From Alienimonas californiensis (GTDB lineage Bacteria > Planctomycetota > Planctomycetia > Planctomycetales > Planctomycetaceae): a stretch of 64,000 nt of DNA. The stretch lies in assembly GCF_007743815.1 (NCBI RefSeq), contig NZ_CP036265.1, forward strand, positions 1,018,501 to 1,082,500. The letters run 5' to 3'. Position numbers and translations under genes: made by a program. Numbering within the stretch: position 1 is the first letter of the stretch; every line of letters begins with the position of its first letter. The notes beneath the pieces are model-generated. The model was not told the origin of the DNA. It made no database searches and was given only the letters and a program-made list of their open reading frames with translations. Shown here piece by piece: positions 1-64,000 of the stretch.

Positions 1-2
1 AT

Positions 3-236
3 CCGTTCCACGTCCGCCCAGCCGCCGGGGGGCGGGGCGACGGCGACGGACGCCCCCTCCGCCGACCCGCGACGCGGGGACGAGCCGGCGGCGGACGGGG
101 CGACGCTCAGGGCGGCGACTCGGGGGAGAAAAGCGGCGGGGGCGAAGGAACGGGCGCGAAGCCGGCCGACGCCATCCTGCCCGAGTCCGCCGACGGCGCA
201 AACCTCGCCCGTGGCGGCTGCGGCCTGCATCGTTAA
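3..236 (+). CDS. Possible 3' end of a gene entering from the left
   Basis: One plus-strand frame is open from the window edge and closes with a double stop (TAA TAG) at about 234-239. The last 40 or so residues are rich in Gly, Ala, Asp and Glu, as in a disordered C-terminal tail, but the part nearer the edge is Arg/Gly-rich and could be noise in GC-rich DNA. No domain is recognisable. If it is not coding, the first 405 bases hold no gene that I can support. Confidence 0.2.
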   Translation, partial: PFHVRPAAGGRGDGDGRPLRRPATRGRAGGGRGDAQGGDSGEKSGGGEGTGAKPADAILPESADGANLARGGCGLHR

Positions 237-405
237 TAGGGATCAAAACTGGACGGAAGCGTCCCCGCAGTCCCCCGCGGCGCCGCACCCCCGGCGACCC
301 TGCCGGCTGTTCCGATCAATCTAATTGTCGGGGAGACCGTTCCGGTGAAGCCGGTTCCTCCGGTCGCCCGATCTTCTGGAAAGTCTGCGGCCCCGCCGCA
401 CCGCC

Positions 406-2763
406 GTGCATCCTCCTTCGACCGTTCTCATGCCCGCGCCCCGACCGGCCGTCGCCGCCCGTCGTCGCTCCGGTCAGCGAATTGGGCTCGGCCCTCCGGC
501 CGCCGCCCGACGCTGGCGGCGAGCGCTGGGGACCCTCTGCCTGGCCGGGCTGGCGGCGACGGGCGGGGGCTGCTCCGCGATCGACGCGGTGCGCCTCACC
601 GGGGCGGATCGCCATGTGGCGTTGGAACAGGTCCCGCAGGCTCCCCGCCTGCCGGACGTCCTGCCGAACCCCGCCTCCGAGCACGACCCCCGCACCACGC
701 TGGGCTTCGCCCCCCGGACGATCCGCGACGCCGACGCGCCCGTCGAGCACTGGGACGTCTCGCTGCAGGAGGCGATCGCCTTCGCCGTGGAGAACAGCAC
801 GGTGGCCCGGGACCTCGGCGCCGCGGTGCTGCGGAACCCGGACAGCGTGCAGACGCGGTTCGACCCGGCCCTGCAATACACCGACGCCCGCTTCGGCCCG
901 GAGGCGGCCCTCGCGGAGTTCGACGCCCAATTCACCGCCGGGCTGTTCGGTCAGAACAACGACCGCGTCATTAACAACCAGTTCGCCGGCGGCGGCGTGC
1001 AGCAATTCCAACAGGACCTGGTCACCTCCCGGGCCGAACTGAGCAAGGTCTCCGCGACCGGCACCCGGTTCGCCCTGCGGCAACTGACCGAATACGACAA
1101 CAACAACGCCCCGGCGAACCTGTTCCCCAGCGCCTACGACACCTACGCCGAGGCGGAGGCTCGCCATCCCCTGCTGCGGGGCGGCGGCGTGACGTTTAAT
1201 CGCATCGCCGGCCCGGACGGCGAACCGGGCTTTTATAACGGCGTGGTGATCGCCCGGGTCAATCACGAAATCAGCCAGACGGAATTCGAAACCGGCCTGC
1301 GCGACTTCGTCAGCGACGTGACCAACGCCTATTGGGAACTGGTCTACGCCTACCGCAACCTCAACGCCAAGCGGCAGGCCCGCGATCGGGCGGTGCTGGT
1401 CGCCGAGGCCTTCCGCGACCGGGCCGAGGGGCTCGGCGGCTCCGACGCCGAAAAAGAGGCCCTCGTCCGCGAACAATATTTCCGCTTCCAGGAGGAAGTG
1501 GAGGAGGCCCTCGCCGGCCGTCCGATCGAATATACCTTCACCGGAGCCGGCCGGGGCGGCGGGACGTTCCGCGGCGGCGGCGGCGTGCAGACCGCCGAAC
1601 GCCGGCTGCGCCTGCTGATGGGCGTGCCGCTAAACGAACCCCGCGCGCTGCGGCCCGCGGAAGACGGCCCGGCCGTCCCCGCGGAGGTGTTGTTCGACTG
1701 GGGCACGATCGCCGGCCGCGCCCTCGACGCCCGGCCGGAACTGCGGGCGCAGCGGTTACGCGTCCGCCGGGCGGAGATGGAACTGACCGCGGCCCAGAAC
1801 TTCCTCTCGCCGCAATTGGACGCCGTCGCCCGCTACCGGGTCCGCGGGTTCGGGGACCGGCTCGTCAGCGCCGCCGAGGGGCCGCCCGGGCCGCAGCTCC
1901 GGGGCAGTGAAGCGTTTGAAACGCTGGACAGCGGCGATTTTCAGGAGTGGGAGGCCGGCCTGGAGTTCAGCGTGCCGCTGGGCTTCCGCCGCGCCCACGC
2001 CGCGGTTCAAAACGCCGAATTGCAGATCGCCCGGGAGCGGGCCCTGCTCCGCGAGCAGGAACGGCAGGTCATGTACGACCTGTCCAACGCCGTCGCCGAG
2101 AAGGACCGGGCTTACCAGAGCCTGCAAACCAGCCTGAACCGGCACGCCGCGGCGGTGGAACTGCTGGATTCGCTGGAGAACCGCTTCGGCCTCGCCCGGC
2201 CGACCTTGGAAGGCGAGGCGCCGGACGACGAGGCCGTCGGCGGCGTGGGCGACTTCGGCGAGCTCGACCGCCTGCTGGACGCCCAGCGGCGGGTGACCGA
2301 TTCGGAACTGGCCGTCTTCAGCGCCAAGGCGGCGTACGAGGTGGCGATTAAAAACGTGTTCTTCGAGACCGGCGAACTGCTGCAATACCACGAAGTCTTG
2401 CTGGCCGACGGCGGGGCCGCGGGGCCGAGCGTCTCCGCCCCCGGCGACGCGTTCGCCCCGCCGGCGCCGATGCCGGCGCCGGCGGACCTGCTGCCCGCCC
2501 CGGCCCCGTTGCCAGCGTTAGACGACGCGGCCGACGGCCCGGCCCCGCTGTTGCAGACCGATCCGCCGACGTTCCTGCCGGAGGACCCGCTCCCCCCGCC
2601 CGGCGGCGACGCCCCGGTCGACTCGGACGCGGAAACGAGCCCCTCCACCAACCGCCCCGCCGCCGCCGCGCCGCCCGCCGAAGCGGCGCCGCTCCTCGAG
2701 CCGGCTGGCGAAGCCGTCAACGAACCGGCCGCGGCAGCCCCAGCCGGCCGGGCGTCGCTGTGA
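406..2763 (+). CDS. TolC-family outer-membrane efflux lipoprotein
   Basis: This is a TolC/OMF-type outer-membrane channel protein of about 785 residues. The N-terminus has an Arg-rich stretch, a hydrophobic segment and a lipobox-like GGGC, which suggests lipid anchoring. The middle contains long helical stretches with the alternating coiled pattern of OMF proteins, including a segment with repeated Arg/Glu (residues about 300-360) and a second near 540-620. After about residue 665 there is a Pro/Ala-rich tail of over 100 residues that TolC proteins normally lack. GTG at 406 opens the frame; ATG at 430 is an equally good start. It stands alone, without an RND or membrane-fusion partner. Its substrate is unknown. 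Confidence 0.75.
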   Translation: MHPPSTVLMPAPRPAVAARRRSGQRIGLGPPAAARRWRRALGTLCLAGLAATGGGCSAIDAVRLTGADRHVALEQVPQAPRLPDVLPNPASEHDPRTTLGFAPRTIRDADAPVEHWDVSLQEAIAFAVENSTVARDLGAAVLRNPDSVQTRFDPALQYTDARFGPEAALAEFDAQFTAGLFGQNNDRVINNQFAGGGVQQFQQDLVTSRAELSKVSATGTRFALRQLTEYDNNNAPANLFPSAYDTYAEAEARHPLLRGGGVTFNRIAGPDGEPGFYNGVVIARVNHEISQTEFETGLRDFVSDVTNAYWELVYAYRNLNAKRQARDRAVLVAEAFRDRAEGLGGSDAEKEALVREQYFRFQEEVEEALAGRPIEYTFTGAGRGGGTFRGGGGVQTAERRLRLLMGVPLNEPRALRPAEDGPAVPAEVLFDWGTIAGRALDARPELRAQRLRVRRAEMELTAAQNFLSPQLDAVARYRVRGFGDRLVSAAEGPPGPQLRGSEAFETLDSGDFQEWEAGLEFSVPLGFRRAHAAVQNAELQIARERALLREQERQVMYDLSNAVAEKDRAYQSLQTSLNRHAAAVELLDSLENRFGLARPTLEGEAPDDEAVGGVGDFGELDRLLDAQRRVTDSELAVFSAKAAYEVAIKNVFFETGELLQYHEVLLADGGAAGPSVSAPGDAFAPPAPMPAPADLLPAPAPLPALDDAADGPAPLLQTDPPTFLPEDPLPPPGGDAPVDSDAETSPSTNRPAAAAPPAEAAPLLEPAGEAVNEPAAAAPAGRASL

Positions 2764-2778
2764 GGGCGGCACTCGCCG

Positions 2779-3174
2779 TTACGGGGAGCCCGTGCGGCGG
2801 TAGTGGATGCGGTATTCGGTTTTGTCGGTGACGGTCTCGGTGCCGCGGGTCTCCGAACCGAGGTTCATCCGCAGGCCGCCCTCCTCGCCGCCGGCCAGCC
2901 GCACGCCCAGTGGACTGACTTCCTCCTCGTAGTTCACCGTCTGGCCGACGACGACCTCCTCCTCCCGGAGGATTTCGTAGCCCTCGGGGAAGTGCTCGGC
3001 CATCAGTTTCTCGGCCTTCTTCCGCCCGCCGGGCCCGCTGACCGCCACCACGCCGCGGTCGCCCTCCTTCAGCACATAGCGGGCGCAGCCCATCGCCCAC
3101 GTGCTCAGGCAGACCGCGACCAGTAACGTCACGCCGACGACATAGAAGCGAGACGCGAAACGAGAGGGATTCAT
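2779..3174 (-). CDS. Small lipoprotein of unknown function
   Basis: A 131-residue protein starting at MNPSRF. It has a hydrophobic signal segment ending in WAMGC, a plausible lipobox, so the mature protein should be membrane-anchored. The mature part is polar, with an acidic middle (EREEEVVVGQ-like) and no recognised domain. It converges on the TolC-like gene with only 15 bases between stops. An upstream in-frame start at 3216 exists but would put 14 extra polar residues before the signal, so 3174 is preferred. Function is unknown. Confidence 0.6.
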   Translation of the reverse strand: MNPSRFASRFYVVGVTLLVAVCLSTWAMGCARYVLKEGDRGVVAVSGPGGRKKAEKLMAEHFPEGYEILREEEVVVGQTVNYEEEVSPLGVRLAGGEEGGLRMNLGSETRGTETVTDKTEYRIHYRRTGSP

Positions 3175-3251
3175 CCCGCCGACGTAGCCCGTCACGCGAT
3201 CGCTCCGCAACCTCAAAAACTAAGGCGCCCTGCAGCAGGGCGTCGCGGCTT

Positions 3252-3335
3252 CGTGAGCCCGGAGCGCAAGCTCCGGCCGTGGGCGCCGCCGCCCCGTCGC
3301 CGAGCCGTTGCCGAAGCTTGCGCTTCGGGCTCACG
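3252..3335. repeat. Inverted repeat, GAGCCCGAAGCGCAAGC family
   Basis: Arms at 3252-3276 and 3311-3335 are near-perfect reverse complements of 25 bases (two mismatches), around the core GAGCCCGRAGCGCAAGC. The same core recurs at 38864-38934. A smaller hairpin (GCCCTGC/GCAGGGC) lies just upstream at about 3227-3242. The location between a lipoprotein gene and recG fits a dispersed intergenic palindrome that may also terminate transcription. Confidence 0.7.
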
Positions 3336-3364
3336 CAGGGACTCCAAGCTCTTCCAAAGACTGC

Positions 3365-5485
3365 TCATCCCGTCTTCGCCAGTTCGAGCACCTCGCCGAA
3401 GCGGTCCAGCACTTCGGCCTTCACCATCGCCCACTCCGGCAGGTCGAAGGAACCGGTCTCCACGAGGTGAAAGGCCCGGCGGCGGGCCATCTCCAATAAC
3501 TCCCGGTCCCGTTGCGGGTCGGCGACGCGGAGGGCGCTTTTGCCGCTCTGCCGGGTGCCGAGTACGTGGCCGGGGCCGCGCTGAGCAAAATCCGCCTCGG
3601 CGATTTGAAAGCCGTCGGTGGTGCGCTCCAACACGCCCAGGCGCTCCGCGGCGGTCTGCGACGTCTGGTCCGTATAGAGGAAACAATATCCCCGCCGGGC
3701 GCCGCGGGCGACGCGGCCGCGGAGCTGGTGGAGTTGGCTCAGGCCGAAGCTCTCCGCCTTCTGTATCACCATCAGCGTCGCGTTCGGCACGTCCACGCCG
3801 ACCTCCACCACGGTCGTGCTGACCAGAACCCGCGTCTCGCCGGTTTTGAAGGCGCTCATCGCCGCGTCCTTCTTGTCCGCGTCCATGCGGCCGTGCACCA
3901 GGCCGACGGCGTAGCCCTTTAACTCCCCCTCGACGAGTTCTTTGAACGTCGCCTCGACGGAGGCGGAGAGTTCGTCGCTGTCGCCGTTGGCCTCGGAGGC
4001 GTCGCCGACCTTCGGGCAGATGACGTACAGTTGGCGACCCTCGTCCAGCTTTTCCCGAATGAAATGCCAGGTCTTCTGCCGGGCTTGGGGGCCGGGCACG
4101 CGGCTGGTGACGACCGGCTGCCGGCCGGGGGGCAGGTCGCGGACGGTAGTGACGTCCAGGTCGCCGAACTGGGTGAGGGCGAGGCTGCGGGGGATGGGCG
4201 TGGCGGTCATCACCAGCACGTGCGGGTCGCGGTCGCCGGCGCTGAAGGCGGCCCGCTGGGCGACGCCGAACTTGTGCTGTTCGTCCACCACCGCGACGCC
4301 CAGCCGCGGGATCTCCACGCCCTTTTGAATGAGGGCCTGCGTGCCGATCACCATCTGCACCGCCCCGCTTTTAATGCGGGCCCGCAGGTCCTTGCGTTTC
4401 TTGGCGGTGAGCCGGCCCGTCAGTAACCGGCGTTCGACCCGGCTGTGGGCCAGCGCGTGCTGCACGGTGGCCCAGTGTTGATTGGCGAGGACCTCCGTCG
4501 GGGCCATCAAGACCGCCTGCCGGCCGTGGGCGACGGCGGTCAGCATGGCGTAAAGCGCCACGACCGTCTTGCCGGCGCCCACGTCGGCCTGCAGCAGGCG
4601 GTGCATGGCGATTTCGCTGGCCAGGTCGGCGGCGATCTCCTTGACGGCCTGGTTCTGCCCGTCGGTGAATTCGAACGGGAACAGCCGGCGGATGCGGGCG
4701 TCGATCTTGGCGGAGACCGGCAGCGGGTCCGCCTTCCCGCCGCTGCGCCACAGTCGACGCCGCAGGGCCACGCCCAGTTGAAACTCGAATAAGTCGTCGA
4801 ACAGCACCCGGTCCCGGGCGGCGTTGAAGTCCTCCAGCGTCTGGGCGGCGTGCAGGTTGGCGGCGGCGTCGCGGAGGTGCGGCAGGCCGTATTGATCGCG
4901 GAACGCCTTGGGCAGCGGGTCGCAAATATATTGGCCGAATCCCTCCACCGCCCGCGTCGCCAGCATGTTCAAACCCCGCTGGTTGACGCCCTCGGTGAGG
5001 GCGTACCGGGGTTCAATTCCGCCGACGTCCTCGGCCCCCGGCTCGCCGGGTTCGCCCTCGAGAACCTGCACCTGCGGCGAGGAGAACTCCCAGGCCCCGT
5101 CGTAGCGTTTCGGCTTGCCGGTGAGCATGACCCGCGTGCCCGGCGGGAGCTTTTTGAGCATCCAACGTTGGTTGAAGAAACTCGCCCGCACCGTGCCGGA
5201 CGACGTTTCGACGATCGACTTGACCAGAATGCGCCCGCCGCGGGTGGAGCGGGCGTCGGTGTCGAGGACCACGCCGCGGACGGTGTGGATCGTGTCGGCG
5301 TCCAGTTCCTCCACGCTCGTGGCGACGGACAGGTCCACCACGTCCCGCGGCAACAGGAAGAGCAGATCGCGGACGGTGAGCACGTCCAGCTTGGCCAGCA
5401 GCGCCGCCCGGCGGGGGCCGCAGCCGCGGACGTACTGCACGGGGGTGTCGAGCGGATCGTCGGCGAGGGGAACGTCGTCGGCCAT
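3365..5485 (-). CDS. recG: ATP-dependent DNA helicase RecG
   Basis: RecG remodels stalled replication forks and Holliday junctions. The 706-residue product has the family layout: an N-terminal helix-hairpin-helix-like region (YVRGCGPRRAALLAKL), an OB-fold wedge domain and two SF2 helicase domains. Visible motifs are Walker A (ADVGAGKTVV), DEQHKFGVAQR (motif II plus the RecG-specific extension), MTATPIPRSLALT (motif III), and QLRGRVARGARRGYC (motif VI). Motif VI has Ala where RGRVGRG is usual. ATG at 5485 is preceded by a run of small membrane-protein genes in the same direction with a 47-base gap, so co-transcription is possible. Length fits the family. Confidence 0.95.
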   Translation of the reverse strand: MADDVPLADDPLDTPVQYVRGCGPRRAALLAKLDVLTVRDLLFLLPRDVVDLSVATSVEELDADTIHTVRGVVLDTDARSTRGGRILVKSIVETSSGTVRASFFNQRWMLKKLPPGTRVMLTGKPKRYDGAWEFSSPQVQVLEGEPGEPGAEDVGGIEPRYALTEGVNQRGLNMLATRAVEGFGQYICDPLPKAFRDQYGLPHLRDAAANLHAAQTLEDFNAARDRVLFDDLFEFQLGVALRRRLWRSGGKADPLPVSAKIDARIRRLFPFEFTDGQNQAVKEIAADLASEIAMHRLLQADVGAGKTVVALYAMLTAVAHGRQAVLMAPTEVLANQHWATVQHALAHSRVERRLLTGRLTAKKRKDLRARIKSGAVQMVIGTQALIQKGVEIPRLGVAVVDEQHKFGVAQRAAFSAGDRDPHVLVMTATPIPRSLALTQFGDLDVTTVRDLPPGRQPVVTSRVPGPQARQKTWHFIREKLDEGRQLYVICPKVGDASEANGDSDELSASVEATFKELVEGELKGYAVGLVHGRMDADKKDAAMSAFKTGETRVLVSTTVVEVGVDVPNATLMVIQKAESFGLSQLHQLRGRVARGARRGYCFLYTDQTSQTAAERLGVLERTTDGFQIAEADFAQRGPGHVLGTRQSGKSALRVADPQRDRELLEMARRRAFHLVETGSFDLPEWAMVKAEVLDRFGEVLELAKTG

Positions 5486-5532
5486 GCCCGTATTCTAAGC
5501 GGAATGCGTGAATTCGGCTCGGCGGGCCGGCG

Positions 5533-6015
5533 TCAGAACATCGCGTCAAGAATCGCCCCCGTCGCGAGCACGGAGCCCACCAGCCACGCGACGCCGACAA
5601 GATAGACCGCCGCCGCCCGACGGGCCGCCTTGCTCCCCCGCCCACGGCGGAGCGCCCAGCGGCAGCCGACCGCCGGTCCCGTCAGCACGATCAGCGTCAC
5701 GACGGCCGCATCCCCGCCGATCGCCTCCACAGCCCTGATCATCGACCGGATCGGTTCGATGGGGACGCGCATGCACAGGACCAGCAGGACGTACGTCACC
5801 ACGATCGTGAGCAGCGGCGCCCCCGCCAGCCAAACGGCCGCCCGCCGCCACGGCCCCGCGGGGTCGAAGGGCGTCGGTTCGAGGATCTCCGCCCAGTCCG
5901 ACCGGCGGGGTCGCCAGTCGGTCCACCACGACTGCGGGACGACGGCGGGCGTGACGCCCCACCACCGCGGCCGGGCCTCGGCCTGCAGGTCGTCGGCGAG
6001 CGGGTCGTCGGCCAT
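5533..6015 (-). CDS. Small membrane protein, tandem paralogue 1
   Basis: A 160-residue protein with a soluble N-terminus of about 55 residues, then hydrophobic segments at roughly 58-80, 100-118 and 135-155. The N-terminus (DPLADD...ARPRWWGVTPAVVPQSWW) closely matches that of the next gene upstream, which fixes them as paralogues. The last part has the shared pattern of a basic patch followed by an Ala-rich helix (RAAAVYLVGVAWLVG). No known domain is recognised. It is the last of four such genes reading toward recG, with 52 bases separating it from paralogue 2. Confidence 0.7.
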   Translation of the reverse strand: MADDPLADDLQAEARPRWWGVTPAVVPQSWWTDWRPRRSDWAEILEPTPFDPAGPWRRAAVWLAGAPLLTIVVTYVLLVLCMRVPIEPIRSMIRAVEAIGGDAAVVTLIVLTGPAVGCRWALRRGRGSKAARRAAAVYLVGVAWLVGSVLATGAILDAMF

Positions 6016-6067
6016 TGCGATTCCATGCTAAGCCAGACGGCCGCGATTCGGCTCGGGGGCGGGTCGA

Positions 6068-6586
6068 TCAGAAGAACGAGCGGAGCGACGCGATCGTCGC
6101 CAGCCCGACGCCCAGCCACCACACGCCGCCGACGACCGCGTAAACGGCCGCCGCCCGCCACGCCGCCGCGTCCGCCCGGCCGCGCCAGAGTAGCCAAACG
6201 CAGCCCGCAGCGGTGGCGGGCACGGAGCACAGGCCCATCACCAGCGCGTCCCCCGCCACGCCCTCCCCGCCGAAGCGGTAAAGGTCGTTCACCCAGCGCC
6301 AAACGGGGTCGACGCGGTACGCGTCGCAGACCAGCAGGAGGGCGAAGGTCCCCGCCACGATTGCCATCGGCAGCGCCCCCAGCCAGACGATCGCGCGCCA
6401 CTCGCCGGCGCCCGCCCCGTCGCGGTCCAGCAGCCCGGTCACGTCGCGGCGCCGGGGCTTCAGGTTCGCCCACCACGGCTGCGGGACAACGGCGGGCGTC
6501 GTCCCCCACCACCGCGGCCGGGCCTCGGCGAGCGGGTCGTCCGGAGGAAGCGCCGCGTCGGGCGGCCAATCGTCGTGAGAGTTCAT
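6068..6586 (-). CDS. Small membrane protein, tandem paralogue 2
   Basis: A 172-residue protein. Residues about 20-50 (EARPRWWGTTPAVVPQPWW) nearly repeat the N-terminus of its downstream neighbour, suggesting a cytoplasmic sequence under constraint. Three hydrophobic segments follow (around WLGALPMAIVAGTFALLLV, the SVPATAAGCVWLLW region, and the C-terminal Ala/Val helix). The WR...AAWRAAAVYA pattern between the last two is shared with paralogues 1, 3 and 4. Only 12 bases separate its start from the stop of paralogue 3, so the genes are probably co-transcribed. Function unknown. Confidence 0.7.
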   Translation of the reverse strand: MNSHDDWPPDAALPPDDPLAEARPRWWGTTPAVVPQPWWANLKPRRRDVTGLLDRDGAGAGEWRAIVWLGALPMAIVAGTFALLLVCDAYRVDPVWRWVNDLYRFGGEGVAGDALVMGLCSVPATAAGCVWLLWRGRADAAAWRAAAVYAVVGGVWWLGVGLATIASLRSFF

Positions 6587-6598
6587 CCCGGTTCCCGA

Positions 6599-7003
6599 TC
6601 AAAAGTTCACGCTGCGCCCCCCGACCAACAACCCGAGGGCGGCGGCCGTGGTCGCCGCCCACGCCGCGGCGGCGTATAGCGCCGCGTTCCGCCAACCCTG
6701 CGGCGTCGCCCCGTCCCGCCGGAGCAGGTAGGCGACACCCGGCAGCGCCGCCGACGCCCTCAGCGCCGCCGACGCCCTCAGCGCCGCCATGAGGACCGCG
6801 TCGCCGAACAGCCCGCCGCCGAGGTCCTGTTGCCGATGGCCCAGCCAGTGGTCCACTTCTTTCAACGCGGCCGGAGACGACGGCAGAGCGACGACGAGCA
6901 GCAGGCCGAAGTTTCCGCACGTCATCAGGAACGGCGCCGCCCACAGCCACAGCGCCGCCCCGCCGGGCCAGACGGGGCGGCGATCGGAGCGGGACGCGTT
7001 CAC
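6599..7003 (-). CDS. Small membrane protein, tandem paralogue 3
   Basis: A 134-residue protein beginning with GTG at 7003; the upstream gene's TGA overlaps it as GTGA (7003-7000), which decides the start. It lacks the RPRWWG N-terminus of paralogues 1 and 2 but keeps the first helix (AAPFLMTCGNFGLLLVV) and the final R-rich/Ala-rich hairpin (GWRNAALYAAAAW). Its middle contains an in-frame tandem duplication of ALRASA coming from an 18-base DNA repeat. No recognised domain. Confidence 0.65.
   Translation of the reverse strand: MNASRSDRRPVWPGGAALWLWAAPFLMTCGNFGLLLVVALPSSPAALKEVDHWLGHRQQDLGGGLFGDAVLMAALRASAALRASAALPGVAYLLRRDGATPQGWRNAALYAAAAWAATTAAALGLLVGGRSVNF
6743..6788. repeat. 18-bp tandem repeat inside paralogue 3
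   Basis: Two exact copies of CAGCGCCGCCGACGCCCT (6743-6760, 6761-6778) are followed by 10 more matching bases. The period is a multiple of three, so copy-number change would keep the frame and only lengthen the loop between membrane segments by six residues. Confidence 0.9.
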
Positions 7004-7392
7004 AAGACCGCCCGCGCGATTTTGAGGAGGCCGATCAACAGGAGGGTGAGCACGACCCAAGCGGCCGCCGCGTAGCCCGCCGCGAACGCCCAGCCGCGGG
7101 CGTTCGATCTGGCCCGCCACCCCAGGTAGGCGAATCCCGCCAACGCGCCAGGGGCGGCGAGCGCGGCGAGGACGCCTTCCTTTTCCAGCCCCCTCGTCAC
7201 GGCTCGCAACGCTTCGGACGCGAGGCCGGAGAGCAACGGGGACCGCGGGTGCGTGAGGAGCACCAGCACGGCGAAGTTCCCGCACGCCGCCCCGACCGGC
7301 AGCGCCGCCAGCCAGACACAGCCCCAGATCCGCCTCCGCAGCGTCGGCGGGCTTTGGGCGAACGGGTCGGCGGCGGCGGGTTCAGAACTCAA
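7000..7392 (-). CDS. Small membrane protein, tandem paralogue 4
   Basis: A 130-residue protein with the family pattern: a short polar N-terminus, first helix LAALPVGAACGNFAVLVLL, a polar stretch of about 35 residues, then two more helices with R-rich connector (YLGWRARSNARGWAFAAGYAAAAW). The CGNF motif is shared with paralogue 3. Its start overlaps the end of the upstream PQQ-like gene by 11 bases and its stop overlaps paralogue 3 as GTGA, which implies translational coupling on both sides. Function unknown. Confidence 0.7.
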   Translation of the reverse strand: MSSEPAAADPFAQSPPTLRRRIWGCVWLAALPVGAACGNFAVLVLLTHPRSPLLSGLASEALRAVTRGLEKEGVLAALAAPGALAGFAYLGWRARSNARGWAFAAGYAAAAWVVLTLLLIGLLKIARAVL

Positions 7393-8680
7393 GGGCGATC
7401 AGCTCGTCCAACGCCCGCACGAGGATGCGGCCGCCCCCGGCAGTTCCCGTCTTGTCGGCCACGGCGACGTGCGCCCAGCTGGTGGCGTCGGTCACGTGGC
7501 GTTCGTCCAGGACCTTCAATTCGGTCGGGTCGGCGGCGATCAGCATCAGGTCGCCGTCGGCGTCGAGGGCCAGGATGCGCTTCCCGTCCGTGACCATCGA
7601 CCAGTACGAACCGAACGGCGTGCTGGTCCAGGCCGCCTCGCCGGTCTTCACGTCGTAGCAGACGACGCGGTCGGTTTTGAGGTGCTGATAAACGATCCCG
7701 TCGATCACGACCGGGCTGCTCATATAGCCCTGGCGATTGTTCTCCCAGACGGTCGCGACAGTCCAGTCTTCGTCGCCCCGCTTCGTCACTTCATACAGCA
7801 TCGTCCCGCCGCCGTTGGAACTGGTGAGGATGCGGACGGCGTCGCCGCGGCCGTCCGCCGGCAGCACGGTGGGAGTGAGGACGTTCATGCCGCGCATCGC
7901 CGGGACCGGCTCCGACCAGAGGATTTCGCCGTCCGCCGGATCGACGCCGCAGAGCTTGGTGCGGGCCTGCACGAGAATCTGCGGCGTCCCGCCAATCGTG
8001 GCGACGAACGGGGAGGAGAAGGCGCCGTCGTTCTCCGGGTCGCCGCCCAGCACGGTCCAGAGCACCTCCCCGGAGGCGGCGTCCAGCTTGCTGAAGCCCG
8101 CGATCGTGTGCGCGTAGACGGCCCCCTCATGCACCAGCGGGCTGGCGACGTGGCCGAACATCTCCGGCTCGGAGTCGGCCCGGGCGGCGAAGTCGACCCG
8201 CCAGTGCTCCGCCCCGGTGGCGGCGTCCAGCGCGACCAGCACGTCCCGCATCCCGGCGACGTATAACAGACCCTGGCCGTTCTCGTCGACCTGCAGCGCC
8301 GGGGTGCTGCGAATCCAGTCGCCGTTGGCCTTGGCGAAGAAGGGCACGCTGAGGTAGCCCTTCCACTGCGTCTCCCACAGCAACTTGCCGGTGGCGGCGT
8401 CGAAGGCCTTGGCGGCTTCGAACGTGTTGCCGACGGCTTCCGTTGTATACACCCGCGTGCCGCCCTGCCCGTCCGGGCCGAGCACCGGGCCCGAGTAGCT
8501 CGCCCCCAGCGGGACGCGCCACGCCTCTTTCACCGTCGCCTCGTCCAGCGACGCCGGCAGCGTCACTGCGGTGCGGCCGTCGCGGGTCGGGCCGCGCCAT
8601 TGATCCCAGCCGGTCGAGGCGTCCCCCGCCGGGCCGGCGGCGAGCAGCAGAACGGCGAACGGCAGCAGCGAGGCGGACAT
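7382..8680 (-). CDS. Secreted PQQ-like beta-propeller protein
   Basis: A protein of about 432 residues starting at MSASLLPF, with a signal peptide, then repeated beta-propeller blades of the PQQ/PQQ_2 kind. Typical blade ends such as AFDAATGKLLWETQ, ALDAATGAEHWRV, LDAASGEVLWTV and VDPADGEILWSE are visible, and the N-terminus has WDQWRGPTRDG, the usual opening of planctomycete PQQ-like proteins. These are secreted propellers, mostly of unknown ligand. An in-frame start at 8722 lies in the terminator hairpin and is unlikely. It is the first gene of the coupled run leading to recG; paralogue 4 overlaps its 3' end by 11 bases. Confidence 0.85.
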   Translation of the reverse strand: MSASLLPFAVLLLAAGPAGDASTGWDQWRGPTRDGRTAVTLPASLDEATVKEAWRVPLGASYSGPVLGPDGQGGTRVYTTEAVGNTFEAAKAFDAATGKLLWETQWKGYLSVPFFAKANGDWIRSTPALQVDENGQGLLYVAGMRDVLVALDAATGAEHWRVDFAARADSEPEMFGHVASPLVHEGAVYAHTIAGFSKLDAASGEVLWTVLGGDPENDGAFSSPFVATIGGTPQILVQARTKLCGVDPADGEILWSEPVPAMRGMNVLTPTVLPADGRGDAVRILTSSNGGGTMLYEVTKRGDEDWTVATVWENNRQGYMSSPVVIDGIVYQHLKTDRVVCYDVKTGEAAWTSTPFGSYWSMVTDGKRILALDADGDLMLIAADPTELKVLDERHVTDATSWAHVAVADKTGTAGGGRILVRALDELIALEF

Positions 8681-8720
8681 GCGGGCGATCCGAACGGGGC
8701 GGGTCCCGGAGTGTAGACGC

Positions 8721-8756
8721 AACGCCCCGCCGCGGCGGGGGCCGCGGCGGGGCGTT
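8721..8756 (-). terminator. Strong hairpin between oxidoreductase and propeller genes
   Basis: The 15-base arms AACGCCCCGCCGCGG (8721-8735) and its exact complement (8742-8756) enclose a 6-base loop. There is no T-run, so this is either a weak intrinsic terminator or a hairpin protecting mRNA ends. It sits just after the minus-strand oxidoreductase gene. Confidence 0.65.
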
Positions 8757-8791
8757 CGTCAACCGGATCGTCGGTTTGCCGGGGCGATCGC

Positions 8792-10054
8792 TCAGGCGAA
8801 CCGCGTCTTGCCGGGCACGGGCGTGGGCGGGACTTCCAGCTGCTGATCCATGCTGGAAACCGTGTCCGGGCCGTACTGCTTGTTGCTGGTGAGCATCTGC
8901 TCCCAGCTGATCTCCTCGCCGGTGTAGGCGGCGTCGCGGCCGAGGATGCCGCAGAGGGTGGAGAGGGCCATATAATCCACGTCGTTGGGCGTCTCGCCCT
9001 TCCGCAGGGCCGCGAAGAACACGTCGTGTTCGGCCTGGTGCATCTGCGTGACGCCGCGGTCGCGGTTGCGGAACTCGTTCTCGCCGGTGATCTGGAACTT
9101 CATCAGGTCCGACGTGCCCTTCGTGCCGTACACGAGGTTGCGGTACTTGCCGGGCGTGCCGGGCTGCTGACGGGTGGTGGCGTGCATGGTCACGCCGTCG
9201 CCGAACGTATAAACGCAGGCGAAGTGGTCGTAGATGTTGCCGTTCGCCTCGCCGACGCGGTTGATCCGCCCGCCGGTGGCGATGCAGCTTTGCGGGTATT
9301 CGCCCTTCGCCCAGCAGAGCATGTCGAGGTCGTGGACGAACTGCTCCACGATAAAGTCGCCGGACAGCCAGATGAGGTTATACCAGCTGCGGAGCTTCCA
9401 CTCCGTATCGCTCCATTCGTCCCGCTTGGGCAGGGTGCGTTCGTAGTCGCTGTGGCGGATCGAATCGAGGGCGACGAAGTCGCCGATCGCGCCGTCCTGC
9501 AGGCGCTTGACCAGGTCGACCATCCGGGTGTCGTACCGCCAGCAGAGGCCGCCCAGCAGGCCGACGTTCGTTTCCTTCGCCTTCTGAATGGTGTCCAGCA
9601 CGCGGCGGACGCCGGGGGCGTCGACGGCGACGGGCTTCTCGAAGAAGGTGTGAATGCCGGCGTCCACGCAGGCTTCGAGGTGCTCCGGCCGGTAGTAGGT
9701 GGGGGTCGCCAGCAGGATCACGTCCGGCTGCATGGCGATCAGTTTTTGATAGCCGTCCAGCCCGAGGAACGCCGTCTCCGGGGTGACTTTCACGCGGTCG
9801 GCGACGTCGGAGACCGCCAGGCCCTGCAGGCAGCGGTCGATCTTGTCCTGAAACGGATCGGCGACGCCGACCAGCACGGCGTTCGGCTCGGCCCGCAGCG
9901 CCTGGGCGGCGGCGCCGGTGCCGCGGCCGCCGCAGCCGACCAGCCCGATCCTCAGCGGGCCGCCCTCTTGAACGTGGGCCCCGGCCAGCGGGGTGACGCC
10001 CAGGGCCGCTCCGGCGGCGGCGGCGGTGGACAGGAACGTACGACGATCGGACAT
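8792..10054 (-). CDS. Gfo/Idh/MocA-family oxidoreductase, Tat-exported
   Basis: An NAD(P)-dependent sugar or inositol-type dehydrogenase of 420 residues. It opens with a twin-arginine signal (SDRRTFLSTAAAAGAALG), common in planctomycete members, so it should act outside the cytoplasm as a pre-folded protein. The Rossmann motif GLVGCGGRGTGAA (residues about 37-50) and the EKPVAVDAPG motif (around 140) with the catalytic Lys are present, followed by the C-terminal beta-sheet domain. The substrate cannot be read from the sequence. It is separated from the propeller gene by a hairpin and is probably its own transcription unit. Confidence 0.9.
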   Translation of the reverse strand: MSDRRTFLSTAAAAGAALGVTPLAGAHVQEGGPLRIGLVGCGGRGTGAAAQALRAEPNAVLVGVADPFQDKIDRCLQGLAVSDVADRVKVTPETAFLGLDGYQKLIAMQPDVILLATPTYYRPEHLEACVDAGIHTFFEKPVAVDAPGVRRVLDTIQKAKETNVGLLGGLCWRYDTRMVDLVKRLQDGAIGDFVALDSIRHSDYERTLPKRDEWSDTEWKLRSWYNLIWLSGDFIVEQFVHDLDMLCWAKGEYPQSCIATGGRINRVGEANGNIYDHFACVYTFGDGVTMHATTRQQPGTPGKYRNLVYGTKGTSDLMKFQITGENEFRNRDRGVTQMHQAEHDVFFAALRKGETPNDVDYMALSTLCGILGRDAAYTGEEISWEQMLTSNKQYGPDTVSSMDQQLEVPPTPVPGKTRFA

Positions 10055-10186
10055 GGTTCGCAGTCTGGTGGAAGGCAGGGGATGCGGTCAGGCGAGAGGG
10101 CCGCGGCGGGAAAGTCACCATAGCGGCCCCGTCCGGGCGCCGCACGTGCTTTCGTACCGCAGTGTCAAGTGGTCGTCAGGCGGTCG

Positions 10187-12397
10187 TCAGGTGGCCCGGG
10201 TGCGTTGGTGCTGGCCGAGATAGCCGACGACGATCGTGTCCGCCGCGCGGTCGTAATGAAACGCCAGCCGGATCGACAGCCGCGGGTCCTTATTATTCCC
10301 GCCCCGCAGGTGCCGGGTCAGTTGGACCTCCTCCCCGCCCCAGACGGTGCGGTAGTCCTCCGGGAACTGGCCCATCGTGCTGGGGGACTGGTTCGGGCTG
10401 TAATGCAGGCCGCATTGCCGCACGCACTCCGCGTCCAGGTCCGTGCAGGAGGCCCGGCCGGCGAGGGCGTCCCGCAGGGTGGTCGCGAGGAACTTCAAGC
10501 CGAGATAGACCCGGTCTGGGCGCCGGTAGGGGTAGCCCTCCCGCACGCTTTTGGAATTGAAGGCGAAGGCCAGCGCCTGCGGGAACTCCTCCGCGGCCCG
10601 GGCGAGGGCGGCGTCGACGCTGTCGGCGTAGCGGTGAACCGCGGGGGCGTCGGCGTTGTCGTCCTCCTCCTCCGCGTCCGCCGCCGGATCGGGCAGGTAT
10701 TCCAGCACCCGGGCCAGGGCCGCGGCCCGCACCTCGGTCGATTCGACGGACGCGGCGCCGGGCTCGGCGGAGGCCTCCGCCGTTCCGTTTAACTCCGTCT
10801 CGTTCGATTGGGCCTCCTCCGGCTTCGCGTCGGCCAGACGGCGGGCGGCGGCCCGCAGCGGGGCGAGGTCGTCCGGGACGGCGTCGCGGAACCGGACGTC
10901 GCTGGGCGGCACGCCCAGCGCCAGCAGCCGGGCGGCGAACTTGCCCATCCGGCCGGCGTGATAGTCGAAGCGGTCCGGCATTTCGTCCTCGGCGTGGGAG
11001 GCGGCTTTGGCCGCCGCGTAGGCGAACTTCTTGAACGCCTCCCGCTCCGCCTTCCCCCGCCCGCGGGCCGCCGCCGCCGAATGAATCCGCGACGCCAGAT
11101 CCGCGTGGTCGAACGGGTCCGCGTGGCTGCCCTCCCGCAGATAATTGCGGATGAAGTAGGCGATCCCGGTGCGGGCGTCGGAAATGTCCCGGATCGTTTT
11201 ATAGACCGCCACCTGATCCCGGTCCGGCTTCTCCCGCAGGTTCCGCACGACGATCAACGCCATCGACTGAGCCTCCGCGGTGAGGTCCAACGCGGCTTTG
11301 AGGTGATCCAGCTCCTCCCCCCGCTGCGCCGCGTGGCCGTCGCCCTCGACGGCGGAGAGATACCGTTCCAGGGCGGCGTCCAGCAGCAGGGCGGCGTCGG
11401 CGAGCACCTCGAAGACCGCGGCGGCGCGCACGTAGTCCGCCGGGGCGGAGCCCGGCGGCGCCGGCTCGAGCAGCGGCCAGAGCGCGTCCCCGGGGTCGGC
11501 GGTCGCCTCCAGCGCCTCCCGCCGGGTCCGCAGCGGGCCGGTCTCCGCGCCCGCGGCGAGGCGATCCGCCGCCCACCGCAGCGCGTGGGCCTTGGTGCGG
11601 CAGCGGTCCGGAATCCTCGCCAGCCCGCGGACGTCCTCGGATTGCAGGGTGGACGCCTCGTCCAGTTCCGCGGTCAGCGACCCGGCGGCGGCCGCGGGTG
11701 CCGCGGCGCTCGCCCCCAGCGTGAGGCGTTCCTGAATCTCGCCCAGGGAGGCCCGCGGTTCCGGGGGCGGCGGCGCGGCGGCTTCGTCCGGCGACGGCTT
11801 CGCCGGGGGCCGGGCGACCGGGGCCGGCGTCGCGATCCGTGCCGTCACCGCCGACGTCGCGGAGGAGACGGCGCGACCGTCCAACGACTCGCCGCCCGGC
11901 GCTCCCCCGATCGGCGCTCCCCCGGTCGGCGCCTCCTCTTCCTTTTCCTTGGTGGAGCCTTCCTTGGCGGAGGCGCCGCCGGAGGACCGCTCGTCCGTCG
12001 CGGCGGGCGGGGCGGCCTCGGCGGCGCGGCGGGCGGCCTCGGCCAGTTCGCACAACGCCTCGCGGACCCCCGGATCGGCGGCGACGCGGGCCAGTTTCGC
12101 GGCCCAGCCGTCGTCCGCCGCCCGGACGGCCCGCACGGCCGTCCGCATCGCCGCCAGCGCCAGCGCCTCCCACGGATCGCCGGCGTCGGCGCCCGGGCGG
12201 GATTCGTCTCGCTCCGCCGTCGCCTGCGGGCGATCCTCCCGCGGCCCCTCCGACCGGGAGGGCGACTCGTCCGCGGATCGGTCCGGTCGGGCGTCGTGGC
12301 AGGCGCCCGGCCGGGCGTCGTCACGGGAGCGATCGTCTCGGGCACTGGCGCGGGGGCGTCCGCCAAGCGTGCGGACGGCAGGAGGCGAGGTGGGCAT
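10187..12397 (-). CDS. Large protein of unknown function with conserved-looking C-terminus
   Basis: A 736-residue soluble protein starting at MPTSPPAV; a further in-frame start at 12505 would overlap the divergent gene. Residues 1 to about 230 are low-complexity (Ala, Arg, Asp, Pro, Glu) and look disordered. About 240-530 is helical with many charged residues. The last 150 residues look folded: YLGLKFLATTLRDAL, a CVRQCGLHYSPNQSPST stretch with two Cys, then EEVQLTRHLRGGNNKDPRLSIRLAFHYD ending in a strand-like IVVGYLGQHQRTRAT. I do not recognise the family. No signal peptide, membrane segment or nucleotide-binding motif is seen. Confidence 0.7.
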   Translation of the reverse strand: MPTSPPAVRTLGGRPRASARDDRSRDDARPGACHDARPDRSADESPSRSEGPREDRPQATAERDESRPGADAGDPWEALALAAMRTAVRAVRAADDGWAAKLARVAADPGVREALCELAEAARRAAEAAPPAATDERSSGGASAKEGSTKEKEEEAPTGGAPIGGAPGGESLDGRAVSSATSAVTARIATPAPVARPPAKPSPDEAAAPPPPEPRASLGEIQERLTLGASAAAPAAAAGSLTAELDEASTLQSEDVRGLARIPDRCRTKAHALRWAADRLAAGAETGPLRTRREALEATADPGDALWPLLEPAPPGSAPADYVRAAAVFEVLADAALLLDAALERYLSAVEGDGHAAQRGEELDHLKAALDLTAEAQSMALIVVRNLREKPDRDQVAVYKTIRDISDARTGIAYFIRNYLREGSHADPFDHADLASRIHSAAAARGRGKAEREAFKKFAYAAAKAASHAEDEMPDRFDYHAGRMGKFAARLLALGVPPSDVRFRDAVPDDLAPLRAAARRLADAKPEEAQSNETELNGTAEASAEPGAASVESTEVRAAALARVLEYLPDPAADAEEEDDNADAPAVHRYADSVDAALARAAEEFPQALAFAFNSKSVREGYPYRRPDRVYLGLKFLATTLRDALAGRASCTDLDAECVRQCGLHYSPNQSPSTMGQFPEDYRTVWGGEEVQLTRHLRGGNNKDPRLSIRLAFHYDRAADTIVVGYLGQHQRTRAT

Positions 12398-12492
12398 CCG
12401 GGCGGTCCGGGGCTGGAGTACGGTGAGCGGGATCAGGGTCAGGGGAAACCGGACGAACCGTCGCGCGCGGGCATTGGCGAGGGAACGGCGAT

Positions 12493-13677
12493 GTGCTAGC
12501 ACCAACCTCCCTCCGGACGGACGAGGGCCGGGTTTCCCCGATCCATCGACCGTCCCGCCGCCCCACGCGGCGAATCGACCCGCCGGTCCCGGCGGCCGAC
12601 CGCACAGTCTGCCGCCCCCGCCCCCGCCCCGCCATCCGTCCCGTCACGCCCCCGCGCCGGCTCTCGCGTGTCGCGTCTCTCCGCGTCGCGGCGCTGCTGT
12701 GCGCGGCCGCGGCGGCGGGCGGACTGAGCGGCTGCGGCAAGACGATCACCCGGGAGGCCACCCAGCAACTGCTCACCGCGGACAGCATCGACCGGGCCGT
12801 CGCGCAGTTGGATCTCTCCCCGTTCGAGGGGCGGTCGGTCTATCTGGACACCGAGCTGCTGGAGCACAAAAACCTGGACGCCATGGGCGTGGGCGGGCAG
12901 AACTATCTGATCGGGTCGCTCCGCCAGCAGTTCATGGCCGCCGGGGCGAAGCTGGAGGAGAAGGCGGCGACGGCGGAGTTCGTCGTGGAGGCCCGAGCCG
13001 GGGCGGTGGGCAGCGACGCCCACGAGGTGGTGTACGGCATGCCGGCGAACAACTTGCTGTCCTCCGCCGCCACCCTCGTGCCGAACAGCCCGCCGCTGCC
13101 CGCGATTCCGGAACTGTCGCTCGCCAAGAAGTCCCAGGAGCACGCCGCCACCAAGCTGCACCTGTTCGCCTACCACCGGGAGCGGCGGGAGATCGTCTGG
13201 CAGAGCGGCGAGGCCGCCGCCAACTCCGAAGCCTCCCACACCTGGCTGCTGGGAGCCGGCCCCTTCGAGAAGGGCCAGATTTACGACGGCACCCGGTTCG
13301 CGGGCGAACGGGTCTCCATCGTGCCGAAGTGGCTCCGCCGAAAGGAGCGCGACGGCGAGTTCGATCCGATCGCCTCGTTGGACAACTATAACGAGACCCG
13401 CGTCTACGGCTTCGATGCCCCCCCGCCGGAGCCGGTCCCGACGACGGAGCCGGTCTCCCCGACAGACGACGGCGTCAAACTGGCCTCCGCCGAGAAGCCG
13501 GCCGACGACGCCGACAAGCAACCGGCCAAGCCGGCGCAAGAGGACAAGGCCGCCGACAAAAAGCCCTCCGCGGAGACCGCCGAAAAGGCCTCTCCGAAAG
13601 AGGATCAGGACGAGGACCAGAAAACCGCCGACGCGGACGCCGACCCGAAGCCGGCCGACCCGCCGGCGGCGACCTAG
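12493..13677 (+). CDS. DUF6655-like lipoprotein
   Basis: A lipoprotein of 394 residues if GTG at 12493 is used (an AGGGA lies about 10 bases upstream); no better start occurs before the hydrophobic segment AALLCAAAAAGGLSGC, whose Cys is the lipidation site. The segment right after it (TREATQQLLTADSIDRAVAQ, then RSVYLDTELLE) matches my memory of the planctomycete DUF6655 family. The last 100 residues are a Pro/Lys/Asp/Glu-rich disordered tail. Function is unknown. It is divergent from the large unknown gene, 95 bases from that gene's preferred start. Confidence 0.7.
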   Translation: MLAPTSLRTDEGRVSPIHRPSRRPTRRIDPPVPAADRTVCRPRPRPAIRPVTPPRRLSRVASLRVAALLCAAAAAGGLSGCGKTITREATQQLLTADSIDRAVAQLDLSPFEGRSVYLDTELLEHKNLDAMGVGGQNYLIGSLRQQFMAAGAKLEEKAATAEFVVEARAGAVGSDAHEVVYGMPANNLLSSAATLVPNSPPLPAIPELSLAKKSQEHAATKLHLFAYHRERREIVWQSGEAAANSEASHTWLLGAGPFEKGQIYDGTRFAGERVSIVPKWLRRKERDGEFDPIASLDNYNETRVYGFDAPPPEPVPTTEPVSPTDDGVKLASAEKPADDADKQPAKPAQEDKAADKKPSAETAEKASPKEDQDEDQKTADADADPKPADPPAAT

Positions 13678-13803
13678 CTGGCCGTCGGGCCGATCCCGGC
13701 GCGTCGCTCCCCGGGCGGGGCCGCGACGGCCCCGCTTGACGCCGCGGAGCGTCGCCCGGTCCACTGGCGAGCGGTTCCCGTTCGTCTCGCCCGAGCTCGC
13801 CCG

Positions 13804-14460
13804 ATGTCCGCCGCTCTCACGCTCGCCCTCCTCTGCGCCCCCGGGTTCGCGGATCCCGCCGCCGAACCGATCGAGCTGTTCGACGGCTCCAGCCTCAGCG
13901 GCTGGACGCCCGTGCTCTCTAAAGACGACGTCGACCCGGCGACCGTCTGGAGCGCCAAGGACGGCGTCCTGAGCTGCACCGGCAAGCCCAGCGGCTATAT
14001 CAGGACGGACAAATCCTTCAAGAACTACAAGCTGTCCGTCAAGTGGCGCTGGACCGGGACCCCCGGCAACAACGGCGTGCTGGTGCACGCCACGACCCCG
14101 AACGCCCTGGGCGTGTGGCCGAAGTGCCAGGAGGTGCAGCTCGCCAGCGAAAACGCCGGCGACTTCTGGGTGATCGGCAGCGAGATCTCGATCCCGCTCG
14201 AAGGCGTGCCCGGCTACGAGAAAATGGTGCAGGGCCGTCGCCACCTGAACTTCGTCGACGGCGCCGAGAACCCGCCCGGCGAATGGAACGAAATGACCGT
14301 CATCTGCCGCGACGCCACGATCACCGTGCTGGTGAACGGCCAGCTGGTGAACTACGGCTTCGACAGCAGCGTGACCGAGGGCAGCGTCTGCCTGCAAAGC
14401 GAGGGGGCGCCGATTGAATATCGGGAGATCGTGCTGACCCCGCTGAGCGGCGACGAGTAA
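13804..14460 (+). CDS. DUF1080 (3-keto-disaccharide hydrolase-like) secreted protein
   Basis: A 218-residue secreted protein with a signal peptide and one DUF1080/LamG-like jelly-roll domain. The signature IELFDGSSLSGWTP is near residue 22, followed by SAKDGVLSCTGKPSGYIRTD and the family's WRWTG, NNGVLVHAT and EVQLAS blocks. DUF1080 domains bind or cleave sugars, and some act as 3-keto-disaccharide hydrolases. It is 126 bases downstream of the DUF6655-like gene and ends at a clear hairpin, so the two may form one unit. Confidence 0.88.
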   Translation: MSAALTLALLCAPGFADPAAEPIELFDGSSLSGWTPVLSKDDVDPATVWSAKDGVLSCTGKPSGYIRTDKSFKNYKLSVKWRWTGTPGNNGVLVHATTPNALGVWPKCQEVQLASENAGDFWVIGSEISIPLEGVPGYEKMVQGRRHLNFVDGAENPPGEWNEMTVICRDATITVLVNGQLVNYGFDSSVTEGSVCLQSEGAPIEYREIVLTPLSGDE

Positions 14461-14500
14461 CGGTCGCCCCCGCCGGCTCCCCGTCGTTCTTCGATGTTAC

Positions 14501-14529
14501 GCCCGCGTCCGGTTTTGCCGGACGCGGGC
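14501..14529 (+). terminator. Terminator hairpin after DUF1080 gene
   Basis: The 12-base arms GCCCGCGTCCGG and CCGGACGCGGGC enclose the loop TTTTG. It lies 41 bases after the stop codon. No T-run follows beyond CTGTTC. Confidence 0.7.
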
Positions 14530-14672
14530 GCTGTTCAATCGCCGCTTCGACCCCGCCCCGGTTGAGCCCCCCAGGCCCCCCGGGCTACCCTTGTCGCTAC
14601 AGTCGTTTCGCCTTCCCCGGGGCGTCGCCCGCGCGTTCCGGCCGTCGTCCCGCCGCTGAAAACCGCCTGCCG

Positions 14673-17198
<2,526 letters not shown>

Positions 17199-17225
17199 CG
17201 CCGGCGATCAGCGGAGAAATCACGA

Positions 17226-17256
17226 CCGGGGGCGTCCGCGCGACGGACGCCCCCGG
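17226..17256 (+). terminator. Terminator hairpin after M1 peptidase
   Basis: The 13-base arms CCGGGGGCGTCCG and CGGACGCCCCCGG enclose CGCGA. It starts 28 bases after the stop codon. Confidence 0.75.
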
Positions 17257-17742
17257 CTTCATTTCCGCGTTTTCAATTCGGCGACGAACGGCTGCCGCTC
17301 GACGCCCGGCTGCGTTTTGCCGGTCCGTTCTGTCGCCGGTCGTGCGGCGCCGCGGCGGGGGGCGAGACGCAGCGACGCGACAGGGTCGCGGCCCACGTCA
17401 GGCGAATGTCCAGGGGAAAGGCGAGGTGAGAAAGTTTGAGCGCAGCCAAAGCGCTTTGCCCGTCGGCCACGGGAGCCGAGACCGCCGCGGCCGCGCCGGC
17501 GGCACGTAACGGGCCGTCCGACGGACCGAGGCGACGGCCGCAACGCCCTTCCGCGCAGGCGTGCGGCCCCGACGCGTTCAACAGGCGAGGAAGTCCGTGA
17601 CCGTCCCGCTCTGAGTCATAAAACTCCGTCGGTCCCCGCGGATCGGCAAACCGATCCGGCGCGGCTCGCCGTCCCGCACGACCGCTCACGTCTGTGTCTG
17701 CGATTGCGTTTCCGCCCCCCGTCCGGCGGGGCGCTCTATAAC
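17257..17742. other. Gene-poor gap of about 490 bases
   Basis: Short open frames exist on the minus strand (for example one ending at 17259), but they have Arg/Pro-rich, shadow-like compositions and no recognisable domain or start signal. I see no RNA gene. It is the space between the convergent M1 peptidase and the antiporter operon end. Confidence 0.5.
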
Positions 17743-19626
17743 TCAGGCGAACAGGACGACCGTTGCGGTCCACAGGGCCGCCGCGATTGCGGCGGCGAGG
17801 GAGGCGGGCACCAGCTGCGTTTTGACGTGGTCCATCAGATCGCAGCCGGTGGTCATGGCGCTGAGGATGGTGGTGTCGGAGATCGGGGAGCACTGGTCGC
17901 CGAAGACGCTGCCGTTCAGCACGGTGGCGAAGCAGATGGACATAAAAAGCTCCGGGTTGGTCACGTCCCCGGCGCCGGCGACCTGCCAGGCCAACGGCAT
18001 CGCCAGCGGGAAGGCGACGGCGAACGTGCCCCAACTCGTGCCGGTGGAGAAGGCGATCACCATCGTGATGAGTTGCAGCGCGACCGGCAGGGCCGCGGCG
18101 GGGATTCGCTCGCCCAACGACTCCACCAGATAGACGCCCGCCCCGACCTCCCGGCTGACGCCCCCCACCGTGACGGCCAGCATTAACACGACCGACGCCA
18201 GCACCACGCCTTTCAACCCGTCGCCGACGCCTTCGATCAGGGCGCCCAGACTCATTCCTTTAAACAGTGCCGTTAAGGCGGAGGCGAGGAACGCCGCCCC
18301 GAACGCCCAGTTGACCTTCGGCGACCCGGTCGCGACGAACGTGCCCACGGCGACGCCCACCAGCAGGAGGAACGGCACGAAAAACTCCAGCACGTGCGGC
18401 CGATACCCCGGCGGCACCCGCGTCGCGGCGAGTTCCTCGGAACTCAGCGGCGAGACGCCCGGGGCGTCCAGCTGCCCCGTGGTGCGGGCCCGCTGCATCG
18501 CCGCCCGGATCCCCCTCCCCGAGAACCGCGTATAATCAAGGCTCAGCAGAAACGTGCCGGCGATCGCGAGCAGGGCGTAGAAGCTGAACGGCACGCTTTT
18601 AAAGAAAAAGGCGATGCGGTCGTCCTCGGTCGCCAGGAAGCTGACGCCGGGCACGAAGATCAACGCCTGCACGTAAACCGGCCAGGCGTTGAACGCCAGC
18701 ACCGCCGCGATCGGCGAGGCGGTCGAGTCGACAATATACGATAGCTCCTCATGGCTGACCCGCTCCCGGTCGGCGACCGGCTTCACGATCGTGCCCACCA
18801 GCACGACGCTGACCGTGCCGCCCTGAAAGAACAGCACGCCCAGCAGCCAGGCGACCAGCTTGGCGGTCCGCGGCCCCCGCACGAAGCGCCGGGTCATGAA
18901 TTCGGCGAAGGCCTGCGCCGCCCCGGTTCGGGACCAGACGCCCATCAACCCGCCCAGCAGCCAGAGATAAAGCAGCAGAACCGTGGCGGCGCTTTTGCTG
19001 GCCAGGCTGGGCAGCAGCACCGCGTCCGTAATATCGAACCGCCCCAGCATCAACGCCCCGACGACCACCGACCCGAGCAGCGCCGACAGCGGCTCTTTCG
19101 TCAATAAACACAGCCCCACGGCGATCGCCGCCGGCAGCAACGACCACAGGCCGTAGTGTCGCCCCGGTTCCAGCAGGGAATACCGCACCCCGGCGGCGTC
19201 GCCTTCGCCGCTGGACTCCGCCTTAGACTCCACGCTGGTCTCCACGACCCACTGCCGCTCGAGCGGCGGCTCGCCGGAAAGATCCGCCAGCGCCTCCGCC
19301 CGCAACGGCGACGTGTCGTAGGGCACGACCTCCCCAACGGGCAGTTCCTCGCCGCTGTAGCGATACGCCAGTTCGCCGGATTCGTTTTGATAGACGTTGA
19401 AGGTCGTCTTCTGCTCCCGCCATTGCGGAGCGACCTGCGAGTAGACGAAGACCCCGGCGGCGAGGCCGCCGAGCAGCACGACCGCGGCGAGCAGGTGCGA
19501 CGGCCGAAGCCGTTTCGCGACGGCGGCGGGAACGGCCGGCGGCTCGACCGGCCCGACGGCCGCCTCCTCGACGACCGGCACCGGCTTCGCCGCGGCATCG
19601 CCCGGGGGCGGGTGCGTCCGTGTCAT
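17743..19626 (-). CDS. NhaC-like Na+/H+ antiporter family transporter
   Basis: A polytopic transporter of 627 residues. After a Pro-rich cytoplasmic start there is one helix ([19 protein letters not shown]), an extracytoplasmic domain of about 100 residues, then ten or more helices. Typical NhaC features are [56 protein letters not shown] and [21 protein letters not shown] at 19626 overlaps the upstream stop as ATGA, which decides the start; the frame is open further upstream only as a shadow. The family exchanges Na+ or H+ and some members move organic anions. Its operon with glutamate-related enzymes suggests amino-acid or peptide uptake, which is inference. Confidence 0.88.
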
Positions 19627-20456
19627 TCCTCCTCCTGCGAGGCGGCTTCGATAAAGGCGGCGAGCAGCTTCCGCTGCAATGGGTCCTCGGGCGCCAGCTT
19701 TTCCGGGTGCCATTGCACGCCGATGAGGAAGCGGTCCGGGTCGGTCGTTTCCGTGGCCTCGATCACGCCGTCCGGGCTGCGGGCGACGACGCGGAGGCCC
19801 TTCCCCACGTCGCGGACCGCCTGATGGTGGTACGAATTGACCTCCAGCGACGTGCAGCCGAAGACCTTCGCCAGGCGGGAGTCCGGTTCGAGGGTCACCG
19901 GGTGCGTGACGTCCCGGTGCACGACGCCGAATTCCGAGGGGATGTCCTGCACCAGCGAGCCGCCGTGGGCGACGTTCACCCACTGGCTGCCCAGGCAGAT
20001 GCCGAGCAACGGCTTGTCGGTGCGTTCGATCCAGGCGGAGATCAACGCCTTTTCGAATTGATAGCGGTCGTCGTCCAGAACCTTGGTGGTCGGGTGCGGC
20101 GCCTCGCCCCACTCCGACGGCGGGATGTCCGCCCCGCCGGGCATGAGCAGGCCGTCCAGCAATTCGAGATAGTCCTCGACGGCGTCCGGGCTGCCGTCGA
20201 CGTTCGGCAGGACGACGGGAACCCCGCCGGCGTCGCGGATGGCCCGGACGTAGGTGTCGCCCGTCAAGCTGGCGATGCCGATGACCGGCCGGCGGACGGG
20301 GCGCTCCGCGGGCGTCGCGGCGGCGTCGGCGACGGGCAGACGCTCCGGGGCGAGGCGGAGCGACTGGGCCCCGGCGGTGGAGAGCCAGCCCGCCGGTCCG
20401 CCGAGGCCGCCCACGAGGACCAGGCCCAGGGCCGCCAGGAACGTGCGTCTCGTCAT
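19623..20456 (-). CDS. C26-family (gamma-glutamyl) hydrolase, exported
   Basis: A class I glutamine amidotransferase-fold hydrolase of the peptidase C26/PuuD type, 277 residues. The N-terminus ([17 protein letters not shown]) is a twin-arginine or Sec-like signal. The nucleophile elbow is GICLGSQ (Cys at about residue 140), and the His/Glu pair is in QWHPEK near residue 250. YHHQAV is the usual preceding loop. The ATG at 20456 shares its A with the upstream TGA (TGATG), so translation is coupled; a TTG one codon earlier is less likely. The family cleaves gamma-glutamyl bonds, so a gamma-D-glutamyl peptide would suit this operon. Confidence 0.88.
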
Positions 20457-21529
20457 CAAAACCTCGGGGCGGAAAGAGTGACTGCGACGTCGGAGAGGGC
20501 CGGCGTCGGATCATAAAGCTCCACGCCGTTGCCGGGGCGGTCCGGCAGGCGGACGACGCCCCGATCGACGACGGCCCCGTCGGCGGCGTCGCGGGCCAGC
20601 AGCGTCGCCCCGTCGAGGTCGGCGTAGTCCAACAGCGGCAAGGTTTGAGCCGCCGCGGAAATGCCGACGGAGCTTTCGATCATGCAGCCGACCATCGTTT
20701 TCATCCCCAGCGTGCGGGCCCGCCGCAGCATCCGCACCGCCGGGGTCAGGCCGCCGCACTTCGACAGTTTGACGTTAATGCCGTGGAACGAACCGCGGCA
20801 GCGGTCCACGTCGGCTTCGACCCGGCAGCTTTCGTCCGCAATGACCGGCAGGGCGGAGCCTTCGAACACGCGGCGGTGATCGGCGGCCGGGGCGTCGGCC
20901 GGCAGGGGCTGTTCGAGGAACTCGACGCCGAGTTCTTTGAAAGCGTGCGAGTTCTTGATCGTCTCCTCGACCGTCCAGCCGCAATTGGCGTCGACGCGGA
21001 AGGGGGCCGTCGTTTCCTCTCGGAGCTGACGGACGATCTCCACGTCCCGGTCCGTGCCGAGTTTGATTTTATAGACCGGCCAGCCGGGCCGTTCCCGGAG
21101 TTTCGCGACCATCCGCTCGACGGAGTCGATGCCGACGGTGTAGCTGGAGGGCGGCACGCGCTCCCACCGCAGGCCGAGCAGTTCGTACGTCCGCCGGCCG
21201 GCGAGCTTGCCGTACAGGTCGTGGGCGGCGGCGTCGATCGCGGCGAGGACGAACGCCTCCCCCTCCAAGGCCGGGCGGAGCCGGTCCCACAGGCCGGCGG
21301 GGTCGCCGAACTGATAACTCTCGATCAGCGGCGTACAGCGTTCGACGGCGGCGGTCATCGCATCGAGCGTGACGCCGTAATAGGCGTGCTCCGTCGCCTC
21401 GCCGTACCCGCACACGCCGTCGCGCTCCAGCGTGACGATCAGCGACCGCTGACAGGTTTTCGTGCCCCGGGCGATCGTGAAGGGATGCTCCAGGGGAAGT
21501 TCGACGCGATGGAGTCGGACGGTCGTCAA
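20456..21529 (-). CDS. dgcA: Enolase-superfamily epimerase, DgcA / dipeptide epimerase type
   Basis: A 357-residue enolase-superfamily enzyme of the muconate-lactonizing subgroup. Visible active-site elements are YKIKLGTD (catalytic KxK), [23 protein letters not shown] (metal ligands Asp/Glu/Asp) and NVKLSKCGG (second catalytic Lys). Such enzymes are annotated as L-Ala-D/L-Glu epimerases; those next to DUF1611 genes have been reported as N-acetyl-D-glutamate racemase DgcA. The start is TTG at 21529, three bases past the upstream stop, with GGAG six bases before it. Which substrate this one uses is not decidable from sequence. Confidence 0.85.
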
Positions 21530-21530
21530 T

Positions 21531-22649
21531 TTATACTCCGATCACGTCCCGCCGCAGCTCGGCCACGGCGTCCGCGAGGATGCCGGCGCCGTGGCGGTAG
21601 ACGTCGCAGACCGGCAGGCCAAGCTCGGCTTGAATGCGATCGCGTTCGGCCTCGGCCTCCTCCGCGGAGACCTTGCTGCCGTTGATCGCCACGCCGATCA
21701 CCCGGCAGGGCTGCCGCAGGGAGGCGAGGGTTTCGTACACGTCGATCAGCCGGCGGTGCGGCGGGATCTCGAAGCCGTCCAGCCCCTTCACCCGGGTGCG
21801 GCCGACCTCGTAGCAGTAAATCAGCCCGTGCGGGGCGCAGCCGTGCAGCAGGCCGGTGGTCACGCCGGAGAAACTGGGGTGGGAGACGCTGCCCTGCCCC
21901 TCGATCAGCAGCACGTCGTGGGCTTCGTTCCGCCGGACCAGCACCTCGGCGGCGCCGTTGACGAAGTCGGAGACGACGCAGTCGATCGGCACGCCCTCGC
22001 CGGCGATCATGATGCCGGTCTGGCCGGTGGCGAGGAACTTGGCGTCCACGCCGCGGCGGACGAGTTCGCGCTCGAGTTCCAGCGTGACGACCATCTTGCC
22101 GACGCTGCAATCGTGCCCGACCGCGTGCACCCGCAGGCACCCGGGGCGGAAGGGGAGGCCGGTGGAGGTATCACGTTCGCGGTTCTTGCGGACGTCGATC
22201 AGCGCCGCCCCGCTCTCGGCGGCGAGTGCGGCGAACTCCGGATCCTCGCCGAGGAAGTCATGCATGCCGGAGACGACGTCCGCCCCGCGCCGCAGGGCGT
22301 CGCAGATCAGGCTCCGCCACGCCTCCGGCAGGCGGCCGCCGGGCGCCGCGATGCCGAGGAACACGGCGTCCGCGTTCAACCCCTCCAGGCCGGCGACGAC
22401 CGGCGTGTCGCCCCCGACGCCGAACAGGTCCGCGGCCGTCTTGCCCGCCTCGCCGGCGTCGAGCACGGCGACGACGTCGTCCGGCCGGTACCGGAGCAGG
22501 CTCATCGCGGTCTTGGCGTAGAACGGCCGGGAGAACCCGTCCGTCAGCAGGGCGATGCGGCGATAGTCCGCCACGCCCCGGGGAGACGCCCCGCCGGCGT
22601 CCGGCGGGCCGGGAGGGGTCGGGGGCGGGACAGACGGCGCGGCGGTCAC
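21531..22649 (-). CDS. dgcN: DUF1611 protein, DgcN type (D-glutamate N-acetyltransferase family)
   Basis: A DUF1611 protein of about 372 residues. An N-terminal Rossmann-like domain ([38 protein letters not shown]) is followed by a P-loop-type domain with [36 protein letters not shown] and [16 protein letters not shown]1611 members next to DgcA have been reported to N-acetylate D-glutamate as the first step of D-glutamate catabolism. GTG at 22649 is listed as the start. A longer frame begins with GTG at 22706 but touches the palindrome at 22707-22724 and adds a Pro/Arg-rich stretch. It is the first gene of the four-gene operon. Confidence 0.82.
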
Positions 22650-22706
22650 GGGAGGTCTCGGGCGGGCGGAACGCCGATTCAAAATACGGCCTTTCGGTGC
22701 CGGCAC

Positions 22707-22724
22707 ACTACGCAGTTGCGTAGT
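22707..22724. promoter_or_regulatory. 8-2-8 palindrome, candidate operator
   Basis: ACTACGCA-GT-TGCGTAGT is a perfect inverted repeat in the divergent region between dgcN and the AraC-type regulator, 38 bases before the regulator's start. Its position fits an operator serving both directions. It is the only such palindrome that I found in this gap. Confidence 0.55.
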
Positions 22725-22762
22725 CCTCCTATGATGTTGCGCACGCCCGATCGGCCGCGAGC

Positions 22763-23962
22763 ATGTCCGACGACGAAAACGAGTCCCGAATCGACGAGCC
22801 CCGGAGGGACGCCGCCCGGCACGTGGGGATCCTCGTGGAGACCGAGGATTCCTGGGGCCGGCACGTCGTCGAGGCGGCCTGTCGCTTCGGGCAGCGGGCC
22901 GGGTGGGCGGTTCTCATCAGCCCCCGCGACGCCCGGGGGGCGCTGCGGCTGCCCCGCGTCTGGAGCGGGCACGGCGTGATCGCCGCGATGCGCACCCGGG
23001 CCACGGTGCAGCACCTGCGGGCCCTGCGGGTCCCGGTGGTGGACGTTTCGAACACCCTGGCGAAGGAACCCTGGTTCGCCCGCGTCACCACCGACGACCG
23101 CGTGCGGGCGGAGATGGCGGTGGACCACCTTAGCGGCCGAGGCGTCCGCCAGTTCGCCTGCTACGCCCCCGCGATCGGCCGCTATTCCGGCGTGCGGGCC
23201 CGGGAGTTCCGGGCCTGCGTCGAGGCACGCGGCTTTCCCTGCGCGACCTACCTCGGCGAGGACGAACCGGGGACCGGCTGGCTGACGAACTACACGAAGG
23301 TCAGTGAATGGCTGGCCGACCTGCCGCGGCCGCTGGGCGTGTTCGCGGCGGACCCTTACCCGGCCCGGCAACTGGCGGAGATCTGCGCCACGAACGGCGT
23401 CCGCGTGCCGGACGGCGTCGCGATCCTGTCCGGGGACGACGACGAACTGCTCTGCCACGTCGCTTCGCCGCAGATCTCCAGCATCGAACTGGCCAGCCGC
23501 CAGATTGGCGAGACCGCCGCGGAAATCCTGCAAGGCCTGATGGACGGCGGCGCCGTCCCCGAGGCGGTCCGCCGGATCCCGCCGCTGCGCGTCCGGCCGC
23601 GGCAGTCGACGGACCTGCTGGCGATCGACGACTTGGACGTGGCCCGGGCGCTGCGGTACATCCGGGAGCGGGCCGGCGCCGGGCTGGACGTGGCGGCGGT
23701 CGCCCGGGCCTGCTTCGTCTCGCGGCGGACCCTGGAGAAGAAGTTCCGCGACCGGCTGGGCCGCTCGCCGGGCGAGGAGATCCGCCGGGCCCGGTTCGAG
23801 CGGGTGAAACGCCTGTTGCTCGACAGCGACCGCTCGATCGCCTCGATCGCCCTGGAGTGCGGGTTCTCCAGCGGCGAATCGCTGTCGCAGGCGTTCCAGA
23901 AGCAACTCGGCGAACCCCCCGGCCGCTACCGCCGCGCGCGCCGCAACGACCGCGACGGGTGA
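22763..23962 (+). CDS. XylR-type AraC-family transcriptional regulator
   Basis: A 399-residue regulator. Residues about 20-275 form a LacI/periplasmic-binding-protein-like sensor ([66 protein letters not shown]). The last 110 residues are an AraC DNA-binding domain with two helix-turn-helices ([21 protein letters not shown] and [21 protein letters not shown]). XylR of E. coli has this layout. Divergence from the dgcN operon suggests that it senses the operon's substrate and controls it through the intervening palindrome; xylose isomerase is 18 kb away, so xylose sensing is less likely but possible. Confidence 0.9.
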
Positions 23963-24085
23963 ACCCCGGCGCCGCCCGATCGCCGGCGGACGGCGGAGAA
24001 TCGGCCGTTGCGAGGGAATCGCGTTCATACCCCCCGGCCGTACGGCCCGATACCTCGTTCAATCCGTTCCGCCCCGGCCGTCCCG

Positions 24086-24685
24086 ATGCTCCGCCCCCCC
24101 GCCCGTTCGCTCCGCCGCGTCTGCCGGGGCCTGACGACCCTTGCCGTGGTCGTTCCGCTGGCCGTCTCGGGCGCGGCGACGGCTCAGGACGAGCGGGCCA
24201 ATGCGGACGCCCTCGAGCCCCCGCTGCCGACCCTGCCGAAACGCCCCGCCGACCCGGGCATGCCCGGCGAGATGGGTTCCGGCAAGATGAATTCGGGCGA
24301 GATGTCCGGTGACGAGACGCCGGCGTTCGTCTCCGAAGAACCGATGGCCGACCGCACCGTGCCCCTGCCGCGGCCGATCGCCGGGGCGGGTCGCCCCTCG
24401 GACGCGGCGCTGCGGGCTCGGTACGGGATGGCGGGCGGGACCTGCCTGCCGTTCGGCCCGCCGCCGGCCTGCGGGGTGGGGCCGGCGGACCGCTGCGTGG
24501 GGCTGCCGTATGCGGGGTTCCTCTACTACGGCACGCCGGCCTGCGACGACGACTGCCTGAATCACACCTGGACGACCGACACCGCGGGCCAAGGCGAACC
24601 CGGCGCCGCCAAGGTCGCCCGCCACGCCCGCCGGCACGAAGCGGCGCCCCGCAGCCGGCGGAGCTGGCTGCCCTGGCGTCACTGA
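24086..24685 (+). CDS. Secreted Cys/Gly-rich protein of unknown function
   Basis: A 199-residue protein with a signal peptide (GLTTLAVVVPLAVSGAATAQ). The region after it contains Met-rich repeats (PGEMGSGKMNSGEMSGDE, about residues 60-78) that could bind copper, then a Cys-containing stretch (GGTCLPFGPPPACGVG, DRCVGLPYAG, PACDDDCLNHTW) with six Cys. The C-terminus is basic with His. Nothing here is a recognised domain. It is 78 bases upstream of the TolC-like gene and opens the copper module; the Met and Cys content fits a metal-binding role, which is inference. Confidence 0.6.
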   Translation: MLRPPARSLRRVCRGLTTLAVVVPLAVSGAATAQDERANADALEPPLPTLPKRPADPGMPGEMGSGKMNSGEMSGDETPAFVSEEPMADRTVPLPRPIAGAGRPSDAALRARYGMAGGTCLPFGPPPACGVGPADRCVGLPYAGFLYYGTPACDDDCLNHTWTTDTAGQGEPGAAKVARHARRHEAAPRSRRSWLPWRH

Positions 24686-24763
24686 GCGCCCCGCCGCTCC
24701 CGCACGTTTTCAACGCTTCACCGTTCACGCGCCCGCCGCGGCCCCCCGGACACGGACGTCCCA

Positions 24764-26281
24764 ATGACCCGCCCCCCCCTCCTCCGCCTGGCCGCCTCGG
24801 CCGTCGTCGCCGGTCTGTTCGCGGCGCCGGCCTGGGCGCAGGACGCCGGCCGGGCGACGCTGGACGGCCCGCTCGCCGCTCCGCCGCCCGTCCCGACGGG
24901 CGGCGACCTGCCCGTGCCGGCGGACATCCCCGAACTGCACGCCGCCGACGACGACCCGATCGGCCGGCGGTTCGTGGAGCCGCCGCCGGTGCCGGAGGCC
25001 CCGCGGGGGTTGGGAACCGTCGTCGAGCGGGAGCAGAACGCCGCGTTCGCCGGCGCCCCGTTGACGCTCGACGAGGCGTTGGAACTGGCCGCCGCGAACA
25101 ACCCCACGCTCGTGCAGGCCCGCGCCCAGGTGCAGGGCACGCTGGGGTTGGCGGTCGAGGCCGGGCTGTGGCCGAACCCCGTCTTCCGCTACGTCGGCGA
25201 GCAGATCGGCGTGGACCGCGAGGGGGAGACGGACACGCCCGGTGAGTTCCAGGGTGCGACGCTCACGCAGGAGTTCGTCACCGCGGACAAACGGGACCTC
25301 AGCCGGGCGAAGTTCCTGCAACGCACCCGGGTTGCGGAGTGGGCGGCCGTCTCCCAGCAGTGGCGGGTCTGCAACGACGTGCGAGTTCACTTCTATCAGG
25401 CGCTGGGGGCGAAGGAGACCGTCGCGATCCGCGAGGACCTGTTGAAGGCCGCCGAGGACGCCGTCGTCACCGCCCGGGAGCAGTGGAACCTCGGTCAGGC
25501 GACGCGGTCCGACCTGCACCTCGCCAACGTCGCGTTGCAGGAGGCCCGGTTGAATCTGCTGATGGCGGAGAACGACTATCTGGAGCAGTTCCAGACGCTC
25601 GCCGCGCTGATCGGCCTGCCGCTGGAGACCGGGGCGGTGGTCGGCGAACTGGACGGCGAATCCGCGGAAATCGACTTCGAACAGGTGTATCGCGAGTATC
25701 TGGACGAGGCCCCGCAGGTGATCATGGCCCGGCAGAAGCTGCGCGAGGATCAGATCACGCTCAAGCGAGAGCTGGTCGAGCCGATCCCGAACATCTTCGT
25801 CGAGGCGGGCAGCGGCTATAACTTCGAGGCACTGGAGACGACCGGCACCGCCAGCGTGCGGTTCGATATTCCCATTTTCGACCGCAATCAAGGGAACATC
25901 CGCCGGGCCGAGGCCGACTTGGTCCGGCAGCGCCGCGAGATTCAGCGGACGGAAATGCTGCTCCGCCGCGAGTTAGCGACGCAGTACCGCCGCTACCTCA
26001 CCGCCCGGCAGCACGTGGAGCAGTTCGCCGAGGTGATCCTGCCGGAGGCCCGGGCGGCGTATAAGAACCAGCTCGACGCCTACGCGGAGGACCGCCAGCA
26101 GTGGCCGGACGTGTTGACGGTGCAGAGCAGCTACTTCGACCTGCGCCAGCGTTATATCGGGCACCTCGTGGCGCTGCGAACCAGCGAAACGCTGATCCGG
26201 GGCTACCTGCTCCACGACGGCCTGAACGTGCCCGATCCGCTGCCGCCCGGGCATCTGGACGTGACCGCCCAGCCGCGATAA
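24764..26281 (+). CDS. TolC-family outer-membrane channel (CusC/CzcC-like)
   Basis: A 505-residue outer-membrane channel protein with a signal peptide (AASAVVAGLFAAPAWAQ). Two OEP repeats are visible: LDEALELAAANNPTLVQARA near residue 105, and a second long helical half from about 300 with FDIPIFDRNQGNIRRAEADL, the characteristic second-repeat opening. Channels with this pattern form the outer part of CusCBA/CzcCBA metal efflux pumps. No RND or membrane-fusion gene is next to it, so it either pairs with distant partners or serves another exporter. It is immediately upstream of the multicopper oxidase and a CsoR-type operator. Confidence 0.85.
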   Translation: MTRPPLLRLAASAVVAGLFAAPAWAQDAGRATLDGPLAAPPPVPTGGDLPVPADIPELHAADDDPIGRRFVEPPPVPEAPRGLGTVVEREQNAAFAGAPLTLDEALELAAANNPTLVQARAQVQGTLGLAVEAGLWPNPVFRYVGEQIGVDREGETDTPGEFQGATLTQEFVTADKRDLSRAKFLQRTRVAEWAAVSQQWRVCNDVRVHFYQALGAKETVAIREDLLKAAEDAVVTAREQWNLGQATRSDLHLANVALQEARLNLLMAENDYLEQFQTLAALIGLPLETGAVVGELDGESAEIDFEQVYREYLDEAPQVIMARQKLREDQITLKRELVEPIPNIFVEAGSGYNFEALETTGTASVRFDIPIFDRNQGNIRRAEADLVRQRREIQRTEMLLRRELATQYRRYLTARQHVEQFAEVILPEARAAYKNQLDAYAEDRQQWPDVLTVQSSYFDLRQRYIGHLVALRTSETLIRGYLLHDGLNVPDPLPPGHLDVTAQPR

Positions 26282-26315
26282 TCCGGCCGCCGGTCCGGAA
26301 CTCGTGCCCCAAAGA

Positions 26316-26330
26316 TACCCTTCCGGGGTA
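26316..26330 (+). promoter_or_regulatory. CsoR-type operator candidate upstream of the multicopper oxidase
   Basis: TACCC-TTCCG-GGGTA, a perfect 5-5-5 inverted repeat ending 52 bases before the oxidase start. A same-spaced element precedes csoR (one mismatch) and the Csp-like gene (perfect). Confidence 0.7.
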
Positions 26331-26382
26331 CACTCGGTCCGGGATACACTGCGACTGCTTGCTCCCCCGTCGAAGTGCCTTG

Positions 26383-27909
26383 ATGTCCGCCGCCGAAGCT
26401 CGTCGTTCGTTCCTCAAAGCCGGAACCGCGGCCGCGGCCGGTGCGTTCGCCGCGAACGCCGTCCGCCCCGCCGCCGCCCAGGAGAATCCGCGGCAGGACC
26501 CCACGCCCGCCCCCGGCGCCCCGACCGATCCCCCCGGCGGCGCCCAGCCGCGGGGCGAGAACGACGTGCGGGCGGACTACGACGGCTTTTCCCGCTACCA
26601 GCCCAGCCGCGGGAACGATCCCGATTCGAAATGGTATATCGGCAAGGAGGTCCCGGGCTTCCGCAGGGGCGAGGAGGGGCCGGCCCCGTTCATCGCCCCG
26701 GACGTGGAGAAGCTGCCGTACACGATGGAGAACGGCTGGAAGGTGTTTCGCCTGAATTGCACGCCGGTCCGGCGTGAGTTCCTGCCCGGCTATTACATCG
26801 ACGTGTACGGCTTCAACGGGTCGATGCCCGGCCCGACGATCGAGGCGACGCAGGGGGACAAAATCCGGGTGATCGTGAAGAACGACCTGCCCGAGCCGAC
26901 CTCCGTGCATTGGCACGGGCTGGAACTGAGCGTGCAGGACGACGGCGCCTCCCACCTCACCCAGAACATGATCGAGCCGGGGAAGGAGTACGTCTACGAA
27001 CTGCACCCGCACGAAGAGGGGACGTTCTTTTACCACTCCCACGTCGCCATGCAGGAGACGTTCGGGATGGTGGGGTGGTTTATTATTCACCCGCGAAAGC
27101 CGTTCGACCCGCCGGTGGATCGCGACTTCGGGCTGATCTTTCAGAACTTCCGCATCGACCCGATGACCACCGTGGTCGACAGCTGGGGGATGGATTTTAA
27201 CTGGCACACGATCAACGGCCGCAGCGGGCCCTACACCACCCCGCTGGTCTGCCGGCACGGGGAGCGGGTGCGGATCCGAATTATGGACTTCAGTCCGATC
27301 CAGCATCACCCCATTCATCTGCACGGGCACACCTTCTGGGTGACGGGGCACGAGGGGGCGCGGGTTCCCAAGACCGCTTGGATTCCGCGGAATACGGAAC
27401 TCATCGCCGTGGCCCAGGCGTCGACCCTGGAGTTAATCGCCAATAACCCCGGCGACTGGGCGCTGCACTGCCATATGACGCATCACATGATGAACCATAT
27501 GGTGCAGCACGTCGGCCCGCGGCTGCGGGGGCAGGCCGATACGGAGCGGTATACCGCGAACCTGGAGACCCGCCCCGCGGTGGATTTGAACTCCAAGGCC
27601 CTCGGCGAGGTTCCCCCCGGCTACCCGCAGATGATGCAGGGGATGAAAATGGACCCGCGGGCGATGGAGAAGGTCTGGAACCGCCGCGAAATGAAGGGGA
27701 TGCGGGCGACCGCCCCCAAAACAATTCACGGCTTGTTCACCGCCCTGCGCGTGCTGCCGGACGACCTGTATCGGCTGGTGATGGAAAGCGACGAGCCGGT
27801 CGAAAAGGGCGCCGTCTTCGCCGAGATCGTCCGCCGCTTCGGCGACTACGGTCGCTACCAGTGGGCGCCCATGATGAACATGAACGGCGGCATGAACGGC
27901 GGCGAGTAG
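26383..27909 (+). CDS. Tat-exported multicopper oxidase
   Basis: A multicopper oxidase of 508 residues (laccase/CueO type). The N-terminus has a twin-arginine signal (ARRSFLKAGTAAAAGAF). Copper sites are visible in order: SVHWHGLEL, FFYHSHVAM, HHPIHLHGHTFWV and ALHCHMTHHMMNHM, which supply the trinuclear cluster and the type 1 Cys/His. After the last cluster the protein is Met-rich (MMQGMKMDPRAME, MMNMNGGMNGG), a feature of enzymes that handle Cu(I). It likely oxidises Cu(I) to the less toxic Cu(II) outside the cytoplasm. The only ATG before the signal at 26383 was used. Confidence 0.92.
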   Translation: MSAAEARRSFLKAGTAAAAGAFAANAVRPAAAQENPRQDPTPAPGAPTDPPGGAQPRGENDVRADYDGFSRYQPSRGNDPDSKWYIGKEVPGFRRGEEGPAPFIAPDVEKLPYTMENGWKVFRLNCTPVRREFLPGYYIDVYGFNGSMPGPTIEATQGDKIRVIVKNDLPEPTSVHWHGLELSVQDDGASHLTQNMIEPGKEYVYELHPHEEGTFFYHSHVAMQETFGMVGWFIIHPRKPFDPPVDRDFGLIFQNFRIDPMTTVVDSWGMDFNWHTINGRSGPYTTPLVCRHGERVRIRIMDFSPIQHHPIHLHGHTFWVTGHEGARVPKTAWIPRNTELIAVAQASTLELIANNPGDWALHCHMTHHMMNHMVQHVGPRLRGQADTERYTANLETRPAVDLNSKALGEVPPGYPQMMQGMKMDPRAMEKVWNRREMKGMRATAPKTIHGLFTALRVLPDDLYRLVMESDEPVEKGAVFAEIVRRFGDYGRYQWAPMMNMNGGMNGGE

Positions 27910-27978
27910 CGGGTCCCCGGGGACGTCGCCCCGCAGCGGGACAGGCCGGAGCGCGACGCCTCCGCCCCTCGCCGGGGA

Positions 27979-27993
27979 TACCCCCAGCCGGTA
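27979..27993 (+). promoter_or_regulatory. CsoR-type operator candidate upstream of csoR
   Basis: TACCC-CCAGC-CGGTA matches TACCC-N5-GGGTA with one mismatch. It is 75 bases upstream of the csoR start, the same distance as in front of the Csp-like gene. Confidence 0.5.
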
Positions 27994-28068
27994 GGATGGA
28001 AACCGACCGGTCTCCGGGTCGGCGTCCGTTCCTCCCTGAGCCCGGCCCGTCGGCCGTTTGCGACTTCC

Positions 28069-28362
28069 GTGCACCTCGACCGCGATCAGAAAGAGGCCCT
28101 CCGCAAGCGTCTCCGCCGGGCCGAGGGCCAAGTCGCGGCGGTGGGGCGGATGATCGAGGAGGACAAGTACTGCGTGGACGTGCTGATGCAGGTTCGGGCG
28201 GCGATGGCGGCCCTGGGCAAGGTGGGCCAGATCGTGCTGGAGAACCATCTGGACACCTGCGTCTCCGCCGCCTTCCAAGCCGACGACGACGCGGAACGCC
28301 AGGCGAAGATTCGCGAGCTGATGGACGTCTTCGCCCAATACGGCAACTTCGGCACGCGTTGA
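28069..28362 (+). CDS. csoR: CsoR-family copper-sensing repressor
   Basis: A 97-residue DUF156/CsoR protein, an all-helical repressor that releases DNA on binding Cu(I). The ligand set is intact: Cys35 (DKYCVDVL), His60 and Cys64 (LENHLDTC), the C-H-C spacing of copper CsoRs rather than that of formaldehyde or nickel relatives. The N-terminal LRRAEGQVAAVGRMIEED is the family's basic helix. The start is GTG at 28069. It sits between the copper oxidase and the Csp-like gene, each with a similar operator in front. Confidence 0.92.
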   Translation: MHLDRDQKEALRKRLRRAEGQVAAVGRMIEEDKYCVDVLMQVRAAMAALGKVGQIVLENHLDTCVSAAFQADDDAERQAKIRELMDVFAQYGNFGTR

Positions 28363-28442
28363 CCGCCGGGCGCCGGGCGGTTCGAGCACCAGGCGGTCCG
28401 GCCGGGTTCCCCCCATTCGCCGGCCCCGCCTTCCACGGTTCG

Positions 28443-28457
28443 TACCCTCTCGGGGTA
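28443..28457 (+). promoter_or_regulatory. CsoR-type operator candidate upstream of the Csp-like gene
   Basis: TACCC-TCTCG-GGGTA, perfect 5-5-5 inverted repeat, 75 bases before the start codon. Confidence 0.7.
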
Positions 28458-28532
28458 TCCGTAGAACGAGACGACGCGCCGGGTCGGCCGGCGCGGCGTA
28501 CCCGTTCCCCCCAGCGACGACGAGGACCGACG

Positions 28533-28856
28533 ATGAGCGACGCGAAGATGAAGGAGTGCATCGACACCTGCCAGGAGTGCCACCGCACCTGCCTGGACCA
28601 CTTTGTGAACACCTGTCTGGAGAAAGGCGGCGAGCACGTCGAGAAGGAGCACGTCAAGCTGATGCTGGACTGCATTCAGATCTGCGCGACCTGCACGGAC
28701 TTCATGATCCGCGGCAGCGAGTTGCACGGCCTCGTCTGCCGGGCCTGCAGCGAAGTGTGCAAGCAGTGCGCGGACAGCTGCGAGAAGGTCGGCATGAGCG
28801 ACTGCGCCGCCCAGTGCCGCAAGTGCGCGGAAACCTGCGGCGCGATGGCCGCCTGA
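28533..28856 (+). CDS. Four-helix Cys-rich copper storage protein (Csp-like, DUF326)
   Basis: A 107-residue protein with 17 Cys in CxxC, CxxxC and CxxCxxxC spacings (for example CIDTCQECHRTC, CIQICATC, CRACSEVCKQCADSC, CRKCAETC), spread over predicted helices. This is the Csp/four-helix-bundle copper-binding family, whose Cys line the inside of the bundle and store many Cu(I) ions. No signal peptide is present, so it should be a cytosolic Csp3-type. The neighbouring csoR and operator suggest copper induction. It is 170 bases downstream of csoR. Confidence 0.92.
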   Translation: MSDAKMKECIDTCQECHRTCLDHFVNTCLEKGGEHVEKEHVKLMLDCIQICATCTDFMIRGSELHGLVCRACSEVCKQCADSCEKVGMSDCAAQCRKCAETCGAMAA

Positions 28857-29141
28857 TTCGTCCGAGGCCCGCTCCCCCACGGCCCGCCCGCGTCGCCACC
28901 TCCCGCCCGCGGCCCCGCGGCGGGTCGTGGCGCGAGGGTCAGGGCGAAACGCTCCCGCAGTGCGACCGGACCGTCAACTCAGCGGCGGCGGCGACCGTCG
29001 CCTGAGGGCGGCGGACTCGCGAACCGGCCCGCCGTCACGCCGACCCCGTCGTGGGCCGCCTGGCGATTTGATCGGCGGGACGCTGACGGGATGCCGCCCT
29101 GCCGCCCGGGTTCGCCGCCCGGCCCGCCCGGGGGGCGGGCG

Positions 29142-29840
29142 TCACAGGAATTGCAGCAGGCGGGTCTCCAACCCGGCGCGGTCGGCTGCGGTCGGCTCCA
29201 GTTCCTCCATCAGTCGCCCCCCCTTCATCACCCCGATCCGCGTGGCCAATTCCCGGATGTGGTGCAAGTCGTGGCTCGCCATCAAAATGGCGACGCCCCG
29301 GCCGGAGAGGTCGCGGAGGAGGCGTCCGAACTCGCGGGCCGCCAGCGGGTCGAGTCCGGACGTCGGCTCGTCCAGCAGCAGGCCGCGGACCTGCCGGACG
29401 ACGGCCAGCGCGATCACGACCTTCTGCCGCATGCCTTTGGAGTAGTTCGAGACCCGCCGGTCGACCGCGTCCGCCGGCAGGCCGGCGGCTTCCAGCGCCT
29501 CGGTCAGGCGGGCCCGGGTGAGGTCCGACTCGCCGGCCAGCGACGCGAAGTACCGCAGGTTCTCCAGCCCGGAAAGCCGCGGGTAGAGGGAGACCTGTTC
29601 CGGGATGTAGCCGAGCCCGACGTTCGCCCCGCCGCGGCCCCGCCGGGGGGCGGCGCCGTTGATCCGCACCTCGCCGGAGGTCGGCGGGATGAGTCCGAGG
29701 AGCAGTTTGATCGTGGTCGACTTGCCGGCCCCGTTGGCGCCCAGCAGGCAGAACACGTCGCCCGGCCGGACGGTCAGGTTGAGCCCGTCCAGGGCGACCT
29801 TCCGGCCGTAAGTCTTGGTCAGTTCGACGGCTTCGAGCAT
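29142..29840 (-). CDS. ABC transporter ATP-binding protein
   Basis: A 232-residue ABC ATPase of the CcmA/NatA type. Walker A is GANGAGKSTT (residues about 37-46), the signature is NYSKGMRQKV, Walker B is LLLDEPTSGLDP and the switch His is in ASHDLHH. ATG at 29840 shares a base with the TGA of the upstream permease (TGATG), so the longer frame is rejected. It powers the two permeases encoded just upstream. The last gene of the operon. Confidence 0.92.
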   Translation of the reverse strand: MLEAVELTKTYGRKVALDGLNLTVRPGDVFCLLGANGAGKSTTIKLLLGLIPPTSGEVRINGAAPRRGRGGANVGLGYIPEQVSLYPRLSGLENLRYFASLAGESDLTRARLTEALEAAGLPADAVDRRVSNYSKGMRQKVVIALAVVRQVRGLLLDEPTSGLDPLAAREFGRLLRDLSGRGVAILMASHDLHHIRELATRIGVMKGGRLMEELEPTAADRAGLETRLLQFL

Positions 29841-31345
29841 CAGTCCGCTTTCCGCGAGGGTCGGCTGTGGGCGAACGGGTCCCGCCGCCGGAATCGCAAC
29901 CAGCCGATCAGACCGCACGCCGCCGTCCACAGGAGCAGCGCGGCGCCCGAGAGCGCCAGCGGCGCGGCGTGCATGTGCGGCCCGACGGTTCGGCCGTCGA
30001 AGGCGGGCATCGCCCGGATGTCGTCCCGCGTCAGTTCGCGGTCCGTGATCGTCATCGGCTCGAAGTGTTTTTGAAAGGCGCCGTGAAACTCAGCGGTCGC
30101 CGAGGCGAGGTCGACCGCGTGCCGCAGGCTCGTCCCGGCCGCCTGCTCCGAGGCGGTCCGCCAGGCGACGGCGGGGCTGAGGAACTGCAGGCGGTCGAGA
30201 CGCCGTTCGCGAGCCAGGAAGCGATCGATCTCGGCGCGGTGCGCCTCGAGCACGCGGTCGCGGACGGCCCCCGCGGCGGCCAAATCTTGGAGCAGGAACT
30301 CCAGCTGCGGGTTCTCGTCGTCCAGTTCGACCTCCGGGTGTCGCCGGAGGAAGTCCCGCCAGACGTTCTCGGGGAGGTCCAGAAACTGCTCGTCGGCCCG
30401 GCGCTCGACGGCGGCGAGTTCGCCGGGCTCCGGGGGCGCCGCCCGGTCGTTGACCCGCCGTTCGATCAGCGAGGGCACGCCCAACACGAGGACGGCCCAG
30501 CAGAGCAGCAGCGTCAATCCCGACGCGGCCGCCGACAGGTCGAACGAGGCGACCAGGAAAGCCAGCGCCCCCCAGCAGGCGAGCGTCCCGAGAACCGCCC
30601 CGCACCATACCGCCAGGGCCGCGACCGACGGCGCCTCCCCCGCGGGGACGGCCAGCGTCCAGAGGACCGTCGGCAGAATCACGACGACGGCCACCGCAGC
30701 GACCCGGACCCCGCACCGGAGGGCGACGAGGGCCGCGGTCGAGCCGCAATGCGACGCGACGAGCGGCCAGCGGCCCCGCTCCCGGTCGTCGGCGGTCAGG
30801 TCGAACGTCAGCATCAGTAGGAGCAGCGGGAGGACGGCCCCGACCAGCAGGGTCGTGTCGTACGGGCCGACGACCGTCAGCAGCGGGTTCGTCGGGGCGT
30901 CCCGACGGAGCGTCTCGGCGAGCGAGGAACCGGCGTGCCGGTACGCGTCCGGCCAGTCGTCGGCGGTCCCCGCGGTCAGCCGGCTGAGCGGCGAGGCGGG
31001 CCGGTACGAGGTCCAGAGGCCGCCGGTGAACCGCATCAGGTCGGGGGACCGGGCCGCCATCCGGAGCGCCGCCCGCCGGTCCTGCTCGGCCGGGGACAGT
31101 TCCGCCCCCCCGTCCGACGGCGCCGCGGCGTCGTCGAAGGCGGATTCGAGGTCCCGCCGCTGCGTGGAGTTCTCCCGCTCGATCGCCCGCTCTCGGTCCA
31201 GCCGTCGCTCGACCCGCTGGTCCCCGGCGAGCAGCGCCAGGACCGTCAGCAGCCCGGCGACGAACAGGACCGCCGGGACCCGGGGGTCCCGCTTCGCCAG
31301 CGCCCACTCGCGGCCGATCGCCCGCGTCGTCGAGGAGACCGTCAT
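29840..31345 (-). CDS. ABC-2-like permease with large extracytoplasmic domain (DUF3526-like)
   Basis: A 501-residue membrane protein. One helix (FVAGLLTVLALLAGD) is followed by about 130 residues outside the membrane, then five or so helices (LLVGAVLPLLLLMLTFDL onward), another polar domain and a final helix near the C-terminus. This is the layout of DUF3526-type ABC permeases, which come in pairs with one ATPase. ATG at 31345 overlaps the upstream stop as ATGA. The extracytoplasmic part is rich in Arg and Glu. Substrate unknown. Confidence 0.8.
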   Translation of the reverse strand: MTVSSTTRAIGREWALAKRDPRVPAVLFVAGLLTVLALLAGDQRVERRLDRERAIERENSTQRRDLESAFDDAAAPSDGGAELSPAEQDRRAALRMAARSPDLMRFTGGLWTSYRPASPLSRLTAGTADDWPDAYRHAGSSLAETLRRDAPTNPLLTVVGPYDTTLLVGAVLPLLLLMLTFDLTADDRERGRWPLVASHCGSTAALVALRCGVRVAAVAVVVILPTVLWTLAVPAGEAPSVAALAVWCGAVLGTLACWGALAFLVASFDLSAAASGLTLLLCWAVLVLGVPSLIERRVNDRAAPPEPGELAAVERRADEQFLDLPENVWRDFLRRHPEVELDDENPQLEFLLQDLAAAGAVRDRVLEAHRAEIDRFLARERRLDRLQFLSPAVAWRTASEQAAGTSLRHAVDLASATAEFHGAFQKHFEPMTITDRELTRDDIRAMPAFDGRTVGPHMHAAPLALSGAALLLWTAACGLIGWLRFRRRDPFAHSRPSRKAD

Positions 31346-32766
31346 GCGCCCGCCCCACGGGGCCGCCGCAGCGCCACGGCCAGTATCGCCGCCGACCAAC
31401 CCAGCAGCAGGCCGACCGGCCACCGGGCCGCCCCGGCCAGCTGCCGGAGCGACGGGACGCGCTGCCGGAACTCCGGCACGCGGCCCCAGAACGCCCGCGC
31501 GGAGGCGGCCGTGTCCCCCGGCCCCTCCCGGTTCAACTGGGCCGTGTTGAGGAACGCGACGTAGGACCGCCGGTGCCGCTCCGCGGACCGCAGGAACGCC
31601 GCGTGGTGGACCCGGTCGGTTCCCGCGAGGGCCGTCGACAGGGACCGGACCGCCAGGAACGGGGAGAGGGCCGCGGAGCGTTCGACGAACCGGGTCTGTT
31701 CCTCATGGACGGCGTCGACGCGGGCTTGCGCCGTGTCGTCGAGGGCGTCCGTGAACGCCTCCATCGCGAGCAGCCCGGCGGCGTCGAGGTCGACCGGCAG
31801 GTCGGCCACCTCGTCCACGCCGTACTGCCGGAGCAGCCGGCCTTCGACCTCGGCCCGGAACTCTTCCAACGAGCGGTCGCCGTCCGACCCGTGCCGGACG
31901 GCGGCTTCGCGGGCTTGCCGAAACTCGGCGGGGGCGGGCGTCGGGTGTTGGGAATAGGCCAGATCCACGGCGACGCGGGGCACCACCAGCGTCGCGCCCG
32001 CCCACGCCGTGATGAGCAGGACGAGCGTCGCCCCCGCCGAGAACCGGGTCGACAGGGCGACGCCGGTCACGCACCAGCCGAACAGGTAGAGGAGCGTCGT
32101 CGCGTACAGCGCGGCGCCCCGGACGGCGAGTTCCCCCCACGTCAGGACGGCTTCGTCCGCGGCCGTCGCGAGCGTCCAGAGGAGCATGCCGACCACCGGG
32201 CCGGTCAAAACCGCGACCGCGGCGAACGTCGCGGTCAGCTTGCCGAGCACGACTGCGGAACGCCCCACGCCGAGGCTTTGCAGAAAGCCCCATGTGCCCC
32301 GCTCCCGCTCGCGGGCGACTGTCGCGTAGCTAAGAAGGACTGCGACGAGCGGCAGGACCGCCTGGATGAGCTCGGCCGGGGTCCCGAAGTTCAACCGGAG
32401 CAGGCGGAGCCGGTCGCGGCCCGGCACCCCCGTCGGCTCGTTCCGCCGGTGCGACTCCAGCCGCACGGCGGACCCCAGCACGGGGTCCGTGCCGGGGTCG
32501 ACCGCGGCCAGCGGACTCGGCCGCCTGTAGACCGTCATCCCGCGGTGGGTGGCGTCGTGTGCCGAGGTCGACGACTGCCCCAGCCAGTCCTCCCGCGACG
32601 ACGTCTGCCGCTCCCGTTGCGCGGCGTCCCGTGCCGTCCAATGCCGGGCGGACGCGACGCAACTCGCGAGCAGCACGCCGAAGAAGACGGCGCACACGGC
32701 GACCGCGACGCGGTCGCGCGTCAGCTCACGGAGTTCTTTACAGACGACGACGAAGAGCGACGGCAT
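31342..32766 (-). CDS. ABC-2-like permease, second subunit (DUF3526-like)
   Basis: A 474-residue permease, paralogue of the downstream one. The first helix VAVAVCAVFFGVLLASCVA follows a cytoplasmic start, then a polar domain, helices from about 135 (ELIQAVLPLVAVLLSYATV with RERERGTWGFLQSLGVGRS typical of ABC-2 permeases), and a C-terminal helix. The two permeases and the ATPase likely form one exporter. A 103-base gap containing a long hairpin separates it from the secreted-protein gene upstream. Confidence 0.8.
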   Translation of the reverse strand: MPSLFVVVCKELRELTRDRVAVAVCAVFFGVLLASCVASARHWTARDAAQRERQTSSREDWLGQSSTSAHDATHRGMTVYRRPSPLAAVDPGTDPVLGSAVRLESHRRNEPTGVPGRDRLRLLRLNFGTPAELIQAVLPLVAVLLSYATVARERERGTWGFLQSLGVGRSAVVLGKLTATFAAVAVLTGPVVGMLLWTLATAADEAVLTWGELAVRGAALYATTLLYLFGWCVTGVALSTRFSAGATLVLLITAWAGATLVVPRVAVDLAYSQHPTPAPAEFRQAREAAVRHGSDGDRSLEEFRAEVEGRLLRQYGVDEVADLPVDLDAAGLLAMEAFTDALDDTAQARVDAVHEEQTRFVERSAALSPFLAVRSLSTALAGTDRVHHAAFLRSAERHRRSYVAFLNTAQLNREGPGDTAASARAFWGRVPEFRQRVPSLRQLAGAARWPVGLLLGWSAAILAVALRRPRGAGA

Positions 32767-32800
32767 CCAGTTCCAAGTCGTGTCGAAGTCGTGACGGTCG

Positions 32801-32852
32801 CCCCGCGTCCCCGCCGGCCGGTCGCCGGCCGGTCGCCGGCGGGGACGCGGGG
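32801..32852 (-). terminator. Long hairpin in the ABC operon
   Basis: The arms at 32801-32818 and 32835-32852 (CCCCGCGTCCCCGCCGGC and its complement) are perfect over 18 bases, with a 16-base loop that contains two GGTCGCCGGCC-like repeats. It lies just after the secreted-protein gene and could end or attenuate its transcription before the permeases. Confidence 0.6.
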
Positions 32853-32868
32853 GCGGGCCGGGCGGACG

Positions 32869-34266
32869 TTAGTGCTTGCTCTCCTCGCCGCCGACCGAGA
32901 TCACCGCGGTCGGCATCCCGCCGACCCGATACTTACCGATGACCTGGAGGTCGGCCAGGGAGACGATCCAGATCTGACCGTTTCCGGGGTTGGAGAGAAA
33001 CCCGAACCGCCGGTCGTCGCAGAAGTCGATCGCGTGGTGGCCGAAGTGCCCCTCGACCCGGCTGGGCCCGACGCCCATCGTCTTCGCGATCGCCGCGTCG
33101 GAGAAGTCGCGGTCGCCGTTCGGGTCGAGGTCGACGACGGTCAACTTCTCCTCGACCTCGCCCTCCTTCCGGTCCTGGAAGAGGAACGCGAACTGCTTGC
33201 CCGTCAGGGCCGAGACGACCTCGGGAACGACCAGCGAGAGGCCGTCCGGCGTCGGAACGTCCAGCTGAACGACCGACGGCGTTCCGGCGGCGGCGTCCAG
33301 GAGGCAGAGCTTCGGCGCGTCGGCCGGTCCGGTGGTGAACAGCACCCAGTTCCGATGGTTCACGAAGGCCCCGGTCCGGAGAGGACTGTCGTTCTCCCCG
33401 ACCTCGCCGAGCGAAATGTGATTCGCGGCGACCGTCTCGGACGTCTGTTTCAACTCCGTGTCGACGTCGACCCAGTAGACGCCGTCGGACGGGGCGAAGA
33501 AGGCCCGGCCGCTGTTGGCCGTCGCGCCGTGGAGCACGCCGCTCGACAGGTGAAAGGTGTAGGCGAGAGAGTCGTCCCCGGTCTTGGTGGGGTCGGAGAC
33601 GTCGACGCGGCCCTTGTCGGGGCCGTCGCCAGCGATCCACGTCCCGTACACGACCTTCCGGTCGGCGGCCGCCAGCGTGATGTGACCGCCCCCGCCGCGG
33701 TGGAACGTCCCGGCGTACCCGCCCGCCGCGCCCGTCAGGCGCTCCGGCAGGAGCATCGTGAAGCCGTCCCTGGCGTCGTTCGCGATGAAGAACGCGTTGT
33801 CGTAGACGTAGACGTGCGCGGGGTTCCCCTGGTTTTCGTCGACGACGCTGGCGACGACCCGCGGCGGGTTGCGGTAGGTGAAGTCCGAGTGGTTGCCGTG
33901 CGGCACCTCATCGACGCCGAGGTCCACCGCGACCCAGCCGCTGCCGAGCTTGCCGCCGTCGTCGTCGCGGACGCCGACCACCAGGACGCTCCCGACCCGG
34001 GCCATCTGCACCAATTCCTGGCGGTCGACGTCGAGTTTCGGAAAGCCCTGAATCGGGCCGCCGGTCCGGAGGACGACCCCGCGGCCGACCTTGACCAGCT
34101 CCCCCCACATCAGGGTTTTCGCCTCGCGGTCCTGCCAGACGATCCGGCTCATCGGCTCCGGCCGCTGGCTGAGGCCGATGCCCGCGGTCAAATGCAGCAG
34201 CGTCAGGGCGAGGACGGGAAGAACCGCTCGCGCAGTCCGGGTCCGACCGACGGGGAGACGTGTCAT
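32869..34266 (-). CDS. Secreted propeller-like protein of unknown function
   Basis: A 465-residue protein starting at MTRLPVGRT, with a signal peptide (AVLPVLALTLLHLTAGIGLSQ). AAGGA-type purines lie about ten bases before the ATG. The body has repeated strand-rich segments ending in Asp/Gly turns (VYVYDNAFFIANDARDG, VYWVDVDTELKQTS, KLCLLDAAAGTPSVVQLDVP, NGQIWIVSLADLQVIGKYRV), which suggests a beta-propeller such as the YVTN or cytochrome-d1 kind, but the family is not certain. It is the first gene of the ABC exporter operon, so it may be the exported or receptor component. Confidence 0.65.
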   Translation of the reverse strand: MTRLPVGRTRTARAVLPVLALTLLHLTAGIGLSQRPEPMSRIVWQDREAKTLMWGELVKVGRGVVLRTGGPIQGFPKLDVDRQELVQMARVGSVLVVGVRDDDGGKLGSGWVAVDLGVDEVPHGNHSDFTYRNPPRVVASVVDENQGNPAHVYVYDNAFFIANDARDGFTMLLPERLTGAAGGYAGTFHRGGGGHITLAAADRKVVYGTWIAGDGPDKGRVDVSDPTKTGDDSLAYTFHLSSGVLHGATANSGRAFFAPSDGVYWVDVDTELKQTSETVAANHISLGEVGENDSPLRTGAFVNHRNWVLFTTGPADAPKLCLLDAAAGTPSVVQLDVPTPDGLSLVVPEVVSALTGKQFAFLFQDRKEGEVEEKLTVVDLDPNGDRDFSDAAIAKTMGVGPSRVEGHFGHHAIDFCDDRRFGFLSNPGNGQIWIVSLADLQVIGKYRVGGMPTAVISVGGEESKH

Positions 34267-34357
34267 GATCAGGGTTCCTTTTGCAAACGCTTCAGGGGCG
34301 GGGACGCGCCCCGCGGCGACGGGGGCCGGGGGGACGGTATCCGGCCGGACGCCTACC

Positions 34358-34372
34358 TGCAATCCGATTGCA
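34358..34372. promoter_or_regulatory. 7-1-7 palindrome upstream of the ABC operon
   Basis: TGCAATC-C-GATTGCA is a perfect inverted repeat 91 bases upstream of the secreted-protein start. A related TGCAAACG half lies at about 34281. It is a good operator candidate for the operon; the regulator is unknown. Confidence 0.5.
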
Positions 34373-34539
34373 TCAACGTGTTCGGGATGAAGCGTCCGGC
34401 CGCCCGGTTCGTTTCGAAGGAGCCGCTCCGCGCCGATCCCCCGCGAGTGGGGCCGACGGCGGGCCGTCGGAACGACAGGCGCCCGGCGCCGAGCGAGCCA
34501 CTCCTACGCCGGGCGGTGCAGCATCGCAACCGCGAACAG

Positions 34540-34707
34540 TCACGCGGTCGCCGTCAGCCGGGGCGAACCGATCCCTCTCCCGCCGGTCGTCCTGAGCAGC
34601 CCGACGGGAATCCGCCGGAGATGGGCGATGGTCAGGACGGCCCGCCAACCGAGGGCGACGCCGAGCAGGACGAACGCCAGCGGGAGGGACGTCGAGGTCC
34701 GCTGCCA
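34540..34707 (-). pseudogene. Possible relic of a small membrane protein
   Basis: A minus-strand frame from about 34707 down to a TGA at 34540 encodes LPLAFVLLGVALGWRAV followed by LTIAHLRRIPVGLLRTT, a convincing membrane helix with a basic end. No start codon precedes it before an in-frame stop. It may be the decayed 3' end of a membrane-protein gene. The rest of 34373-34797 shows nothing that I can support. Confidence 0.3.
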
Positions 34708-34797
34708 CCCCCGGCGCCCACGATCGCCGCAGCCAACGCGTCAGCGTCTGGCGACACGGCGCACTCCGCTCTCGTCAGGCGTCTTCAGACCGCGGGT

Positions 34798-34929
34798 TCA
34801 GGCGGCGGCGGTCCGTTCGACCCGCGGGAACGGGTCGTCCCAAGCCGCGAGCGACTCGACGGAGGCGTCCAGTTCCGCCGCGGTCATCAGGCAGTCGCTC
34901 AGCCGAGCGCGAAGCGCCGATTCGCTCAT
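34798..34929 (-). CDS. Possible 43-residue small protein
   Basis: ATG at 34929 opens a short frame (MSESALRARLSDCLMTAAEL...) that ends at 34798. Composition is Ala/Glu-rich and helical, with no known domain. A longer in-frame extension would run through the tRNA gene and is certainly false. Weakly supported. Confidence 0.25.
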   Translation of the reverse strand: MSESALRARLSDCLMTAAELDASVESLAAWDDPFPRVERTAAA

Positions 34930-34990
34930 GCCGGTCCCATCACCCCACGTCGGGGGCCGTATCAGAAAGGACTGGAGGGACTGACGACAA

Positions 34991-35063
<73 letters not shown>

Positions 35064-35314
35064 CGGGGCCGCTATTCTGGCGACTGCCGCCCGGCTCGGC
35101 AAGGGGACCGACACGCCTCGTGGTCGGTCGGTTCGTTCCCGCCGGGAGGAACCGCCGCCGCCCGACCGTTCGCGCCCGCGGCGACGGGCGACCCTGCGGG
35201 TTGCGCAAAGCGACGCGGCGGAGACGGTTGCAGCGAAGAGTGCGGCGACGCCGGGTCGATAGGGGCTCCGACGACGGGAAGCCGTCGGCTCGCCCCCCGC
35301 GCAGGACTGCCTCG

Positions 35315-36283
35315 ATGCTTCGGACCTCGCCCCAAACTCGGCCGATCGCGTTGAGGCCCGCCTCACCCGGGCGGCGCCGGCGGATCGCGGCGGCGGTGTG
35401 GCTGCTCTCCGCGGCGGCGCCGCTGTCGTGGGCGCAGGAGCCGTACCGGCCCGCGCCCCTCGCCCCGGGAAACGACCTGCCGGTGCTGGAACTTCCTGAA
35501 GCCGGCGCCCCCGCCCCCCGCGGGTTCGCCGAGGAGTATCCGGTTCAGGAGTACCCGCGCCAGGAGTACCCCCTCCAGGAGTACCCGGTCGATCGGTACT
35601 CGGACGAGGAATACGCCCCGGGGGGCGCGCCGTACTCCCCCGGAACGCCGCTGCCGGCGCCGCCGGGCGATGAATCGGTACCGGGCTTCCCGGAGCCGCC
35701 GGAGTTTGGCCAGGCCCGGGTGCCCGGCCCGCCGCGCCCCGCGGTGGAGGCCCTGCCCGGCACGCCGTTCTTCGCCGACACCGAGTACGGCGCCCGCCCG
35801 AACTACGGCGACCCCGGCGCCCCCGCGTTCGGCCTGCCCCACCAGATGGAGCAGTCGAATCGCTACGGCATCTGGTATCGCCCCAAGAGCTTCCACGCCC
35901 CCAACCGGGCGGTGTACCGTCCCAGCCCGTTCCGGCCGCGAGGGTTCGGGAATCTGTTCGATCGGCCCTGCGTGCCGGACCGGATGGACTACACCCCCTA
36001 CACCGTCGAAGACCTGCCGAGCCGCTACGGGCCGACCTACTACCCGCACTTCCGGGAGAACACGGAGTGCCTCGTCCGGCCGACGCGGCACTACGACAAG
36101 GGTCCGCACGCGGAGAACAGCACCGGCGGCTGCCGGCTGGGGGCCGACTGCTATCACGCCGCCGGGATGGGCGACTGCCCGGGCTGCCGCCCGCACGGCT
36201 TCCTGCACGCCGCCAAGGCGGCGGCCGCCGAGCCCGCGGCCGGGCACTGCCAGTGCGAACGCTGCCAGGCCAAGCGGCGCTGA
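35315..36283 (+). CDS. Secreted Pro/Tyr-rich protein of unknown function
   Basis: A 322-residue protein with a signal peptide (AAVWLLSAAAPLSWAQ). Residues about 75-95 are four tandem pentapeptides of the form EYPxQ, after which comes a Pro/Gly/Tyr-rich stretch. The C-terminal 150 residues look folded (RYGIWYRPKSFHAPNRAVYRP, FDRPCVPDRMDYTPY) and end in a Cys-rich tail (GDCPGCRPHGF, HCQCERCQAKRR). ATG at 35315 is the one giving a signal peptide. Function unknown; a surface or envelope protein is likely. Confidence 0.7.
   Translation: MLRTSPQTRPIALRPASPGRRRRIAAAVWLLSAAAPLSWAQEPYRPAPLAPGNDLPVLELPEAGAPAPRGFAEEYPVQEYPRQEYPLQEYPVDRYSDEEYAPGGAPYSPGTPLPAPPGDESVPGFPEPPEFGQARVPGPPRPAVEALPGTPFFADTEYGARPNYGDPGAPAFGLPHQMEQSNRYGIWYRPKSFHAPNRAVYRPSPFRPRGFGNLFDRPCVPDRMDYTPYTVEDLPSRYGPTYYPHFRENTECLVRPTRHYDKGPHAENSTGGCRLGADCYHAAGMGDCPGCRPHGFLHAAKAAAAEPAAGHCQCERCQAKRR
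35534..35593 (+). repeat. 15-bp tandem repeat encoding EYPxQ
   Basis: Four 15-base units beginning GAGTA(T/C)CC encode EYPVQ, EYPRQ, EYPLQ and EYPVD. The period keeps the frame. Confidence 0.85.
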
Positions 36284-36308
36284 CCGCCCCGCGGCGGACG
36301 CCGCCGCA

Positions 36309-36342
36309 AACCCGCCCCGGCCGTTCCCGGCCGGGGCGGGTT
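36309..36342 (+). terminator. Terminator hairpin after the Pro/Tyr-rich gene
   Basis: The 15-base arms AACCCGCCCCGGCCG and CGGCCGGGGCGGGTT enclose TTCC. It is 25 bases after the stop and faces the convergent gene at 36370, so it may serve both strands. Confidence 0.75.
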
Positions 36343-36369
36343 CGTGGTCGGCAGCAACCGTCGTGCGGA

Positions 36370-36636
36370 CTACTTCAGGGGGTCCCAGATCGTTTCGATC
36401 TGCGGCTTCAGTTCGGCCAGTTCGGCCTGACAAAGCCGCTGCACGCCTTCGATCCGTTCGGGGTCGCGGGTGGCCAGTTCCCGGGCGACGTGTTCCCGGA
36501 AGATGACGTCCTCGTCGATGGCGACGGCCTGCTGCTGTTCGATCGCTTCGGCACGGACCTGCTCCTGCCAGAGCACGGCGGCGGCGAGGGCCACGTTCGT
36601 CAGTAGCGAGTAGGTGAAAAAACCTTTGAGCGTCAT
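36370..36636 (-). CDS. Small single-helix membrane protein
   Basis: An 88-residue protein starting at MTLKGFF. One N-terminal helix (FFTYSLLTNVALAAAVLW) is followed by a charged helical domain (REHVARELATRDPERIEG) and ends in WDPLK. No family recognised. The upstream frame to 36774 is Pro/Arg-rich and does not look coding. Confidence 0.55.
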   Translation of the reverse strand: MTLKGFFTYSLLTNVALAAAVLWQEQVRAEAIEQQQAVAIDEDVIFREHVARELATRDPERIEGVQRLCQAELAELKPQIETIWDPLK

Positions 36637-37055
36637 GTTCGAAGCTTTCCGGTGGGGAAGGGCCGGGAGAGGGGCGGGAAGCCGGCTCTGACGGCAGGGC
36701 TGGGAAGGAGTGGGGACGGACCAGGGGATGGCCTGTCCGGCGGGGCCGCCGGCGATGCCGGAGGGGTCACCCAAGTGTGTCGGCCGGCGTCGCGCCGGAC
36801 CAACCCCCCATCACGGAACGTGAAGCGGATTTCACCGGATCATCGGGTCATTTTCGCGGGTTTCGAGTCAAGTCGCGCACCGAGCGGGCAGCGTCGCTGA
36901 GCGGGTTCGCATTTCAATCAATTCGCATGAGTTTCGTGGGAGGGCGCCGGGGCGCCGATCTCCCATCCGCGGCACCGGACAGCGACCTGCCCGCTCATCG
37001 GGCGCCGGGTCCCAACGGTTCGACAGGGCCGTCGCCGATCAGGCCCCAGGCGGCG
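36637..37055. other. Gene-free gap of about 420 bases
   Basis: Some A/T-richer stretches (36820-36945) could hold promoters for the minus-strand gene at 36370, including TTGACT on the minus strand near 36872, but no well-spaced -10 partner is clear. No gene or RNA is supported. Confidence 0.45.
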
Positions 37056-37733
37056 TCAGCCGGGGACGGCTTCGTCCTCGCTCGGGGTCGAAAGCACGTC
37101 GATCACCAGCCAGGCGGCGAGCAACGTGAAACCCACGCAGAGCCACGCCGTGAGGGCGGTTCCGTTCATCGCGAACTCCGAGAGCCCCGCCTCGTACAGC
37201 CCCCAGGCCAGCAGCGTGCCGAGCAGGACGAACAGCCCGGCGATCAGCGCCGGCCGCCCCAGCGCCGCGGCGGGCGTGACCATCGCCCAGACCGTCAGGG
37301 CCAGGGCGATCAGTAGTACGGGGAGGGTCACGAAGAACGGGATCACCGTGCGCTCCGGGTCGCCGGCCAGGTCGGGAACGTCGAGGATCGCCGGCTCCGT
37401 CGTCGCCGCGACCTCGCCTTCGGCCGCCTCCGGCACGGGACCGCCGATCACGGCCTCCTCCGGCAGCGTGTCCACCACGACCGCGTCGTCGCCCGGCTCC
37501 TCGTCAATGAGCGCCCCGTCGTCCAGGTTCCCGTCGTCCAGGTTGGCGTCCTCGTCGATCGCCGGGACGGGCTTCGCGTCGCCCAGTAGCGGGCCGCGGG
37601 GCTCGGTCTGCAGGACGTTCTCCTCCTCCGCCTCCTCGACGGCGGGGTCGTACAGCAGCGGGCCGGCACAGGCCCCCATGGCGATCAGCCCCGCCAGCAG
37701 GACCAGAACCTTGGTGATGACTTCGCCGCCCAT
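37056..37733 (-). CDS. Membrane protein with acidic extracytoplasmic loop
   Basis: A 225-residue protein with a signal-like first helix (VLVLLAGLIAMGACAGPLL), an acidic segment of about 85 residues containing the near-repeat NLDDGNLDDGALIDEE, then three helices (VTLPVLLIALALTVWAM, PALIAGLFVLLGTLLAWG, ALTAWLCVGFTLLAAWLVI). No family recognised. It is separated from the DinB gene by about 95 bases. Confidence 0.65.
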   Translation of the reverse strand: MGGEVITKVLVLLAGLIAMGACAGPLLYDPAVEEAEEENVLQTEPRGPLLGDAKPVPAIDEDANLDDGNLDDGALIDEEPGDDAVVVDTLPEEAVIGGPVPEAAEGEVAATTEPAILDVPDLAGDPERTVIPFFVTLPVLLIALALTVWAMVTPAAALGRPALIAGLFVLLGTLLAWGLYEAGLSEFAMNGTALTAWLCVGFTLLAAWLVIDVLSTPSEDEAVPG

Positions 37734-37828
37734 GCCGTCGTCCGCTGCGAGGGGAGATTCGGAACGGCGTAGCCTAATCGGTCCGCGGGCCCGGGCTTAT
37801 CGGGGCGAACCTGAGAGGCGGCTGGCGC

Positions 37829-38377
37829 TCAAAGCCGGGCGGCCGCGTCCAGCCGGCGGCCTTGGTCGTCGTAGAGGCTCAGGTCCTGCCCGGTCAGCAG
37901 CTTCGTGTAAACGACGATCTGGGCGACGTGCCCGGTGAAGTGCTCCGTGACGTGCACCGCGGCCGCCACGCCGCTGATCTGGCGGCCCTGAATGGTTCGC
38001 TCCGCGGCCAGCTCCGCCGGCGAGAGCCGCTCCAGCGCCGTGCAGGCGGCGTCGATCGCGGCGTGCAGGCCGGACAGCAACTCGTCGGCCGGCAGCGGGT
38101 CGCGGCGGGCGAACTCCGCGGGGCGGTCCCGGTCGAACGCCACCCCGCCCAGCCCTTCCCCGGCCCACTGCCGGACGTTGCCCGTGAGGTGCAGCACGAG
38201 GTTGCCGATCGAGTTGGACACGTCGTTCGCCCGCTCCCAGACCTGCTCCTCGGAGAGCAGCCGCACGCAGCGGTCGATCTGGGCGGCCTGATCCCGCAAC
38301 TTGGCGACGCAGAACCCGGTCAGCTCCGCGGCCAACCGCTCCGCGAGGGCGGCGTGAGCCTCTCCGACGGGCGTCAC
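37829..38377 (-). CDS. DinB-superfamily protein (DUF1572-like)
   Basis: A 182-residue four-helix DinB-fold protein. The segment VWERANDVSNSIGNLVLHLTGNVRQW (about residues 46-71, His63 as a metal ligand) and the cluster HVTEHFTGHVAQIV near residue 150 supply the usual His triad of DinB/DUF1572 proteins. Some relatives are thiol-dependent S-transferases, but the activity here is unknown. The start is GTG at 38377, overlapping the upstream TGA as GTGA, so it is coupled with the DUF427 gene. Confidence 0.82.
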   Translation of the reverse strand: MTPVGEAHAALAERLAAELTGFCVAKLRDQAAQIDRCVRLLSEEQVWERANDVSNSIGNLVLHLTGNVRQWAGEGLGGVAFDRDRPAEFARRDPLPADELLSGLHAAIDAACTALERLSPAELAAERTIQGRQISGVAAAVHVTEHFTGHVAQIVVYTKLLTGQDLSLYDDQGRRLDAAARL

Positions 38378-38655
38378 TCCGTCACCTCCACGCCCTTCCA
38401 GAAGGCGACATGGTCGGCGATTTGGGCGGCGGCGTCCTTGGGCGTGGGATAGATCCAGGCGGCGTCGGGGTTCGTTTCGCCGGCGACTTCGAGATTGAAG
38501 TAGCTCGCCTCGCCCTTCCACGGGCAGGTGGTTTTGGTGGCCGAGGGCTTGAGGAACTCCCGCCGCACCGCGGCCGGCGGGAAGTAGTGATTGCCCTCGA
38601 CGACGCGAGTGGCGTCGCTTTCGGCGATCGTGTGACCGTTCCAAAAGGCTTTCAT
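38374..38655 (-). CDS. DUF427 domain protein
   Basis: A 93-residue DUF427 protein beginning MKAFWNGHTIAES, with the family blocks VVEGNHYFPPAAVRREFL, CPWKGEASYFNLEVAG, and AAWIYPTPKDAA. DUF427 proteins are small beta-rich proteins of unknown activity. It is coupled to the DinB-like gene by a 4-base overlap. The MITE-like repeat begins about 135 bases upstream of it. Confidence 0.88.
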   Translation of the reverse strand: MKAFWNGHTIAESDATRVVEGNHYFPPAAVRREFLKPSATKTTCPWKGEASYFNLEVAGETNPDAAWIYPTPKDAAAQIADHVAFWKGVEVTE

Positions 38656-38790
38656 GGCGGCAGCGGGGGGCGAGCGGGGAACGAAACGCGGGGAGCGACT
38701 GTAGGGCGACCCGACCGCCCCGTCCTCCCCCCACTGCCCGCTGGACGGGTGGAAGAAATCAGGACCGCCGGGCAAGGTTCGCCCCGCCCT

Positions 38791-39023
38791 CCCCCCTCTC
38801 CCTTGAGGGAGAGGGGCTGGGGGTGAGGGTGACGCACGGTTCCTACGCCTTCGCTCGGAGATTGTGAGCCCGAAGCGCAAGCGAGGCCGGGTGATCCTGC
38901 CACGTGTATACGCCTCGGCTTGCGCCTCGGGCTGCCAATCCTGAGCGCCGACCACTGAGAGACGTTCGACAGTCACTGCCCCCTCACCCCCGATTCCTCT
39001 CCCCCAAAAGGGGGCGAGGGGGG
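38791..39023. repeat. MITE-like palindromic element, copy A
   Basis: The left end (CCCTCTCCCTTGAGGGAGAGGG then CTGGGGGTGAGGG) and the right end (CCCTCACCCCCGATTCCTCT then CCCCCAAAAGGGGGCGAGGGG) are inverted with respect to each other and each is itself a hairpin. Copy B is at 61906-62077. In copy A the middle holds an inverted repeat of the GAGCCCGAAGCGCAAGC family (38864-38934). Confidence 0.75.
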
Positions 39024-39041
39024 ATTGGAGGCCGGCCGGGG

Positions 39042-40715
39042 TCAGACTCTGCGTCGCCCCAGGCCGACCAACTCCCAGGCCTCGCGCATGCCCAGCAGGC
39101 GGGCGGCGGGCAGGAAGGCGAGGGAGCCGGCGACGACCGCGGCGAGCAGTTCCCCTTCGGCGGGCCAGCCCAGCCCCGCCGGGCCGCTCAGCGCCCGGGC
39201 GGCCAGGCAGGCCGCCGCGACCACGGCCGCCCCCGCCGCGGAGCGCCACGTCGCCGGCCACAGGGCGGCCATGCGCCACTCGGGGATCGCCCGGCGGAGC
39301 AGCCAGAGGAGGGCGAGGAACTGCCCGCAGGTCGCCGCCGTACACGCCGCCGCCAACCCGGAGACGCCCAGCGGCCAGACCAGCGCCACGTTCAACACGA
39401 GGTTCGCCCCCACCGCCCACACGCCGACCCAGACCGGCGTGCGGTGGTCGTCGGAGGCGTAGAACACGCGGGAGGCGATCGACAGCCCGCAGCCGGCCCA
39501 GGCCCCGGCCCCCAGCCAGGCGGCGGCGGCGGCGGTCTCGGCGGCGGCCTGACGGTCGAACTCGCCGTGCCGCAGCAGGGCGTCGGCCAGCAGGTCGGCC
39601 GTGAGGACCAGCCCCACGCTTGCCGGCACGCCCAGATACAGCGCCGACCGCAGCCCGGCGAGGGTGACGCCCCGCAACTCCCCCCGCGACGCCGCCGCGA
39701 ACCGCGGGAACAGCACCGTGCCGACCGTCACCCCCAGCAGGCCGACCGGGAACTGATAGAGCCGCTGGCCGAAGTACAGTTCCGACGCCGCCCCCGGCCG
39801 CAGCGGGTAGCCCACGCCGGGCAGCAGGCCGGGGAGGAACTCCGCGGTCGGGTCGTCCGCCGGGGCCGCGAAGCCCCAGGCGGCGAAGCCGTCGATCAGG
39901 GAATTCATCTGGGCGATGGACAGCCCGAACAGCGCCGGGGCGACCGCGGCCCGGATCGCCCGCAGCGCCGGCCGCGTGCCGACCGGGTCCCAGCGCCAGA
40001 CGAACCCCGCCCGCCGCAGGGCGACGGCCATCAACACGACCTGAGCCGCCCCGCCCACGGACACCGCCGCCGCGACGCTGTAGATGGCCCGCTCCGTCCC
40101 GGCCCCGGCGGCGATCCAGAGGGCGGCGCCGACGGTCCCAGCGATCCAGAACAGGTTGAGCAACACCGGGCAGAGCGCCGCCGCCGCGAACCGCCGGCGG
40201 GCGTGCAGCGCCGCGGCGTACTGGGCGCCGACGCAGGTGAAGGTCGCCAGCGGTCCGCAGGCCGCCGTCAGCCCCCACAGCAGGCGCCATTCCTCATCGA
40301 GATCGCCGACCCAGCCCAGCGCCAACGGGATGAGGACTACCTCGGCAAGCAGCGTCGCCAGCCCCACGCCGACGGTCAGCCGGCCGATCACCGCGGCGGC
40401 GAGGGCGTCCGACTCGACCTCGCCCCGATCCTCCCGAGTCTTGACCAGCGCCGGCAGCACCGCCGCCGACAGCGCCCCCTCGCCCAACAGCCGCCGTGCC
40501 AGATTGGGCAGCCGGAAGGCGACGGTGAAGGCGTCCAGCACCGGCCCGGCGCCGAACACCGCCGCCGTCGCCATATCCCGGGCGAGCCCGAGCAGCCGCG
40601 AGAGCAACGTGAGCGCCGCGACGACCGGAGCCCCCTGAAACGCCCGCCCGGTCAACGGCCGGCGGGGCCGAGCCCGCGTCGATTCGTCCGCCGGGACCGG
40701 CTCGGCCGTCGTCAC
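39042..40715 (-). CDS. murJ: Lipid II flippase MurJ
   Basis: A 557-residue, 12-14 helix MurJ/MviN-family flippase that moves lipid II across the cytoplasmic membrane for peptidoglycan synthesis. Family hallmarks are TLLSRLLGLARDMATAAVFG, DAFTVAFRLPNLARRLLGEG (the MurJ RxPNxxR motif), AVLPAL, and GVTVGTVLFPRFA. The start is GTG at 40715, overlapping the thioredoxin-like gene's TGA as GTGA. Presence of murJ supports an ordinary peptidoglycan wall. Confidence 0.93.
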   Translation of the reverse strand: MTTAEPVPADESTRARPRRPLTGRAFQGAPVVAALTLLSRLLGLARDMATAAVFGAGPVLDAFTVAFRLPNLARRLLGEGALSAAVLPALVKTREDRGEVESDALAAAVIGRLTVGVGLATLLAEVVLIPLALGWVGDLDEEWRLLWGLTAACGPLATFTCVGAQYAAALHARRRFAAAALCPVLLNLFWIAGTVGAALWIAAGAGTERAIYSVAAAVSVGGAAQVVLMAVALRRAGFVWRWDPVGTRPALRAIRAAVAPALFGLSIAQMNSLIDGFAAWGFAAPADDPTAEFLPGLLPGVGYPLRPGAASELYFGQRLYQFPVGLLGVTVGTVLFPRFAAASRGELRGVTLAGLRSALYLGVPASVGLVLTADLLADALLRHGEFDRQAAAETAAAAAWLGAGAWAGCGLSIASRVFYASDDHRTPVWVGVWAVGANLVLNVALVWPLGVSGLAAACTAATCGQFLALLWLLRRAIPEWRMAALWPATWRSAAGAAVVAAACLAARALSGPAGLGWPAEGELLAAVVAGSLAFLPAARLLGMREAWELVGLGRRRV

Positions 40716-41320
40716 TCCGCGGCGGCGGGGCGGCCACCGACGGACGGCTCGGCGTCGCCCGCCGCGCCGTTCGCGGCCCGCAGGGCCTTCGCGTCGGCGA
40801 GGAACGCGGCGGCGCCGCCGGATTCGTAGCGGTCCTGATAGTGCAATTCGCCGTACTTCGAGCCGTCGGCGCTGGTCAGCAGCACGGTCGGGTAGCCGGC
40901 CACGCCGTAGGCCTCCTGAACCTGCTGGTTGCGGGCGGCGATCTCCGGGGCCTGCGCCTTCTTATTGGGGAAGTCGAACAGCACCGGGACGAAGTCGTCC
41001 TCCAACCGGGAGGCCGGCGCCTGGGCGAACACGCTCTTCTCCAGCGCCATGCAGGGCGGGCACCAGTCCGAGCCGGTGAACAGCATCAGCACGTCCTTGC
41101 CCTCCGCGGCGGCGGTCTGCCGGGCGACGGCGAGGTCCGTGGTCCAGTCGTGGATCGGCAGCGGCTCGCCCGAAAGCGCGGCGGCCTGTTCCACGGCGGC
41201 GGAGTCCGCCAGCCCCCCGCTGCCGGAGGTGCACCCCCCGAAACCCAACGCGGCCCCGCAGGCGGCCAGTCCGCACAGCAGCGCCGGAACGAACGACGGC
41301 CGAGACAGGGAACGGGACAT
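40712..41320 (-). CDS. Thioredoxin-fold lipoprotein
   Basis: A 202-residue protein. A signal segment with Cys at the end of LGFGGC suggests lipidation. The thioredoxin-type domain has the active-site motif SDWCPPCMALEK and a later GYPTVLLTS with the cis-proline. WCPPC is found in DsbD-gamma and thioredoxin_7-type proteins that reduce or transfer disulfides in the periplasm. ATG at 41320 is preferred; GTG at 41329 is possible. It is coupled to murJ by a 4-base overlap. Confidence 0.85.
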   Translation of the reverse strand: MSRSLSRPSFVPALLCGLAACGAALGFGGCTSGSGGLADSAAVEQAAALSGEPLPIHDWTTDLAVARQTAAAEGKDVLMLFTGSDWCPPCMALEKSVFAQAPASRLEDDFVPVLFDFPNKKAQAPEIAARNQQVQEAYGVAGYPTVLLTSADGSKYGELHYQDRYESGGAAAFLADAKALRAANGAAGDAEPSVGGRPAAAE

Positions 41321-41458
41321 GAGCGGCACGACTTCGCAGCGACGGGGGAACGAACGCCCTCAGCGTAGAGCGCGCCGCCCACCCCGCCTAGATCAGCCCG
41401 GTCCGCAGCGCCCGTCCCGAGCGCCCGGTGCGGCGCTCGGGGTGCGGCGCCCGGTCGC

Positions 41459-42076
41459 CTACTTTTTGCCCAGAGCCGCCACGATTTCGTTCTCCAGCGC
41501 CGGGTCGCGGCCCAGCGGGACCCACTGGATCGGGCCGAACTGTCCGTGAACCGCCTGGAGTTCGCGGTCGATAGGCTCGCGGGCCTGGAAGGTCGCCCCG
41601 CCGGTGGTGTTCGCCACGACCCCACGGACGTCCTCCAGCTCCTTGAACGCCCGAATGGTGACTTCGTAAGCCTCCGGGCCGAACTCCCCGGCGACCGGCC
41701 GCACCGTGGCGACGACGCGGCGGCGGGTGCTCTGGAGGGTGTCTTCGAGGCGGTTGGCGAAGCCGACGCTGTCGTCCCGCCATGGCTCGCCCAAACCGCT
41801 GCCGACGACCCAGGCGGTCTCGATGGTGCCGTCCAGCTTGTTCTCCTCGGCGGTGCGAAAGCCGAAGCGGTGCAACGTGGAGACGGTCGTCTCCCAGGCC
41901 GCGTCGTAGTTCGCCGTCAGCATCACCTTGGAGGGCGCCGGGGCGTCCGGAGCCCGCACCGCCACCGCGCTACAGCCCGTCAGCCCGAGCAGCCCGGCAC
42001 CCAGCAGCAGGCACAGCGCCGCGCAGGGCGCCGCGATCGGCCGGCGAGGGGCGGGGGGAATGCGCACGGGTGCCAT
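41459..42076 (-). CDS. Lipoprotein of unknown function
   Basis: A 205-residue lipoprotein. The helix CAALCLLLGAGLLGLTGC ends in a good lipobox. The mature part (TANYDAAWETTVSTLHRFGFR, RRRVVATVRPVAGEFGPEAYEVTIRA) reads as an alpha/beta domain. The family is not recognised with certainty. It ends about 135 bases upstream of the thioredoxin-like start, same strand. Confidence 0.65.
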   Translation of the reverse strand: MAPVRIPPAPRRPIAAPCAALCLLLGAGLLGLTGCSAVAVRAPDAPAPSKVMLTANYDAAWETTVSTLHRFGFRTAEENKLDGTIETAWVVGSGLGEPWRDDSVGFANRLEDTLQSTRRRVVATVRPVAGEFGPEAYEVTIRAFKELEDVRGVVANTTGGATFQAREPIDRELQAVHGQFGPIQWVPLGRDPALENEIVAALGKK

Positions 42077-42305
42077 CTAGCAGGTCATCGGCGCCGCGGG
42101 AACGCGAGGTGCGTCCCGGCCCCGTTCACTTCGCCCCCCAAGCAGGGCCCCCCCTGAGCAGCCCCCCAAGCGGCCGTCGAGGGCCGAAGGCCGACCGCTC
42201 CGCTCTCCCGTCGGCGCCGGCGTGCATCGCCGGGAACGCATGCGACTTCGGCGGGGGGCGGGTATCCTGCCGGCCGTTCGCCCCCTTCCGTCACGTTCTG
42301 CGCCG

Positions 42306-43622
42306 ATGTCCACCGTCTACTTCCCCGAAGTCCCCGAGCCGATCCGCTACGAGGGCCCGGACAGCAAGAACCCCCTCGCCTTCCGGCACTACAACCCCGA
42401 CGAGGTCGTCGAGGGGCAGTCCATGAAGGACCTGTTCCGGTTCGCGGTGGCCTACTGGCACACCTTCCGCGGGACCGGCAGCGACCCGTTCGGCCCCGGC
42501 ACCGCCCAACGGCCCTGGGAAGACGGCACGGACTCCGTCGAGATGGACCTGAAGCGCGTGGACGTCGCCTTCGAGTTCATGCAGAAGCTCGGGGCGCCCT
42601 TCTATTGCTTCCACGACCGCGACGTCAGCGGCGCCGGGGCGAACCTCAAGGAGACCAACGCCCGGTTCGACCAGGTCGCCGCCAAGTTGAAGGAGAAGCA
42701 GGGCGAGACCGGCATCAACCTGCTGTGGGGCACGGCGAACCTGTTCAGCCACCCGCGTTATATGCACGGCGCCGCCACCAGCCCGCAGGCCGGCGTGTTC
42801 GCCCACGCCGCCGCCCAGGTGAAGAAGGCGATCGAAGTCACCCAGGAGCTCGGCGGAGAGAACTACGTCTTCTGGGGCGGCCGGGAGGGCTACTTCAATC
42901 TCTATAACACGGACATGCAGCGGGAGCTGGACCACCTCGCCCGCTTCATGCACATGGCGGCGGACTACGCCGACGAGATCGGCTTCAAAGGGCAGTTCCT
43001 GTTCGAGCCGAAGCCCAAGGAGCCGACGAAGCATCAATACGACTTCGACGTCGCCGCCTGCATGAACTTCCTGCGGATCAACGGGCTGCAGGATCGGGTC
43101 AAGATGAACATCGAGGCCAACCACGCCACCCTGGCGGGACACTCGATGATGCACGAACTGGAATACGCCCGGATTCAAAACGCCCTGGGCAGCGTGGACG
43201 CCAACACCGGCGACGCCCTGCTGGGCTGGGACACCGACCAGTTCCCCACCGATTATTATCTCACGACCCAGTGCATGCTGGTGATCCTGGAGTACGGCGG
43301 GCTGGCCCCCGGCGGGCTGAACTTCGACGCGAAGGTGCGGCGGGAAAGCTTCGAGCCGATCGACCTGTTCCACGCCCACATCGGCGGGATGGACGCCTTC
43401 GCCAAGGGCGCCAAGGTCGCCGCCGCGATCCGTAAGGACGGCGTGCTCAACGACTTCGTGAAGGAGCGCTACGCCAGCTACGACGACGGCCTGGGCGCCA
43501 AAATCGAAGCCGGCGAGGCCACCTTCGCCGACTGCGAAGCCTGGGTGACCGAGCACGGCGAACCGACGATCGCCAGCGGCCGTCAGGAGCTGCTGGAGAA
43601 CATTGTGAATCGGTACATCTGA
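42306..43622 (+). CDS. xylA: Xylose isomerase
   Basis: A 438-residue xylose isomerase (D-xylose to D-xylulose). The two metal sites and the catalytic pair are all visible: [11 protein letters not shown] (catalytic His and Asp), [15 protein letters not shown] (metal Glu, Lys), [13 protein letters not shown], and [12 protein letters not shown] (metal Asp). Length is that of class II enzymes. ATG at 42306 follows no clear Shine-Dalgarno. It is monocistronic as far as I can see: no xylulokinase is nearby. Confidence 0.96.
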
Positions 43623-43687
43623 CGGCGAACTGCGGAAGCGGACGCTGAGGTCCGACGACGCCCGAGGCGAACCGGCCCCGGCGAGCG

Positions 43688-43736
43688 CCGCCGCACGGTC
43701 CGACCGGGCTCGCTGCCGGGTCGGACCGTGCGGCGG
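43688..43736. terminator. Bidirectional terminator hairpin after xylA
   Basis: The 18-base arms CCGCCGCACGGTCCGACC (43688-43705) and its complement (43719-43736) enclose 13 bases. It sits between the convergent ends of xylA and the small lipoprotein gene. Confidence 0.75.
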
Positions 43737-43748
43737 GCCTCCGTCCGG

Positions 43749-43946
43749 TCATTTGTACTCCGTGCCCCCGGACTGCTGGCGGAGCTCCTCCAGGTCCTGC
43801 AGATCTTCTTCGGACGGCTCGATGAGGCCGTCTTCGTGCTCCGCGCAGCCGGCCGCAAAGGCGACGGGCGCCGCCAGGGCCGCGGCCAACGCGGCGGAAC
43901 GGCCCAGCGAGACGAGGGGCCGGCAGGACAGGAGAGAAAAACGCAT
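43749..43946 (-). CDS. Small lipoprotein 1 beside the DUF1559 array
   Basis: A 65-residue protein: basic start, helix [17 protein letters not shown] with lipobox Cys, then a short acidic mature part ([19 protein letters not shown]). It is divergent from DUF1559 copy a with 300 bases between. Two similar-looking small lipoproteins flank the other DUF1559 copies. Function unknown. The upstream extension to 44051 is not signal-like. Confidence 0.6.
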
Positions 43947-44246
43947 CGGAAAACCCTGATCGTTTGGGAAGGGGAAGGGAGGCGTCGGCCGGCGGCAGCG
44001 GGCGGGGGCGACCGCTGGGCCGGACCGCGACGGCCGATCGTCAGTACACAAAGCGTCCGTGCGCCGGAACGATCGGATCGGAGAAATCTGACTCGTTTCC
44101 GAAAAAACATCGGAACCTTCCGACGCGTTGGGTGTTGCCGATGCGAAAGCGGGGTTAACTTTGCGGCGGGAGCCGTTTTTTCTAGAGCGGCGTCGTGTCG
44201 CCCTGCGGTCCCCTCTCGTCCTTTCCTTACCTTGGGAGCCTTCCAG

Positions 44247-45461
44247 ATGCGTATCCCCGCTCGGTCAAGACGGCCACGCGCCGGCTTCACGCTGATCGAA
44301 CTGCTGGTGGTCATCGCGATCATCGCGATCCTGGTCAGCCTGCTGCTCCCCGCCGTGCAGCAGGCCCGCGAGGCCGCCCGCCGCAGCCAGTGCCAGAACA
44401 ACCTCAAGCAGTTGGGACTGGCCATGCACAACTACCACAGCACGTACGAGACCTTTCCGGCCGCCGCCGGCGGCACGGGCGACGTCAGCAACGTCGCCGA
44501 CCAGTGCTACTCGGACACGAACTGGAACTGCACCAACGAGGGCGCCCTCAGCCCGCTGGTCGCCCTGCTGCCCTTCCTGGATCAGACGGCCCTGTGGAAC
44601 CAGATCAGCCGCCCGTACACCAGCCCGAAAGATCCCTCGAAGATCTTCCCCCCGTTCGGTCCCCAGCCGATCCACTGGGACTCCAACGGCTACCTGCCCT
44701 GGTTCACCCAAACGGCCGTTCTGCTGTGCCCTTCCGACGGCGCCCCGCCGCGGAACCACGCGGAAACGAACTACGCGATGAACTGGGGCGATAACGGCTA
44801 CGGCAACGGCAACCCGGCGAACTGGGACGGTGCGAGCAAGGCGCAGCGCGGCATGGCCGGCGGCGGGCGCTGGAACGACGACGGCGGGAACGGCAACGTG
44901 CACTTCGGTCTGAATGCCGCCAAAGACGGGACCACCAACACGATTCTGTTCGGCGAGATCGCCCGCGGCGAAGAACGCGCCTTCCGCGGTTCCGTCGCCC
45001 AGGACGTCGACCTCGGCCGGGACAACTCCGCCCGCACCCAGTCCAGCCCGAAAACCACCTGCCTGGACGTTGTGAACGACCCGCAGAACCCCGGATTCTA
45101 CAACCAGTCGGTCAGCGTCTTTGACAACGAGACCATTCGTCGCGGGTCCGTATGGGGGCTGGGTTCGCCGCTGTGGACCGGGTTCAACACGATCTTCCCG
45201 CCGAACGGTCCGAACTGCGACGGCGTTCAGGACACCGGCAACGATTGGTGGCGGAACCAGCACGGCGGCATCTACTCCGCCGGGTCGTACCACTCCGGCG
45301 GGTGTCAGGTGGTGATGGCCGACGGGTCGGTGCAGTTCGTCTCCGACACGATCGACACCGGGGACCTGACGCGGAACACCGTCAGTAGCGGCCAGAGCCC
45401 CTACGGCGTCTGGGGCGCGATGGGCACCCGGAGCGCCGGGGAAACCGTCACCAACAACTAA
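44247..45461 (+). CDS. DUF1559 prepilin-like protein, copy a
   Basis: A 404-residue pseudopilin-like protein of the planctomycete DUF1559 family. The type III signal [17 protein letters not shown] begins near residue 14, then the conserved [20 protein letters not shown] helix. The C-terminus has the H-X9-DG motif ([15 protein letters not shown]) and [16 protein letters not shown]. The Gly/Phe site is cut by prepilin peptidase. These proteins are abundant in Planctomycetota, with unclear surface or secretion roles. It is the first of four tandem copies; a strong terminator follows. Confidence 0.93.
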
Positions 45462-45550
45462 TTCTACGAACCGGTCGGTTGAGCGAGCCCTCGTACGGCC
45501 GAGTCCGCTCAGATCCGGCCGCACCGAACGTAGATCAGTCGGCTCCTTCT

Positions 45551-45588
45551 GCCGCGTCGCAACCCGTTGCGACGCGGCGATTTTTTTT
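45551..45588 (+). terminator. Intrinsic terminator after DUF1559 copy a
   Basis: The 13-base arms GCCGCGTCGCAAC and GTTGCGACGCGGC enclose CC and are followed within two bases by eight T. Confidence 0.92.
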
Positions 45589-45617
45589 GGAGTTCAACCG
45601 ATGAGCCGTCGCCGGGC

Positions 45618-45660
45618 AGCGGACCGGGGACCGGGGACCGGGGACCGGGGACCGGGGACC
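45618..45660. repeat. 8-bp tandem repeat, G-quadruplex-prone
   Basis: About five tandem units of GGACCGGG(G) give GGGG runs separated by ACC. Four or more G-runs on the plus strand can form a G-quadruplex. It lies in the 380-base gap between copies a and b, after the terminator. No gene is supported in this gap. Confidence 0.85.
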
Positions 45661-45842
45661 CGGCCGTCCCTGAGACCCACATGGGGACGCCGCCGGACGG
45701 CTTGCAACACGAATGCCGATTGCGTCGACCGCCCCCTCAGCGTAACATAAACCGCTTCTCGTCACAGTCGGGACTGCCAGGGCTTTCCTCCCCGATCTGC
45801 GTGGCGCCTCCTCGCGTCTCCCTTTTCCGGGATTCTCCCCCC

Positions 45843-46991
45843 ATGTCGCGCTCCCGGTCCGCCCTCGTGCGGACGTCGTCCATCCTTCGCTCCGGCTTCA
45901 CGCTGATCGAACTGCTGGTGGTCATCGCGATCATCGCGATCCTGGTGTCGCTGCTGCTGCCCGCGGTGCAGCAGGCCCGGGAGGCGGCCCGCCGCAGCCA
46001 GTGCCAGAACAACCTGAAACAGCTCGGCCTGGCGCTGCACAACTATCACAGCACGTTCAACGTGTTCCCGCTCGGACGCGGCGGCACCAACGGCACGCCG
46101 CCGACCGCGACACCGATGCCGGCCGGCAACTACACGAGCAACGGCGGCCGGCTGGGGACCCACGTCCCGCTGCTGCCGTACATGGACCAGACGGCGCACT
46201 GGAACCAGATCTCGAAGCCGTTGGTCTTCGATCTGAGCGGTACCCAAACCGCCGCCCCGTCGATGGGCGCCCGCCCCTGGGAGACCAACTACCCGCCGTG
46301 GAGGGTCCAGGTTGCGGCGCTACTGTGCCCCAGCGACGGCGCTAGCACGAGTTCGACCTCCTTGGCTGTGACGAACTATTCGTTCAACTGGGGCGACAAC
46401 GGCGACGGGATGGACGACTCCTTCGGCACCAACCCCCGGGTCCGCGGCATGTTCGGCGCGACCAACTCGTCCGGTATGCGCGATATGCGGGACGGCACGA
46501 CCAGCACCCTGCTGATGGCCGAAAACGGTCGCAGCGACGGATCTCGCTCTTATCAGGGAAGCTATGCTCAGAACTTCGGGGGGAACATCTCGAAAGCGAC
46601 GTTGATCGCCACGCCTTCGGCGGCCTGCCTCACCCCGGCCAACGATCCCGCCAACCCCGGGAAGTATATCAGCACCGCCGGCCTCCGTGGCCGCGGCTCG
46701 CGGTGGGCGGACGGCGGCGCGGCGTATACCGGCTTTACCACGATCTTCCCCCCGAACGGCCCGAGCTGCGCCGCGGACGGGACGGACTGGGGCGACGGTA
46801 TCTACTCGGCCGGGAGCTACCACACCGGCGGAGCCCAGGCGGTGTTCGGCGACGGGTCCGTCGCGTTCATCAGCGAGACGATCGACGCCGGCAACCAGAA
46901 CGCCCCCATGCCTCAGAGCGGCAAGAGCCCTTACGGCACCTGGGGCGCCCTGGGCAGCCGGAACGGCGACGAAGTGACAAACGGTTACTGA
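45843..46991 (+). CDS. DUF1559 prepilin-like protein, copy b
   Basis: A 382-residue DUF1559 protein. Prepilin signal [17 protein letters not shown] near residue 18, then the [20 protein letters not shown] helix. H-X9-DG is [15 protein letters not shown], followed by [16 protein letters not shown]. In the middle it diverges from copy a (a Ser/Gly/Thr-rich region with no extra domain). It ends at a strong hairpin. Confidence 0.93.
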
Positions 46992-47024
46992 ACCGGAGTT
47001 CCCACGGAACGGCGTGACTCTCCG

Positions 47025-47054
47025 CAGCCCCCCGCCTCTTGAGGCGGGGGGCTG
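47025..47054 (+). terminator. Terminator hairpin after DUF1559 copy b
   Basis: The 14-base arms CAGCCCCCCGCCTC and GAGGCGGGGGGCTG enclose TT, 33 bases after the stop; followed by TATTCATT. Confidence 0.88.
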
Positions 47055-47160
47055 TATTCATTGAGAGACTATCGCTGTCGTCACGGGAGCGGCGGTCGCT
47101 TTCGATCCGCGGCCTCGATCCGCTCCACCACACGGCCCCGTCCAGCTCTCCGAATCTCGC

Positions 47161-47367
47161 TATCGCAATGACCGCCTGCACGCCGCCGGTGTGATAGCTG
47201 CCGGCGGCGAGCAGGCGGTTCTGGGCGACGGCAGCGTGAGGTTCATCTCCGGAACGATCGACGCCGGCAACCAGTCCGCCGGTGTGGTGACCAGCGGCAA
47301 GAGCAACCACGGCACCTGGGGCGCCCTCGGCAGCCGCTCCGGCGGCGAATTGGTCGGCGAGTTCTGA
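47161..47367 (+). pseudogene. DUF1559 3' relic with a micro-inversion
   Basis: The frame ending at TGA 47365-47367 gives GEQAVLGDGSVRFISGTIDA, then GNQSAGVVTSGKSNHGTWGA and LGSRSGGELVGEF, an unmistakable DUF1559 C-terminus. No N-terminus or prepilin signal is present. The residues that should be SYHT read GVIA, because the 12 bases 47188-47199 are the reverse complement of the expected AGCTATCACACC. The region between the copy b terminator and this point shows no gene. Confidence 0.8.
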
Positions 47368-47413
47368 CCCGACCACGGGCCGCCCGTCAGCCCGAGCGTC
47401 ACGTTTGCTTTAC

Positions 47414-47451
47414 CGAACCGACCCGGGGGAACGTTCCCCCGGGTCGGTTCG
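47414..47451. terminator. Perfect 38-base palindrome, bidirectional terminator
   Basis: CGAACCGACCCGGGGGAAC is followed directly by its exact reverse complement. It lies between the DUF1559 relic and the convergent small lipoprotein 2. Confidence 0.85.
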
Positions 47452-47489
47452 TTCATTGACCGGACGCGGTTCCGATCGGGAATCGCCGC

Positions 47490-47720
47490 TCAGCGGCCGC
47501 TGCGGATGCGTTCCATCTCGGCACGCTCCTCCGGGGAGAGCTGTTCGACCGCAGCGTCCGCCTCGTCCACTTCCGGTGCCTCAATCTCGCCCTCCGTCAC
47601 GCCGGACGAGCAGCCTACCAACGCCGTGCACAGGCCGAGGGCGCCGAGGCACGGCAACGTGGCCGCCGGCAATGCCGCGGAAAGGACGGCGGCGGACAGG
47701 GAACGAGCGAGGCGGGACAT
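47490..47720 (-). CDS. Small lipoprotein 2 beside the DUF1559 array
   Basis: A 76-residue protein (MSRLARSLSAAVL start) with a signal helix ending in TALVGC, a good lipobox. The mature part is short and acidic (EIEAPEVDEADAAVEQLS) with a basic end (RAEMERIRSGR). It is divergent from DUF1559 copy c. Start and length follow small lipoprotein 3, which opens with MSRPARF. Confidence 0.65.
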   Translation of the reverse strand: MSRLARSLSAAVLSAALPAATLPCLGALGLCTALVGCSSGVTEGEIEAPEVDEADAAVEQLSPEERAEMERIRSGR

Positions 47721-47897
47721 GGCGGATCAATCTGACGACAGAGGAAGAAACAGGGAGGGAACGGGCCGCTTGGCCGGCCGCCTCGCGGCGGAAGGTAGGC
47801 GGGAGACGATCGCTTTGAAACGGTCGGGAGGACTCTTCGGGACGCCTTTTCGGCGGGAGAGCGGGAACTTTGCCGCATCCGGCAGGAAGTGGGGCCA

Positions 47898-47925
47898 TTG
47901 AACAACAGTCACTGTTCCGTACTCT
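47898..47925 (+). promoter_or_regulatory. Candidate promoter of DUF1559 copy c
   Basis: TTGAAC and TACTCT are 16 bases apart, 85 bases before the ATG. The spacer contains ACTGTTCCG, which recurs at the same place in front of copy d. Confidence 0.6.
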
Positions 47926-48010
47926 TCTCGCCCGTTGCGTCCCTGAGCAGCCCTCAGGGTCGACCCCAACGTCGCATTCTTCCTCGTCCCCTTCCAGTCC
48001 TCAGCGCTCC

Positions 48011-49201
48011 ATGATGTCGCACGTCTGTGTTGGCCGCGGTTCCGCCCGGCAGCCCGTCCCCCCGCCGCGTCGCTTCGGGTTCACTTTGATCGAACTGCTG
48101 GTGGTCATTGCCATCATTGCGATCCTGGTCTCCCTGCTGCTGCCCGCGGTGCAGCAGGCCCGCGAAGCGGCCCGGCGCAGCCAGTGCCAGAACAACCTCA
48201 AGCAGTTGGGGCTGGCGATGCACAACTATCACAGCACCTACAAGACGTTCCCCGCCGGGATGGGCGGGACCTCGACGCCGGACCCGGCCGCCCCGAACCC
48301 GTGGCACGGCAGCAACGAGGGGAACCTCGGCTACCTGGTGCCGCTGCTGCCCTTCCTGGACCAGACGGCCCTGTGGAACCAGATCACCAACCCGCTGGAC
48401 GGCACTATCAGCGGGAACCCCTACCGGTACCCCGCCTTCGGCGGTCAGCCGGTCTCCAGCAGCTACGTGCCGTGGCGGACGCAGATTTCGACGCTGCTGT
48501 GCCCGACCGACTCCGCCCCCGTCTCCGGCACCGCCGACACCAACTACGCCGCCAACTGGGGCGACAACGGCTACGGGAACGGCCGCGGCAACCGCTCCCA
48601 GGCCCGCGGCATGTTCGCCGGGGACGCCTGGAGCACCTCCGGCAACGGCTTCGTCAACCTCGGACTGCGTGACGCCCGCGACGGGACGACCTCGACGATT
48701 CTGATCGGTGAGATCGGCCGCGACGACGGCTCCCGTTCTTATCAGGGCGGGTTCGCTGCGGAGATGAGCCTCTCCGCCGGCGCCAGCGCAGGCACGTACT
48801 CCAATCCGCAGACCCAGTGCGTCGACGTCGTGACCGACCCGAACAACCCGGGCAAGTACGTCGCCTCCGTCGCCTATCGCGGCGACCGCGGCACCGCCTA
48901 CGCCCTGGGCACCGTGCCCTACACCGGGTTTAACACGATCCTGCCCCCCAACAGCCCGTCCTGCGCCACCGGAAGCGCCTCGAACTGGTGGGAGCGGGTC
49001 AACGGCGGCATCCTCTCCGCCGGCTCGTATCACACCGGCGGCATTCAGGTGGTGATGTGCGACGGCTCGGTGAGTTTCCTCTCCGAGACCATCAACGCCG
49101 GCACCCAGACCGCCGATTCCGTGACCTCCGGCAAGAGCCCCTACGGCGTCTGGGGCGCCCTGGGCACCCGCTCCGGCGGCGAAGTCGTCGACGAGTATTG
49201 A
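48011..49201 (+). CDS. DUF1559 prepilin-like protein, copy c
   Basis: A 396-residue DUF1559 protein. ATGs at 48011 and 48014 are both plausible starts. Prepilin signal [17 protein letters not shown] near residue 23, then the [20 protein letters not shown] helix. H-X9-DG is [15 protein letters not shown], then [16 protein letters not shown]. Shared promoter and terminator sequence with copy d suggests a fairly recent duplication. Confidence 0.93.
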
Positions 49202-49258
49202 TCCGGCGCCGGCGCCCGGGCCGGCCTTCGGCCCGGACCGCTCCGATGCCTCGACTGC

Positions 49259-49282
49259 CCCGGGAGGCCCACGCCTCCCGGG
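49259..49282 (+). terminator. Terminator hairpin after DUF1559 copy c
   Basis: The 10-base arms CCCGGGAGGC and GCCTCCCGGG enclose CCAC, followed by TTCTTT. The same stem follows copy d. Confidence 0.85.
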
Positions 49283-49456
49283 TTCTTTCGTGCGCCTCAG
49301 CGGGGGACGGCAGACGTTGCGGCGCTGTTCCCGGCCCCACGATCCGGCGTCTCGCCGGGGCCGGGAAGCGCGGTTGAAGCGGCCGGACCCAGACTGTCCG
49401 GCGCCGTTTCCGGACTGCCGAAGGAGCAATCCGACGAGCCAGCTCCGGTTGATGTA

Positions 49457-49484
49457 TTGAACTAGAGGGACTGTTCCGTACCCT
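49457..49484 (+). promoter_or_regulatory. Candidate promoter of DUF1559 copy d
   Basis: TTGAAC and TACCCT are 16 bases apart, 84 bases before the ATG, with ACTGTTCCG shared with the copy c promoter. Confidence 0.6.
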
Positions 49485-49568
49485 TTGGCGTTCCCTCGCC
49501 GCGTCGCCCTGCCTGATCCCTCCATTCGGCGGCGCCGATTCCTTCCTGCTCCCCTGACTCCTGTCGTG

Positions 49569-50759
49569 ATGTCTCACCGCTCTTTAAGTCGCCGGTCTTC
49601 AAGTCACCGCTCGACTCGGCCGCTCCTCGCCCCGCCCTCCCTGCGGTCCGGCTTCACGCTGATCGAACTGCTGGTGGTCATTGCCATCATTGCGATCCTG
49701 GTGAGCCTGCTGCTGCCCGCCGTGCAGCAGGCCCGTGAGGCCGCCCGCCGCAGTCAGTGCCAGAACAACCTCAAGCAGTTGGGGCTGGCGATGCATAACT
49801 ATCACAGCACGTACAAGGTCTTCCCGGCCGGCAAGGGCGGGACGCAGGTGACCGTCGGCTCCGACATCAGCACCCAGAGCAACCAGGGCTGGGCCGGCTA
49901 CCTGATTCCCCTGCTGCCCTACATGGACCAGACGGCGCTGTGGAACCAGATCAGTCGGCCGCTGGACACGAACGGCGACGGCACGCCGGACTACGCCGCG
50001 GGCGGCCCGAAGGTGGACAACGACTCCTACCCGCCGTGGAAGAACCAGATCGCCACGCTGCTCTGCCCGACCGACGGCGCCCAGCCGACCGGCGTCGCCG
50101 ACACCAACTACGCCGCCAACTGGGGCGACAACGGCGCCGGCAATAACACCAACAACCTCAGCCAATCCCGCGGCATGTTCGCCGGGGCCGCCAGCGCCAA
50201 CCCCCGGCTCCACATGGGCCTGCGGGACGCCCGCGACGGCACCGTCAACACGATCCTGATCGGCGAAATCGGCCGCGACAACGGGTCCAAGGCGTTCCAG
50301 GGCGGCTACGTCGTGCCCTCCTCCCTCACCGCGACCAACGGTAGCTTCGCCGACCCGGTCGCCAACTGCGTGGACGTCGTCTCCGACCCCAACAACCCCG
50401 GCACCTATCTCGACACCGTCACCTACAGCACGAGCCGCGGCAGCATCTGGACCGCCGGCGGCGCCGGCGCCACCGGGTTCAACACCATCCTGCCCCCCAA
50501 CAGCCCGAGCTGTCAGGGCGAGCCCGACGGCACCGACACCTGGCGGGGCTTCGTCTACGGCCGAGGCATCTTCTCCGCCGGCAGCTACCACACCGGCGGC
50601 GCCCAGTTCGTGATGTGCGACGGCTCGGTGACGTTCATCTCCGAAACGATCGACGCCGGCAACCAGTCCGCCGCCACGCCGACCAAGGGCAAGAGCCCCT
50701 ACGGCACCTGGGGCGCCCTAGGCAGCCGGAACGGCGGCGAAGTGACCGGTGAGTTTTGA
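49569..50759 (+). CDS. DUF1559 prepilin-like protein, copy d
   Basis: A 396-residue DUF1559 protein. The N-terminus has a Ser/Arg-rich stretch before [17 protein letters not shown] at about residue 32, longer than in the other copies. H-X9-DG is YHTGGAQFVMCDGSV, then [16 protein letters not shown]. Last plus-strand member of the array. Confidence 0.93.
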   Translation: MSHRSLSRRSSSHRSTRPLLAPPSLRSGFTLIELLVVIAIIAILVSLLLPAVQQAREAARRSQCQNNLKQLGLAMHNYHSTYKVFPAGKGGTQVTVGSDISTQSNQGWAGYLIPLLPYMDQTALWNQISRPLDTNGDGTPDYAAGGPKVDNDSYPPWKNQIATLLCPTDGAQPTGVADTNYAANWGDNGAGNNTNNLSQSRGMFAGAASANPRLHMGLRDARDGTVNTILIGEIGRDNGSKAFQGGYVVPSSLTATNGSFADPVANCVDVVSDPNNPGTYLDTVTYSTSRGSIWTAGGAGATGFNTILPPNSPSCQGEPDGTDTWRGFVYGRGIFSAGSYHTGGAQFVMCDGSVTFISETIDAGNQSAATPTKGKSPYGTWGALGSRNGGEVTGEF

Positions 50760-50825
50760 GAGAGACACGGTCTGAGCGACCGACCGCTGGCCAAGGACCG
50801 TGAACCACGGACTCCGGGATGCAAA

Positions 50826-50857
50826 AAGGCCCGGGAGGCAAACGCCTCCCGGGCCTT
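50826..50857 (+). terminator. Terminator hairpin after DUF1559 copy d
   Basis: The 14-base arms AAGGCCCGGGAGGC and GCCTCCCGGGCCTT enclose AAAC, followed by CTTGTTT. Confidence 0.9.
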
Positions 50858-50909
50858 CTTGTTTGGAGCCGGTCGAAATGGACCGGACGAACTGACCGGG
50901 AGACCGCGT

Positions 50910-51074
50910 TCAGATCTCCATGTCGTCCGGCGTGGATTCTTCGGGGGTCTCAGGCTCGGCGGTGACCCCGCCCCGCTCCGAATCGCAGCCGGTCAGCGAG
51001 AACGCCGCGAGGGAGAGCGGAAGGAGCGACAGCAGAACGGCCAAGCGGCCGACGAAACGAGCGGGGCGGGACAT
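50910..51074 (-). CDS. Small lipoprotein 3 after the DUF1559 array
   Basis: A 54-residue protein (MSRPARFVGRLAVLLSLLPL) with a signal helix ending in AFSLTGC (lipobox), then an acidic tail with TAEPETPEESTPDDMEI. The layout is the same as small lipoproteins 1 and 2. It converges on copy d. A GGTCACC/GGTGACC-type purine pattern upstream gives no clear Shine-Dalgarno. Confidence 0.6.
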   Translation of the reverse strand: MSRPARFVGRLAVLLSLLPLSLAAFSLTGCDSERGGVTAEPETPEESTPDDMEI

Positions 51075-51231
51075 GACGGTGACCTGTGGGAAGGAAGAGC
51101 TGCGTCGGGTGTGACGCGAGCGTCTTTATAGAACGGCGCCCCGTTCGCCGTCGACCGTCTAAATTGGCGGCGGGAACTCGCGGGGGCCGCGACGGTCGTT
51201 CGCGCCGGCCGCTCGCGACGGCCGGCGGGGC

Positions 51232-52683
51232 CTATCGAACGCCGGCCTCGACCGGCATCTTGGCGTTCATTGCCGACTGCCAGTCCCGCAGGGCGGTCCG
51301 CAGTTCGGCCAGCTTGTCGGGCCGCTCCGCGGCGAGGTTCTTCAATTCGCCGGGGTCGGCGGCGAGGTCGTACAGCTCCGCCGTGTCGGTTTCGTAGAAC
51401 TCGATCGCCTTCCAATCGCCCCGCCGCAGCGACGCCCCCGGCGTCCAGCCGCTGCCGTGGTAATGCGGGTAGTGCCAAACGAAGTCCCGCGGCTCGAGTT
51501 CGTCGGACCCGGCCAGCAGCGGAACGAGGGAGACGCCGTCGGCGTGCAGCTCCGGCCGCGACTTCAACCCGCACAGCTCCAGCACGGTGGGGAACAGGTC
51601 CATGCTGACGACAGGCTCGTCGACGACTTTCCCCGGCAACACGCCCGGCCCGGCGACGATCAGCGGCTCCCGCACGCCGCCCTCATAGAGCCAGCCCTTG
51701 CCGGAGCGCAGCGGCAGGTTGCTAGTCGGCCCCATCCGCCGCGAGGTGCACAGCCCGCCGTTGTCGCTGAAGAAGATCACCACGGTGTTCTCCCGCAGCC
51801 CCTGATTTTCCAGCGTATTCATCACCTTGCCGACGGCCCGGTCCATCGCCGCGACCATGCTGGCGTAGGCCGGCAGGTCCTGCCGCGCCCGGGAGATGAC
51901 CTCCGCCCCGGCCGCGGCGCCCTCTTCAATGGTCGGCGTGGGGTCGTCGAACCGCCGTTCGGCCTCGCGCTCGAACTCCGCGACGGTGATATTGTCCGCG
52001 GTGATCGGGGTGTGGACGTTATAGAAGCTCAGCATGGCGAAGAACGGCTCGCCGTCGGCGTCCTGCGAGGCGTTCCGCACGAAGGCGGCGGTTTCGTCGG
52101 CGAGGCGATCGGTGAGGTACTCGCCGTCGGCCCGGGCCGTCAGCGTGGGGTTCTTCCACGGGGCGTAATACCCGCCCGGCGGGGAGCCCTTCGAATTGCC
52201 GCCGATGTTCACGTCGAACCCCTGATCGGTCGGCCAATGGCCCTCGTCCCCCAGGTGCCACTTGCCGGCGAAGAAGGTGCCGTAGCCCTCCTCTTTGAGA
52301 ACCTCGGCCAGCGTGACCTCTTCCAGCGCCAGATTGTCCCGGTCGTCGACGTGCTGGAACCGGCCCTTCCTGCGGGTGCCGGGGATCCAGTCGGTCACGT
52401 CGACCCGCACCGGGTGCCGGCCGGTCAGCAGGCTGGCCCGCGTCGGGCTGCACACCGGGCAGGCGGCGTAGGCCTGAGAGAACCGCGTGCCGGCCGCGGC
52501 GAGGGCGTCGACGTGCGGCGTCTCATAGAACGTGCTGCCGGTGCACCCGAGGTCGTTCGCCCCCAGATCGTCCACCAGAAACAGCACCACGTTCGGCGCC
52601 CCCGGTTCGCCGTCGCCGCGAGGCGGCGCGCCCCAGGCAGCGGTCACGAACAACAGGGGCAGGGCGAACGACAGGCGGAGCAT
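51232..52683 (-). CDS. Secreted sulfatase
   Basis: A 483-residue arylsulfatase-type enzyme. A signal peptide ([15 protein letters not shown]) is followed by the metal-binding [15 protein letters not shown] and [16 protein letters not shown] blocks. The modified-Cys motif is [12 protein letters not shown] (C-x-P-x-R), so the Cys would become formylglycine. GKWHLGD and SDNGG complete the active site. Planctomycetes use many such enzymes on sulfated polysaccharides. ATG at 52683 gives the best signal peptide. Sulfate ester specificity cannot be read. Confidence 0.93.
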
Positions 52684-52726
52684 GGGAACGGGCCGTGAAA
52701 GGAGCGACCCGCTCACCTTGCCGGCC

Positions 52727-53608
52727 TCAGCCCACGAACTCCACCTCGGCCGGTTCGGGAATCACGCCGGCTTCATAGCCGCGCTTCAACAACTCCCGCA
52801 CCGCGGCCCGGCCGCGGTCGCCGAAGTCCAGCGTCCAGTCGTTGACGTACATCTCCACAAATTCGTCGTTGCGGGCGTCGTCCAGCCCGCGGCCCCACTT
52901 GGCCGCGTATTCCAGCGCCTCGGCCCGGTGCTCCAGGCCGTATTGAATGGACTGTTTGAGGATCGCCGTCACCTCGTTCACTGTCTCCGCCCCGAGGTCC
53001 TTGCGGATCGCGTTGCACCCCAGCGGCAACGGCAGGCCGGTCTGCTCCTGGAACCAGACGCCGGTGTCCACGACGAGGTGCAACCCCTGATCCGGGTAGG
53101 TCAGCTGGCCTTCGTGAATGACGAGCCCGGCGTCGAACTCGCCGGCTTCGACCACGTCCAGCATCGTGTCGAACGGGCGGACTTCATATTCAAAGTCGTC
53201 GCCGAGGATCAGTTTGAGGCTGAGGAACGCCGTCGTCAGCGTCCCCGGCACGGCGATCCGTTTGCCGCGGAGGTCGTCCACGGTCCACGGCTGCCGGGCG
53301 ACGACGCGGGGCCCGTAGCCGTCGCCCATGCTCGCCCCGCAGTTGCAGATGGCGTATTTGTCGGTCAGGTGGGCCATCCCGTGCAGGCTGACGGCCGTCA
53401 GTTCCAGCAGGTCGGTCCCTTCAAGGGCCCGCCGGTTGAGCGTTTCGATGTCGACCAGATCGTGCGTGAATCGATAGCCCGGCGTGGGGATCTTGTCGTT
53501 GGCGAGCGCGTGGAACATGAACGCGTCGTCCGGGTCCGGGCTGTGCCCGACGCGGATCAGTTTTTCCCCGGAGGCAAGGGGGGGCTCGACGGCGGCGGCA
53601 GAACGCAT
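52727..53608 (-). CDS. mqnD: 1,4-dihydroxy-6-naphthoate synthase MqnD
   Basis: A 293-residue MqnA/MqnD-family enzyme of the futalosine route to menaquinone. [16 protein letters not shown] is the MqnD-type opening. [26 protein letters not shown] and [17 protein letters not shown] are also characteristic. The ATG at 53608 is followed by [20 protein letters not shown]. The other futalosine genes are not in the window. It is 43 bases upstream of the sulfatase start, same strand. Confidence 0.88.
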
Positions 53609-53747
53609 GGGGGGTCGAAAAACGAACGAAGAACGCGGACGGAACGCGGCGAGAACCGCGGACGGCCGCAGAGCGTAACGCCGCGGGCGATTCGGTTCGC
53701 CTTCGTTGGAGGACCGCCGGCCGTTCGGGGCCGGTATCCTCGCGGCC

Positions 53748-54944
53748 ATGAACCTCACCGCCCTGCTCCTCGCCGCCGCCTTCGCCCCGCCTGCCGGCGA
53801 CGACCGGGGACCGATCACGGTTTCGCCGGAGGCGGCGGCTCTGCATCGGACGTTGTTGGTGGCGGACGGGCACAACGATCTGCCGTGGGCGATCCGTACG
53901 GACTTCGGCTCCGACTTCTCGAAGTTCGACCTCGCCGCCGGCGTGCCCGCCCTGCACACGGACATCCCCCGCCTGCGGGCCGGCGGGGTGGGGCTGCAGT
54001 TCTGGAGCGTCTACGTCCCCGCCGCGCAACAGGGCGCCGCGACGGCGGTCTTCGAACAGATCGCGATCGTCAACGAAATGGTCCGCCGGCACCCGGAGAC
54101 CTTCGCCCTCTGCCGCACCGCCGAGGAGGTCGAGGCCGCCCGGGCCGAGGGGAAGATCGCCTCCCTCATCGGGATGGAGGGCGGCCACGCCCTCGAAAAC
54201 TCGATCGGCCTGCTCACGAAGTTCCGGGAGGCCGGGGCGGCCTATCTGACGCTGACGCACTCCGCCACGCTGGACTGGGCCGACAGCGCCACCGACGAAC
54301 CTAAAAGCGACGGCCTGAGCCCGTTCGGGGTCGAGGTGGTCCGGGAGATGAACCGGGTCGGCATGCTGGTGGACCTCTCGCACGTCTCCGCGGCGACGAT
54401 GCACGACGCTCTGGACGTGACGGCGGCCCCGGTCATTTTCAGTCACTCCTCCGCGCGGGCCGTGGCGAATCACCCCCGCAACGTGCCGGACGACGTGTTG
54501 CGGCGCCTCAGGGAGAACGGCGGCGTGGTGATGGCGAACTTTTATAGCGCCTTCGTCGTCCCCGAATTCGCCGCGGAGCAGGCCGGGATCTACGAGATCC
54601 GCCGGCAGGCCGCGGCCCAACTCCCGGACGACGAGGCCGCCCGCGACCGCCTGGAGCGGGACTGGCGACAAGAGCATCCCGTCCGCCCCGGCACGATCCA
54701 CGACGTACTGGACCACCTCGATCATTTAGCGAAGATCGCGGGGCCGGAGCATGTGGGCCTGGGCGGCGACTACGACGGCGTCTCCACGCTCCCGGCGGGC
54801 CTGGAGGACGTCTCCGCCTACCCCCGCCTCACCCAGGGCCTGCTGGACCGCGGTTATAGCGAGGACCAAATCCGCGGCATCATGGGCGAGAACGCCCTGC
54901 GGGTCTTGCGGGCGGCGCTGGCCGTCGGTGAGCGAGCGGAGTGA
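53748..54944 (+). CDS. M19 membrane dipeptidase, secreted
   Basis: A 398-residue renal-dipeptidase-type enzyme. Signal peptide (ALLLAAAFAPPAG), then the metal ligands in order: DGHNDLPWAI (HxD), GMEGGHALEN (Glu), DLSHVSAATM and SHSSARAVANHPRN (two His), GGDYDGVSTLP. These enzymes hydrolyse dipeptides, often with tolerance for D-residues at the second position. ATG at 53748 is adopted. Confidence 0.93.
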   Translation: MNLTALLLAAAFAPPAGDDRGPITVSPEAAALHRTLLVADGHNDLPWAIRTDFGSDFSKFDLAAGVPALHTDIPRLRAGGVGLQFWSVYVPAAQQGAATAVFEQIAIVNEMVRRHPETFALCRTAEEVEAARAEGKIASLIGMEGGHALENSIGLLTKFREAGAAYLTLTHSATLDWADSATDEPKSDGLSPFGVEVVREMNRVGMLVDLSHVSAATMHDALDVTAAPVIFSHSSARAVANHPRNVPDDVLRRLRENGGVVMANFYSAFVVPEFAAEQAGIYEIRRQAAAQLPDDEAARDRLERDWRQEHPVRPGTIHDVLDHLDHLAKIAGPEHVGLGGDYDGVSTLPAGLEDVSAYPRLTQGLLDRGYSEDQIRGIMGENALRVLRAALAVGERAE

Positions 54945-55105
54945 ACGATTACTGGGGGGCGACGGAGACGATCGCTTCGATTTGACGGCCGTCCCCGACG
55001 CGGCGACTCGACGACGCGTGAGCCGCCCGCTTGTCGTACGATGTCGCGGGCGCATCCGGCTCGCGACGCCGCCTCGCGAATCTGTTTTCCCTTCAGAAGA
55101 CCGTC

Positions 55106-55903
55106 ATGGCCTCTCTTCTTCCGGCGTTCTGCCTCCTCGGAATGCTGGCTTCCGGTTCTCCGGAGCCGCACGACGGGGGGCGGGAGATCCGCGTCCTCAC
55201 CTATAACATTCATCACGGGGAGGGCGCCGACGGGCGGATCGACCTGGAGCGGATCGCGGGGGTCATTCTGGCGACCGAGGCGGACGTCGTGTTGCTCCAG
55301 GAAGTGGACGTGAAGACCCAGCGGGCCGACGGTGTGGATCAGGCGAAGGAACTGGCCCGGCTCACGCGGATGCACTCCGCGTTCGGAGCCAATCTGCCGT
55401 ATTCGGGCGGTCAGTACGGCAATGCGATCCTGTCGCGTCACCCCATTCTCCGTTCGGAAAACCACGCATTGCCCGCAGGCGGCTCGGAGCCCCGCGGCGT
55501 GCTCGTCGCGCAGGTGAACGTCCCCGGCTGCGGCGTCTGCCGCGTGCTGTCGACCCACTGGGATCACCGCAGCGCGGAGAATCGCCTCGCGTCGGCGAAC
55601 GCGCTGCGGACGCTTGTCGAGGAGTGGACCGAACCGGCCATCCTCGGCGGAGATTTGAACGCGACCCGCGACGCAGAACCGCTGAAGACGTTCACCAAGA
55701 GTTGGACGTTGCTCGGCGACGAAGCGCCGACGTCTCCGGCCGCCGATCCCACCCGGCAGATCGATTTCATCGCGTACTGCTCGTCGTGTTCGTCGCGCCC
55801 GATCACCCTGACGAAAAGCGGTGCGATTGAGGAGAAAGTCGCCTCCGATCACCGTCCGTTCGTGGCCGTGTTTCGCATCGGCGCGTCGGCGAGCGAAGAC
55901 TGA
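55106..55903 (+). CDS. Endonuclease/exonuclease/phosphatase-family protein, secreted
   Basis: A 265-residue EEP-fold hydrolase. Signal-like MASLLPAFCLLGMLASGS, then the family motifs VLTYNIHHGEG, VVLLQEVD, GGDLNATRD and ASDHRPFVAVF, which hold the metal and catalytic Asp/His. Substrates in this family range from DNA to phospholipids and inositol phosphates; none can be assigned. The 160-base gap to the dipeptidase upstream shows nothing supported. Confidence 0.88.
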   Translation: MASLLPAFCLLGMLASGSPEPHDGGREIRVLTYNIHHGEGADGRIDLERIAGVILATEADVVLLQEVDVKTQRADGVDQAKELARLTRMHSAFGANLPYSGGQYGNAILSRHPILRSENHALPAGGSEPRGVLVAQVNVPGCGVCRVLSTHWDHRSAENRLASANALRTLVEEWTEPAILGGDLNATRDAEPLKTFTKSWTLLGDEAPTSPAADPTRQIDFIAYCSSCSSRPITLTKSGAIEEKVASDHRPFVAVFRIGASASED

Positions 55904-56001
55904 GCCCGCCCGGGCGACGGCGTGCAGCACGACGTGCGGGCGTCTTCACGCGACGCATGGGAGACGTTTCGTTCCGGCGGACTTCGACAACGGGAGAGGG
56001 A

Positions 56002-56976
56002 ATGAAGGACATTAAAGTCGCCTCCGTGCAGTTCAACCACCGTGCAGGGGATAAGCCGTACAACGTCGCCGTGATCGAACGGTTCGTCGAAGAGGCGGCC
56101 GAACGGAACGTAGAGTTAATTTCCTTCCCCGAGATGTGCGTGACGGGCTATTGGCACGTCCGAAACCTCGCCAAGCCGGAAATCGAGGCGCTCGCGGAGC
56201 GCGTCCCCCACGGGCCCACGACGCAGAGGTTGTTGTCGTTGTCCCGCACGCATCGCATGACGATCGGCGCCGGGCTGATCGAAGTCGCCGACGACGGACG
56301 GCTGTACAACTCCTACCTCGTGGCCATGCCCGACGGCACGCACGCGTGCCATCGAAAGCTGCACTGTTTCATCAGCGAACATATGGCGAGCGGGGACCGA
56401 TATACGGTGTTCGACGCGCCGCAGGGATGCCGCATCGGCGTGCTCACCTGCTGGGACAATAACCTGGTGGAAAACGCACGGGCGACGGCGTTGCAGGGAG
56501 CCGAAATCTTGCTGGCTCCCCACCAGACCGGCGGATGCAATTCCAGGAGCCCGGGCGCCATGGGACTGATCGATCCCCGGCTGTGGGACGACAGGGAATC
56601 CGACCCGGCGTCGATCGAAGCGGAGTTCCAAGGGCCGAAGGGCAGAGCGTGGCTCATGCGCTGGCTGCCCTCCCGGGCGCACGACAACGGCATGTTTCTG
56701 ATCTTCAGCAACGGTGTCGGAATCGACGACGACGAAGTGCGAACCGGCAACGCCATGATCCTGGACCCGTACGGCCAGATTCTGGCCGAGACAGGGAAGG
56801 CTCAAGATCAGATGGTCGTCGCAGAGCTCAAAGCCGATCAACTCGAGCGATGCACCGGTCGGAGGTGGATCCGGGGGAGACGACCGGAGCTGTATGCGAG
56901 TCTGACGGTCAGAACCGGCGACGAACTCGACCCCAGATCCGCGAGATTCTCGCAGGAGCGCACGAAAACCGCCTGA
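56002..56976 (+). CDS. Nitrilase-family carbon-nitrogen hydrolase
   Basis: A 324-residue nitrilase-superfamily amidase. The Glu-Lys-Cys triad is visible as ISFPEMCVTGYW (Glu), ACHRKLHCFI (Lys) and IGVLTCWDNNLVENAR (Cys). ATG at 56002 follows a GGGAGAGGGA purine stretch. Codon use has more A/T-ending codons (for example GTT, GCA, CGT) than in neighbouring genes. Specificity is not assignable. A short open frame upstream of 56002 is not signal-like. Confidence 0.9.
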   Translation: MKDIKVASVQFNHRAGDKPYNVAVIERFVEEAAERNVELISFPEMCVTGYWHVRNLAKPEIEALAERVPHGPTTQRLLSLSRTHRMTIGAGLIEVADDGRLYNSYLVAMPDGTHACHRKLHCFISEHMASGDRYTVFDAPQGCRIGVLTCWDNNLVENARATALQGAEILLAPHQTGGCNSRSPGAMGLIDPRLWDDRESDPASIEAEFQGPKGRAWLMRWLPSRAHDNGMFLIFSNGVGIDDDEVRTGNAMILDPYGQILAETGKAQDQMVVAELKADQLERCTGRRWIRGRRPELYASLTVRTGDELDPRSARFSQERTKTA

Positions 56977-57085
56977 CAAATCGCTGCCTCGGACGCGAAC
57001 CCGCTTCTCGGCAGGGGCATGTCGGCCAACTGACGATGCCGTACCTTGGCGCCCCGCCGATTGCTCCGCCCGCCGCTCTCGCCCG

Positions 57086-57298
57086 ATGCCAATTCAGGAA
57101 TGCGCCACCGTCGGTCTCGTCAGCGGCGTGAGCGTCGCCGCGGCCTGCATGGCGGTGCTCATGTCGCTTGAGTCGACGGCCCCGACCGGGTCCTCGATTG
57201 CGATGTCGCTCATGTGGTCTCAAGGCGCCGTTCTCGGTCTCGGCCTGGCGATCGGGCCGACGTGCGGGGTCGCGTACTGGTACTTCAAACGGAAGTGA
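57086..57298 (+). CDS. Small two-helix membrane protein
   Basis: A 70-residue protein with two hydrophobic segments (GLVSGVSVAAACMAVLMSL and WSQGAVLGLGLAIGPTCGVAYW) and a basic end (YFKRK). ATG at 57086 starts it. Such a clear membrane-hairpin pattern supports coding, but no family is known. Confidence 0.5.
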   Translation: MPIQECATVGLVSGVSVAAACMAVLMSLESTAPTGSSIAMSLMWSQGAVLGLGLAIGPTCGVAYWYFKRK

Positions 57299-57375
57299 CC
57301 CGGGCCGGCGACGCGGGGCCGGCGGTCGCGAATTCGCCGTTCCCCGCGCGGCCGGGGCCGTCTACAACCCGTTCC

Positions 57376-58671
57376 ATGAACGCTTCCGCCGGCCCCTCCC
57401 CCCCCGACGCGCCCGCCCTCGACGTGCTGTTGGTCGGCGGCGGGGTGGCGGGGTTGTGGGCGCTGGACGTGCTGACAAGCCGCGGGCTCTCCTGTCTGCT
57501 GGTCGAGCGGGGCGAACTGGGGGCGGGGCAGACGGTCGCCAGTCAGGGGATCGTGCATGGCGGGCTCAAATACACCCTCACCGGCCTGCTGACCGGCAGC
57601 GCCAAGAATATCCGCGAGATGCCCGGCCTCTGGCGCCGCTGCGTCGCCGGGAACCCGGACCCCGTCTTTCCGCACGAAGGCCCCGCCGGCGGCTCGCACC
57701 CGGACCTCTCGGAGACCCCCGTGCGCGCCCCGCACTGCCTGCTGTGGCGGAGCGAATCGCTGACCGGCCGCCTCGGCATGATCGGCGCCAAAGCCGGGCT
57801 GCGGGTCGCCCCCACCGCCCTCGCCGCCGACGAAATCCCCCCCGTGCTGCGGGGCGTGAAGGGGCCGGTCTGCCGTTTGGACGAACAGGTTCTCTCCCCG
57901 GCCGGGCTGGTGGCGAACCTGCGGCGCCGCAACCTCGACCGCCTCCTTCAGATCGCCGACGACGGCGTCGCCGTTCACACCGCCGGCGGGCAGATCACGG
58001 GCGTCACGCTGACCGCCCCGGACGGCCGCACGCTGGCCGTCGCCCCCCGCCACGTCGCCCTCACCGCGGGGGCCGGGAACGCCGGGCTGCTCGAATCGCT
58101 CGACCTGCCGGGGGCGGAGCGCCTCGCCGGCGCCCTGCCGACGATGCAGCGCCGGCCTCTCCATATGGTTCTCGTCCGCGGCGAACGCCTGCCGCCGCTG
58201 TCCGGGCACTGCGTCGACGGGGCGAAGACGCGGGTGACGATCACCAGCGACCGCGATTCGTCGGGCCGGGTCGTCTGGCAGGTGGGCGGGCAACTCGCCG
58301 AGGACGGGGTGAACCTCGACCCGGAACCGCTGATCGCTCGGGCCGAGCGCGAACTGACCGAGGCGATCCCCGGGCTGGACCTCTCCGGCTGCGACTGGGC
58401 GACCTACCGGGTCGACCGTGCCGAGGGCCACGCCGGCGGACAACGGCCGGAGGACGCTCAGCTTTACACCGCCGGCAATCTGCACGTCGGCTGGCCGACG
58501 AAACTGGCCCTCGCCCCCGTGCTGGCCGCCCGGCTGGCGATCGCGGCGGGGGCGGCGTCGGGTTCGTCGTTCGTCCCTCCCGCTGATTGGCCGCGTCCGC
58601 CGGTCGCCGCCCCGCCGTGGGAGCGTTGCGAGTGGCGGAGCCGGCAAGAACCGCTCCGGCGGGCCGCGTAG
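57376..58671 (+). CDS. FAD-dependent oxidoreductase (DAO/GlpD-like)
   Basis: A 431-residue FAD enzyme of the D-amino-acid oxidase / glycerol-3-phosphate dehydrogenase kind. The dinucleotide motif DVLLVGGGVAGLWALDVL is near residue 16. VASQGIVHGGLKYTL is the FAD-binding follow-up, and ALTAGAGNAGLLES and LYTAGNLHVGWPTKLAL end the fold. No signal peptide. ATG at 57376 is chosen over a longer Arg-rich extension. It precedes the aldo-keto reductase with a dyad in between, so the two may be co-transcribed. Confidence 0.85.
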   Translation: MNASAGPSPPDAPALDVLLVGGGVAGLWALDVLTSRGLSCLLVERGELGAGQTVASQGIVHGGLKYTLTGLLTGSAKNIREMPGLWRRCVAGNPDPVFPHEGPAGGSHPDLSETPVRAPHCLLWRSESLTGRLGMIGAKAGLRVAPTALAADEIPPVLRGVKGPVCRLDEQVLSPAGLVANLRRRNLDRLLQIADDGVAVHTAGGQITGVTLTAPDGRTLAVAPRHVALTAGAGNAGLLESLDLPGAERLAGALPTMQRRPLHMVLVRGERLPPLSGHCVDGAKTRVTITSDRDSSGRVVWQVGGQLAEDGVNLDPEPLIARAERELTEAIPGLDLSGCDWATYRVDRAEGHAGGQRPEDAQLYTAGNLHVGWPTKLALAPVLAARLAIAAGAASGSSFVPPADWPRPPVAAPPWERCEWRSRQEPLRRAA

Positions 58672-58739
58672 GGTCCGCTGTGCGGACTGATTGAGACCCA
58701 CCCTGTTTCCCCTGCACGGTCCGCAGAGCGGACCCTACG
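58667..58739. repeat. Inverted repeat CGTAGGGTCCGCTGTGCGGAC
   Basis: Arms 58667-58689 and 58717-58739 are inverted with two mismatches over 23 bases. The left arm overlaps the stop of the FAD oxidoreductase. It can act as a terminator or a dispersed palindrome. No further copy was noticed in the window. Confidence 0.7.
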
Positions 58740-58749
58740 GAACTCCGCC

Positions 58750-59556
58750 ATGACCCCCCGCCCCCTCGGCCGCACCGGCCTGTCGGTTTCGCCCGTCTCC
58801 TTCGGGGCCTTCAAGATCGGCCGCAACCGCGGCACGAAATATCCCACGCCCTATCCGCTGCCGACGGACGCGGAGGCGGAGGGCCTGTTGAACGCCGCCC
58901 TGGACGCCGGCGTCACCCTGATCGACACCGCCCCGGCCTACGGCGCCAGCGAGGCCCGCATCGGCCGGTTCCTGTCGCATCGCCGGGACGAGTTCACCCT
59001 CTGCACGAAGGTCGGCGAGCGCTGGGGGCTCGGCCCGTCGGGGGAGTCCGAGAGCCGTTACGACTTCAGCCGCACGGCGGTGTTCGCCTCCGTCGTGCGG
59101 AGCCTGCGGACCTTGAAGACGGACGCCGTCGACCTGCTGCTGATTCACTCCGACGGCCGCGACGCCTACGTGCAGAACGAAACCGACGCCGTGGAGACGC
59201 TGCTGGACCTCAAACGGCGGGGGCTGGCGCGGTACGTGGGGCTCTCCGGCAAGCGGCCCTCCGGCTGCGCCCAGGCGTTGAAATGGGCGGATGTGGTGAT
59301 GGTCGAATATCACGCGGAGGACACCTCGCACGCCGCCGTGATGGTGGAGGCGGAGCATCGGGGCGTCGGCGTGCTGGTCAAGAAGGCGCTGGCCGCCGGC
59401 CGGCACGACCCGGCCGCGGCGGTGCGGTTCGGGCTGGACGGGCCGGGGGTCAGTTCGCTGGTGATCGGCACCGCCAGCGCCGCCAACCTGCGGGCGAACG
59501 TCGCCGCCGCGAAGGCGTGGCGGCCGGGAAAGTCCCTGCTGCGGGCCGCGGCGTAG
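58750..59556 (+). CDS. Aldo/keto reductase
   Basis: A 268-residue NAD(P)H-dependent AKR. The tetrad is visible: IDTAPAYGASEA (Asp, Tyr), LCTKVGERWG (Lys) and LLLIHSDGR (His). The GRTGLSVSPVSFGAF start and the C-terminal SSLVIGTASAANL cofactor loop are typical. ATG at 58750 directly follows the inverted repeat. Confidence 0.92.
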   Translation: MTPRPLGRTGLSVSPVSFGAFKIGRNRGTKYPTPYPLPTDAEAEGLLNAALDAGVTLIDTAPAYGASEARIGRFLSHRRDEFTLCTKVGERWGLGPSGESESRYDFSRTAVFASVVRSLRTLKTDAVDLLLIHSDGRDAYVQNETDAVETLLDLKRRGLARYVGLSGKRPSGCAQALKWADVVMVEYHAEDTSHAAVMVEAEHRGVGVLVKKALAAGRHDPAAAVRFGLDGPGVSSLVIGTASAANLRANVAAAKAWRPGKSLLRAAA

Positions 59557-59580
59557 AGGGTTCGGAGGATTCATGAACGA

Positions 59581-59618
59581 CGCCCCGGGCCGGTCGCGAG
59601 ACCGGCCCGGGGCGTTTT
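59581..59618. terminator. Terminator between aldo/keto reductase and DUF1559 copy e
   Basis: The 15-base arms CGCCCCGGGCCGGTC and GACCGGCCCGGGGCG enclose GCGA and are followed by TTTT on the plus strand. It also faces the minus-strand DUF1559 gene. Confidence 0.85.
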
Positions 59619-59638
59619 CCTGAACAGGCCGCACCGGC

Positions 59639-60775
59639 TCAGAACTCGCCGACGACCTCCCCGGCGGCCCGGGTGCCCAGCGCCCCCCAGGTGCCGTAGG
59701 GGCTCTTGTTGCCGCCGGTGTAGGAGGCGTGCGTGACGGGCTGGGAATCCTGGTCGCCGGCGTCGATCGTGTCGGAGATGAAGTTCACCGAGCCGTCGAC
59801 CATGCAGACCTGCACCCCGCCGGTGTGGTGGCTGGTCGCGGCGAGAACGGAGTAATCCGGCCGATTGCTGTCGCTGATCGCCGTGGACTGGTCGTGCCGG
59901 ACGCAGCTGACCCCGTTGGGGGGCGAGAGCGTGTTGAAGCCGGAGTTGACCGGGGCCCCGTCGGTCCAGCGGGTGCCGCGGGCCACGGTGTTCCCGGAGG
60001 AGACGTAGTACCCCGGCTCATCCGGGTCGCCGTGGTTCGCCAGGCAGGCGGACGGCTTGGTCCGCGGGTTTCGGTAGGCGTTGCCGAGGAACGAGCGGTC
60101 GCCGCCGCTGCGAGCCATCTCGCTGAGCAGCAGCGTGGTCGTCGTGCCGTCCCGCACGTCGCGGACGCCCCGCCAAGCGCGGTGGCTGAACACGCCCCGC
60201 TCGCTCGCCGTCGAGGCGTTGTACCGGGACGCGTAACTGTCGTCGCCCCAGCAGGCGGCGTAGTTGGTGTCGGCGATGAGGCCGTGGGTCGGCACGCCGT
60301 CGCTGGGGCAGAGCGTGCTGGGGTACTCGATCCTCCAGGGCGGGTAGGCGTTGCGCGAGGGCGCCGGCCCCATCGCGGCGTACGTGACGTCCGGGGTCCC
60401 GTCGTCGTCCGTGTCGACCGACATCGGCCTGCTGATCTGGTTCCACAACGCCGTCTGATCCATGTACGGCAGCAGGGGGACCTGCCAGCCCAGCCGGTCC
60501 CAGTTCCCCTCCAGGCCGCCGGCGCCGGCCTTCCCGGTGCCCCCGCTGCCCGCCGGGAACGTCTTATAGGTGCTGTGATAGTTGTGCATCGCCAGCCCGA
60601 ACTGCTTCAGGTTGTTCTGGCACTGACTCCGCCGGGCCGCTTCGCGGGCCTGCTGCACGGCGGGGAGCAGCAGGGAGACCAAGATCGCGATGATCGCGAT
60701 CACCACCAATAATTCGATCAGCGTGAAGCCGGATCGGCGCCCGGCGCCCCGGGCGCCGGCGAGAGATTGATTCAT
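59639..60775 (-). CDS. DUF1559 prepilin-like protein, copy e
   Basis: A 378-residue DUF1559 protein outside the main array and on the other strand. [15 protein letters not shown] leads into [17 protein letters not shown] (residue 16 onward), then [22 protein letters not shown]9-DG is [15 protein letters not shown] (the Tyr replaced by His), then [16 protein letters not shown]. Confidence 0.93.
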
Positions 60776-60824
60776 GGGAGAACGTCCTGAAAAGACCTAA
60801 AAACGCAACATGCACAGGCCGCCC

Positions 60825-60871
60825 GCGACGTATCGGACACGACCCATGCGTCACGCCGGACGATACGTCGC
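60825..60871. promoter_or_regulatory. Inverted repeat between copy e and arsM
   Basis: GCGACGTATCG (60825-60835) and CGATACGTCGC (60861-60871) are perfect 11-base arms, 25 bases apart. It lies in the divergent gap of 201 bases and might be an operator or a hairpin in either 5' leader. Nothing else was found there. Confidence 0.5.
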
Positions 60872-60976
60872 CGGCCACGCATTCACAATCGCAGATGTGC
60901 ACGATGAGATGCGCACAATGAGCGGGCGGCGGCGGCCGGAGTACTCGAATGCAGACGGTCCTCCTAAACTCCCCGC

Positions 60977-61882
60977 ATGACTGCCACCCTTCAGGACAAC
61001 GTCCGCGAGAACTACGGCGCCGTCGCCGCCAGCGCCCTGACGGGCTCTGACGCCGGCGTGCGGGCCGTCGCGGAGGCTTTCGGCTACTCCGCGGAGGAAC
61101 TCGACAGCATCCCCGCCGCGGCGAATATGGGCCTCTCCTGCGGGAACCCCACCGCGACCGCGAACCTGCGGCCGGGGGAGGTGGTGGTCGATCTGGGGTG
61201 CGGCGGCGGGCTGGACGTGTTCCTCGCCGCCCGCAAGGTCGGGCCGACGGGCCGGGCGATCGGCGTCGACATGACCCCCGCGATGCTGGACCGCGCCCGG
61301 GCCAACGCCGCCGCGGCCGGCCCGAACGGCACGCCGCTGACGAACGTGGAGTTCCACCACGCCACCATCGACGCCCTGCCCCTGCCGGACGCCTCGGTGG
61401 ACTGCGTGATCTCGAACTGCGTGATCAACCTCGCCCCGGACAAGCCGGCCGTGTTCCGGGAGATCGCCCGCGTCCTCAAGCCCGGCGGCCGGCTGGCGGT
61501 GTCCGACATCGCCCTCAAGAAGCCGCTGCCCGACGCCATCAAGGACGACGTCGGCGCCTACGTCGGCTGCATCGCCGGGGCGATCCCGATCGAGCAGTTC
61601 CAAAGCGGCCTGTCCGACGCCGGCTTCAGCGAGGTGAAGGTGGTCGACGAACGGACCGACCTGAACGCCTACGCCAGCGTCGACGGCCAGGGCGCCTGCT
61701 GCTCCCCCGCCGCCGGCGACGCCGGTTCAAGCGGCTTGGCGGTGCTCGACAGCGGGTGCTGTTCGCCCTCCGAACAAACCGCCGCCGACCCCACCCTGCA
61801 TGCCCGGCTCGCCAAGCTGCTAGCCGAGCACGACGTCAACGACTACGCCGCCAGCGTGAAGGTCTACGCGGTGAAGCCGTAG
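60977..61882 (+). CDS. arsM: Arsenite methyltransferase ArsM
   Basis: A 301-residue SAM-dependent methyltransferase converting As(III) to methylated species. The SAM motif is [20 protein letters not shown], and the family block [12 protein letters not shown] carries one of the conserved Cys. VGCIAGAIP supplies another. The C-terminus has two further Cys pairs (GACCSPAAG and SGCCSPSEQ) as in arsenite-binding ArsM proteins. No ArsR or ArsB is beside it in this window. Confidence 0.93.
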
Positions 61883-61905
61883 GGCGAACGGTCGCCTCCA
61901 GGGTC

Positions 61906-62077
61906 TCCCCTCTCCCTCTGGGAGAGGGGCCGGGGGTGAGGGTGAGGCACGGTTCCTACGCCCCCGCTCTCTGCGGTGAGGGGATTGAAGGAGAGCCGGC
62001 GGACTGGGAACGGTGCTCGGAAGTCAACGCCCCCTCACCCCCGACCCCTCTCCCCCAAAAAGGGGGAGAGGGGGGAC
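61906..62077. repeat. MITE-like palindromic element, copy B
   Basis: Left end: CCCCTCTCCC-TCT-GGGAGAGGGG then CCGGGGGTGAGGGTGAG. Right end: CCCCTCACCCCCGACCCCTC then TCCCCCAAAAAGGGGGAGAGG. The ends form a 21-base terminal inverted repeat with one mismatch, and copy A shares both ends and the GCACGGTTCCTACGCC internal stretch. It lies between the convergent arsM and cytochrome genes. Confidence 0.78.
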
Positions 62078-62088
62078 GCGAACGCCGC

Positions 62089-64000
62089 TCACTCCCCCTC
62101 GCCGCGGCCGCCTTCGCCGTGTTCGCCGTCGGGGGCGGTTTTGAGGCTGGCGAGATACTCCACCAAATCCCGCATCTCCCGTTTGGTGAGGGCGTCGGGG
62201 ATGTCGGCCGGCATGGCGCTGGGGCCGTCGGCCCGGTCGAGGATCTGGGCCGTCGGGATCACCACCTCCTCGGCGGTCGGCAGGACGAGGGTCAGGGCCT
62301 CGGCGGTTTCGCTTTTCAGCACGCCGGTGACGACCTGACCGTCTTCCTTAAGGACGACGGCGGTGGCGAAGCCCTCGGCGATCTTCGCGCTGGGGAGGAC
62401 GATCGATTCCAACAAATAGGCCCGGTCCCGCTTGGCGGCGATGCCGTCCAGTCGCGGGCCGACCTCGCCGCCCTCGCCGTCGGCGATGTGGCAGCGCCGG
62501 CAGCTCGCGGCGCTGCGGCCGAAGAAGATCTCCTTGCCCGCCGCGACGTCTCCGCCGGTCAGGGTCTCGCTCCACTGGGCGAGCTTGTCCGGCCCGCGCT
62601 TGTCCTCGTACATCGCCAGGTACTCGCCGAAGGCGCCGTCCTTGCGGGTGGAGGCCGCTTCGAGCAGTTCGAGCGTGATCTCCGGCGGAGCCTCGCCCGC
62701 CATCAGGCGCTTCAGCCAAGTCTCAATGACGGCGTCGGCCTCTCCGGACTCCAGCCCGGCGAGGGCCGAGACGGCCCGCTGGCGTTCCAGCGTGGCGCCC
62801 TCCTCCAGGGCCTCCGAGAGCAGCCCGACGGCGGAGGCCGGGTCCCGCTTCACCAGCACCGCCCGGGCGGTCGCCCGCACGGACGGGTCCTCGGCTTTGA
62901 GGGCCGACCGGGCGACGGCGATCGCCACCGCGGCGTCGTCGGCCAGATCGTCCACGGCCCGCACCGCGGCGACGCGGACCTCGGACGGCTGGGAAGCATC
63001 CTCGGCGAGGGCCCGCATCGCATCCAGCGACGCCTCGATCTTGTACTTCGCCAGCAGTTCGACGGCGGCGGCCCGCACCTTCTCGGAGCCGTCCAGCAGG
63101 GCCGGGGCGTTCTCCGTCAGCAGGGCCGGCAGGAAGGCGGCGTCCCGGACGATCTCGGCCTGCCCGTCCTTCGCGTTCTCCAACGCCGCCTCCGTCGCGG
63201 GGACGATGCGGTTCGCCGGGTTGGCGGCGGCCCACTCGGCGGCGGGGCGGAGCCGGCCGGTCACGCGGTCGATGCGGTCCGGGGCGTCCCACATCGTCAG
63301 CGTTGCGATCGCCTCCTCCCGCAGGGCGGAGGGCAGGCCACCGTCCGCCGCGACCGCGGCGACCCGGGCCGCCGCGGAGGCGTCGCCGAGCAGGAAGTTC
63401 GCCATCAGCACCCGGCGGAGCAGCGGGTCGCGGGTCGGTTCGTCGCCGAACTGGGTCGTGTTGGCGAGGGCGAACAGTGCCGGGCCGGACTCCGCGACGG
63501 CGGGTTCGTCGATGACGGCCCGGGCCAGTTCCAGCCGCACCGCGGGGTTCTCCGCCCCGCCCCGGCCGAGGGCGTCGGCCAACGCGGTCCAGGCCCCCGC
63601 CCGCCGCAGGGCGACGACGGCGGCCGTGTGCAGCCGGGCGTTCTGGGCGGCGACGTCCGCGTCGCCGAGCCCCGGACGGGAGGCGAAGGAGGCGCCCAAG
63701 AACGCCGCCAACTCGCCCGGGCCGGCGGTGGCACTAAGTCCGACCGTCGCGGCGTGGAACAGGGCCGGGTCGGTGCCGTCGGCGGCGATCACCTCCCGCA
63801 GCCAGGCGGTCGCGGTCGGCTCGGGTGTCGTCGTTTCGCCCAGCGCCAGGGCGGCTTCCCGCACGACGCGGGCGTCCTCGTCCTTGAGCGCGGCGGCGAA
63901 CAGCGGGGCGTACTGGTCGGCGGCGTTCTCGCCCAGCAGGCGGAGCGCCCACCACCGCAGCAGCGGGTCGGTGTCCGTGGCGAGGGTCGCCAGCGGGGCC
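62089..64000 (-). CDS. HEAT-repeat protein with C-terminal c-type cytochrome domain (5' end outside)
   Basis: The frame is open to the window edge, so the true start is to the right. The first 460 or so visible residues are Ala/Leu/Asp helical repeats of the HEAT kind (LLRWWALRLLGENAADQYAP, VRVAAVRAVDDLAD). Near the C-terminus a haem c motif CRRCH (SAASCRRCHIADGEGGEVGP) and a later MPADIPDAL-type methionine ligand form the PVC-type cytochrome domain. Such proteins usually begin with a beta-propeller or sugar-dehydrogenase-like domain, which would be beyond 64000. Confidence 0.88.
   Translation of the reverse strand, partial: APLATLATDTDPLLRWWALRLLGENAADQYAPLFAAALKDEDARVVREAALALGETTTPEPTATAWLREVIAADGTDPALFHAATVGLSATAGPGELAAFLGASFASRPGLGDADVAAQNARLHTAAVVALRRAGAWTALADALGRGGAENPAVRLELARAVIDEPAVAESGPALFALANTTQFGDEPTRDPLLRRVLMANFLLGDASAAARVAAVAADGGLPSALREEAIATLTMWDAPDRIDRVTGRLRPAAEWAAANPANRIVPATEAALENAKDGQAEIVRDAAFLPALLTENAPALLDGSEKVRAAAVELLAKYKIEASLDAMRALAEDASQPSEVRVAAVRAVDDLADDAAVAIAVARSALKAEDPSVRATARAVLVKRDPASAVGLLSEALEEGATLERQRAVSALAGLESGEADAVIETWLKRLMAGEAPPEITLELLEAASTRKDGAFGEYLAMYEDKRGPDKLAQWSETLTGGDVAAGKEIFFGRSAASCRRCHIADGEGGEVGPRLDGIAAKRDRAYLLESIVLPSAKIAEGFATAVVLKEDGQVVTGVLKSETAEALTLVLPTAEEVVIPTAQILDRADGPSAMPADIPDALTKREMRDLVEYLASLKTAPDGEHGEGGRGEGE

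Follow-up and report, generated by a model that had tools for sequence, protein, structure and literature searches.

Four genes on the minus strand of a 64,000-nucleotide stretch of the Alienimonas californiensis genome (hereafter the window) raise the question of whether they form a route for using gamma-linked D-glutamate. Wall debris and poly-gamma-glutamate hold organic nitrogen as D-glutamate, a form that is hard to use. If a module couples its release to its import and conversion, the hydrolases and the carrier acting on it would be identified, NhaC-family proteins would gain a substrate open to testing, and some planctomycetes would count among D-glutamate users.

We first describe the layout of the locus. 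In reading order, the genes encode a DUF1611 protein resembling DgcN (P0004, 21531-22706, 391 aa from GTG 22706; PF17396 and PF07755 above cut-off), a DgcA/AEE-like enolase-superfamily racemase/epimerase (P0003, 20456-21529; PF02746 and PF13378 above cut-off), an exported peptidase C26 family protein (P0002, 19623-20459; PF07722, 197.8 bits, above cut-off) and an NhaC-family membrane carrier (P0001, 17743-19626, 627 aa; PF03553, 108.5 bits, above cut-off). Coordinates and Pfam matches confirmed the operon that an earlier note had read from the sequence, with four genes in one direction and touching or overlapping ends. The C26 start at ATG 20456 overlaps the stop of the epimerase gene (TGATG) and the NhaC-like start overlaps the C26 stop (ATGA), as the note stated, but one base rather than three lies between the DUF1611 TAA and the TTG start of the epimerase gene (TAA-A-TTG). 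The DUF1611 start is uncertain (GTG 22706, GTG 22649 or later), and the conserved domain begins at about residue 48. A divergent XylR-like AraC-type regulator (P0005, 22763-23962, plus strand; PBP-like domain and AraC HTH, PF13377 and PF12833) starts 56 bp from GTG 22706, and its homologues share the DUF1611 locus in other planctomycetes. A consensus scan at the operon found no sigma-70-like promoter. Downstream, such a scan placed a terminator-like hairpin of 15 pairs at 17225-17257 (minus strand), in a stretch where terminator-like sites were near the shuffled background (4 found, mean 3.0). The hairpin can also be read on the plus strand, for the convergent gene.

P0004, which carries both DUF1611_N and DUF1611_C domains, is the sole DUF1611 match in the window genome. 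It matched the solved DgcN 7xrj, annotated 'N-acetyltransferase DgcN-25328', over most of its length (E 1.8e-65), and the same structure was its top Foldseek match (E 2.1e-31). The motifs DCSVGKM, ATGQTG and EGQGS are common to both proteins, and their residues vary little or not at all across 23 sequences, made up of the window protein and 22 relatives. This agreement in sequence and fold upholds the earlier note's matching of DUF1611 to the D-glutamate pathway. The best NCBIfam match was also DgcN (NF041892), at 277.9 bits against a curated cut-off of 480, a shortfall large enough that the DgcN label itself is unproven.

For the enolase-superfamily enzyme, which the note had called DgcA, we compared model scores, tree position and motifs. 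P0003 scored 232.3 bits on the DgcA model NF042940 (curated cut-off 400) and 156.6 bits on the L-Ala-D/L-Glu epimerase model NF011708 (curated cut-off 343), below the threshold in both cases. In the tree, P0003 fell outside the PGAP-labelled DgcA group, in a separate clade whose sister is a dipeptide epimerase; E. coli AEE nested among DgcA-labelled sequences in a DgcA/AEE clade of 10 rows (support 100/99), and NhaC-linked epimerases occupied four separate places. P0003 has the KxK, DAN, EQP, ADE, K and DxD catalytic and binding motifs, which also occur in DgcA and so are not AEE-specific. Comparison of P0003, DgcA, AEE and 3iji revealed no residue that discriminates DgcA from AEE. Both HMM score and the DxD motif failed as discriminators, and present models do not cleanly separate automatic DgcA and AEE labels. 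The window genome holds one weak second homologue (32%). Adjacency to the DgcN-like gene speaks for the name DgcA, while the cut-off and the tree grouping speak against it, and the label is unproven.

These results bear on a different route, in which an L-Ala-D/L-Glu (dipeptide) epimerase would act on stem-peptide fragments from muropeptides and DUF1611 would do another job. Among solved structures P0003 is nearest to 3iji, a dipeptide epimerase from Bacteroides whose structure was determined with L-Ala-D-Glu; the DgcA model gives that protein 225 and P0003 232, and Citrobacter AEE (YcjG) passes the model (430 against 400). The Halorussus arrangement NlpC/P60-DUF1611-epimerase and the peptidoglycan-peptide enzymes carried by loci L202 and L205 point the same way. 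Against this, the epimerase lies within 400 bp of a DgcN-like partner in 48 of 66 named-organism loci, and Pfam placed no NlpC/P60, MpaA peptidase or peptide ABC transporter within the four-gene window operon. The gamma-glutamyltranspeptidase (GGT) found in relatives should, moreover, release glutamate as the free amino acid, for which a dipeptide epimerase would be superfluous. We regard the dipeptide route as rather unlikely.

We then asked whether the carrier belongs with these genes. P0001 scored 39.9 bits on the NhaC model TIGR00931 (cut-off 370) and was likewise far below the ArcD and Tet(35) models, matching only the wider PF03553. A sequence search for a solved relative returned none, its four matches (E 0.026 or worse) being to unrelated proteins. 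None of the 66 loci from named organisms, with flanks of at most 10 kb and several of them truncated, contained NhaC, which suggested that C26 and NhaC were mere neighbours; for NhaC, the class-wide search overturned this. Close NhaC orthologues occurred in 17 of 397 class genomes, the window's own included, at a cut of E <= 1e-160 that was set after viewing the list (gap 6e-164 to 1e-124), and 15 of these 17 had DUF1611 within 8.2 kb. Among the 16 genomes holding both (G001, which has no DUF1611, was excluded), the NhaC-DUF1611 gap was 0.45-8.2 kb in 15, against 0.06 expected, the probabilities taking as independent genomes that are not so (10 genera, one genus five times). Eight weaker orthologues were dropped, five from genomes with no DUF1611 match (G029, G148, G077, G106 and G138) and three with DUF1611 on another contig (G386, G166 and G157, where NhaC lies at a contig end). 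The NhaC carrier is a recurrent neighbour of the DUF1611-epimerase pair in relatives from several genera, and the conservation on which the earlier note had staked its reading holds for this gene.

Chance neighbourhood, in which NhaC would maintain pH or sodium homeostasis and C26 would belong to a different pathway, is disfavoured and, in our judgement, highly improbable. Relatives are indeed common, with matches at E <= 0.001 to P0002 in 58 of the 61 genomes of the family, a count that takes in weak glutamine-amidotransferase relatives, and to P0001 in 28 of 61, and most of the weaker NhaC orthologues are unlinked, but the linkage statistics of the close subfamily and the differing layouts between loci argue otherwise. 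The absence from the named loci, together with a close NhaC orthologue nearby in only 15 of the 94 DUF1611 class genomes, argues against a general module.

The same counts bear on whether the module instead supplies D-glutamate to the wall in place of a MurI-type racemase, by import or by an epimerase run towards N-acetyl-D-glutamate. At E <= 0.001 the window genome gave no match to PF01177 (Asp/Glu racemase), whereas 10 of 14 control genomes have one, and a passage of a metagenome paper describes Planctomycetia as likely D-amino-acid recyclers (PMC12363236). However, DUF1611 occurs in 94 of the 397 class genomes, and in G001, of the same genus, NhaC is present while both core genes, DUF1611 and the epimerase, are missing, so the module is unlikely to be a general source of D-glutamate; we consider the biosynthetic reading very unlikely.

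Next, we examined the hydrolase. The likelier C26 start, ATG 20456, gives MTRRTFLA, which looks Tat-like by eye. P0002 exceeds the PF07722 cut-off and contains GICLG and QWHPE, which we take to be the C26 nucleophile and His-Glu motifs and which are retained in the G003 and G388 orthologues; on the PuuD gamma-Glu-GABA hydrolase model NF008471 it scored 100.9 bits (curated cut-off 266). Of the 17 genomes, 12, spread over 7 of the 10 genera, have a C26 protein or a GGT near NhaC, with C26 in the window's genus and two others and GGT elsewhere. In 10 of the 17, the midpoints of GGT and NhaC were no more than 10 kb apart, against 0.06 expected with 0-2 GGT copies per genome. In G387 and G316 the carrier is present, the genome has no GGT and none of the tested hydrolases lies beside the carrier. 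Because three of six close C26 orthologues lie outside NhaC/DUF1611-type clusters, C26 is not a fixed or exclusive part of the cluster. Its proposed conservation beside DUF1611 held in three clusters only, GGT taking that role elsewhere.

The GGT neighbours raise the possibility of the same chemistry on another food, with C26 or GGT depolymerising poly-gamma-glutamate of mixed D and L residues rather than wall debris. The L-Ala attached to the amine of D-glutamate in peptidoglycan should keep GGT from acting there. A passage of PMC4928254 describes GGTs as gamma-PGA exohydrolases whose glutamate product serves as a source of carbon and nitrogen, and notes that gamma-PGA may contain D- and L-glutamate. 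Two f11 clusters (G331 and G218) nevertheless contain both an L,D-carboxypeptidase (S66) and a D,D-carboxypeptidase of S11 type, and the G397 cluster has an M19 dipeptidase together with a D,D-carboxypeptidase, all pointing to stem peptides. We judge the polymer to be an unlikely natural substrate.

Other relatives vary further. The G003 cluster adds the glutamate symporter GltS and a GGT. Four layouts occur across three families, and an explanation confined to a single genus was rejected for that reason. In another clade DUF1611 adjoins ArgJ, with the epimerase missing in 10 of 11 loci, an arrangement that fits N-acetylglutamate chemistry; in the window genome, an ArgJ is present and an ArgC match adjoins it. 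No deacylase was fixed in the clusters among the loci compared, which were scored for homologues of chosen queries, so that further genes may be missed. The N-formylglutamate amidohydrolase domain was rejected for this role, as L197, L198 and L201 conserve only the GATase-like half of the protein that carries it.

From gene order, families, linkage and motifs, we infer the following reactions, substrate, direction of transport and product fate. Exported C26, or GGT in relatives, would act beyond the inner membrane, cleaving gamma-glutamyl peptides or polymers to free glutamate, and the NhaC-family carrier would import it, or small gamma-glutamyl compounds. The DUF1611 protein may then N-acetylate D-glutamate in the manner of DgcN, and the enolase-superfamily enzyme may racemise N-acetyl-D-glutamate to N-acetyl-L-glutamate, which could feed arginine synthesis or be deacylated. 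On sequence evidence, we lean modestly towards this scavenging module, and the cluster looks like a genuine candidate for using D-glutamate from cell walls or polymers. The earlier note's scavenging interpretation is supported in part: it gains from the DgcN match, the NhaC neighbour, the recurrence of C26 or GGT and the stem-peptide enzymes in some clusters, and loses the constancy of C26. More tentatively, and with considerable doubt, planctomycetes may possess a complete outside-to-inside route for gamma-linked D-glutamate, apparently assembled on several occasions, in which the hydrolases (C26, GGT) would be interchangeable around the DUF1611-epimerase pair and an NhaC-family carrier would import D-glutamate. 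In the window genome, with no detected MurI-type racemase, the imported amino acid could also supply the cell wall.

Finally, we compared the cluster with known systems. The carrier is a family match to the NhaC-family antiporters (PF03553) but is far from their NhaC, ArcD and Tet(35) models and is linked to glutamate-type genes. As in the use of poly-gamma-glutamate by Bacillus GGT (a passage of PMC4928254), exported gamma-glutamyl hydrolysis would be expected to free glutamate, whereas in the present clusters DUF1611, the epimerase and NhaC accompany C26 or GGT. The epimerase shares its fold, Lys pair, metal ligands and DxD motif with AEE/YcjG and Bacteroides 3iji, and its ISRG/IARG arginine is common to AEE and DgcA but missing in 3iji; unlike those systems, the window operon has a DUF1611 partner and no murein peptide amidase or NlpC/P60. 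Another counterpart is the DgcN-DgcA D-glutamate catabolic pathway (Yu et al. 2023, ISME J), cited in a passage of PMC12363236 and named in passages of PMC10845958 and PMC11747546. The likeness lies in the DUF1611 acetyltransferase fold and motifs, the adjoining enolase-superfamily enzyme and a gene order as in dgcN-dgcA of Vibrio and Pantoea. The window proteins differ in that both score far below the family cut-offs and the epimerase sits in another clade, and the operon adds an NhaC carrier and C26 and has neither the ABC importer of Pantoea nor the D-amino-acid transaminase of Vibrio. The D-glutamate pathway itself is known, and the cluster is best read as a new version of it.

The earlier note had described a four-gene operon read in one direction, and this was borne out. 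In the window, the DUF1611 gene (21531-22706), the gene for an enolase-superfamily enzyme (20456-21529; the epimerase), the gene for a C26 peptidase whose start is Tat-like (19623-20459) and the gene for an NhaC-family carrier (17743-19626) all lie on the minus strand with touching or overlapping ends, and Pfam confirmed the four families. A weak terminator-like hairpin lies downstream, and an XylR-like regulator gene (22763-23962, plus strand) diverges 56 bp from the operon. Adjoining this regulator (24764-28856, plus strand) are an outer-membrane efflux protein, a multicopper oxidase and a Cys-rich protein that looks copper-storage-like by eye and whose scanned ORF gave no Pfam match at 1e-5; together they are a possible copper cluster. 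An M19 membrane dipeptidase (53823-54926, plus strand) lies about 31 kb from the operon.

Among 397 genomes of the class, the window's own included, we found NhaC orthologues in 25 (E <= 1e-80) and DUF1611 in 94 (E <= 1e-60). DUF1611 lay 0.45-8.2 kb from NhaC in 15 of the 17 strongest NhaC genomes (E <= 1e-160), against a chance expectation of 0.06 among the 16 holding both; G001 has no DUF1611, and G397 has it on another contig. For the eight weaker NhaC rows no linkage was seen: five genomes gave no DUF1611 match and three carried it on another contig, one of these (G157) with NhaC at a contig end. By genus, linkage occurred in at least one genome for nine of ten genera, and NhaC-linked epimerases occupied four separate places in an 83-row epimerase tree, in which locus L210 counts as linked solely through a distant second NhaC. 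NhaC appeared in none of 66 named-organism loci, which were taken from a protein scan. In the class-wide search, the earlier note's refuting condition (no conservation beside DUF1611 in relatives) failed for NhaC. In G001, of the window's genus, a fusion of GATase-like and N-formylglutamate amidohydrolase domains adjoins the NhaC orthologue (L143, 7456-9012).

Within the named-organism loci, no more than 400 bp separated the epimerase gene from DUF1611 in 48 of 66 (same strand in 47), and in one it lay farther off; ten had ArgJ and no epimerase, and seven had neither, several contigs being short. An asparaginase-2-type gene stood beside the pair in five. In one DUF1611 clade the gene lies downstream of ArgJ (L040, L046, L047, L052, L057, L060, L062, L066, L070, L079 and L054). 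ArgC precedes ArgJ in 7 of these 11 loci; the remaining four loci start close to ArgJ or within it. An AcpS-type phosphopantetheinyl transferase lies between ArgJ and DUF1611 (Pfam-checked in L047, L057 and L079), and the epimerase is absent except in L054. This ArgJ-linked DUF1611 is a candidate N-acetylglutamate-forming enzyme of arginine synthesis.

The best NCBIfam model for the window DUF1611 protein was DgcN, at 277.9 bits against a cut-off of 480. Its nearest solved protein by sequence was 'N-acetyltransferase DgcN-25328' (7xrj, E 1.8e-65), also the first Foldseek match, and the two have the DCSVGKM, ATGQTG and EGQGS motifs in common. The case for a DgcN-like identity is good despite the sub-cut-off score. 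For the epimerase, the best model was DgcA, at 232.3 bits against a cut-off of 400, and the nearest solved relative, with 41% identity, was a Bacteroides dipeptide epimerase whose structure contains L-Ala-D-Glu. The window enzyme's clade comprised planctomycete and verrucomicrobial rows and one Persicobacter row, with the Bacteroides enzyme as sister; E. coli AEE (L-Ala-D/L-Glu epimerase) nested among DgcA-labelled rows. PGAP-labelled Vibrio and Pantoea DgcA were 30-32% identical to the window protein versus 48-49% to E. coli AEE. Citrobacter AEE (YcjG) and Vibrio DgcA each passed both NF042940 (DgcA) and NF011708 (AEE), and because these equivalog models overlap, the two database labels need care. 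The Arg of the FxISRG motif was present in 64 of 66 rows and absent from the Bacteroides enzyme; its retention is consistent with a glutamate side chain in the substrate. Sequence does not reveal the substituent on the glutamate amine, and the case for DgcA is weak.

Four cluster layouts were found among the NhaC-bearing genomes. Layout I (window, G003, G388) is DUF1611-epimerase-C26-NhaC plus the XylR-like regulator; G388 carries an inserted GATase-like/beta-lactamase fusion, and G003 additionally has gamma-glutamyltranspeptidase (GGT) and a GltS glutamate symporter. In layout II (G013, G131, G124, G086, G083, G258, G313), DUF1611-epimerase is accompanied by a VOC protein and NhaC-GGT by a sigma-54 regulator; in G124, DUF1611 has no adjoining epimerase. 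Layout III (G331, G218) comprises NhaC, an S66 L,D-carboxypeptidase, GGT, a second NhaC-family carrier, a class A beta-lactamase/S11 protein, epimerase and DUF1611. Pfam, run on the beta-lactamase/S11 protein of G331 only, showed a PG-binding domain in it. In G397 the second half of layout III occurs together with an M19 dipeptidase, and the NhaC orthologue is on a different contig. At L202, L205 and L210, a second, distant NhaC-family carrier directly follows the epimerase-adjoining class A beta-lactamase/S11 protein. Layout IV is DUF1611-epimerase-NhaC (G387, G316) or DUF1611-NhaC (G339), and none of the other tested families was found nearby.

GGT numbered 0-2 copies per genome (20 across 17 genomes), and in 10 of the 17 a copy lay no more than 10 kb from NhaC, against 0.06 expected by chance. 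Because the window genome's sole GGT is far away (3.97 Mb along the contig, or about 1.5 Mb if circular), we infer that C26 may stand in for it in the window cluster. C26 orthologues with at least 60% identity occurred in 6 of 397 genomes, the window's included and two weaker rows (G293, G312) outside this count. Conservation of C26 beside DUF1611 in relatives was confirmed in part: three are in layout I clusters and three elsewhere (G140, G365, G178), and in G365 an asparaginase-2-type gene, instead of C26, adjoins the DUF1611-epimerase pair. Locus L239, on an Agrobacterium fabrum plasmid, groups a dipeptide epimerase with an MFS carrier, a C26-type hydrolase and a CapA-family gene, which again hints at a gamma-glutamate link.

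In the proposed route, exported C26 or GGT would free glutamate from gamma-glutamyl compounds, NhaC would import it, the DUF1611 protein would acetylate D-Glu and the epimerase would yield N-acetyl-L-Glu. The window genome holds ArgJ with an adjoining ArgC match, and ArgJ is a possible sink for this product. The window genome gave no match to PF01177 (Asp/Glu racemase, MurI type) at E <= 0.001, and 10 of 14 control genomes did. The main sources of gamma-linked D-Glu are stem peptides and poly-gamma-glutamate (gamma-PGA). Layout III favours stem peptides; the known use of gamma-PGA by GGT, described in PMC4928254, favours the polymer.

The literature searched contained no planctomycete report joining D-glutamate, N-acetyltransferase and gamma-glutamyl, and none of DUF1611 together with a dipeptide epimerase; most subscription papers lay outside its scope, and absence is unproven. 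NhaC with gamma-glutamyl and D-glutamate appeared in a single paper, on Pasteurellaceae, DgcN and DgcA appeared with glutamate in one, and no title or abstract named DUF1611 among the papers mentioning it. The DgcN-DgcA pathway is already known (PMC12363236, PMC10845958, PMC11747546). In some planctomycetes the cluster extends this pathway in a way that is conserved and probably functional.
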